Shown here piece after piece: positions 1 through 40,376 of a stretch of 40,376 nucleotides of DNA; positions within the stretch are counted from its first letter, which is position 1, and each line of letters starts with the position of its first letter. Source of the stretch: Rhodoferax sp. (GTDB lineage: Bacteria; Pseudomonadota; Gammaproteobacteria; Burkholderiales; Burkholderiaceae_C); the NCBI GenBank assembly GCA_020048255.1, contig JAIFMR010000087.1, positions 1-40,376 on the forward strand, in the 5' to 3' direction. Made by a program: the position numbers and the translations under genes. The notes beneath the pieces are model-generated. The model made no database searches and had not been told where the DNA came from. It saw only the letters and a list, made by a program, of their open reading frames with translations.

Positions 1-2
1 TG

Positions 3-221
3 GCCATGGATTGGGACAACCTGGCGCTGCTGCAAGCGGACTGCCCGCCGGAGCATCAGCGCAAACTGCGCCGGCTCACCGAGTTTTGCCAACAATCCAA
101 CAGCTCGGTGGTGCCCGACCCCTATTTCGGTGAAGCCGATGGCTTTGAGACGGTGCTGGATTTGGTGGAGGATGCCTGCGATGGGCTGCTGGCGTATGTG
201 CGGCAGCAGGTACCCAAGTAA
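3..221 (+). CDS. Low molecular weight protein-tyrosine phosphatase, C-terminal part (5' truncated by window edge)
   Basis: ORF open to window start; C-terminal VPDPYFGEADGFETVLDLVEDACDGLL is typical of LMW-PTP. Confidence 0.85.
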   Translation, partial: AMDWDNLALLQADCPPEHQRKLRRLTEFCQQSNSSVVPDPYFGEADGFETVLDLVEDACDGLLAYVRQQVPK

Positions 222-300
222 CTTTCAGGTTTCAAGAAGAAGTTGCATCTAGCCCATATCTGTCAAACGTAGATAGCTATCAATAAGATAGCATTTAGCT
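221..300. repeat. Degenerate dispersed intergenic repeat, copy a
   Basis: ttgcatctagcccatatctgtcaaacgtagatagctatcaa resembles the other copies at 3.2, 3.6 and 20.7 kb. Confidence 0.45.
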
Positions 301-1083
301 CAGCTCAGGTAGCCCCCACACATACGATTCCATGGACAACACGCCGTGGTTGATGCTGGTGTCAATGACCTGGACCGCATCGCCACCGCGCGCACCGAGT
401 GCCACCAGCAGGGGCAAAAAATGTTCCTCTGATGGGTGGGCGCGCTGGGCGTGGGGGGCCAGCTCGCGGTAAGCCAGGAGGGAATCCGTGGCGTTGGTCT
501 GCACCGCGTGGCGCACCCAGGCAGCAAATTCTTGGGCGTACGGTTCAACCCGTGTCGCGTGCGGGCTGAATTCAGATAGGTTGTGCGTCATGCTGCCCGA
601 TGCCAGGATGACCACGCCTTGCGCACGTAAGGGTGCCAGTGCCTGGCCCAAGCGCAGCGCTTGCGCTGTGGTCAAAGTGTGCGGCATGGACACCTGAAAC
701 ACCGGTGTGGCCGCGCCGGGCAACAAGTGCAGCAGCGGCACCCAGGCGCCGTGGTCCAGTCCGCGCCGGTCGTCCAGGGTGGTGGAAAAGCCTGCCTGCG
801 TCAGCAGTCGAGCTGCAACTGCTGCGGTGTCGGGCTGTCCCTTGGCTGGGTATTGCAACTGGTACAGCGCCGCCGGAAAGCCACCAAAGTCGTGAACGGT
901 TTCGGGGGTTTCTGTGCTCATCACCTGGACGCCACGGGTTTGCCAGTGTGGCGAGACCACCAGCACCGCTTTCACGTCAGCGAGTTGCTGGCCCAGTGTG
1001 TGCAATCTGGGGCCCAGGACACCAGGCTCCAACGCAAAGGTCGGTGCGCCGTGGGAGATAAAAAAGACCGGGGCTAATTCCAT
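295..1083 (-). CDS. LigB/DODA-type extradiol aromatic ring-opening dioxygenase family protein
   Basis: MELAPVFFISHGAPTFAL..., DHGAWVPLLHLLP, ASGSMTHNL, PSEEHFLPLLVALGA motifs; start placed at internal Met (ORF M24). Confidence 0.85.
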   Translation of the reverse strand: MELAPVFFISHGAPTFALEPGVLGPRLHTLGQQLADVKAVLVVSPHWQTRGVQVMSTETPETVHDFGGFPAALYQLQYPAKGQPDTAAVAARLLTQAGFSTTLDDRRGLDHGAWVPLLHLLPGAATPVFQVSMPHTLTTAQALRLGQALAPLRAQGVVILASGSMTHNLSEFSPHATRVEPYAQEFAAWVRHAVQTNATDSLLAYRELAPHAQRAHPSEEHFLPLLVALGARGGDAVQVIDTSINHGVLSMESYVWGLPELS

Positions 1084-1238
1084 GGGGTGTTCCAAACAAG
1101 GGCTGGTGCACAAACGCGTCAGCCATGAGGGGCACTGTATCGGAGGGCCCAAGGAAGGTAAATATCGACCATTGGGATGGACTGTTCCAATTTCAGATGC
1201 AGTGGAGCGATCCCGTTGCAGGCAGCTAACATCGCCCC

Positions 1239-1809
1239 ATGATGCCCATTGTGGAAACCTGTTGCAGTGATGAAGCCAGCTTTGCGCTGACCCTGATCAC
1301 CTCCCGGCAAAATATTTTGCCCAAGCGCTTGGCCCCGCCTGGCCCAAGTGACACGCAAGTTGATGACATGTTTCGGGCGGCTGCGGCGGCGCCAGACCAT
1401 GGCATGGTCATGCCCTGGCGCTTTGTGCTGGTGCCACAAGACAAACGCGCTGCGCTGGCCGATGTGTTTGCCCAGGCGCTATTGGAGCGCGATGCCACTG
1501 CCACGCCAGAGCAGATCGAGATGGCGCGTGAGAAAGCGTTTCGGGCACCGTTTTTGGTGATGGCGATTGCCCGCCTGGGGCCGTGTGATCCGGACATTCA
1601 CCCGCTGGAGCGCATGGTGTCGGTGGGGGCGGCGATTCAAAACTTTTTGCTGTGCGCGCACAGCCTGGGTTTTGGCAGCAGTCTGACCAGCGGCCTTGAC
1701 TTTGGCCGAGGGCGAGCAGGCCGTCTGCAGCATCAATGTGGGTACCGTCAGCAAGCGTAAACCCACGCGGTTGCGCCCTGAACCGGCCCAGTTTGTCAGC
1801 AGCTTGTGA
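1239..1809 (+). pseudogene. Nitroreductase family protein, frameshifted with short internal deletion
   Basis: N-terminal ORF matches nitroreductase up to GFGSSLTSG (about nt 1694), then loses homology; the other frame continues LAEGEQAVCSINVGTVSKRKPTRLRPEPAQFVSSL* to 1809. Confidence 0.75.
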
Positions 1810-1851
1810 GCTTGCTTTTGCCCCTGTGTCGCTTGCCGGCAAAATAGCGTC

Positions 1852-3237
1852 ATGCAACACGCACACACTTCCTATTTGCCGCCCGACGATGCCCTGCGCA
1901 GTGCCCTGCACAACGAGGTTCACGCCCGCCCGTCGGCACGCATCCGTTTGCCCGCCCTGATCACTTATGTGGCGGTGCTCAATGAGGGCATCACCCGTGA
2001 TATGGAGTGGGCCCACCTGAGCCAGCTGCCAGAGCAGGGCGCGCTGACCCCAGATGCCCTGAAAGATAATTTTTTGCGCTTGCGTTCGCCTGGCTTTACC
2101 CTGAAGTGGGAGAGGCATTCTGAATTTAGCCGCTACTCCATCGTGCAGCCTTTGCCAGAGTCGGCTCAATTGGGTGCCAGTGAACCCGACTTGCTGGCCT
2201 GCCTGGCGGTGTCTCGCGATTGGCTGAGTCGGATTCCCGGGCGCACTGTGGCCGCTGTGCAATTGGCCATGATGCACGCGCCGCTGGACGACGCCACGGG
2301 CCTGATGGCGCAAGCGCTGACCTGGCTGGGCGGGCGCACGGTGGTGGCCTCCCTCATGGGGAGCAATGCAGCGCCGGCTGCCGGTCCGGGCAGTGATGGG
2401 TCGACACGGCAGGGCTACGCCCACCCGATGGGGCACTCCTGGGCGTTGACGCAATTTCGTCTGCAGGACGATGGTTTTGAGCGCATGTTGGTATTGGCCC
2501 CCGAGGGCACGAGCCAGACCCGCGCCGGTCGTATTGCCGCTCGGTTGCTGGAACTGGAAACCTACCGACTGATGGCGTTGCGTGGTTTGCCGGTGGTCAA
2601 GGCGCTGGGGCCGATGTTGACGCAAGCCGAAAGTGCCTTGGTGAGCATCACCGCCCGGTTGGAGAGCAAGAGTGCCTCCGACCAGGAGCTGCTCGATACC
2701 CTGGTGTCACTGGCCGCCGGTGTGGAGCGTGCTACAGCAGAGAACGTTTACCGCTTTTCCGCAACGCAGGCCTACTACACCCTGGTGGGGCAGCGCATTG
2801 CCGAGCTGCGCGAAAAAGCCATTCCCGGCACACAGACCATTGGCGAATTCATGCAGCGCCGCCTGTCTCCGGCCATAGCGACGGTGGCGGCCACGGCACA
2901 GCGGCTGGCCTCCTTGTCGGAGCGGGTGGCGCGCACCAGTGACTTGTTGCGCACCCGGGTTGACATTGCAACCGAAGTGCAAAACCAGCAGTTGCTGGAA
3001 AAACTCACCCGGGGGCAGGAATTGCAATTGCGCCTGCAAAGCACGGTGGAAGGCTTGTCGATTGCCGCGATCTCTTATTATGTGATCAGCTTGCTGTTGT
3101 ATGGCGGCAAAGCCTTGAAGTCGGTCGGGGTGCCGATCAACCCCGAGCTGGCCGCCGGTGCGCTGGTGCCAGTGGTGTTGTGGGTGGTGTGGCATACCAC
3201 CCAGAAAATTCATGCCAAACTCCACGCCGGACACTGA
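1852..3237 (+). CDS. DUF3422 family membrane-associated protein
   Basis: 461 aa; LHNEVHARPSARIRLPA N-terminus, C-terminal TM segments, overall DUF3422-like. Confidence 0.85.
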   Translation: MQHAHTSYLPPDDALRSALHNEVHARPSARIRLPALITYVAVLNEGITRDMEWAHLSQLPEQGALTPDALKDNFLRLRSPGFTLKWERHSEFSRYSIVQPLPESAQLGASEPDLLACLAVSRDWLSRIPGRTVAAVQLAMMHAPLDDATGLMAQALTWLGGRTVVASLMGSNAAPAAGPGSDGSTRQGYAHPMGHSWALTQFRLQDDGFERMLVLAPEGTSQTRAGRIAARLLELETYRLMALRGLPVVKALGPMLTQAESALVSITARLESKSASDQELLDTLVSLAAGVERATAENVYRFSATQAYYTLVGQRIAELREKAIPGTQTIGEFMQRRLSPAIATVAATAQRLASLSERVARTSDLLRTRVDIATEVQNQQLLEKLTRGQELQLRLQSTVEGLSIAAISYYVISLLLYGGKALKSVGVPINPELAAGALVPVVLWVVWHTTQKIHAKLHAGH

Positions 3238-3244
3238 CTGATTT

Positions 3245-3305
3245 TTTAAGATAAATCAGGCTCTAGTGCTTATGGAATCTGTGATGAAAGCTATTTAATG
3301 TATAG
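3245..3305. repeat. Degenerate dispersed intergenic repeat, copy b
   Basis: ggctctagtgcttatggaatctgtgatgaaagctattta. Confidence 0.45.
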
Positions 3306-3320
3306 CTGACACTTGAACTG

Positions 3321-3491
3321 TCAGGTTGGGTCACTCGGACCTGGTGGTGTCTTTTTGGCCGACAAAAACAGCACCAAACGCAGCAGCCCCACCCCGCCCA
3401 AGGGTAGCAGCAGCGTGGGGGCCAGGGGCAGGTCGGGGAACAGGGCCAGCATCAGCGACACGCCCGCCAAGAAAATAATCAGCATGAACAT
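3321..3491 (-). CDS. Small putative two-TM membrane protein (56 aa)
   Basis: Manual translation MFMLIIFLAGVSLMLALFPDLPLAPTLLLPLGGVGLLRLVLFLSAKKTPPGPSDPT*; hydrophobic pattern favours this frame over the listed overlapping ORFs. Confidence 0.5.
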   Translation of the reverse strand: MFMLIIFLAGVSLMLALFPDLPLAPTLLLPLGGVGLLRLVLFLSAKKTPPGPSDPT

Positions 3492-3624
3492 GGGCGCATC
3501 TTAAGGCCTGTACCGTTAGCACTGTCCACCTGATGATGCCTTGTTGGCTTGAGGTAAGCTCAAAGCCTATGGTGGTGGATGTCCGCCACGTCAGGTGTTT
3601 TAAATCGGGGGCATTTTTGATGAA

Positions 3625-3685
3625 AACATGCTCTGGCCCTTATGAAACAAGCGCTAATAGCTATTATAAACAGAGCAACTAACCC
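3625..3685. repeat. Degenerate dispersed intergenic repeat, copy c
   Basis: gctctggcccttatgaaacaagcgctaatagctattata. Confidence 0.5.
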
Positions 3686-3697
3686 ACTGGAGACCCC

Positions 3698-4165
3698 ATG
3701 AAAGCCTTTCAAGAGTACTACCCTGAAAACTTGTCTCACTGTTTTGGTTGCGGTGCCAACAACAGTCATGGCCACCGCATCAAAACCTATTGGGACGGTG
3801 ACGAGACAGTGACCCGTTTTACCCCTGAGCCCTACCACACGGCTGTGCCCGGGTATACCTACGGTGGGTTGTTGGCTTCGCTGATTGACTGCCATGGCAC
3901 GGGCACGGCAGCTGCAGCCATGTATCAATCTGAAGGCCGGGCAATGGACACGCTGCCAGCGTTTCGTTTTGTCACCGGCTCCTTGCATGTGGATTACCTC
4001 AAGCCCACACCGATTGACACCGAATTGGAGATTCGCGGTCGCATCAAGGAGATCAAGGGCCGCAAGGTGGTGGTGGAAGCCACGGTTTACGCAGCGGGTA
4101 TTGCCACCGCCAAGGGTGAGATCGTAGCCATCCAGATGCCTGCCGATTTTGGCGCGACCAAGTGA
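3698..4165 (+). CDS. PaaI-type hotdog-fold thioesterase
   Basis: HCFGCGANNSHG..., YGGLLASLIDCHGTGTA, SLHVDYLKPTPI motifs. Confidence 0.85.
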   Translation: MKAFQEYYPENLSHCFGCGANNSHGHRIKTYWDGDETVTRFTPEPYHTAVPGYTYGGLLASLIDCHGTGTAAAAMYQSEGRAMDTLPAFRFVTGSLHVDYLKPTPIDTELEIRGRIKEIKGRKVVVEATVYAAGIATAKGEIVAIQMPADFGATK

Positions 4166-4200
4166 GTACTGACAAAGCCAGTCGTTTTGTCATGATATTG

Positions 4201-4216
4201 CTGCCAAAAATGGCAG
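4201..4216. promoter_or_regulatory. Candidate UAS for sigma54 activator (CTGCCA-AAAA-TGGCAG)
   Basis: Perfect 6-bp inverted repeat with 4-bp spacer; same architecture upstream of two other operons in the window. Confidence 0.6.
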
Positions 4217-4290
4217 TAGGCAGAGGTGTAGTCGTCGTGACTATTTTTGCAAGTCACTGTTTTTATTGGGATAAATAGACTTAGACCGGT

Positions 4291-4308
4291 TTGGCATGGA
4301 ATTTGACT
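4291..4308 (+). promoter_or_regulatory. Candidate sigma54 promoter (TTGGCATGGAATTTGACT)
   Basis: -24 TTGGCATG and -12 TTGA with canonical spacing; near-identical element at 22305. Confidence 0.6.
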
Positions 4309-4389
4309 GTCTTGGTGAGCCAAGGCGGTTTTGTTGCACATATCTGCAATGAATGGCAGTCCTTGGTGACATAACGAGGACGACTTTTC

Positions 4390-5796
4390 ATGGACATGAT
4401 CGGGCTTTACCCCACATGGTTTGAACCGGGTGTGGGCAGCGGCTGGATAGTGGGTTTGATCGCCACCATCCACGTGCTTTTTTCGCACACCTCGGTGGGT
4501 GCGGCGATATTTTTTGCTTTTCTGGCCAACTACGCTCATCGCAACCAGCGGCCTGATCTGCTGGAATTCATACGCCACTATGGGCTGTTTTTGCTGGTGT
4601 TCAGCTACGTGCTGGGGTCCATCACTGGCCCAGGCATTTGGTACTCCACCACAGTGGCCAGCCCCCGAGGTATTTCGGCGCTGATTCACAGTTTTGTTTG
4701 GATGTGGGCCACCGAGTGGGTGTTTTTTGTGATCGAGGTGGTGGGGGTCTACATGCTGGTGTACCTGGCCAACAAGCTCGATCGCCAGACCTACCTGAAA
4801 CTGTCGCTGATTTTTGGCCTGACCTCCTACACCACCATGCTGGTGATTGTGGGCATCTTGAGCTTCATGATGTGGCCCGGCAAGGCCGATTGGTACGAGC
4901 ACGGTGGTGTGCTCAGCGCCTTTTATGGCCCCAACACCTTTGCCCAACTGGGTATGCGCACTGCGTTCATGTTCACTATGACCGCCGTGGTGGGCGGCAT
5001 TGTGGCGGCACGTTTCAAGGATGCCGCGTTTAAAAAAGATGTGGCGGGCAAGCTCGCCTGGCTGGGCATTGTCTCGGCGGCAGCTGGTGCGGCCATGTTC
5101 CAGTGGTACCTGAGCACCTTGCCTGAAACCGCCGCGTTGGTGCTGGAAAACCGCTTGCCCGGTTGGTTCAAACCCGCGGTGTTGGGTATTTTGGCTGGCA
5201 TGGCGGGCTACTTTGTGATGACTTTGGTGCGCCCATCCACGCTGGTGGTCAGCGGCGCATCTGCCATGACGGTGGCGGTGCTGGTGTTTGGCCTGTGGCC
5301 TGAAGAGGTCACCCGCGAATCCATCCGCAAGCCGTGGGTTGCTGGCCAATACGTGTACTCCAATCAAGTGATTGGGCGCGACGTGCCTGGCATGGGCATC
5401 ACGTCCGAGATCCCCACCATTGAGGCGCACGGTTTCATGAAAACCCAGGTGTTCATGCCTGAGGGCCTGCGCACCATCACCGATGCCAATCGCCTGGAAG
5501 CCGGGCGTGTGCTGGCGTTGACAACGTGTTCCAACTGCCATTCGCTCAGCAGCGGCGGCATGCGGCCGTTGAAAAACTATTTCACCGCCAACAGCACCAC
5601 TGCCGAGGTGGCCGAGTACCTGCAAGCCGGTTTGTCCAGCGGTAACACGCTGTACATGCCGCAAATCCCGCTCAAAGACGATGAGGCACTGGCCTTGGCA
5701 ACCTACATTGGGTCGCTCACCGGTGTGCCCGCTGCCGCCACCGCTTTGGCATTGCCCAGCGTGTCCACCCCCATGTCTAAGGAGTCCGCACAATGA
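4390..5796 (+). CDS. Cytochrome bd-superfamily-like membrane subunit with C-terminal haem-c domain
   Basis: Multi-TM; IVGLIATIHVLFSHTSVGAAIF resembles the CydA N-terminal haem-ligand helix; C-terminal CSNCH c-haem motif in a cytochrome c-like tail. Confidence 0.7.
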   Translation: MDMIGLYPTWFEPGVGSGWIVGLIATIHVLFSHTSVGAAIFFAFLANYAHRNQRPDLLEFIRHYGLFLLVFSYVLGSITGPGIWYSTTVASPRGISALIHSFVWMWATEWVFFVIEVVGVYMLVYLANKLDRQTYLKLSLIFGLTSYTTMLVIVGILSFMMWPGKADWYEHGGVLSAFYGPNTFAQLGMRTAFMFTMTAVVGGIVAARFKDAAFKKDVAGKLAWLGIVSAAAGAAMFQWYLSTLPETAALVLENRLPGWFKPAVLGILAGMAGYFVMTLVRPSTLVVSGASAMTVAVLVFGLWPEEVTRESIRKPWVAGQYVYSNQVIGRDVPGMGITSEIPTIEAHGFMKTQVFMPEGLRTITDANRLEAGRVLALTTCSNCHSLSSGGMRPLKNYFTANSTTAEVAEYLQAGLSSGNTLYMPQIPLKDDEALALATYIGSLTGVPAAATALALPSVSTPMSKESAQ

Positions 5797-7016
5797 ACAC
5801 CGACATGCTTTACGCCTTGCGGGACCCCGCTGGGGTTCCATCCCACCCGTTGGTGTTTTTGATTCTTGGGGTGATCACCTTTGCCCTGCATATGGCGGCC
5901 GTACAGGTCATGCTGGGGGCAGGTGCCCTTACCCTGCGCGGGGCCTTCAGTGCGCATGCCCATTGGCGTCGGCTGGCAGCAGCCATGCTGACCACGTCCA
6001 AGATTGCCGTGTCGGTGGCGGTGGTGATCGGGGTGGCACCGCTGTTGTTTGTGCAGGTGGTGTACGACCCGTTTTGGTACACCTCCAATGTGTTGTCGGC
6101 CTGGTGGGTGATTGGCTTCATCTTTTTGCTGATTGCCGGGTACATCGCGCTGTATGTGTTTTATTGGAAAAACCACGACATCGCGGCCGATGGCGGCAAA
6201 GGTGGGCTGTGGCTGGTGGCGTCATTGGCCATGCTGTTGGGTGTGGGCTTCATCGTGCACAGCCTGACCAACCAAATGCTGTTTCCTGAGCAATGGATGG
6301 CTTGGTACGCCCCAGGCGGCGTGGTGCAGCCCAACGGGCAAGCCTTGCATTACTGGAACTTGCCGCGCTTTGGATTCTTCATTGCTTTGTCGGCGCCAGT
6401 CACGGGGGCTTGGCTGTACGCCTACCGCCGGTACCTGCAGGCATCTAGCCATGTGGACGCGTCGTTCATAACCTGGCTGGCCCCGTTGGCCCAAAAGCTG
6501 ATGCTGGTGGGTGGCGTGGTGGCTGTGCTGCTGGGGGCGTGGTGGATGGCCACTTTGCCTGAAAAAATGGCCTGGTTTGCCCTGTCGCCCTGGAGCTTGG
6601 TGGCGCTGCTGGCCTTGCTGGCCACGGTGTCGGTTCCGCTGCTGCTGGGCAAGCGCATGGACCAGGGCCTGTGGGGTTACGTCACCTTTGCGGTCGGTGC
6701 GGTGGCGCTGATCGTGGTGGGGGCCATGCGCGAGGTGCTGCGCTACGTGACGCTGTTAGGTTCGCACGGCTACGATGCTCTGGACTACCGTATCAATATG
6801 GACTGGTACAGCACCGGCTTGTTTTTCAGTACCTTTGGCGTGTTGGGCGGCGTGACCCTGGCCTATCTCATCACCGTGGCCTGGCAAGCGGGCCAGACAG
6901 AAGGCACCTACACACCTAGCCCGGCGGTCAACCGCCTAGGCAGCATGGCCATTGGCCTGCTGGTGCTGTGGACCGTGTCATATTTCCTTGTTGGCTTTTA
7001 CGTGTGGGCAAGATGA
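5793..7016 (+). CDS. Second membrane subunit of the bd-like complex
   Basis: ATGA overlap with upstream gene; about 9-10 hydrophobic segments; HPLVFLILGVITFALHMAAVQVMLGAG N-terminus. Confidence 0.65.
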   Translation: MNTDMLYALRDPAGVPSHPLVFLILGVITFALHMAAVQVMLGAGALTLRGAFSAHAHWRRLAAAMLTTSKIAVSVAVVIGVAPLLFVQVVYDPFWYTSNVLSAWWVIGFIFLLIAGYIALYVFYWKNHDIAADGGKGGLWLVASLAMLLGVGFIVHSLTNQMLFPEQWMAWYAPGGVVQPNGQALHYWNLPRFGFFIALSAPVTGAWLYAYRRYLQASSHVDASFITWLAPLAQKLMLVGGVVAVLLGAWWMATLPEKMAWFALSPWSLVALLALLATVSVPLLLGKRMDQGLWGYVTFAVGAVALIVVGAMREVLRYVTLLGSHGYDALDYRINMDWYSTGLFFSTFGVLGGVTLAYLITVAWQAGQTEGTYTPSPAVNRLGSMAIGLLVLWTVSYFLVGFYVWAR

Positions 7017-7444
7017 CCATGAAAACATCCACTTCATCCTGGCTTGCGGCCAGTGCTTTGGCCACCGCGGCGGTGGCTGCCATGGTCTGGCAACCCTCTG
7101 TGGCTTCAGAGTCAAATCAGCCTTTAGCCCCCGCCAATAAAGGCGTCGTTGCTATGAGTAATGCAAGATCTGCTGCCCCAACCGTGCCAGTGTCAGGCGA
7201 GGCCATGGCGCACAGTTGCGCAGCCTGCCACGGCACGCAGGGCCGTTTGGGTGACGAGTCGTTCATGCCACTGGCTGGCATGCCACAGGGGCAGTTTGTG
7301 CGCAGCATGGTTGATTTTCGGCAAGACAAGCGTCCAGCCACCTTGATGGGCATCGTGGCCAAAGGCTTCACCGACGCTGAAATTAACGCCATGGGCAGTT
7401 ACTTTGCTGCCGTCAAACCCATGTCCGAAGGAGCCAAGCCATGA
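7013..7444 (+). CDS. Secreted monohaem c-type cytochrome (putative FccA-like partner)
   Basis: Signal peptide, CAACHGTQGRLGDESFMPLAGMP cytochrome c motif; ATGA overlap with upstream gene, immediately upstream of fccB. Confidence 0.75.
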   Translation: MTMKTSTSSWLAASALATAAVAAMVWQPSVASESNQPLAPANKGVVAMSNARSAAPTVPVSGEAMAHSCAACHGTQGRLGDESFMPLAGMPQGQFVRSMVDFRQDKRPATLMGIVAKGFTDAEINAMGSYFAAVKPMSEGAKP

Positions 7445-8805
7445 GCGCATTGAACCCAACACGGCGGCAGATGCTTGCCAGTTCGGTCATGCTGGGCGCC
7501 AGCTTGGCGTTGCCCGCTTGGGCCCAAACCGCTGGTAAGTCCGCCAAAGGTGCGCGCATCCTCATCATTGGCGGTGGGGTGGGCGGTGCTACTGCTGCCA
7601 AATACCTGAAATTGTTTGACCCAACCCTGCAGGTGACGGTGGTTGAGAAAAACCGCACTTACATCCGACCCTACGGCTCCAGCGAGGTGCTCAACCAGCA
7701 CACCAGCATGGCCGAGCTCAACGTCAGTTACGACGTGCTGGCCAGCCGGTATGGGATCCAATTTGTGTTTGATGCGGTAACCGGCTTTGACCCGGTGGCT
7801 CGAACCGTCAGCACCGCAGGCAAACTCAAGCTGGGCTACGACCGGCTGATTGTGTCGCCCGGCATTGAGTTGCTGTACGACGCCTATGCTGGCTACTCTG
7901 AACAGGTGGCCAACACCACCGTGCCCTCGGGCTGGATCCCTGGCGCACAAACCGCGCTGCTGGCCAAACAACTGCAAGGTATGCGCCAAGGCGGCACGTT
8001 TGTGTTGGCGGCCCCGCCCAACCCCTACCGCTGCCCGCCTGGCCCGTATGAGCGCCCGGCGCTGATGGCCGAGTGGTTGAGCCAACACAACCCCACGGCG
8101 AAGGTCATCATCGTTGATCCCAAAGACAGTTTTGTCACTGACGAGACCATGATGCTGGGCTGGAACCGGCTCTACAACTTCAACCTGCCCGAGGATTACG
8201 TCAAAAAAATGTCGCCTCTGGTCGAGGTCAAACACCATGCCACCCCCGGCATGCTGAGCTGGGTGCGTGGCAAGGACGGTGGTCGCACTTTGAGGATTGA
8301 TGCGAAAAAAATGACCATTGAAACTGAGGCCGAAGTCATCAAAGCCGACGTGATCAACGTCATCCCGCCGATGCGGGCTGGCAAAATTGCCGCCACCTTG
8401 GGCCTGACAGACAAAAGCGGCTGGTGCCCGGTGGGTCGGCGCGACTTTGCCTCAGAACTGCACCCCCATGTCCATGTGATTGGTGATGCGTGCGTCGCTG
8501 ATGCCATGCCCAAAAGCGGCTTTTCTGCCAACAACCAGGCCAAGGTGGTGGCGCGCGCCATCATCGAGTCTTTGGCCGGCCGCCCAGCGCCCGAGCCCTT
8601 GATGGAAAACACCTGTTACGCCCTGGCTGGCAAAGACTACGGCCTGTTTGTGGCCGACGTGTTCAAGGTGGTCGATGGCAAGATCGCCCGCATCAACGGC
8701 AAGGCGCGTTACCTGCCCCTGAATGCCAGCGCAGCCCAGATCAAGTTGGGTGCACGTTACCAGCAAGCCTGGTTGCGCACCTTCACTCAAGACTGTTTTG
8801 CATGA
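7441..8805 (+). CDS. fccB: Flavocytochrome c sulfide dehydrogenase flavoprotein subunit
   Basis: Twin-arginine-type leader RRQMLASS, GGGVGGATAAKYLK FAD motif, NPYRCPPGPYER and ENTCYA cysteines, HVIGDACVADAMPKSGFSANNQ. Confidence 0.9.
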   Translation: MSALNPTRRQMLASSVMLGASLALPAWAQTAGKSAKGARILIIGGGVGGATAAKYLKLFDPTLQVTVVEKNRTYIRPYGSSEVLNQHTSMAELNVSYDVLASRYGIQFVFDAVTGFDPVARTVSTAGKLKLGYDRLIVSPGIELLYDAYAGYSEQVANTTVPSGWIPGAQTALLAKQLQGMRQGGTFVLAAPPNPYRCPPGPYERPALMAEWLSQHNPTAKVIIVDPKDSFVTDETMMLGWNRLYNFNLPEDYVKKMSPLVEVKHHATPGMLSWVRGKDGGRTLRIDAKKMTIETEAEVIKADVINVIPPMRAGKIAATLGLTDKSGWCPVGRRDFASELHPHVHVIGDACVADAMPKSGFSANNQAKVVARAIIESLAGRPAPEPLMENTCYALAGKDYGLFVADVFKVVDGKIARINGKARYLPLNASAAQIKLGARYQQAWLRTFTQDCFA

Positions 8806-9611
8806 GGCCCGCCATGATCATCACCCCCACATTCCACCGGCTCTCACCCCATCGGTTCACACCCAGCCAGTTGGGTGGGTTTGCCCGCACTCTTGCACTG
8901 GCCTTGGTGAGCCTGGCTGGATTGTCTGGGCTAGCCAGCGCAGCAACCCATGAACTTGCCCCAGCGGCGGCTCCATGGACGCCCACAACGCTGCGCACCA
9001 CTCTGGCCGCCTTGCCCCAGGGGCACGCCCAGGCTGGCAAAAAGGTGCACGACGAGCTGTTTTGCGCCTCTTGCCACGGTGCGAATGGCGTTGCGCCCAC
9101 CCAGAACTGGCCACACCTGGCCGGCCAAAAGGCCGCCTACACCGCCAAAATGATGTTGGACTACCAGGATGCCCGCCGCCTTGAGGGCAAACGCGCCGAA
9201 CTCATGCACGACATCGCCGTGATGCTGAGCCCCCAGCAAATTGCCGACGTGGCCGCCTTTTATGAGGCCCAAACACCCGCCGTAGGCGACGGCACACCAC
9301 GCCCGAATATCACCTTGGGGGCCCAAGATGTGGGTGCTGCTACGTTGGTGCGCAAGGGCGACCCCGCCCGTCTGATCACCCCGTGTGCCAGTTGCCACGG
9401 GGTGGCCGGGCAGGGCGGCAAACGCGAAGCCTCGGCCCTGGCCGGGCAAAACCCGCTGTATTTTGTGCGCACCATGCTGGATTTTCAGAACGGCACACGC
9501 CACAACGACAGCGTCAAAGGCATGCGTTCGTTTGCTAAAAAACTCAGTCGCAGCGAGATTGGCGCGCTGGCCACGTACTACGCCGACTTGCCCGCCGGAC
9601 AAGCCAAGTGA
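8802..9611 (+). CDS. Dihaem cytochrome c (c4-like)
   Basis: Two CxxCH (CASCHGANG, CASCHGVAG), LAGQ repeats, signal peptide; ATGA overlap with fccB. Confidence 0.8.
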   Translation: MRPAMIITPTFHRLSPHRFTPSQLGGFARTLALALVSLAGLSGLASAATHELAPAAAPWTPTTLRTTLAALPQGHAQAGKKVHDELFCASCHGANGVAPTQNWPHLAGQKAAYTAKMMLDYQDARRLEGKRAELMHDIAVMLSPQQIADVAAFYEAQTPAVGDGTPRPNITLGAQDVGAATLVRKGDPARLITPCASCHGVAGQGGKREASALAGQNPLYFVRTMLDFQNGTRHNDSVKGMRSFAKKLSRSEIGALATYYADLPAGQAK

Positions 9612-9672
9612 TGCCCTTGGCCGCCAACCCAACTGCGCAAGCCCCCCTTAACCCATCACGTCCAAGCCAACC

Positions 9673-10404
9673 ATGACACGATTGCAAGTTGAGTCACAGT
9701 TTGACCGCGCTACCTCGATCTTCAGCCACATTCTGTGGGATGAGTCGACCCGCCACGCCGCGCTGATCGACAGCGTGCTTGACTACGACCTGAAATCGGG
9801 CCGTACTCGAACCGCCAGTACCGACCAGTTGGTCCAGCGCGTGACCGAACTCAAGCTGCAGGTGCTGTGGCTGTTGGAACCCTCCGTACAACAGACATCG
9901 CTTGGGTCAAAGCTGAGTCGCGCAATGTTGACTTGGGTCGTGGGTTTTGCGCTTGTTTTAGGCATCTGCCAAACGGCTCTGGCACAGCTGCCAGCTGAAG
10001 TTGCCGTGGGCCAGGCTTTGCCCGTGTTGACTTTGAAAGACCAGCATGACAAACCTTGGGTGATACCAGTCAGCACCCGGCTGGTGCTGTTTGCCGCGGG
10101 TCGTAAAGCCTCAAACCTGGTTCAAATCGTGTTGCAGAGCATGCCCAAAGATCCGTTAACTCCGCGTGCGGCGGTGTACCTGGTCGACGTGAGCAAGATG
10201 CCAGGTTTCATCACTCGCAACTTTGCCTTGCCGTCCTTGCGTGAAATGCCTTACCAGATTGGTGTGTCGCTGGATGAGGCCACCCTGGCCAACTGGCCGC
10301 GTCATCCCGATGCCGTGACGCTGATCGAAGTCGATCAAAGCCGGGTCAGGCGTATCCGTTATGCTAGCACCGAGGCCGAATTGCGTACCGAGTTGGCACC
10401 TTAG
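9673..10404 (+). CDS. Chimeric ORF: N-terminal persulfide dioxygenase/Blh-like MBL fragment (about 69 aa) joined to a secreted thioredoxin-fold-like protein
   Basis: aa 1-69 FDRATSIFSHILWDESTRHAALIDSVLDYDLKSGRTRTAST...LWLLE matches the MBL persulfide dioxygenase N-terminus, ending just before HxHxDH; then a signal peptide from internal Met at nt 9925 (MLTWVVGFALVLGICQTALAQ). Confidence 0.7.
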   Translation: MTRLQVESQFDRATSIFSHILWDESTRHAALIDSVLDYDLKSGRTRTASTDQLVQRVTELKLQVLWLLEPSVQQTSLGSKLSRAMLTWVVGFALVLGICQTALAQLPAEVAVGQALPVLTLKDQHDKPWVIPVSTRLVLFAAGRKASNLVQIVLQSMPKDPLTPRAAVYLVDVSKMPGFITRNFALPSLREMPYQIGVSLDEATLANWPRHPDAVTLIEVDQSRVRRIRYASTEAELRTELAP

Positions 10405-10473
10405 CTCAGCCGTTTCGGCGTCGCGGTGCAATTTTTTATTTTGTTGATTTGTTTCTTTAACTCAGGAGTTTTC

Positions 10474-10887
10474 ATGAAGAAATTAGTTTGCCTAGCAGCC
10501 GCCGTGTTGTCGCTGTCGTTGTCCGCGCAGGCGGGCGAGTTGTTTGTATCCATCAACAGCGCCAGCCCCATGACCCAGGGCGCTGGTTTGGTATTGGCCA
10601 GCCAGGCCTTGGAGCAAAAGTCCAGCGTGAGAGTGTTGTTGTGTGATGGAGCGGGTGATGTGGCCGTAGCCGGCAAAGAGATGCCAAGCTTGAAACCTAA
10701 AAACGTGACTGCACAGCAAATGTTGCAAGGCCTGATCAAAGCCGGTGCCAAGGTCGAAGTCTGCGCGCTGTACCTGCCCAACACCGGCCGTCAAGCCACA
10801 GACTTGATTCCGGGTGTGACCCCTGCCAAACCCGCCGAAGTGATCACCTATCTGCTCAAACCAGAGGTGACCACACTGTCGTTCTAA
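10474..10887 (+). CDS. Periplasmic DsrE/DsrF-family-like protein
   Basis: Signal peptide MKKLVCLAAAVLSLSLSAQA; FVSINSASPMTQGAGLVLASQALEQ...VRVLLCDGAG pattern; SD aggag before ATG at 10474. Confidence 0.7.
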   Translation: MKKLVCLAAAVLSLSLSAQAGELFVSINSASPMTQGAGLVLASQALEQKSSVRVLLCDGAGDVAVAGKEMPSLKPKNVTAQQMLQGLIKAGAKVEVCALYLPNTGRQATDLIPGVTPAKPAEVITYLLKPEVTTLSF

Positions 10888-10974
10888 AACGCAATTTAAC
10901 CCCCAGTTTCCGGTGGGCACAACCTGGTCGGGTCTTAGGATCGAAAAAGGGAGGAAACGAATGGTGTTGGCCGT

Positions 10975-11374
10975 GGCCATTGTTCACCGATGCGATGCAC
11001 GTGATTATTTCGTACCTGATGGTGAATCGCACTGTCTGGGGCGCCAAGCGCGGGGTCTACAAGCTGTCACAAAACCCGGATTTTGTGGCCTAAATCAAGG
11101 CCGCTCTGGAAAAACGGGGCCTGACTGCCGAGGCAGAAGTCATCACTTTGTGCGCTTGGTTTGAGAGCGGGGCGAGCCCAGTGCTGGCTTTTTGCGTGCC
11201 AATGGGTTCCTCAACGCACGTTTTGTGGTCAATGGCTGTCAGGGTGCTGCACTCAAAGACGACCCAAAAGCCGGGTTTCGCATCCAGAACGGCTGGCAAA
11301 ACGCCGGGCTGCCCAGGAGCATGAAGTTGAACCCGGCTGAGATGTACCGCACCGACACCCAACAGGGGTTTTAG
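10975..11374 (+). pseudogene. Rhodanese-like protein remnant (in-frame TAA at 11091 plus frameshift)
   Basis: Frame pieces VWGAKRGVYKLSQNPDFVA*IKAALEKRGLTAEAEVITLCA and ANGFLNARFVVNGCQGAALKDDPKAGFRIQNGWQNAGLPRSMKLNPAEMYR match the C-terminal part of secreted rhodaneses. Confidence 0.75.
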
Positions 11375-11389
11375 GTCGGTAAACGCCGG

Positions 11390-12436
11390 TCAGAACGCCT
11401 CTTTTTCTGCCTCTAGGTACGCCAGGCTGGTGTACTTGCCGATGTTGGAATCAAAGCCCAGCATGGTCTTGGCCCGGCTGGCCACGCGGGGGTCGGCCAG
11501 CACCATGGCCTTGGCTTCTGCCTCGCTCTTGCCGTCCTTGATGGCTTGCTGGCAAGGCTCCCAAATGCCTGCCAAAAATTTGCCATAGGTGTCCAGCAGG
11601 TCAAAAGTGGCTTCGCCATGTCCGGGCAGCCAGAGCTGCTTGCCTGCGCCCGCGGCCAGTTCCTTGAAGTACTTGAAGGTGCCGGGGTAGGAGCCGTCGT
11701 CAATGTTGGCTATGCGGTTGGCCATGGCAATGTCGCCCACTGCGGTGATCTGGTCTTGCACCACCTGAACACACAAATCTGCTGTGGTGTGCGCCTTACC
11801 GTAAAAATGCATTTTCAGGGTGATGTCACCAAACTGGAGGGTTTGTCCGTGTTTGACCTCGGTGTTGGGCGGCACGACCTTGGTGCCCGCTGTGGCCTGG
11901 TTGGTCCAACGCTCCATCAGGCTACGCCAAAGGTTGCCTTCATAACCCTTGATCAGGTTCATGGTTTCGGCCAGGGCGTAAATCGGTAACTTGTCGCCAT
12001 AGGCCTGCGCAAAGGCGTGGTTGCCGAGCCAGTGGTCGCCATGAACATGGGTGTTGAAGACCGCAATGACGGGCAACGGTGTCACTTTTTTGATCATGCG
12101 AATGGCCATCTGGCCAATTTGCAGTGAGCTGCCCGAGTCCAGGATCACCACACCGGCGCTGGTCACGACAAAGGTCACGTTGGACATCATGCCGTGGTTT
12201 TCAGGTGTCGGGAAACCATCGGTGGCAAAGATGGTCCAGACATGTTTGGACAACTGCTTTGGTGCGATGTCAGGGACCGGGCCGCCCTCAATGAAGTCAC
12301 CAACCTGGTCTGCCAGTGATTTGGCCTCTGGCCACAGTGCCAGGCCGGTGGCGCCCAGGGCCACTCCGGCGCCTAGCAGGGCGCGTCGGGTCAACAGGGT
12401 GGGGCGGTCCGAGGGGGGCAGGTAAGGCGCTTTCAT
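11390..12436 (-). CDS. Exported SoxH-like MBL-fold metallohydrolase
   Basis: LTRRALLGAGVALG leader, NTHVHGDHWLGNHAF (HxHxDH), LPGHGEATFD motifs. Confidence 0.8.
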   Translation of the reverse strand: MKAPYLPPSDRPTLLTRRALLGAGVALGATGLALWPEAKSLADQVGDFIEGGPVPDIAPKQLSKHVWTIFATDGFPTPENHGMMSNVTFVVTSAGVVILDSGSSLQIGQMAIRMIKKVTPLPVIAVFNTHVHGDHWLGNHAFAQAYGDKLPIYALAETMNLIKGYEGNLWRSLMERWTNQATAGTKVVPPNTEVKHGQTLQFGDITLKMHFYGKAHTTADLCVQVVQDQITAVGDIAMANRIANIDDGSYPGTFKYFKELAAGAGKQLWLPGHGEATFDLLDTYGKFLAGIWEPCQQAIKDGKSEAEAKAMVLADPRVASRAKTMLGFDSNIGKYTSLAYLEAEKEAF

Positions 12437-12473
12437 GCACAGGTCTCCACAATTTATGATGAAATATTGTCAG

Positions 12474-12501
12474 GTTGCCCACGCCAAATGGCGCTGGCAA
12501 C
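12474..12501. promoter_or_regulatory. 28-bp interrupted palindrome in divergent intergenic region
   Basis: GTTGCC-cac-GCCA-aa-TGGC-gct-GGCAAC. Confidence 0.4.
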
Positions 12502-12548
12502 TGTGGATTCAATACTATCTCAATTTTTAATTTCAATAGGAAACCCCG

Positions 12549-12929
12549 ATGAAGACTGCTCACGACCTCGTTGCCGCTGCCAAGGCAAACATTCAAGAAA
12601 TTTCGGTGGCTGAAGCCGAACAAGCGATTCGCGAAGCCGATGTGTTGGTAGATGTGCGCGAGGCGGATGAGTACGCTGCAGGTCATGTTCCTGGCGCGGT
12701 GCACGTGTCGCGCGGCATGCTGGAGTTCAAGTTCAGTGCCAATCCAGCCCTGCAGTCGCGCGACTTGGCGGTGGTGCTGTACTGCAAAACCAGTGGCCGC
12801 GCTGCCTTGGCCAGCGCCGCTTTGCATGAGATGGGCTACCTGAACGTGCGCTCTATCTCTGGCGGGTTTGATGCTTGGGCGGCTTCGGGTAAACCTGTCG
12901 CCAAGCCAGAAATACCGTCGTTTGAGTGA
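12549..12929 (+). CDS. Rhodanese-like domain protein
   Basis: LVDVREADEYAAGHVPGAVHV and active-site loop YCKTSGRAALA. Confidence 0.9.
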   Translation: MKTAHDLVAAAKANIQEISVAEAEQAIREADVLVDVREADEYAAGHVPGAVHVSRGMLEFKFSANPALQSRDLAVVLYCKTSGRAALASAALHEMGYLNVRSISGGFDAWAASGKPVAKPEIPSFE

Positions 12930-12970
12930 CGATTCCACTTGTCTGCATCCTTGGGTTTAATACGGCTTCG

Positions 12971-12984
12971 TTGATTTAAATCAA
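12971..12984. promoter_or_regulatory. FNR/Anr-type box TTGATTTAAATCAA
   Basis: Exact TTGAT-N4-ATCAA about 90 bp upstream of the c-type cytochrome gene at 13075. Confidence 0.7.
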
Positions 12985-13074
12985 TCGGTCGAGGGAAGGA
13001 GCCAGTGCTGACGGGTGTAGGATGCATCGGCACTTTCTTACAGAACTCTCAAACAGAAAAAAAGGACAGACAAG

Positions 13075-13425
13075 ATGATCCGCATTCAAACAGCAACTCT
13101 CATACGGACTTTTTTGGCCATCGGTTTGACAGCCGGCGCGATGGCTGTGCAAGCACAAGTGGTTGACGTTGCTGCGGCTGAAAAACTGCTGGATGACAGC
13201 AAATGCGGCAAATGTCACTCGGTAGACAAACAAAAAGATGGCCCTGCTTACAAAAAGACGGCGGCCAAGTACAAGGGCAAGGCCGACGCAGAAGCCAAGC
13301 TGTTCACCCACCTGACCACTGGCCCGACCGTTGAACTTGATGGTGTCAAAGAAGAGCACACCAAAATCAGGTCCAAGGATGAAGCTGCCATCAAGAACGC
13401 TGCTCGCTATATTCTGTCGCGCTGA
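13075..13425 (+). CDS. Secreted class I c-type cytochrome
   Basis: Signal peptide; KCGKCHSVDKQKDGPAYKKTAAKYKGK. Confidence 0.85.
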   Translation: MIRIQTATLIRTFLAIGLTAGAMAVQAQVVDVAAAEKLLDDSKCGKCHSVDKQKDGPAYKKTAAKYKGKADAEAKLFTHLTTGPTVELDGVKEEHTKIRSKDEAAIKNAARYILSR

Positions 13426-13451
13426 ATGGCCGCCACTTTCGGCCATTCAAG

Positions 13452-14042
13452 ATGAAATCAATTTTTAGATGGATTCGCCAGCATTGGCTGCTGTCGATCG
13501 GGCTTGCTGCCGGGCTGGGTTTTTTTTCGGTGGCAGTGGGAATTTCTGGTGCTTATGTATTGGCCCATACCAGCACGGAAGAATTTTGCGTTGGCTGTCA
13601 TGAAATGTCGTACAACTTTGCAGAGTACAAAGGCACCATTCACGACACCAACCGCACTGGTGTGCGCGCTATTTGCACCGATTGCCACGTGCCGCATGAG
13701 CCCGGCCCCTTGGTCTTGGCCAAGATCAAGGCGACCAAGGATCTGTATTACACCTATATCTCACCGTCCATAGATACCAAGGAAAAATTTGAGGCCAAAC
13801 GTGCCGTGATGGCACAACGTGTGTGGCGCGAGATGAAGGCCACGGACTCGCACGAATGCCGCAGTTGTCATCGGGAGGACAAGATGAGTGTGGATTTGCA
13901 AACCCCCAAAGCCAAAGTGCGCCACGCCAAGGGCAAGGCCGAGGGCAAGACCTGCATTGAATGCCATTTTGCGATTGCCCACAAAGAACCTGATGGTCCA
14001 GGGCCTGCAGAGTTGTTTGGTGATGCGGCTGCCAAGCCGTGA
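13452..14042 (+). CDS. NapC/NirT-family tetrahaem cytochrome c
   Basis: N-terminal TM anchor; CVGCHEMSYNFAEYKGTIH, CTDCHVPHEPG, CRSCH, CIECHFAIAHKEPDGPG. Confidence 0.9.
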   Translation: MKSIFRWIRQHWLLSIGLAAGLGFFSVAVGISGAYVLAHTSTEEFCVGCHEMSYNFAEYKGTIHDTNRTGVRAICTDCHVPHEPGPLVLAKIKATKDLYYTYISPSIDTKEKFEAKRAVMAQRVWREMKATDSHECRSCHREDKMSVDLQTPKAKVRHAKGKAEGKTCIECHFAIAHKEPDGPGPAELFGDAAAKP

Positions 14043-14073
14043 TCGTTTGTTGTTTATTAACCGAGGAGAAAAG

Positions 14074-14574
14074 ATGAAATTGAACTTATTGGCTTCTGTG
14101 GCCTGTGCTGTGATTGCTTTGCCCGTCATGGCCGCTGACGTGACCTACCGCAAGGACGTGGCACCTATCCTCAAGAAGTACTGTGCAGAATGCCACTCTG
14201 AAAAGGCCGAGTCGCCTTCCATGGCGGAATTCAAGTTGGACGAGGAAAAGTATAAAAAAGCCAAAGTTGGCCCCCGTAGTGATACCTACGAGCATCTTCT
14301 CCAATTGGTCAATGGCAACTCGACAGGTGCTTTCATGCGCCGCCTGGACGACGGCACCAATCCCTATGCCAAAGGCAAGCCCGGCAATATGTACCTTTAC
14401 TTGTGTGAAAAGGGCAACACCAACAACAACGCAGAATGCGCGGCCAATTTGGCGGTGCTCAAAGCCTGGGTGGTGGGTGAGGGCAACCAGTGGGATATGA
14501 ATGGCATTGGCCAACGTGGTGACATGCCTCCCATCACCTTGGAGCAATTGAGAAAGATGAAGCTCAAGTATTGA
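14074..14574 (+). CDS. Secreted cytochrome c-like protein (PSCyt1-type)
   Basis: Signal peptide; DVTYRKDVAPILKKYCAECHSEKA; aggag SD before ATG at 14074. Confidence 0.75.
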   Translation: MKLNLLASVACAVIALPVMAADVTYRKDVAPILKKYCAECHSEKAESPSMAEFKLDEEKYKKAKVGPRSDTYEHLLQLVNGNSTGAFMRRLDDGTNPYAKGKPGNMYLYLCEKGNTNNNAECAANLAVLKAWVVGEGNQWDMNGIGQRGDMPPITLEQLRKMKLKY

Positions 14575-14620
14575 TGCAGAGACAACAGGCGTGTTGCCTT
14601 TGGCTGCACGTCAGTTGATC

Positions 14621-14652
14621 AAAAAAAGCCGCTGAAATCAGCGGCTTTTTTT
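14621..14652 (+). terminator. Rho-independent terminator
   Basis: aaaaaaaGCCGCTgaaatcAGCGGCttttttt; lies between convergent genes and could act in both directions. Confidence 0.85.
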
Positions 14653-14699
14653 CGCGATGTGACCTGCGCCGGCTTGCGCCTGCGCCATCAACGGCCGAC

Positions 14700-16001
14700 T
14701 TAACGCCGCTCCTGCAAGGTCTGGATGTACGCCAGAATGTCATGAGTGACAGCGGAGTCGATTTCTCTGAGGGCGGGCATGGTGTCATCCGGATGGCCGT
14801 TGAGCATATTGTGCAAACTGTGCCAGGGGTCACCACGGGAGACCTTGCCCAAATGGCGCTTGGCCACAAACTGACCTTCCAGGCCATGGCAGCCGGCGCA
14901 CATGGTGCGGTAGTGGGCCCGCCCTTTGGTTGTGTCGCCGCGGGCGAGTCCGGTTTTTGGGTCTATGACCGAGTCCACATCGATCTGTCCATAACTTACA
15001 AAATTGGCCAGATCTTGCAGGTCGCGGTGCTTCAGGACCGCTCCATAGAGATGAGTTGCACCACGCAAGATCGCCATGGTTTTGGCTGGGTCAGCGCCGG
15101 CCATGGCGCGGATACCTTTGATTCCGGTGGCATGGCTGCCTTTGGCATACTGGCCTTGATCACCTTTGTAGTCCCAGCCGTGGCATTCTTTGCAGCGCCA
15201 GGTTTCATTGGCGGAGTTAGCGTAATAGGCCTTGGGCGGGTAGGCTGGGTGCGGTAGGGCCTGGCGTTGGCCGCCAGTGTGCACTTGCCAATCGTCATAC
15301 AGCCTGCCGCCGTTGGCCACCGAAGCGACCAGATTCAGGCTGCGCAGGGTTTGTAAATAGGCCAACATGTTCACGGCAGTGTCTTCGCCCAGGGTGCGCA
15401 AGGCAGGCATGTTGCCACCAGGGTGACCGTTGAGCGCGACGTGAAGAATTTCTACCGGGCGTTGCCGGGCGGACTCCCCCAGTGGCGCGATTTCACGCAG
15501 ACGGTCGCCTTCAAGGCCGTGGCACGCGGCGCAGACGGTGGCAAACACCTTTTGTGCGGAGGTTTGTCCTGGCTTGACATGTTTGGCCATCCCCACCAGT
15601 CGATTCATGTCGTACTGACCACTGGCAACAAAGTTGGCCAGGTCCAGGCGGTCGTTGTCGTCGAGTAGTTCGTCGTACCCGTGGTTGGCATCTTTGAGCA
15701 GTGCAGCGATAGCTTTCACGTCTGCCTTATGGCGGCCCTGAATGCCTATCACACCGTTGTTGCCCTTGTAGTCCCAGCCATGGCACTCCACACAGCGCCA
15801 AGTGTCCGACGTCACCCCTCGAGTCTGCTTGGTTTTAAAAGCTGGATTGATGTGGTTGGGTGTGCGACCCTTGATTTCGGCAGCCCAGTTGTCGTAAAGG
15901 CGCCCCCCCCGCACCACAGACGCGGGGTCATTGGCACTGGCGGGTGACAGTGTGAGAGCCGCCGTCATGGCCACCACCGTGGCAAGCAACATGCGTTTCA
16001 T
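14700..16001 (-). CDS. Secreted tetrahaem cytochrome c made of two tandem dihaem repeats
   Basis: CVECHGWDYKG...CAACHGLEG and CKECHGWDYKG...CAGCHGLEG in two about 215-aa repeat halves; signal peptide from MKRMLLATVV. Confidence 0.85.
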   Translation of the reverse strand: MKRMLLATVVAMTAALTLSPASANDPASVVRGGRLYDNWAAEIKGRTPNHINPAFKTKQTRGVTSDTWRCVECHGWDYKGNNGVIGIQGRHKADVKAIAALLKDANHGYDELLDDNDRLDLANFVASGQYDMNRLVGMAKHVKPGQTSAQKVFATVCAACHGLEGDRLREIAPLGESARQRPVEILHVALNGHPGGNMPALRTLGEDTAVNMLAYLQTLRSLNLVASVANGGRLYDDWQVHTGGQRQALPHPAYPPKAYYANSANETWRCKECHGWDYKGDQGQYAKGSHATGIKGIRAMAGADPAKTMAILRGATHLYGAVLKHRDLQDLANFVSYGQIDVDSVIDPKTGLARGDTTKGRAHYRTMCAGCHGLEGQFVAKRHLGKVSRGDPWHSLHNMLNGHPDDTMPALREIDSAVTHDILAYIQTLQERR

Positions 16002-16115
16002 TGTGTGTCTCCTTGAAGGGCGCGAGAGTTCGCAAACCATTCTAGGTTTGCGCGCTGGCCTTACAAAAATGATTGCAGAGAAAAGAGGCTTGTGGCGGTC
16101 CGCTTCTCTCATTCA

Positions 16116-16129
16116 TTGATAAAAATCAA
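16116..16129. promoter_or_regulatory. FNR/Anr-type box TTGATAAAAATCAA
   Basis: Exact TTGAT-N4-ATCAA 115 bp upstream of the tetrahaem gene start (minus strand). Confidence 0.65.
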
Positions 16130-16152
16130 TCAATTGAAGGAGCAAATTTTTG

Positions 16153-16872
16153 CTAAAGGGCCCGGCCCTCGCCCGCCTCTTCAACCGTCTGCCCATCGCG
16201 TATGTGATAAATCCGCTTGAAAGTCGGGATGATCTTTTCGTCGTGGGTCACCACAATGATCGCCGTATGCGCTTGCAAAGCCATCTGGTTGAGAATGCGC
16301 ATGACACCCAAAGCCCGTTCACTGTCTAAAGGTGCCGTGGGTTCATCGGCCAAGATGACTGGAGGCCGGTTGGCCAGCGCCCGTGCAATGGACACCCGTT
16401 GCTGCTCGCCACCGGAAAGTTGCGACGGCTGGGCTTTGGCACGGTGCTGCACGTCCAGCGCTGTCAGCAGCTCAAGCGCCCGGGCTCTTGAACTGGTGTT
16501 GGCTTGGCCAGCGAGCATAGGCAGCAGGGCCACGTTGTCCGTCACGTCCAGAAACGGAATCAGATACGGTGCCTGAAAAATAAAGCCAATGCGGTCACGC
16601 CTCAGTGCACGCAGGTCCGCCACTTGCCAGCCGTTGTCGTAAATGACGTCATCACCGAGTGTCATCTTGCCCGAGGTGGGTTCAATGATGGCACCCAGGC
16701 ATTTCAGCAGTGTGCTTTTGCCCGAGCCTGACGGGCCGACCAGTCCAACGACCTCACCCGGTGCGACCGACATGTTGACGTTTTTCAGAGCCTCTACGGC
16801 GCTGTCGCCCTGGCCATAGACCTTGCGCAGGTTTTCAATGTGGATGCCACCACCTGATGCTTGGTTGGTCAT
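16153..16872 (-). CDS. ABC transporter ATP-binding protein (LolD/MacB/DevA-like)
   Basis: GPSGSGKST Walker A, LSGGEQQRVSIARAL signature, VILADEPTAPLD Walker B. Confidence 0.9.
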   Translation of the reverse strand: MTNQASGGGIHIENLRKVYGQGDSAVEALKNVNMSVAPGEVVGLVGPSGSGKSTLLKCLGAIIEPTSGKMTLGDDVIYDNGWQVADLRALRRDRIGFIFQAPYLIPFLDVTDNVALLPMLAGQANTSSRARALELLTALDVQHRAKAQPSQLSGGEQQRVSIARALANRPPVILADEPTAPLDSERALGVMRILNQMALQAHTAIIVVTHDEKIIPTFKRIYHIRDGQTVEEAGEGRAL

Positions 16873-16875
16873 GGT

Positions 16876-18069
16876 TTATCCAATCGCCTCAGCGGGGTCT
16901 ACCTTGAGCGCGACTCGAATCGCCAGGGTGCTGGCCAGTGCACAGATCAGTAACGTGGCGACCAGACCCACCGCGGAGTCTTTGGGCAACAACAAGACAT
17001 ATTTTGGGAATACCGGTGCCCAGCTGGTGGCAGCCACTTTGCCCACCATGAAGCCGATCAAGCCCAGGCCTAAAGCCTGTTGCAAAATCATGCCAGCGAT
17101 GGTGCGGTTGCGGGTGCCAATGAGCTTGAGAACCGCAATCTCCCGAATTTTTCCCATGGTCATGGTGTAGATGATGAAGGCCACAATGGCCGCACTGACC
17201 ACCGACAAAATGACCAGAAACATGCCAATCTGGCGGGCTGAATTGGCAATCAGCTTGGCCACCAAAATCTCTTCCATCTGCAGGCGGGTAAACACCTGAA
17301 CATGTTTCCAGCGTCGAAGCGGTTCGGCCACTTGCTCGGGCTGCCAGCCGTCCTGCAACTGCACCAGCACGGCATTGACGCTGTGACTGCTGGTCTGCAG
17401 TCCCAGTACCGCATCGAGCAGGCCTGGCACGCCCGGGCGATTAAAGGCCGGGTTGGACGCCGTGCGCAGGCGGTCGCTCACGATGGTGTCGTTGTCCTTG
17501 AGAAACTGCGCTTCCTGTGCGTCTTTCAGGGGGATGAACACCATGGGGTCGCCACCCGAGGACACCATGCGCTGGGTCAGGCCCACCACCGTGTAAGTGT
17601 GACGGCGCACGCGCAATTCTTCGCCCAACTGGATGCCGGTTTTGACATCGACGACCGCCTCATAGTGGTTACGGGTCAGCTGCCGGCCCGCCACCAGATA
17701 AGCTGGCGCACCAGGTTGGCCTGGCTCGGTGCCGACTACCATCACCCGGACTTCGTCGCCGCTGGCACGTTGAACCTGCTGAGTCAGGTAGGTGACGTTG
17801 GCAGCCTGGCCCACACCTGGCATGCCGCGCACACTGCGTACCACATCGTCCTTGAGGCTGGAAGCTTCGGCATATGGACCTTGCGTGTCTTTTTGGACCA
17901 CCCAAAGGTCAGCACCACTGTTGCTCAGCAAAGCCTGGGCGTCATCCACCATTCCGCGGTAGATGCCAGCCATGGAGAGTGTCACGCCAATGAGCAAGCC
18001 CAGCCCCAGGCCCGTCAGGGCGAATTTGCCCCAGCCGTGCAAAATATCGCGCCCGGCCAGGCTGATCAT
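16876..18069 (-). CDS. ABC transporter permease (FtsX/DevC-like)
   Basis: Single N-terminal TM, large periplasmic domain, C-terminal FtsX-type TM domain with GKIREIAVLKLIGTRNRTI. Confidence 0.85.
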   Translation of the reverse strand: MISLAGRDILHGWGKFALTGLGLGLLIGVTLSMAGIYRGMVDDAQALLSNSGADLWVVQKDTQGPYAEASSLKDDVVRSVRGMPGVGQAANVTYLTQQVQRASGDEVRVMVVGTEPGQPGAPAYLVAGRQLTRNHYEAVVDVKTGIQLGEELRVRRHTYTVVGLTQRMVSSGGDPMVFIPLKDAQEAQFLKDNDTIVSDRLRTASNPAFNRPGVPGLLDAVLGLQTSSHSVNAVLVQLQDGWQPEQVAEPLRRWKHVQVFTRLQMEEILVAKLIANSARQIGMFLVILSVVSAAIVAFIIYTMTMGKIREIAVLKLIGTRNRTIAGMILQQALGLGLIGFMVGKVAATSWAPVFPKYVLLLPKDSAVGLVATLLICALASTLAIRVALKVDPAEAIG

Positions 18070-19262
18070 GGCTTGTCCCCTGGCTGGATCAAGGCCTCGA
18101 CCACCTGGACGCGAGCACCCGCTTTGAGGGCTTTCTCGCTGTAGACCACAACGCTGTCGTCTTTGGACAGCCCTTGCAAGACCTGCACTTTGCCGTCCAG
18201 GCTGCTGGCACCGAGTTGCACTGGGGCGAAGTCAAGGGTCTTGTCTTTGAGCCGCCAAACCCCAGCTTGCCCTTGCTGGCGCTGAATGCTGGCGTTAGGC
18301 AGCAGCAAGGCGGGTGCCGTGGTGGGCAATTGCAGTGTGACTTCGGCCATTTCACCGACAGATGCCCCGGCCGGTGTTTGGTCAAATGCCACTTGCGCAA
18401 TTCGCTCTTCGGTGACGCTGTCGGCCAGCAGCTCGACGCGCGCGACTTGGCCGTTCAAGAGGGCTTGGGGTTTCGAGCGCAGCACGATGACGCCTTTGAG
18501 GCCTGGCATCAGCCCGCTGGAACGACCCTGGTCAACTCGCAGCTTGACCCACAGGCTGTCGGGGTCCATCAGGCGCAATACGGCTTGACCGGCCACCACG
18601 GTGCTGCCGGCTTCAAAGTCACGGCTGGTGACAACGGCATCTGCCGGGGCCAGCAATCGCACATTGCCACGTTGCTGGGCCAGGGCGGCACGCTCAGCTT
18701 TGAGTCGGTTGATATCTTGCCCGGCGCCCTTGAGGTTGGCTTGTGTGGCTTGCAGGGCGGCTTCCGCGGACGCCTGTTCTTGTAGGCGTGAGTCCAGTGC
18801 ACCTGGGCTAATGAACTGCTGTCGCGCCAGGTCCTGGTTGCGCCGGGAGTTGGCTTCTGCCAATGACCGGCGTGCGGTGGCATCACTCACCTGAGCCTGG
18901 GAACTAGCTTGCGCACTGTCGGCGCGGGCCAGCGAGGCGTCCAGTGCGGCCAGGCGTTGATCCAGGTCCACCGGGTCCATTTCTGCCAACAATTGGCCGG
19001 CTTTGACGGCATCTCCCACATCGACCTTCACACTGAGCACCCGACCTGCCGCCGTGGGGCCGACCATCCAGCTGCGGCGTGCCTCCACAGTCCCGATGCC
19101 GAAAATGGATGGGCTCAAAGAGCCTTCCTTGGCCTGTATCACGGTGATTTTGATGGGGGCCAGTGGCCCGGAGCGCAGCGACACCCAGGCCACGGCACCC
19201 AGCAAAACCAGAATGGCGCCACCCAAGGCCAGGCGGCGTAACAGAAGTTGTTGAGAATTCAT
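18066..19262 (-). CDS. Periplasmic adaptor (HlyD/membrane-fusion family)
   Basis: N-terminal TM, VKVDVGDAVKAGQLLAEMDPVDLDQRLAALDASL lipoyl/coiled-coil pattern; overlaps the permease gene. Confidence 0.85.
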   Translation of the reverse strand: MNSQQLLLRRLALGGAILVLLGAVAWVSLRSGPLAPIKITVIQAKEGSLSPSIFGIGTVEARRSWMVGPTAAGRVLSVKVDVGDAVKAGQLLAEMDPVDLDQRLAALDASLARADSAQASSQAQVSDATARRSLAEANSRRNQDLARQQFISPGALDSRLQEQASAEAALQATQANLKGAGQDINRLKAERAALAQQRGNVRLLAPADAVVTSRDFEAGSTVVAGQAVLRLMDPDSLWVKLRVDQGRSSGLMPGLKGVIVLRSKPQALLNGQVARVELLADSVTEERIAQVAFDQTPAGASVGEMAEVTLQLPTTAPALLLPNASIQRQQGQAGVWRLKDKTLDFAPVQLGASSLDGKVQVLQGLSKDDSVVVYSEKALKAGARVQVVEALIQPGDKP

Positions 19263-19277
19263 AGGGTGCTTTCGGGT

Positions 19278-19901
19278 TCAGGAAAGGGAGTCGGCTTGTA
19301 TGCCGCGCTGAAAAATGGCAAAGACGCCAGGGGCAAGCTGCGCCATCCCAGCGACATGGCCTGAGATCAAAGACTGCATCACCAGACCCTGTATGGATCC
19401 GATGAATAACACGGCGGCCGCGGGCAAATCGAGCTGACGTGGCAACGCGCCGTCGGCTTGAGCCTGCGTCAGCAGACCTATCAGCAACTGGCGGTATTGC
19501 TGCATCAGGCGACGTACACCGGCTTTCAAGGCCGTGTCGTCGGGGCTCTGAAGCTCCTGGAAGATCACCCGTGGAACGCCGGGGTAGGCCATGACAAAGT
19601 CGACATGCGCCACAAAGACGCCTCGCAAGGCCTGCATGGGTGCCAGCCGGTTTTGATGGGCAGCATCGTTCAGACGCGCCATCAGTGTCGCGGTGACCCA
19701 GTCCATCACCGCCAGCCAGATCGCCTCCTTGCTGGCAAAGTGCCGAAATATGCCGCCTTGCGTGATGCCCACCGCCGTGGCCAGATCAGTGGTGGTGATG
19801 CTGGCTGGACTACGCTGCGCCGCCAGTGTCAGCGCGGCTTCAACCAACCCGGCTTGTCGGATCTCGGTGGCTTGTTTGGCGGGTTTGTCGAGTACTTGCA
19901 T
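19278..19901 (-). CDS. TetR/AcrR-family regulator
   Basis: ITTTDLATAVGITQGGIFRHFASKEAIWLAVMDWV HTH; start at Met 61 of listed ORF. Confidence 0.85.
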   Translation of the reverse strand: MQVLDKPAKQATEIRQAGLVEAALTLAAQRSPASITTTDLATAVGITQGGIFRHFASKEAIWLAVMDWVTATLMARLNDAAHQNRLAPMQALRGVFVAHVDFVMAYPGVPRVIFQELQSPDDTALKAGVRRLMQQYRQLLIGLLTQAQADGALPRQLDLPAAAVLFIGSIQGLVMQSLISGHVAGMAQLAPGVFAIFQRGIQADSLS

Positions 19902-19909
19902 ACCGGCTA

Positions 19910-19929
19910 AAGTAATTAAACAATTACTT
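19910..19929. promoter_or_regulatory. Candidate TetR operator AAGTAATT-AAAC-AATTACTT
   Basis: Perfect 8-bp inverted repeat beginning 9 bp upstream of the tetR start codon. Confidence 0.65.
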
Positions 19930-20137
19930 ATTGTAAGGCAATGCTGTTTGTGCCGTTGGCTGAGAATCCGATCGCTGTGTCGGTGTTGTACGTGACGCTG
20001 GCCTGACCCCAAAGCGCCAGGTACTCCTGCAAATTGCAAATAGCCACTGCGCGCCCGCGTGACTTGGGTCACCGAACTCATGGCAGGATTGCTGCTGTAA
20101 TGTGTGTTTTATCTTGTCTGATGAGGAGCCTGTTGTG

Positions 20138-20719
20138 ATGAATTTAAAATACTTTTTGCTGAGCCGCGGTGTGTTGGCGTCACTGCTGTGGGTGAGCCTG
20201 ACGGCGCTGGCCCAAGAAGCCCCCGTGATGCTGGAAGCCCGCAAGGTGGCGGGTGCGGTGCCACCGAAATTGCTGGAGGTGCTCAATACCCAAATTGCCA
20301 AAGACGGTGTGGCCTCGGCTGTGACAGTTTGCAATGAAAAGGCCCCCCAAATGGCCAAGGCAGCGTCTGAACAATCGGGCTGGGCCATTCGACGTGTGTC
20401 GCTGCGCAACCGCAACCCGAAGGCGGTCCCCGATGCATGGGAACTTGCTGCCCTGGAAGACTTTGACCGCCGCGCTGCCGCAGGCGAAAGCCCCATGACG
20501 CTGGAGAAATATGCTGAAGTCGATACCGCCACCGGCAAGGAGGCGCGCTACATGAAAGCCTTGCCGGTACAGCAGGTGTGTGTGGCCTGTCACGGCGTTA
20601 GCGACAAAATCACACCCGAAGTGTCTGAACGCCTGCACACCCTGTACCCTGCCGACAAAGCCACCGGTTACACCGTGGGCCAGATCCGGGGTGCCATCAC
20701 GATCCGCAAAGCACTCTGA
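20138..20719 (+). CDS. DUF3365 (Tll0287-like) secreted haem-binding protein
   Basis: Signal peptide; KALPVQQVCVACHGVSDKITPEVSERLHTLYPADKATGY. Confidence 0.85.
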   Translation: MNLKYFLLSRGVLASLLWVSLTALAQEAPVMLEARKVAGAVPPKLLEVLNTQIAKDGVASAVTVCNEKAPQMAKAASEQSGWAIRRVSLRNRNPKAVPDAWELAALEDFDRRAAAGESPMTLEKYAEVDTATGKEARYMKALPVQQVCVACHGVSDKITPEVSERLHTLYPADKATGYTVGQIRGAITIRKAL

Positions 20720-20790
20720 AAGTTTTATAGGTCATATTGACCTGTAGCCTTTTCAGAATAAGCGCTATTTGCTATTTTTAGTGAAGCAAT
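20720..20790. repeat. Degenerate dispersed intergenic repeat, copy d
   Basis: ataGGTCAtatTGACCtgtagccttttcagaataagcgctatttgctattttt. Confidence 0.5.
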
Positions 20791-22151
20791 CATGGAGATG
20801 TCAGTGCCTTGATCTTCCGGTAGAGAGAGCGCTCACTGATACCCAATTGCTTGGCCAGCTCGGCCCGACTGCCGGTGTGGGATGCAACGATGCCTTGCAA
20901 GGCAACGTGGGCCAATGACTTGAGCGCACCCCGCGCGACCATTGGCGACTTGGTCTCGTCATCAGACGGGTTGAGAATCTGCGTGGGGTTATGGATCTGC
21001 CCAAGCAAGTTGCCCACTGGCCGTCGGCCTGATTTCAAGGCTTGTTCGACATGTGTGGATTCCAATGTGTCACCATCGCATAGCAGGGCCGAGCGCTCCA
21101 GCAGGTTGCGTAACTCGCGTACATTGCCTGGGTAGGCTTGCGCTTGCAATATCTCCAACGCGCCATCGCTGATACCGAGTTTGCGCTGGGGCGCTACCCG
21201 TGTCAGCAATGACAGCGTCAGCAAGGCAATGTCATCAATGCGCTCGCGTAGGGCAGGCAGATGAATCGGGAAGGTGCTCAAGCGGTAATACAGATCCTCG
21301 CGAAACTGGCCTTGTGCCACCATCTGGTCCAGGTTGCGGTGGGTGGCAGAAACCACCCTGATGTCGGCATGGCGCTGCTCTGTGCTGCCCACGCGTCGAT
21401 AGGTGCCGGTTTCAAGCAGACGTAACAGTTTTACCTGCATGGTCAAAGGAATGTCGCCCACCTCGTCTAAAAACAAGGTACCGCCGCTGGCCGCTTCCAC
21501 CAAACCGCTGCGGGCCGCATTGGCGCCGGTAAACGCACCGCGTTCGTGGCCGAACAACTCGGACTCAAATAGATTTTCGGGTAGGCTGGAGCAGTCAACC
21601 GGCACCAGTGCATGGCTGGCACGCCGGCTGGCCTCGTGCACCGCTCTGGCTACCAACTCTTTGCCGGTGCCAGACTCGCCCAACAGCAGAACCGTGGCCA
21701 TGGATGGAGCCACGCGGGCCACCAGGGTCAGCATGTGTTGAAAAACGGCCGATCGCCCAATCAGTCCTTGGGCGCTGGCGTGGCCTTGTGCGACCCGCAG
21801 AGACTCCATTTTCTCAACGTAGAAAGCTTGCTGGCCGCTGGCATCGAGCAGGGGTGCCAGTTCAATGTTGACGTATTCCTCACCCTTGGACGTGTGGTGC
21901 ATGTGCAGTACACGTTCTCGCTGACCTGACTCCCGCGAGCGCGCCAGCGGGCAAGATTCTCCAGCTTGGTCGCACGGCACGCTGAAGCGGTGTGACACCT
22001 CGTAACAGGTGCGCCCAACCACGCTGCGGTCCGGGCTGAATTGGCGCCGGTAGGCTGCATTGGCTGCCAGTATGCGGTATTGGTTGTCAAACAGAATGTG
22101 CGGCTCGGGCAGGCCTTCAACGAATGACATGAGTTCGGGCAGGGGTTTCAA
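20790..22151 (-). CDS. fisR: Sigma54-dependent transcriptional activator with N-terminal PAS and C-terminal Fis HTH, FisR-like
   Basis: [32 protein letters not shown] motifs; Cys49, Cys60, Cys67 in the PAS region (spacing 11 and 7). Confidence 0.8.
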
Positions 22152-22206
22152 AGTGAACCTTTTTAAATGAAGCTGTCATGTACTGTATGTCAAAACGCTG
22201 ACAGTA

Positions 22207-22222
22207 CTGCCATATGTGTCAG
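22207..22222. promoter_or_regulatory. Candidate UAS (CTGCCA-TATG-TGTCAG)
   Basis: Same CTGNCA-N4-TGNCAG architecture; between the regulator and the petA operon. Confidence 0.55.
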
Positions 22223-22304
22223 TGGCGCTTTGGCGTGACGGTTGTATTGACTGCATGGATCTACGTAAGACATTGAAAACAAATGGAATTTTTATCTTTT
22301 CGGT

Positions 22305-22322
22305 TTGGCACGGATATTGATA
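22305..22322 (+). promoter_or_regulatory. Candidate sigma54 promoter (TTGGCACGGATATTGATA)
   Basis: Consensus -24 TTGGCACG and -12 TTGA with correct spacing. Confidence 0.7.
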
Positions 22323-22356
22323 ACACTGGGTATGTCCTATTGCACCTTGCCTTGTC

Positions 22357-22467
22357 ATGAAGCCGGCTGACCAACTGTTGGTGAAGCGCCTGGGTGTAGT
22401 GCTGGTGATCAATCTGGTGTTTTTGTTTGGGTTGCGTGTCAACCGCAGCCTATGTGCAAGAGCATGA
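22357..22467 (+). CDS. Small single-TM protein (36 aa), possibly CydP-like
   Basis: MKPADQLLVKRLGVVLVINLVFLFGLRVNRSLCARA*; first ORF downstream of the candidate sigma54 promoter. Confidence 0.35.
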   Translation: MKPADQLLVKRLGVVLVINLVFLFGLRVNRSLCARA

Positions 22468-22518
22468 CCACGCGGCTTATTGAGCCAACCCTTTTATTGA
22501 TATTTTTTGGAGAACACC

Positions 22519-23145
22519 ATGAATGCTTCTGTCACTTTTGATGCCCTGGCGGCCAATGCCAGTGACCACGACGCCGAGCGCCGCAAGATGGTGCTGCTAA
22601 CGGCTGGCTCTGCAGGCGTAGCGGTAGTTGGGTTGGCCGTGCCGCTGGTGTCAAGTTTTGCGCCCAGCGAGAGGGCCAAGGCCGCTGGCGCAGCGGTGGA
22701 GGCAGACATTTCAGACATTGCACTGGGCGCAGTGAAAACCATCGAGTGGCGTGGTAAGCCGGTGTGGGTCATGCGCCGTACGCCTGAGATGCTTGCAAGT
22801 CTGGCCGCACAGGACAGCCTGCTGGTTGATCCGGCATCCAACGTCAAATCGCAGCAGCCGGCCTACACCCAAAATGCGCATCGCTCCATCAAGCCCGAAT
22901 ACTTTGTGGCCGTAGGTATTTGCACGCACTTGGGCTGCTCGCCCAACGCGGTGGCGGCAGGCTCGGCCAACCCCAGTGTGGGTGCGGATTGGAAGGGTGG
23001 TTTTTTCTGCCCTTGCCACGGTTCCACCTTTGATTTGGCAGGCCGCGTCTTTAAGAACAAACCGGCACCCACCAACCTGGAAGTGCCGCCCCACAAGTAC
23101 CTCGCTGAAGGCCGGTTGCTGATTGGTGAAGACAACGCGGCTTGA
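22519..23145 (+). CDS. petA: Rieske iron-sulfur subunit of ubiquinol-cytochrome c reductase (orphan copy)
   Basis: GICTHLGCSP and FCPCHGSTFDLAGRV Rieske motifs, N-terminal TM/Tat-like region. Confidence 0.9.
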   Translation: MNASVTFDALAANASDHDAERRKMVLLTAGSAGVAVVGLAVPLVSSFAPSERAKAAGAAVEADISDIALGAVKTIEWRGKPVWVMRRTPEMLASLAAQDSLLVDPASNVKSQQPAYTQNAHRSIKPEYFVAVGICTHLGCSPNAVAAGSANPSVGADWKGGFFCPCHGSTFDLAGRVFKNKPAPTNLEVPPHKYLAEGRLLIGEDNAA

Positions 23146-23165
23146 TCGCACATGAAGGAATTGAC

Positions 23166-23207
23166 ATGTGGCATTTCACTTGGGTGTTGGTCATTCTGAA
23201 TGCACAT
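23166..23207 (+). pseudogene. Possible CydX remnant
   Basis: aagga-N5-ATG then MWHFTWVLVILNA, resembling CydX (MWYFxWILG...ILNAMW) with the middle missing; overlaps the next gene start. Confidence 0.35.
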
Positions 23208-23895
23208 GGCTCATCAAATCACCTTTATCGGTTCAGGTTTTGGCGCACTGTCAACCGTGCACGAAGTGCGCAAGCGCGATGCGCAGGCAGACATCACGCT
23301 GATTGCGCCACTCGTCGAACTGCATTACCTGCCGGGCTTCATCTGGATTCCCTATGGCCTGCGCACGCGTCAGCAGTTCATCATTCCTTTGGAAAATTTC
23401 TTTACCCGTATGCGCGTCAGGCACGTGGTTGCTGAAGTGACAGGCCTGCGCGACGGTGGCAGATGGGTCGATTCCACAGCAGGCGAGGTGCGTAACGATG
23501 CGCTGGTGATTGCCTCTGGTGGGCGCTTCATCAAGAAGCTGCCCGGCATTGAGCACGCTATCACGCCATGCGAAGGCATCGCAGCTGCCGAGAGAATTCG
23601 TGATCGGCTGAAAGCGATGTCGGGTGGCACGATTGCCATTGGTTTTGCCGGCAACCCCAATGAGCCCAGTGCCGTGCGTGGCGGGTCGATGTTTGAATTT
23701 TTGTTTGGCATCGACGAGCAGCTTAAGCGGGAAAGGCGACGCGACAAGTTTGAGTTGGTCTGCATCATTGACGCAATTGACCACGGTACCGTCGTGTTTT
23801 GCAATGAAAAGCGGCAAATCATCCTGCCGTCGTCACGCCTGTTCCGTTGGGTTAAACGCGGGTTTGAAATCGCTTACTTGAGGAAATACAAATGA
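23200..23895 (+). CDS. Sulfide:quinone oxidoreductase-family flavoprotein with large internal deletion
   Basis: FIGSGFGALSTVHEVRKRD...LVIASGGRFIKKLPGIEHA...GGTIAIGFAGNP N-terminal half and the typical C-terminus (CIIDAIDHGTVVF..LPSSRLFRWVKRGFEIAYLRKYK) joined directly. Confidence 0.75.
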   Translation: MHMAHQITFIGSGFGALSTVHEVRKRDAQADITLIAPLVELHYLPGFIWIPYGLRTRQQFIIPLENFFTRMRVRHVVAEVTGLRDGGRWVDSTAGEVRNDALVIASGGRFIKKLPGIEHAITPCEGIAAAERIRDRLKAMSGGTIAIGFAGNPNEPSAVRGGSMFEFLFGIDEQLKRERRRDKFELVCIIDAIDHGTVVFCNEKRQIILPSSRLFRWVKRGFEIAYLRKYK

Positions 23896-24311
23896 AGACA
23901 TCTGTGGCACTGTCACCGTATGAGTTTTTGGGCGGTGAGGCTGGCATCAAACACTTGGTTAATCGCTTTTATGAGTTGATGGATGAACTGCCAGAAGCTT
24001 ATGCCGTGCGCCAGATACACCCTGAGAGCCTGAGTGGCAGTGCCGCAGGTTTGTTTGACTTTTTGTCTGGCTGGTTCGGTGGGCCACAGCTTTATACCGA
24101 GAAAAAAGGTCACCCACGTTTGCGCATGCGCCACGCACCGTATTCAGTCAGCCAAGGGATGCGTGACGAGTGGATGTTGTGCATGACACAAGCTATTGGT
24201 GAGCAAGTGGCGGACGACGAATTTCGGGCCTGGCTGGTCAACAGCTTTGCACAGATGGCGGATCATTTGATCAATACAGATCGTGTTCCTGTCTGTCATT
24301 TAGGTGACTAG
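23892..24311 (+). CDS. Group II truncated haemoglobin-like globin
   Basis: GGEAGIKHLVNRFYELMDELPEA..., LFDFLSGWFGGPQLYTEKKGHPRLRMRHAPY, RDEWMLCMTQAI. Confidence 0.9.
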   Translation: MKTSVALSPYEFLGGEAGIKHLVNRFYELMDELPEAYAVRQIHPESLSGSAAGLFDFLSGWFGGPQLYTEKKGHPRLRMRHAPYSVSQGMRDEWMLCMTQAIGEQVADDEFRAWLVNSFAQMADHLINTDRVPVCHLGD

Positions 24312-24315
24312 TTAA

Positions 24316-24331
24316 CTGACATAAATGGCAG
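24316..24331. promoter_or_regulatory. Candidate UAS (CTGACA-TAAA-TGGCAG)
   Basis: Same CTGNCA-N4-TGNCAG architecture, upstream of the MBL-ccoG pair. Confidence 0.55.
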
Positions 24332-24414
24332 TTGGCACCCTAGGCGTCTCAATGAGATTCCTTTGCATACTTCTAAGTCTTTGATTTATTTAGGTAATAT
24401 ATTCGGATGCAGGT

Positions 24415-24432
24415 CTGGCATGGTTTGTGAAT
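24415..24432 (+). promoter_or_regulatory. Candidate sigma54-like promoter (CTGGCATGGTTTGTGAAT)
   Basis: Aligns with the elements at 4291 and 22305; weaker -12. Confidence 0.45.
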
Positions 24433-24515
24433 GTGTTGTGACAACCTAACAATGCCTGTCATGAGGGATGGCGCTGCCAAGACCTCTAAAATTCTGCAGG
24501 CCAGGAGCACCTGAA

Positions 24516-25154
24516 ATGTACTTTCGAATATTGCATGACGACACCAGCGGTGAGCTCACTTATCTGCTCGCTGACATGGATGCTCAGGAAGCGGTATTGA
24601 TTGACCCCCACGCCCGTGACTTGCCGGTGTTGACGGCTTTGTTGGCCGAGCGGGAGTTGCGCCTGCGTTGGGTGTTGCGCACCCATCACCATGACGACCA
24701 ACTAACGCTGGAGCGGCTAGCCTTGGCTCAACTGGCGGCACCCCTGATTCAAGGTGATGCCTTGCCAGCGGGCACCGAGCTGGATGATGGTGCCGTGTTG
24801 CCCTTTGGTGATGAGGTGATTCGGATGGTGGCGACTCCCGGGCACACCTTGTCTTGCCTGAGTTTTGGATGGCGAGACCGTTTTTTTTGTGGTGGTTTGC
24901 TGGCGGTGGCCGTATGCCCACATCAACCCCGGCCGTTAGCCCCTGAAGCTTTGTGGGACAGCGTGACGCAGCGAGTTTTCACCTTGCCGGACGAGACTCT
25001 GATCTTTGCCGGACATGAACGTCGGGCGCGCGCCGTCAGCACTGTGCTTGAGCAACGGCGCTGGCATCCTTTTTTTGCAGGATTGACACGTGATGAATTT
25101 TTGGCGCATATGGCGGCGCTGCCAGAAAAACAAGTAGCCGAATCTATTTTTTGA
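24516..25154 (+). CDS. MBL-fold protein of persulfide dioxygenase type with altered metal-site residues
   Basis: YFRILHDDTSGELTYLLADMDAQEAVLIDP fold; THHHDDQ instead of THxHxDH; TPGHT kept; FFCGGLLAV where GDxL is expected. Confidence 0.8.
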   Translation: MYFRILHDDTSGELTYLLADMDAQEAVLIDPHARDLPVLTALLAERELRLRWVLRTHHHDDQLTLERLALAQLAAPLIQGDALPAGTELDDGAVLPFGDEVIRMVATPGHTLSCLSFGWRDRFFCGGLLAVAVCPHQPRPLAPEALWDSVTQRVFTLPDETLIFAGHERRARAVSTVLEQRRWHPFFAGLTRDEFLAHMAALPEKQVAESIF

Positions 25155-25164
25155 GGAATGACAC

Positions 25165-26601
25165 ATGAATGCCAAGAACAATGAAGCCAAAAAGGTGATT
25201 CCGATCACTGCAGTGGAGCCCGATGTACAGATGGTTTCGCTGTATGCCGCACACAAGAAGATTTACCCCAAGAGTGTGACGGGTGTATTTTCAAATTGGC
25301 GCTGGATCATGGTGTGGGTCACCCAGATCATTTTCTACGGCTTGCCGTGGCTGGAGTGGGGTCAGCGCCAGGCGGTGCTGTTCGATCTGAGCGTGCGCCG
25401 TTTTTATATCTTTGGTTTGGTGCTGTACCCCCAGGACTTCATTTACCTGACCGGCTTGATGATTATTGCAGCGCTATCGCTGTTTTTGTTCACTGCCGTC
25501 GCAGGGCGTCTGTGGTGTGGCTACGCTTGTCCGCAAACGGTGTACACCGAAATCTTTCTTTGGATTGAAAAGAAGCTGGAGGGCGACCGTTCAGCCCGCA
25601 TTCGCCGGGATGAGGGCCCCATGACGGCTGAAACGTTTGCCCGCAAGGCAGGTAAACAATTTTTGTGGATTGCTTTTGCCTTTTGGACTGGTTTTACCTT
25701 TGTCGGTTACTTTGTGCCGATGCGCGAAATGGCTGGAGCATTTCTGGGTGGCCAACTGGCGGCCTGGGAGTTTTTCTGGGTCTTTTTCTACGCGTTTGCC
25801 ACCTACGGTAATGCTGGTTTCATGCGTGAGCAGGTGTGTCTGCATATGTGCCCCTATGCACGTTTTCAGAGTGCCATGTTTGACAAGGACACCTTGATCG
25901 TGACCTACGATGAAGAGCGCGGTGAGCCGCGTGGTGCCCGCTCTAAGAAAGCTGACCCCGCCAAACTCAACCTGGGTTCGTGTGTTGATTGTGGCTTGTG
26001 TGTGCAGGTTTGCCCAACGGGTATTGATATTCGTAATGGTTTGCAATACCAATGTATTGGTTGCGGTGCCTGCGCAGACGTGTGCGACACGGTCATGGAC
26101 AAAGTGGGGTATGCGCGCGGCTTGGTCAAATATTCAACCGAAAACGCCATGGCCAACAAATGGACTCCAAAGCAAACCCTGCGTCATGTGCTGCGACCCC
26201 GAATTTTGGTCTACACCAGCATTTTGCTGGGGATCGTGTTGGCGATTTTTGTCAGTCTGGCCATGCGCACACCGTTCAAGGTGGATGTGGTGCGGGATCG
26301 TGGTGTCATGGCACGTGTTGTGGATGCGGGTAAAACCGAAAATGTCTACCGTCTGCAGGTCATGAACGCGACCGAAGCGGATCAGCGTTATCGTATTTCC
26401 GTAACCGGGCTGCCAGGTTTGACGATCACCTCAGAGGACACGGTCAGCGTCAAGTCGACCGAAGCCAATACCGTGCCAGTGCGCGTGCAAGCACCGTTCG
26501 AGGTGGCCAAACCAGGGTCGCATGAGATTCATTTTGAAATTGAATCGCTGGACAGCCCGGGCAAATTGCGTGAGAAATCAACTTTCATGATTCCCCAGTA
26601 A
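25165..26601 (+). CDS. ccoG: Cytochrome c oxidase accessory protein CcoG (FixG-like)
   Basis: RLWCGYACPQTVYTEIF, CVDCGLCVQVCPTGIDIRNGLQYQCIGCGACADVCD ferredoxin motifs, C-terminal Ig-like domain. Confidence 0.95.
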   Translation: MNAKNNEAKKVIPITAVEPDVQMVSLYAAHKKIYPKSVTGVFSNWRWIMVWVTQIIFYGLPWLEWGQRQAVLFDLSVRRFYIFGLVLYPQDFIYLTGLMIIAALSLFLFTAVAGRLWCGYACPQTVYTEIFLWIEKKLEGDRSARIRRDEGPMTAETFARKAGKQFLWIAFAFWTGFTFVGYFVPMREMAGAFLGGQLAAWEFFWVFFYAFATYGNAGFMREQVCLHMCPYARFQSAMFDKDTLIVTYDEERGEPRGARSKKADPAKLNLGSCVDCGLCVQVCPTGIDIRNGLQYQCIGCGACADVCDTVMDKVGYARGLVKYSTENAMANKWTPKQTLRHVLRPRILVYTSILLGIVLAIFVSLAMRTPFKVDVVRDRGVMARVVDAGKTENVYRLQVMNATEADQRYRISVTGLPGLTITSEDTVSVKSTEANTVPVRVQAPFEVAKPGSHEIHFEIESLDSPGKLREKSTFMIPQ

Positions 26602-26702
26602 GACATCGCGTGCCGCCATGGTTGCCTGTGGCGGCGCGGGGGTTTCTCATGATGACCAGGGTAACCTGACACCTACAATCTGCCCCAACAAGAGGTGGCA
26701 TC

Positions 26703-27476
26703 ATGCGAATTCTGATTTCTAATGACGATGGCTTTCAGGCTCCTGGCATTGTGGCTTTGTACGAAGCGCTGAAAGACATTGCCGACGTGGAGGTGGTCGC
26801 GCCCGAGCACAACAACAGCGCCAAGTCCAACGCACTGACCTTGCATTCGCCGCTGTATGTTCATCAGGCCAGCAACGGGTTTCGTTATGTCAATGGCACC
26901 CCGGCTGATTGTGTGCATATTGCGTTGACGGGGCTGCTGGACTATCGCCCCGACCTGGTGGTATCCGGGATCAACAACGGTGCCAACATGGGGGATGACA
27001 CCATTTACTCCGGCACGGTGGGGGCGGCCATGGAAGGTTATCTGTTCGGCATTCCTTCCATCGCGTTTTCTCAAGTACAGCGCGATTGGCTGCACCTCGA
27101 CGCTGCCGCCCTGAAGGCGCGGGAAATGGTGCTACAGATGTCGGAGCAAAATCTGGTTGGCAGTCAGGCCTGGTTGCTTAATGTCAATATTCCGAATTTG
27201 CCCTCCGAGCAGATGGGCCGTGTCAAGCTGTGCCGCTTGGGGCGCCGCCACGCGGCTGAACCCGTCATCACGCAAAAAAGCCCGCGCGGTGAAACCATGT
27301 ACTGGATCGGCGCGGCGGGTGCCGCCAAGGATGATGCGGATGGCACCGACTTTCATGCCACCATGCAGGGCCACATTGCGATGACGCCATTGAAGGTGGA
27401 CCTGACGGACCATGACCACTTGAGTTACTGGGCGCAAACCGCGTCCAAATTGTCAATGGGTGCGGGTCAGGCCTGA
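26703..27476 (+). CDS. surE: 5'/3'-nucleotidase SurE
   Basis: MRILISNDDGFQAPGI, VVAPEHNNSAKSNALT, SGINNGANMGDDTIYSGTVGAAMEG. Confidence 0.97.
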   Translation: MRILISNDDGFQAPGIVALYEALKDIADVEVVAPEHNNSAKSNALTLHSPLYVHQASNGFRYVNGTPADCVHIALTGLLDYRPDLVVSGINNGANMGDDTIYSGTVGAAMEGYLFGIPSIAFSQVQRDWLHLDAAALKAREMVLQMSEQNLVGSQAWLLNVNIPNLPSEQMGRVKLCRLGRRHAAEPVITQKSPRGETMYWIGAAGAAKDDADGTDFHATMQGHIAMTPLKVDLTDHDHLSYWAQTASKLSMGAGQA

Positions 27477-28273
27477 TGGCTGGTAGCCATAAGCCCGCCC
27501 CGAAGGCCCGCCCGGGGTTTCCGGCACGACTCGATGCCAGCCCTTCAATGCCGCTGAGGTCCACGGTCAGCTTGGTTCGCCAGCCTGTTAACTCGTTGCC
27601 ACAGAGACCGGTGGGGCTGGGTATGGATTCCAGCGCGGTGCGTTTGAGCATGGTGGCCAAGTTGTCCCAGCAGGGTTTGACAGATACACAGGTGTTGGCC
27701 GCCATGAGTGTGATCGAGCGCCATCGCTTTGTTGATTCGGCGCTGGTCAACCAGGCCTATGAAGACACCAGTTTGCCCATTGGGATGGGGCAAACCATCT
27801 CCAAGCCAGGTGTGGTCTCACGCATGCTGGAGCTTCTGCGCCAAGGGCGTGCCGAGCGCCTGGGGCGGGTGCTTGAAATCGGAACCGGTTGTGGCTATCA
27901 GGCAGCCGTCTTGGGGCAACTGTGTGTTGAGGTGTATTCGATCGAGCGTCTGCGCGGTTTGCACGACAAGGCCCGCGAAAATCTCCGGCATTTGCGGCTG
28001 GCCAATGTTCATCTGCTGTTTGGAGATGGCATGCAGGGTTACGCCAAAGGCGCGCCTTATGCGGGCATCATCGCCGCGGCCGGTGGTGAGGCCATCCCCC
28101 AATGCTGGCTGGATCAACTGGCCGTGGGTGGGCGATTGGTGGCGCCGGTTGCTGCCGGCGCGCAAAGCCCCGGTCGTCAGGCTCTGGTCGTGGTCGACAA
28201 GACGGAACAGGGTTTGCGCCAGACCGTGATGGAGGCTGTTCACTTCGTCCCCTTAAAATCAGGGATTGCTTGA
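27476..28273 (+). CDS. pcm: Protein-L-isoaspartate O-methyltransferase
   Basis: ERHRFVDSALVNQAYEDTSLPIGMGQTISKPGVVSRMLELL, VLEIGTGCGYQAAVL; ATG overlaps the surE stop. Confidence 0.95.
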   Translation: MAGSHKPAPKARPGFPARLDASPSMPLRSTVSLVRQPVNSLPQRPVGLGMDSSAVRLSMVAKLSQQGLTDTQVLAAMSVIERHRFVDSALVNQAYEDTSLPIGMGQTISKPGVVSRMLELLRQGRAERLGRVLEIGTGCGYQAAVLGQLCVEVYSIERLRGLHDKARENLRHLRLANVHLLFGDGMQGYAKGAPYAGIIAAAGGEAIPQCWLDQLAVGGRLVAPVAAGAQSPGRQALVVVDKTEQGLRQTVMEAVHFVPLKSGIA

Positions 28274-28284
28274 CAGGGATTTGT

Positions 28285-29154
28285 ATGACTGGTTTGAATC
28301 GACGATGGGGTTTGGGATGCAGTGCGGCTTTGCTTGCGCTGCTGCTGGTGGGCTGCAGCACCCGAAGTCTGAACCGTGCACCGGTGGAAGACCGTCCGTT
28401 GCGCTCGGCTGTCACCGAGACCAAAACCGCCGCCGATGTGAAGATCGCTGCGGACATTCCGGTGGTCAAGCAGCCTCCCGGTTTTGAAAACGCCGGTCTG
28501 CCCGGCTACTACACCGTCAAGCCTGGCGATACACTGTTGCGGATTGCCCTGGAAAATGGTCAATCCATGAAAGACATTGCGCGCTGGAGCCATGTCGACA
28601 ACCCCAATCGCATCGAAGTGGGGCAAGTCCTGCGGGTGGTGCCGCCTCTTGGCAATGAGGTTCTGGTCAAGCCGGTGGCCAAACCGCAGGTCGAGGCGAC
28701 GCCGGCTACTGCCGCAGCCTCTGCCCAGGCTCCTGCATCGGCAGCCAGTGCGGCTGCTGTTGTCAGCAAACCTGCTGCGGCAGAGGGCGATATCAACTGG
28801 ATCTGGCCCGCCAGCGGCGCGGTGATAGCCGGGTTCGACGAGGTCAAAAACAAGGGCGTCGATATCGGGGGCAAGGCCGGTGACCATGTGTTGGCGGCGG
28901 CTGACGGCCGGGTGGTCTACGTGGGTGCAGGGCTGCGCGGTTACGGCAATCTGATTATCTTGAAGCACAACAATGTCTATTTGACCGCATACGCTCACAA
29001 CCAGACTTTGTTGGTCAAGGAAGATCAATCTGTGTTGCAGGGGCAGAAGATTGCCGAGATGGGTAACAGTGACGCGGACCGCGTGAAGCTGCATTTTGAA
29101 GTGCGTCGTCAGGGCAAGCCGGTCGACCCAGCCAAGTATTTGCCGGTACGCTAG
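28285..29154 (+). CDS. nlpD: NlpD-like LysM/M23 peptidoglycan lipoprotein
   Basis: Lipobox [24 protein letters not shown] LysM, C-terminal degenerate M23 domain. Confidence 0.9.
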
Positions 29155-29210
29155 CCGGTTGCGGCTGCTGGACCCGTGGGGTCACCCACATCACTGAGCA
29201 AATCAAACGA

Positions 29211-30650
29211 ATGACTGAAATAACTGAAGTGCCGGCAAAAAAGGCCGTTCCAGACGATTGGCTGTGGGTTGAATCCCTGGATCTGGAGGCGCAGGGCGTG
29301 GCGCACAAGGCCGACGGCAAGGTGGTTTTCATTGAGGGTGCCTTGCCGTTTGAGTATGTGAGTGCCAACATCAACCGGCACAAGAACAACTGGGAGCAGG
29401 GTACGCTGACGGCGATTCATCGCGCATCCTCGCAGCGCGTGGAGCCGGTTTGTCCGCATTTCGGTTTGCACACCGGCGCTTGTGGTGGCTGCAAGATGCA
29501 GCATTTGCACAGCAGTGCGCAAGTGGCTGTGAAACAGCGCGCACTCGAAGACAACCTGTGGCACTTGGGCAAGGTGAAGGCCGACCAAATCATGCGACCG
29601 ATCGAGGGGCCAACTTGGGGCTACCGTTACCGGGCGCGCCTGTCGGTACGCTTTGTGCGCAAAAAGGGCACCGTGCTGGTGGGATTTCACGAGCGCAAAA
29701 GCCGCTATGTGGCAGACATGGGCGTTTGTCCGGTGTTGCCGCCCCAGGTTGAAGCCTTGCTGTTGCCGCTGCGTGCGCTAATTTCAATCATGGACGCTGT
29801 CGAGACCGTTCCTCAGATTGAACTGGCCTGTGGCGACAAGGTGATCGCCCTGGTACTGCGCCACATGGAGCCCTTGAGTGAGGCGGACCAGGCGCGTTTG
29901 CGTGAATTTGCGCATCAGCACCCGCCGGTGCAATGGTGGCTCCAGTCCAAAGGGCTGGATACGGTGTGTTTGCTGGACGAAGGTGGTGAGCCGTTGGCTT
30001 ACGCCTTGCCGGACTTTGGCGTCACCATGCCGTTTCGGCCGACCGACTTTACGCAGGTCAACCCGCACATTAACCGTGTGTTGGTGTCACGGGCGCTGCG
30101 CTTGCTAGATGTGCAGAAGAACGAACGCGTGATTGATTGGTTTTGTGGCCTGGGTAATTTCACCTTACCGCTGGCGACTCAGGCACGCGAAGTTTTGGGT
30201 ATTGAGGGCAGCGAGGCCTTGGTCGCTCGTTCCCGCGAAAACTATATTAAAAATAGCAAGCCAGACCAGAGTAGTCGTGCGTTATGCGCTACTTTATTTG
30301 CAGCAAGAAACCTTTTTGAGATGACACCTGAAGTGCTGGTAGGGGATGGCCGTGCCGATAAGTGGCTGGTGGACCCACCGCGGGAGGGCGCTGTGGCTTT
30401 GGTGCGCGCGCTGGCCGACTTGCATCAGCAGCGTTGTGGCTCCAGCGAGGTCGCGGCCACGCCCGAGGCCCAAGACTGGACGCCACCGCAGCGGATCGTC
30501 TATGTCAGTTGTAATCCATCCACCCTGGCGCGCGATGCTGATGTGCTGGTGCACCAAGCGGGCTACCGCTGCACAGCTGCCGGTGTGGTGAATATGTTTC
30601 CGCACACCGCGCATGTGGAAAGTCTGGCGGTTTTTGAACTGGTGCACTGA
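29211..30650 (+). CDS. rlmD: 23S rRNA (uracil(1939)-C(5))-methyltransferase
   Basis: [19 protein letters not shown] Fe-S motif, [43 protein letters not shown]. Confidence 0.93.
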
Positions 30651-30702
30651 ATTCCGTTGGACCCCGACCTGGCGCGCCGCTACGGGCTGTCTTGGCGTGT
30701 AA

Positions 30703-31062
30703 TCAGTGGGCGGCGGTCTTGGCCTTGGTTTTGGCCTTGGGCTCGACGATCACTTCTTCAACCGGCTGCGCAGGTGCCGGCGTGGAGGCCAGTGGTGCTG
30801 GAATCTCAGCGCGCAGTCCTTCTAGCTTGTTTTCCCGCATGTAGGCGTCCATCTCAAGCCACCCTGCATAGATGGCGGCCTTATTGACCCCTTTGTTCAA
30901 GGTGTAGCAATCTTCTATGCTGCGCAAGCCATGTCGACAGGCGCCACCAATCGCCTTGGCGTCGGCCTCCTTTTGAGCCACCTTGGGGTCAGGCCCCAAG
31001 CCCAGCAGGTCGCAGGCTGACAGCAGCAGAGCTGTAAAAAGGATCAGCAAGCGTCTGGACAT
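30703..31062 (-). CDS. Conserved hypothetical lipoprotein
   Basis: Lipobox LLLSAC; CRHGLRSIEDCYTLNKGVNKAAIYAGWLEMDAYMREN. Confidence 0.7.
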   Translation of the reverse strand: MSRRLLILFTALLLSACDLLGLGPDPKVAQKEADAKAIGGACRHGLRSIEDCYTLNKGVNKAAIYAGWLEMDAYMRENKLEGLRAEIPAPLASTPAPAQPVEEVIVEPKAKTKAKTAAH

Positions 31063-31144
31063 AGGTAAAGTGAAAGGTTAGAAATGAAATTTGATAGCAC
31101 TGGATTGTCATTCAAACACATGAATGCATTGGACTAAGCAAGAA

Positions 31145-31166
31145 AAAAGGCCCGAACGGGCCTTTT
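31145..31166 (-). terminator. Terminator of the Bax inhibitor-1 family gene
   Basis: AAAAGGCCCG-aa-CGGGCCTTTT perfect stem; T-rich tail on the minus strand just downstream of the gene ending at 31191. Confidence 0.8.
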
Positions 31167-31190
31167 GTTTGAAAGATGGGCATCAGCTCA

Positions 31191-31886
31191 TCAATCGCGC
31201 TCACCCCCCATGATGCCGAGCAGAGCCAGCAAACTCTGGAACACATTGATGATGTCCAGATACAGCGCCAGTGTGGCACTGATGTAGTTGGTTTCACCGC
31301 CATCCACAATTTGTTTCAAGTCATACAACATATAGGCGCTGAACACACCAATCGCCGCGACCGAGATCGCCATCATGCCCGCAGTCGAGCCCACAAACAC
31401 ATTGATGATGCCCCCCACCATGATGGCCAATGCACCCACAAACAACCACTTGCCCATGCCAGACAGGTCACGCTTGATCACGCTGGACAGACTGGCCATG
31501 ACAAAAAATACACCTGCCGTGCCACCGAAGGCGGTCATGATCAGGTCAGGCCCATTTTTGAAGCCCAGCACCATGGCAATCATGCGTGACAGCATCAATC
31601 CCATAAAGAAGGTGAAACCCAGCAGCACCGGAACGCCCGCAGCAGAGTTCTTGGTCTTTTCAATGGCGTACATGAAGCCAAAAGCGCCGCCCAAGAAGAG
31701 CACCAGGCCCAAGCCACCGCCGAGCGATTGAGTGATACCCGTCGCCACGCCGAGCCAAGCGCCCAGAACGGTGGGTATCAAACTGATGGCCAACAGCCAA
31801 TAGGTATTGCGCAAGACGCGATTACGCTGTTGCGCCCCGGTGTTGACGCTGTAGTCACGGTCCATAGATGGAACGGGATTAAACAT
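31191..31886 (-). CDS. Bax inhibitor-1/YccA family membrane protein
   Basis: RNTYWLLAISLIPTVLGAWLG, seven-TM pattern, YLDIINVFQSLLALLGI C-terminus. Confidence 0.92.
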   Translation of the reverse strand: MFNPVPSMDRDYSVNTGAQQRNRVLRNTYWLLAISLIPTVLGAWLGVATGITQSLGGGLGLVLFLGGAFGFMYAIEKTKNSAAGVPVLLGFTFFMGLMLSRMIAMVLGFKNGPDLIMTAFGGTAGVFFVMASLSSVIKRDLSGMGKWLFVGALAIMVGGIINVFVGSTAGMMAISVAAIGVFSAYMLYDLKQIVDGGETNYISATLALYLDIINVFQSLLALLGIMGGERD

Positions 31887-32065
31887 TGCTTGACTCCTTT
31901 AGTCGGTTAACTGAATGTGGGACGCATTTTAGGGTAAGCCGCAGTTTTCAAGGCGTTTGGGTCGCCGGCTCCTACTTTTAGTGAGGCTACTTGTCACCGC
32001 AATGGGGGCAAATACGGGCTGCCTCGCGGTTATGCTTCTCACTTTAATCTTCAAGAGATCATGGC

Positions 32066-32473
32066 ATGAAATCCAAGTTTTTTTTAGAGTTGTCGGATAT
32101 CAAGGCGATTGCAGCGGCTGCCGAGGCAGAAGCGGTGCGAAACCAGTGGGCCGTGACGATTGCCATCGTGGACGATGGCGGGCACCTGCTGTGGTTGCAG
32201 CGTATGGACGGCGCAGCGGCCATATCTGCCAACATCGCGCCTGCCAAAGCGCACACGGCGGCCATGGGACGGCGTGAAACCCGGGTTTACGAGGAGATGA
32301 TCAATGGTGGACGCGCTTCGTTTCTCAGCGTGCCCGGCATTGATGGCTTTCTGGAGGGGGGGGTGCCCATCTTGAAAGACGGGGTTTGTCTGGGTGCCGT
32401 GGGCGTCAGCGGCGTCAAGTCTGTCGAAGATGCACAAATCGCCAGAGTTGGCATCGCAGCGCTGGCGCTGTAA
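32066..32473 (+). CDS. GlcG/HbpS-family protein
   Basis: AVTIAIVDDGGHLLWLQRMDGA, GGVPILKDGVCLGAVGVSGVKSVEDAQIA. Confidence 0.9.
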   Translation: MKSKFFLELSDIKAIAAAAEAEAVRNQWAVTIAIVDDGGHLLWLQRMDGAAAISANIAPAKAHTAAMGRRETRVYEEMINGGRASFLSVPGIDGFLEGGVPILKDGVCLGAVGVSGVKSVEDAQIARVGIAALAL

Positions 32474-32500
32474 CGTCAGCGGATCGTTGTAGCTTCAGCT

Positions 32501-33322
32501 TCAATAGGTCAGGCGCTCGGGCCGCAGTTCTTGCAGGATGGTGGTGGCAATCTCTTCAATGGATTTGGTGGTGGTTGACAGCCACCTGATGCCGGAGCGA
32601 CGCATCATGGCCTCTGCCTCGCGAACTTCGTGGCGACAATTGGCCAATGAGGCGTATTTGGAGTTGGGGCGACGCTCGTTGCGTATCTCGCTGAGCCGCT
32701 CTGGCTGAATCGTCAAGCCAAAGAGTTTCTTGCGTTGGGCTTTCAGGGCAGGCGGTAGGTCCTGGCGCTCAAAATCCTCTGGTATCAGCGGGTAATTGGA
32801 TGCCTTCAAACCATATTGCATGGCCAAGTAAAGGGATGTCGGCGTCTTGCCGCTGCGACTGACTCCCACCAAAATCACATCCGAGTTCTCCAGGTCGCGG
32901 TTGGACTGACCGTCGTCGTGTTCCAGTGAAAAGTTGATCGCTTCAATGCGCGACTGATACTCCTGGCTCTTGCTGGAGTCACTGAATCGGCCGATGCGGT
33001 GATTGGACTTGAGGTTGAGTTCTTCTTCTAGCGGGTGGACAAAGGTGCTGAACATGTCCATGAGCATGCCCTGGCAGCCATCCGTGATGACTTTGAGCAC
33101 TTCTGTGTTGGCCAGGGTGGTGAAGACGATCGGCCGCTTGTTGTCGATGGTCCGGGTGTGGTTGATTTGGCGCACAGCGGAATGCGCTTTATCGACGTTG
33201 TCAACAAACGGCAACCGGACGCGCTGAAGCGTGGCCTCAAACTGGTTCAGGATGGCGTTTCCAAAGGTCTCTGCGGTAATACCCGTGCCGTCCGAGACAA
33301 AGAATACTGTTCTATTGGGCAT
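32501..33322 (-). CDS. ppsR: Phosphoenolpyruvate synthase regulatory protein (DUF299 kinase/pyrophosphorylase)
   Basis: [55 protein letters not shown]; divergent from ppsA. Confidence 0.95.
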
Positions 33323-33551
33323 GATGTGGCTCGCTAGGGGTTGAAATGGTTCTGGCGCATGGGTCCCACTGGAGCGCGCCAAAGACGTTGGTCTGAGCTT
33401 TGTTCAAGCCTACAATAATTATCTTCCAACTGATTCGCGTCACCGCTTTGTTCGAACCAGAACAACAACACCATGAACAAAGCTTTGCGTCGACACGCGC
33501 CAAGAAGTAAGCGCTTGTCAGCACCGGTTTTTTAACTTCTGGAGAATCCTC

Positions 33552-35948
33552 ATGACAGCACTTTTTTTGGCGACAGACCTCGTTGTCCCTTTCGAAAAAC
33601 TAAGGATGACCGATGTCGACTCGGTGGGCGGCAAGAACGCCAGCCTGGGGGAAATGATTTCTAACTTGCCCACAGGCGTGAAAGTTCCGACCGGGTTCGC
33701 CACCACCGCACATGCATTTCGCGAATTTTTAGCGTTTGAAAATCTGAGTCAAAGAATCAATGCGCGCTTGGCGGCGCTCGATACCGAAGATGTCAATGCA
33801 TTGGCGGTTGCCGGTGCCGAAATCCGGGCCATGGTCGAGAAACAACCCTTTCCTGCTGCCGTTGAGCGGGATATTCGCCAGGCCTTTGCGGTGCTGTGTG
33901 CTGACAACGCTAACGCATCGTTTGCCGTGCGGTCGTCGGCGACGGCAGAAGATTTGCCTGACGCATCCTTTGCCGGGCAACAAGAGACGTTTCTGAACGT
34001 CACGGGCATAGAAGCTGTTCTGCACAAGATTCGCGAAGTCTTTGCATCGCTTTACAACGACCGGGCGATCAGCTACCGGGTTCACAAGGGTTTTGCCCAC
34101 GAACATGTGGCGCTCAGTGCCGGTATTCAGCGCATGGTGCGGTCTGACCTGGGCGCCTCAGGCGTGATGTTCACCATCGACACAGAGTCCGGATTTGATC
34201 AGGTGGTTTTCATCACTTCCAGTTATGGTCTGGGTGAAACTGTGGTTCAAGGCGCGGTCAATCCCGACGAGTTTTACGTGCACAAGCCAATGCTCAAGGC
34301 CGGCCATCAGGCCGTGATTCGCCGAAATCTGGGCTCCAAACTGATTCAAATGCAGTTTTCAACGGCCGAAGAGAAGGCTGCCACCGGTCAATTGGTGAAG
34401 ACCACGGATGTGCCCGCAGAACTGCGCAACCGTTACTCATTGACTGATGCAGACGTGCAAAAGCTGGCCGCTTATGCCTTGGTGATTGAAGAGCATTATG
34501 GTCGTCCGATGGATATTGAGTGGGGCAAGGACGGCATCGACGGCGAACTCTACATCCTGCAAGCGCGTCCTGAAACCGTCAAGAGCCAGGCATTTGGCAA
34601 GGTGGAGCATCGTTACAAGCTCAAAAGCAAAGGTGTTGTGATGTCGCATGGTCGTGCCATTGGCCAAAAAATTGGCACCGGCCCGGTCCGGGTGGTGCAC
34701 AACATCAGCGAGATGGATCGGGTGCAGCCGGGGGATGTTCTGGTGACCGACATGACCGACCCCAATTGGGAGCCGGTGATGAAGCGGGCGTCAGCCATCG
34801 TCACCAATCGGGGTGGCCGAACCTGCCACGCCGCCATCATTGCGCGCGAGCTGGGGATTCCAGCCGTGGTGGGATGCGGCAATGCGGACCAAGTGTTGAA
34901 AGAGGGCATGCTGGTCACGGTGAGTTGTGCTGAAGGCGATACCGGTTTTGTATATGACGGCTTGCTGGAGACCGAGGTCACCGAGGTGCAACGGGGTGCC
35001 ATGCCAGAGATTCCGGTCAAGATCATGATGAATGTGGGTAACCCGCAACTGGCCTTTGACTTCTGCCAGTTGCCCAACACGGGCGTGGGCTTGGCGCGGT
35101 TGGAATTCATCATCAACAACAACATTGGTGTGCACCCGAAGGCAATTCTGGATTACCCCAATATTGATGCTGACCTGAAAAAGGCGGTGGAGTCGGTGGC
35201 GCGTGGACACGCTTCACCCCGGGCGTTTTATGTGGATCGCGTGGCTGAGGGCGTTGCCACCATTGCTGCGGCATTCTGGCCCAAGCCGGTGATTGTTCGG
35301 CTTTCTGATTTCAAGAGCAATGAGTACCGCAAGCTCATCGGTGGCAGTCGTTATGAGCCGGAAGAAGAAAATCCGATGCTGGGTTTTCGTGGTGCCGCCC
35401 GCTATGTCAGTGCGGATTTCGGTGAGGCCTTTGCCATGGAGTGCGAAGCGCTCAAGCGTGTGCGCAAGGAGATGGGTCTGGTCAATGTACAGGTGATGGT
35501 GCCCTTTGTGCGTACCTTGGGCCAGGCCAAACGGGTCACGGAGCTGTTGGCAGAGCATGGCCTCAAGCGGGGTGAAAATGACCTCAAATTGATCATGATG
35601 TGCGAGATCCCAAGCAACGCGATTTTGGCGAATGACTATTTGCAGTATTTCGATGGCTTCTCAATCGGGTCGAACGACCTGACGCAGCTGACCTTGGGAC
35701 TGGACCGTGATTCTGGACTGGAACTGCTGGCCAAGGATTTTGACGAACGCGATCCGGCTGTGACTGCGCTGATTTCCATGGCGATCACGGCCTGCCGAGC
35801 CCAGGGCAAATACATTGGTATCTGTGGCCAGGGGCCCAGTGACCACCCCGACTTTGCGGTTTGGCTGATGCATCAGGGCATTTCGTCGATCTCGCTCAAT
35901 CCCGACACGGTAGTTGCAACTTGGCAAAACCTGGCAGCCCAACCGTAA
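33552..35948 (+). CDS. ppsA: Phosphoenolpyruvate synthase
   Basis: [77 protein letters not shown]. Confidence 0.97.
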
Positions 35949-36011
35949 ACACCTGCTGCGTTGATGACGCTCAAGTGGCATCTTCGCTCGAAGATGTCCA
36001 CTGGAGTCTCT

Positions 36012-38297
36012 ATGCCTGAAAGCCAACCGGACGCGAGCTTTTCACGCTGGCACGCTTGGCTATTGGGCGCCTGGTTTTGCGCCTCTTTCGGGGTGGTTTT
36101 TTTTGCGTACGACCTGCAGCATGTTGCGGCGGGTTGGCCGGTTTCCTACTGGTTCGCAGCCCAAGGCAGCGTGCTGATCTTTATCCTGGTGGTGGCCCTG
36201 TTTGCCTGGATTGCCAACCGCCGGGAAGGGCCTGCCGCGGAAGTTGACCCCGACTACCTTGTGTATACCCGGCGGATTCACGGCCGTTTTTTTGCCTATG
36301 TGGTTCTGTTCTTGCTGTTCCTGCTGGTGCTTGCGCTGGCGGAGCGAGCTGGATTGAGAAAAATTTGGGTGGGTGCCATTTTTTTGTTTGCAACGGTATT
36401 TTTGTATGCCTTGATTGGAATCTACGACCGGACCTCCAAGGCATCTGAGTACTACGTTGCCGGGCGACGCATTCCGGCGGTTTACAACGGCATGGCGGTG
36501 GCTGCCGATTGGATGAGTGCTGCGTCGTTCATCAGCATGGCGGGTGGTTTGTATTTGCAGGGGTTTTCCGGTTCCGGATCGCAACCCGGTGGCCTGGCTT
36601 ATGTGCTGGGGTGGACTGGTGGCTTTTGCCTGGTGGCGCTGCTGGTTGCTCCCTACTTGCGCCAAATGAATCTCTACACCGTGCCAGATTTTTTTGGTGC
36701 CCGATACGGCGGGCGCTGGCCGCGCATCATTGCTGCCTGGTCAGCTGTTTTGTGTTCATTTACCTATGTTGTGGCGCAGATTTATGGGGTGGGTTTGATC
36801 ACCTCGCGCTTGACCGGTGTGCAATTTGAGATTGGCATCCTGCTGGGTTTGGGAGGGGTGCTGGTGTGTTCGTTCTTGGGTGGCATGCGAGCCGTTACCT
36901 GGACCCAGGTAACGCAGTATGTGGTGCTGATTTTGGCCTTTTTGATCCCGGTGTCCTGGTTGGCCTATAAACAGTTGGGTAACCCCCTGGCGCCTTTTGC
37001 CTACGGCCAACAATTGCCAAAAATCGCCCAGCTTGAAACCCGGCTGATGGCATCACCTGCCGAGCAAGAGGTGATACATGAGTATGCCAAGCGATCAAGC
37101 GACTATGCGCGAAAGTTGGAAAACGTGACGGAGTCGCTTGAGCACGAAAAGAAGGCGCTTTACGACGAAATCCAGCGTCTGACGCGTACCCATGCAGATG
37201 AATCTGAGATTGTGGCCGCGCGCCGTGCGCTGGCCGCGTTGCCACGCGACGAGGCCAGTGCGCGTGAGCGTTGGACACGCGCAATGACAGACAACATGGA
37301 CCGAGCCAAACCCTTGGGGGGCATGCCATTGCATACCCGACCGTTCGCGGGTGACCCGGATGGGACACGAGTCGAACAGAAAGCGTTTGAAACCTCACGG
37401 CGAAATTTTTTGGCGCTGATGTTTTGTCTGATGGTGGGCACAGCCGGCCTGCCGCATTTGCTCACACGTTTCTACACGGTGCGATCGGTGACGGAGGCTA
37501 GAAACTCGGTGACCTGGTCACTTTTTTTCATTGCCTTGTTGTATCTGGCGGCCCCAGCATTGGCGGTGTTGGTCAAATTCGAGATCATGGGTCACTTGGT
37601 GGGGCAGCGCTTTGATGAGTTGCCGTCCTGGATCGCCCAGTGGGCCCGGATGGACTCTTCACTCATTTCGGTCAGCGACATCAATGGCGATCAGATCTTG
37701 CAGTTTGCCGAGTTGAAGCTGGGGCCAGACATTGTCATGCTGGCCACACCAGAAATTGGTGGGCTGCCTTACGTCGTGTCTGGCTTGGTCGCAGCCGGCG
37801 GCTTGGCCGCTGCGCTCTCCACCGCCGATGGTTTGCTGCTGACCATTGGCAACGCGCTGGCGCATGACCTGTTTTATCGCGGTGAAAGCGATCGGGCTGC
37901 GGTGGTTCGCCAAGTGATGTTATCTAAATTTGCCCTGCTTTTGGTCGCCTTGCTGGCGGCTTATGTGGCGGCACAGCGTCCGGCGGATATTTTGTTTTTG
38001 GTCTCCGCATCGTTTTCTTTGGCCGGAGCCGCCTTTGTTCCGGTGATGATTCTGGGTATTTTTTGGTCGGGTGTCACACGACCTGCGGCCGTGGCGGGCA
38101 TGTTGAGTGGGTTGGGTCTGACCCTGTACTACATGCTGGTCAATCTTCCCTCTGTTAGAGTATTTTTTGGTTTACGGGGCAGCGGTTTATGGTTTGATAT
38201 CGAGCCCATTTCCGCAGGTGTCTTTGGCGTGACGGCGGGCGTGCTGGTGACTCTGTTGGTGAGTTTTTTCACGCAGTCTCACAAGCGATTGGCGTGA
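36012..38297 (+). CDS. Sodium:solute symporter (VC_2705-type) fused to an N-terminal DUF4212 domain
   Basis: N-term GWPVSYWFAAQGSVLIFI (DUF4212) followed by YYVAGRRIPAVYNGMAVAADWMSAASFISMAGGLYLQGF symporter core. Confidence 0.85.
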   Translation: MPESQPDASFSRWHAWLLGAWFCASFGVVFFAYDLQHVAAGWPVSYWFAAQGSVLIFILVVALFAWIANRREGPAAEVDPDYLVYTRRIHGRFFAYVVLFLLFLLVLALAERAGLRKIWVGAIFLFATVFLYALIGIYDRTSKASEYYVAGRRIPAVYNGMAVAADWMSAASFISMAGGLYLQGFSGSGSQPGGLAYVLGWTGGFCLVALLVAPYLRQMNLYTVPDFFGARYGGRWPRIIAAWSAVLCSFTYVVAQIYGVGLITSRLTGVQFEIGILLGLGGVLVCSFLGGMRAVTWTQVTQYVVLILAFLIPVSWLAYKQLGNPLAPFAYGQQLPKIAQLETRLMASPAEQEVIHEYAKRSSDYARKLENVTESLEHEKKALYDEIQRLTRTHADESEIVAARRALAALPRDEASARERWTRAMTDNMDRAKPLGGMPLHTRPFAGDPDGTRVEQKAFETSRRNFLALMFCLMVGTAGLPHLLTRFYTVRSVTEARNSVTWSLFFIALLYLAAPALAVLVKFEIMGHLVGQRFDELPSWIAQWARMDSSLISVSDINGDQILQFAELKLGPDIVMLATPEIGGLPYVVSGLVAAGGLAAALSTADGLLLTIGNALAHDLFYRGESDRAAVVRQVMLSKFALLLVALLAAYVAAQRPADILFLVSASFSLAGAAFVPVMILGIFWSGVTRPAAVAGMLSGLGLTLYYMLVNLPSVRVFFGLRGSGLWFDIEPISAGVFGVTAGVLVTLLVSFFTQSHKRLA

Positions 38298-38347
38298 CAC
38301 CTCAACGCCAATGTGCTGGGAAAGATGGGCCGGTTTTCGGAAATAGT

Positions 38348-38353
38348 TATAAT
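38348..38353 (+). promoter_or_regulatory. -10 element TATAAT of the rpsF operon promoter
   Basis: Exact TATAAT about 80 bp upstream of the rpsF start codon; no strong -35 seen. Confidence 0.45.
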
Positions 38354-38367
38354 AGTCGGCTAACCTT

Positions 38368-38401
38368 GCCACACCCCAATGAGACGCTGGGGGTGGCTTT
38401 T
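38368..38401 (+). promoter_or_regulatory. Leader hairpin with short U-tract upstream of rpsF
   Basis: GCCACaCCCCA-atgagacgc-TGGGGGTGGC followed by TTTT. Confidence 0.45.
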
Positions 38402-38435
38402 CGCCTCGATTGAGGTACTTCCAAAAGGAGTTTCA

Positions 38436-38801
38436 ATGCGTCATTATGAAATCATTCTCATGATCCATCCGGATCAGAGCGAACAAGTTCCTGCCATGCT
38501 GGAACGCTACAAAGGCATGATTGTTGCCGGTGGTGGCAAAGTGCATCGGGTTGAAGACTGGGGTCGTCGCCAGTTGGTCTACATGATCAACAAGCTGGCC
38601 AAGGCGCACTACTTGTGTGTCAATATCGAAGCGGATCAAGCGGTCATGGCTGAACTGGAGCATGCTTTCAAGTTCAATGATGCCGTCCTGCGTCATCTGA
38701 CCGTGTTGAAGAAAAAGGCTGACACCGGCCCATCTTCGATGATGAAAACTGTCGAGCGTGAAGACGCTCGCAAGACACAGCAAGCTGAATATCAGGCTTG
38801 A
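38436..38801 (+). CDS. rpsF: 30S ribosomal protein S6
   Basis: [25 protein letters not shown]; aaggag SD. Confidence 0.97.
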
Positions 38802-38822
38802 AGCATTGAAATCCAGTAGGCA

Positions 38823-39122
38823 TTGAGTCTGATTGCCAACCAACTGAACCTGACAGCGAGCGTCCTCGAAGTAGAACCTTTGCGGTACACGCCTTCAGGT
38901 ATCCCTGCAGTGAACAGTCGTCTGGAGCACGTCTCCGAGATGCTGGAAGCAGGTCAGGTCAGGCAAGTCAAGGCCACCATGAAATCCGTGGCGTTCGGTG
39001 CAGTTGCAGAGCAACTCGCCAGTCAGGATGTCGGTAGCAGCTGGAATTTCAAGGGCTTTGTGGCAACACCCCGTGGTGCAAAGCACGTTGTGTTTCACAT
39101 TCAAGAATTTGCTCAACAGTAA
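38823..39122 (+). CDS. priB: Primosomal replication protein N (PriB)
   Basis: TTG start; [31 protein letters not shown]; between rpsF and rpsR. Confidence 0.9.
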
Positions 39123-39151
39123 CGCATTTAGATTTATTTAAGGAGTCCATC

Positions 39152-39436
39152 ATGGCCGGACCAAAACGTTTTAATAACAAAGACAAGCGCCCCAAGCGCC
39201 CCGCTCAAAATCTGCTGTTCAAGCGCAAGCGCTTTTGCCGCTTCACGGTAACGGGCGTTGAAGAGATTGATTACAAAGACATCGACACCTTGCGTGATTT
39301 CATTGCTGAAAACGGCAAGATCATTCCCGCACGCCTGACTGGCACCCGTGCCATTTTCCAGCGTCAGCTCAACACCGCTATCAAGCGTGCGCGCTTTTTG
39401 GCCATGTTGCCTTACAGCGATCAGCACAAGATCTAA
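39152..39436 (+). CDS. rpsR: 30S ribosomal protein S18
   Basis: [45 protein letters not shown]. Confidence 0.97.
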
Positions 39437-39448
39437 GGACCCCACACC

Positions 39449-39901
39449 ATGCAAATCATTCTGCTCGACAAGGTGGTTAACCTTGGTAATCTCGGCGAAA
39501 TTGTCCGTGTCAAAGACGGCTATGCACGCAACTTTTTGATCCCTACCGGCCGCGCGCGTCGCGCGACGGAAACAGCCAAGAAAGAGTTTGAAGTGCGTCG
39601 CGCTGAACTCGAAAAGGCTGCTGCAGCCAAGCTGGCTCAGTCGCAAGCTGTCGGCGAAAAGCTGGCCGGTACCACGTGCAAGCTGACTCAAAAGGCCGGC
39701 GTGGATGGACGTTTGTTTGGTTCCGTGACCAATGCGGACATCGCTGAAGAACTGACCAAGAACGGCTTTGCCGTGACCAAGGCCCAGATTCGTATGCCCA
39801 ACGGCCACATCAAGGTGGTCGGTGACAGCACAGTGGGCATCGCTTTGCACACCGACGTGGTAGTGGACATCACTGTCTCGGTTTACGGCGAAACAGCTTA
39901 A
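39449..39901 (+). CDS. rplI: 50S ribosomal protein L9
   Basis: [36 protein letters not shown]. Confidence 0.97.
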
Positions 39902-39921
39902 GCGTTCTACGTTCTCCCTGT

Positions 39922-39953
39922 AAGCCGCCTGAGCGCAAGCTCTGGCGGCTTTT
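39922..39953 (+). terminator. Rho-independent terminator after rplI
   Basis: aaGCCGCCtGAGCgcaaGCTCtGGCGGCtttt. Confidence 0.8.
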
Positions 39954-40079
39954 GTATTGCTGTTCTGCCATGACCTTGTTTGCACAGCTTATTCACAGCC
40001 TTTACGACACTTTCCCCCAGCTTTGTCACTCGACACCCATGTCGACACCCCTTAGCATCGGGGATTGAAGGAACCACCC

Positions 40080-40376
40080 ATGTCAGCAGTACTTTCCGCT
40101 CTTCACGACGACCAGGGACACGACCGTCAGGTTGCCCAGTTGCGCATTCCACCTCATTCCATCGAGGCAGAATCCAGCGTGCTGGGTGGCTTGTTGCTGG
40201 ACAACGCGGCTTGGGATCGGGTCAGCGATGTGCTGTCCGAGCACGATTTTTACCGCTATGAACACCGTGCCGTTTTTGCGGCGATGAGTGTCCTGATCAA
40301 CGCCTCCAAACCGGCTGACGTGATCACGGTGTATGAACAGTTGCAGAGTTCGGGTAAGGCGGAAGAAATGGGTGGC
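40080..40376 (+). CDS. dnaB: Replicative DNA helicase DnaB, N-terminal part (truncated by window end)
   Basis: Manual translation MSAVLSALHDDQGHDRQVAQLRIPPHSIEAESSVLGGLLLDNAAWDRVSDVLSEHDFYRYEHRAVFAAM. Confidence 0.93.
   Translation, partial: MSAVLSALHDDQGHDRQVAQLRIPPHSIEAESSVLGGLLLDNAAWDRVSDVLSEHDFYRYEHRAVFAAMSVLINASKPADVITVYEQLQSSGKAEEMGG

Follow-up and report, generated by a model that had tools for sequence, protein, structure and literature searches.

The cytochrome bd superfamily includes the OR-C group, in which a haem c is carried at the C-terminus of subunit I, and the OR-N group, which lacks haem c. For the flavocytochrome c sulfide dehydrogenase (FccAB) family, periplasmic sulfide oxidation by FccB with a cytochrome partner is established. 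The division of the bd superfamily into qOR, OR-C and OR-N is given in three papers (PMC13189123, PMC10839748, PMC11707229), which cite Murali, Gennis and Hemp 2021. For the OR-N enzymes of Nitrospira and Nitrospinota, both the use of cytochrome c and a construction from two paralogues have been proposed (PMC10839748, PMC12324825). Known FccABs are described as soluble periplasmic proteins, and cases of membrane-bound flavocytochrome c (Visser 1997, Kostanjevecki 2000) are cited in PMC12010331, with that of Thiobacillus sp. W5 (Visser 1997) also cited in PMC3504083. Papers on sulfur bacteria give fccAB and the oxidases separately (PMC10892978, PMC5733100), and in one of these a Thiocapsa gene annotated as cytochrome c4 adjoins that for FccB and the physiological role of flavocytochrome c is called unclear (PMC10892978). 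In the literature searched, the scope of which excluded the key reference (Murali 2021), no description joining fccAB to a bd-like oxidase was found. The parts of the locus examined here are of known kinds, and their dedicated coupling appears undescribed in that literature; no biochemical data for this operon were found.

The locus lies in a stretch of 40,376 nucleotides (hereafter the window) of a Rhodoferax sp. genome (GCA_020048255.1, contig JAIFMR010000087.1). This genome is only 54 % complete and, hence, absences from it mean little. We consider it probable that the locus encodes a cytochrome c-fed bd-superfamily oxidase of the OR-C type together with a dedicated FccAB, forming a chain from sulfide to O2 in which the electron flow and the use of O2 as acceptor are inferred.

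Composition and distribution of the module

The ORFs are listed in Table 1. The preliminary description had proposed an operon of five genes held together by four ATGA overlaps, and both the ORF coordinates (4390-9611 overall, all on the + strand) and the overlaps were reproduced. Domains for haem c were found by Pfam at the C-terminus of subunit I, including the CSNCH tail remarked on earlier, and in the 143-aa and 269-aa proteins.

Table 1. ORFs of the module and of the region immediately downstream, with positions in the window
Product	Position	Strand	Size and features
Subunit I	4390-5796	+	468 aa; CSNCH at residues 380-384
Subunit II	5793-7016	+	407 aa; predicted bd fold, no c-haem
FccA-like monohaem cytochrome c	7013-7444	+	143 aa; CAACH; signal peptide
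FccB, FAD subunit of flavocytochrome c sulfide dehydrogenase	7441-8805	+	454 aa
Dihaem cytochrome c4	8802-9611	+	269 aa; two CxxCH
Deletion fusion ORF, outside the core module	9673-10404	+	By comparison with relative locus L023
Small secreted protein, weakly DsrE-like	10474-10887	+	Weak TIGR04044 match

A single scan covering 85,462 species genomes returned 233 related stretches, and the best 80 of the 233 (79 loci) were examined. These best 80 come almost exclusively from beta- and gammaproteobacteria that oxidise sulfur or are thiotrophic, and carriers include Thiomonas, Thiobacillus, Thioalkalivibrio, Halothiobacillus, Thiomicrorhabdus, Thiothrix, Thiocapsa, Rhodoferax and Hydrogenophaga. 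Among the best 80, the whole module was present in every one of the 58 relatives that are at least 55 % identical and have at least 5.2 kb of downstream sequence. As all 58 hold the same five genes together, a chance explanation is unnecessary, and the operon is real, conserved and well delimited. The gene order is that of the window in 54 of them, and in the remaining four (Halothiobacillus and Guyparkeria relatives) it is FccA-like cytochrome c, FccB, subunit I, subunit II and cytochrome c4. The occurrence of the same content in two gene orders suggests that the module may be made up of two blocks, fccAB and I-II-c4.

In Thiomicrorhabdus heinhorstiae, the five-gene module is found twice in tandem (L072:5948-16851), and the two FccBs have diverged, sharing 42 % and 38 % identity with the FccB of the window. 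In another genome (L132:3898-11777), approximately 2.5 kb of inserted DNA interrupts the middle of subunit I, and subunit II, the cytochromes and FccB are intact downstream. The names given in plasmid records of related proteins are 'cytochrome c' for subunit I and 'hypothetical protein' for subunit II; present annotation conceals the bd-like complex.

Subunit I

By its predicted fold, its match to the CydA profile and its conserved active-site residues, subunit I is a member of the bd superfamily, as had been surmised before any comparison was made. Structure prediction against CydA had been set beforehand as a test of this assignment, and it was met, the bd fold being found and the haem-ligand positions conserved. 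When the AlphaFold model (pLDDT 71, moderate confidence) was used in a fold search, bd oxidase chains took ranks 1-12 with probability 1.00, the best PDB matches being A chains. Profiles were needed to recover the relationship from sequence: the subunit I and CydA profiles match with an hhalign E value of 3.6e-6, single-sequence hhalign gave no match to CydA or CydB, and family profile searches gave no direct match of either window subunit to any bd family. PF01654 was matched weakly by 36 of 57 subunit I relatives (best 1e-5).

The residues H19, E99, E107, E445 and R448 of CydA correspond to H28, E109, E116, E310 and R313 of subunit I, and these are invariant in all 63 aligned relatives. No single continuous alignment covers them; H28 and E116 were assigned from a profile alignment to CydA, E109 was equated with E99 by helix spacing, and E310 and R313 with E445 and R448 by the shared motif ExxR[KQ]P[WYF]. 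H28, E109, E310 and R313 are also kept in five deeper members, among them those of Methylosinus and Thermus, and the E116 position is Asp in Thermus and kept in the others. Equally conserved (63/63) are C380, C383, H384 and M423 of the haem-c domain (C380-S-N-C383-H384 plus M423). Eight TM helices are predicted with both termini periplasmic (positive-inside topology), which places the end of subunit I outside, on the side where the haem c must be.

The quinol loop of CydA had been reported as not obvious in subunit I. The Q-loop (K252/E257) is indeed absent, the gap between TM6 and TM7 being approximately 17 residues, and the haem b558 ligands H186 and M393 are missing as well, with no counterpart in subunit I and T or another residue at the H186 position. 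Thus, though CydAB (qOR) is resembled in the fold and in the positions of H19, E99, E107 and E445, the criteria for a qOR are not met, as the b558 ligands, the Q-loop and a CydB subunit (see below) are all missing and a haem c is added. The O2-site residues, the lack of a quinol site and the haem c at the C-terminus of subunit I are shared with OR-C; the difference is that the enzyme here has a dedicated FccAB and a cytochrome c4 linked to it. By these characters, and not by an OR-C HMM or a placement in the published tree, the module fits OR-C as generally defined.

These residues also bear on whether the membrane complex might reduce a substrate other than O2, such as NO, or send electrons from sulfide through haem c to quinone. 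Though several carriers are, by name, denitrifiers or facultative anaerobes and the FccB-linked enzymes are without known activity, this seems improbable given that the residues of the CydA O2 site do not vary and that the quinone-site residues and Q-loop are absent.

Subunit II

The preliminary description had counted two bd-like membrane subunits. A bd fold is indeed predicted for both, with bd oxidase A and B chains topping the fold search for subunit II (model pLDDT 91.7). What had to be refined is the identity of the second subunit, as the subunit II profile matches those of subunit I (hhalign E 7e-7 to 1e-7) and does not match CydB (0.06) or CydA (0.06). This rules out subunit II as a CydB; profile and modelled fold make the two subunits paralogues, and the membrane part is, hence, a paralogous pair and not CydA-CydB. 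H33 of subunit II is at the H19 position (histidine in 66/66) and E314 at the E445 position, where distant members have His; equivalents of E99 and E107 are lacking.

Two superfamily paralogues in place of CydA and CydB, and a proposed cytochrome c donor, are also features of the OR-N/CydAA' enzymes. There, however, the donor is tied to nitrite oxidation, whereas here the operon itself encodes both the haem c and a sulfide dehydrogenase. As OR-N lacks haem c, the match in paralogue pairs is not grounds for filing this complex as OR-N.

FccB and the cytochromes

The identification of FccB was upheld by its domains (PF21706, 3e-39; PF09242, 1e-18) and by full-length alignment to flavocytochrome c sulfide dehydrogenases of known structure, namely 1fcd_A (2e-102), 3vrd_B and 5n1t_A. 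Both conserved active-site cysteines (in RCPPGPYER and NTCY) are present when aligned to 1fcd, and an N-terminal export signal is inferred. The best PDB match of the 143-aa cytochrome is 1fcd_C (1e-12), the FccA chain of the Allochromatium flavocytochrome c. With the haem subunit FccA as its nearest match, it would be the expected partner of FccB, and on this similarity it is likely to be FccA. The 269-aa dihaem protein is a cytochrome c4 (6q2u, 9e-25) and is proposed to be the shuttle to subunit I. The monohaem and dihaem cytochromes recognised earlier can, thus, be named more precisely. With the FCSD flavin-binding and central domains, the two cysteines and a cytochrome partner, the criteria for FccAB are met, sulfide:cytochrome c reductase activity being only inferred. 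The resemblance to the solved FccABs (1fcd, 3vrd, 5n1t) lies in the full-length FccB and the FccA-like monohaem partner; unlike the soluble periplasmic proteins, the FccB clade found here is linked to a membrane oxidase.

In Thiohalocapsa and Thiocapsa (L037:12846-13445; L039:8073-8567), two consecutive monohaem cytochromes, not one, precede FccB. The adjacency of cytochrome c4 and FccB published for Thiocapsa (PMC10892978) fits the module and was unnoticed as such there.

History of the linkage

A tree was built from 34 bd-linked and 43 unlinked FccBs, low-scoring unlinked sequences being taken in to lessen sampling bias. The linked FccBs form one clade (SH-aLRT 100, one change) that is apart from all sampled stand-alone FccBs. 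Independent recruitments of FccB, which had been suspected from its varying identity, are ruled out by this tree. A second FccB of the window genome is very divergent; encoded on a different contig (L163, G000:C148), it is unlinked to bd-like genes and lies outside the bd-linked clade. In the subunit I tree, those linked to FccB also form one clade (94/90, moderate support), nested among FccB-less c-haem bd relatives. The simplest reading of the two trees is that a cytochrome c-fed oxidase gained a dedicated sulfide dehydrogenase once; FccAB would have been recruited to the oxidase core early in the beta/gammaproteobacterial sulfur oxidisers. The linkage of oxidase and FccB, on which the preliminary description relied, is strong: synteny is conserved, the module occurs in two gene orders and the linked FccBs have a clade to themselves.

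Subunit I is not always tied to FccB; relatives lacking FccB and sharing 27-56 % identity with the window rule out a full association. Full-length relatives of subunit I were present in ten of 369 evenly sampled class genomes, with FccB alongside in seven, and FccB was present in 116 genomes of the same sample. Subunits I and II without FccB were accompanied by a single cytochrome c (a second copy in Thiomonas and a Methylosinus plasmid) or by cytochrome c4 (G716), and in four FccB-less relatives (G282, G386, G714 and G824) subunit II carries a haem c too. Relatives with only cytochrome c or c4, or with extra c-haems, are as expected of a cytochrome c-fed enzyme. The Methylosinus plasmid genes (L209) lie beside methanobactin genes, and a Thermus thermophilus plasmid (L210) has the bare subunit pair, without FccB and with a DsrE-family gene nearby.

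Relatives that manage with only cytochrome c or c4 would also suit a general cytochrome c oxidase, drawing on the whole periplasmic c pool, to which FccAB would contribute electrons used mostly by cbb3/aa3; the operon would then reflect co-regulation in sulfidic, low-oxygen conditions and there would be no dedicated chain. Haem-copper oxidases were found in all eight genomes checked, including that of the window, so electrons from FccAB could go elsewhere and the proposed chain is not the sole outlet; moreover, cytochrome c4 is a general shuttle. Nevertheless, we regard this alternative as unlikely: in the sample no member of the private FccB clade occurs apart from the oxidase, the ATGA coupling is tight, and the module has persisted where its genes are rearranged, all of which points to a specific partnership.

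Proposed electron route

If the locus does encode a sulfide-to-O2 chain, FccB and the FccA-like cytochrome would oxidise sulfide in the periplasm and electrons would pass from sulfide to FAD, FccA, cytochrome c4 and the haem c of subunit I. From there they are inferred to reach two high-spin haems on H28, E109 and E310, for which the ligands are conserved and the haems have not been shown, and O2 would be reduced at this pair with protons from the cytoplasm passing E116, at the position of E107 in CydA. Against this reading, loss of the b558 site leaves the relay from haem c to the active site unspecified; subunit II, in which one histidine and one Glu/His ligand position remain, may carry a relay haem. 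On this route electrons would pass through neither the quinone pool nor the bc1 complex. A canonical CydA was not found in four carriers with essentially complete genomes and, hence, the complex does not accompany an ordinary bd oxidase.

Whether FccAB, cytochrome c4 and the two-paralogue c-haem bd complex are physically assembled into one membrane-bound, copper-free sulfide:O2 oxidoreductase is doubtful, and this is put forward only tentatively. Were it so, such a complex might explain the membrane-bound flavocytochrome c of Thiobacillus sp. W5, which is no more than a lead. If the proposed chain operates, flavocytochrome c gets a defined terminal acceptor, and there would be an added aerobic route of sulfide oxidation needing neither quinone nor copper, by which cells could burn sulfide with O2 while avoiding the quinone pool. 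For the c-haem bd branch, a donor has been proposed with little or no biochemistry, and here the likely donor is encoded in the operon. As the operon is found in cultured sulfur oxidisers (Thiomonas, Halothiobacillus, Thiomicrorhabdus and Thiothrix), the question of the donor is directly testable.

Genes downstream of the module

Two of the original assignments needed correction. The first ORF after the module had been taken for a 243-aa thioredoxin-like chimera. Its first part comes from a metallo-beta-lactamase (persulfide-dioxygenase-like) gene, of which residues 1-70 are joined to a secreted protein, and in the close relative L023 two separate intact genes (16099-16986 and 17089-17628) match the two halves. 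This rules out a designed fusion, and by this comparison the ORF is a deletion fusion. In L023 (15362-17628), the operon is followed by peroxiredoxin, intact metallo-beta-lactamase and secreted-protein genes; the peroxiredoxin gene is absent from the window. The DsrE label on the next ORF has no support from Pfam, the only match being a weak one in NCBIfam (TIGR04044, 6e-5), and this gene joins the operon mainly in close relatives.

Canonical bd oxidases are often protective, and the peroxiredoxin, persulfide-dioxygenase-like and DsrE-like neighbours in close relatives could be taken to indicate a module for detoxification of O2 and sulfide with little role in energy conservation. We give this very little credence, as those neighbours are missing from most gammaproteobacterial loci, while conservation of E116, on the proton path of CydA, in every aligned relative and the presence of the module in obligate sulfur lithotrophs both fit energy conservation.

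Further along the window (11390-16112) are more redox and sulfur genes, encoding a SoxH-like metallo-hydrolase, a rhodanese, a small cytochrome c, NapC/NirT-type and PccH-type cytochromes and a multihaem cytochrome c. At 23200-23895, a sulfide:quinone-reductase-like or FccB-like ORF ends at 231 aa, which is short for the family, and directly precedes a truncated-haemoglobin-like ORF.
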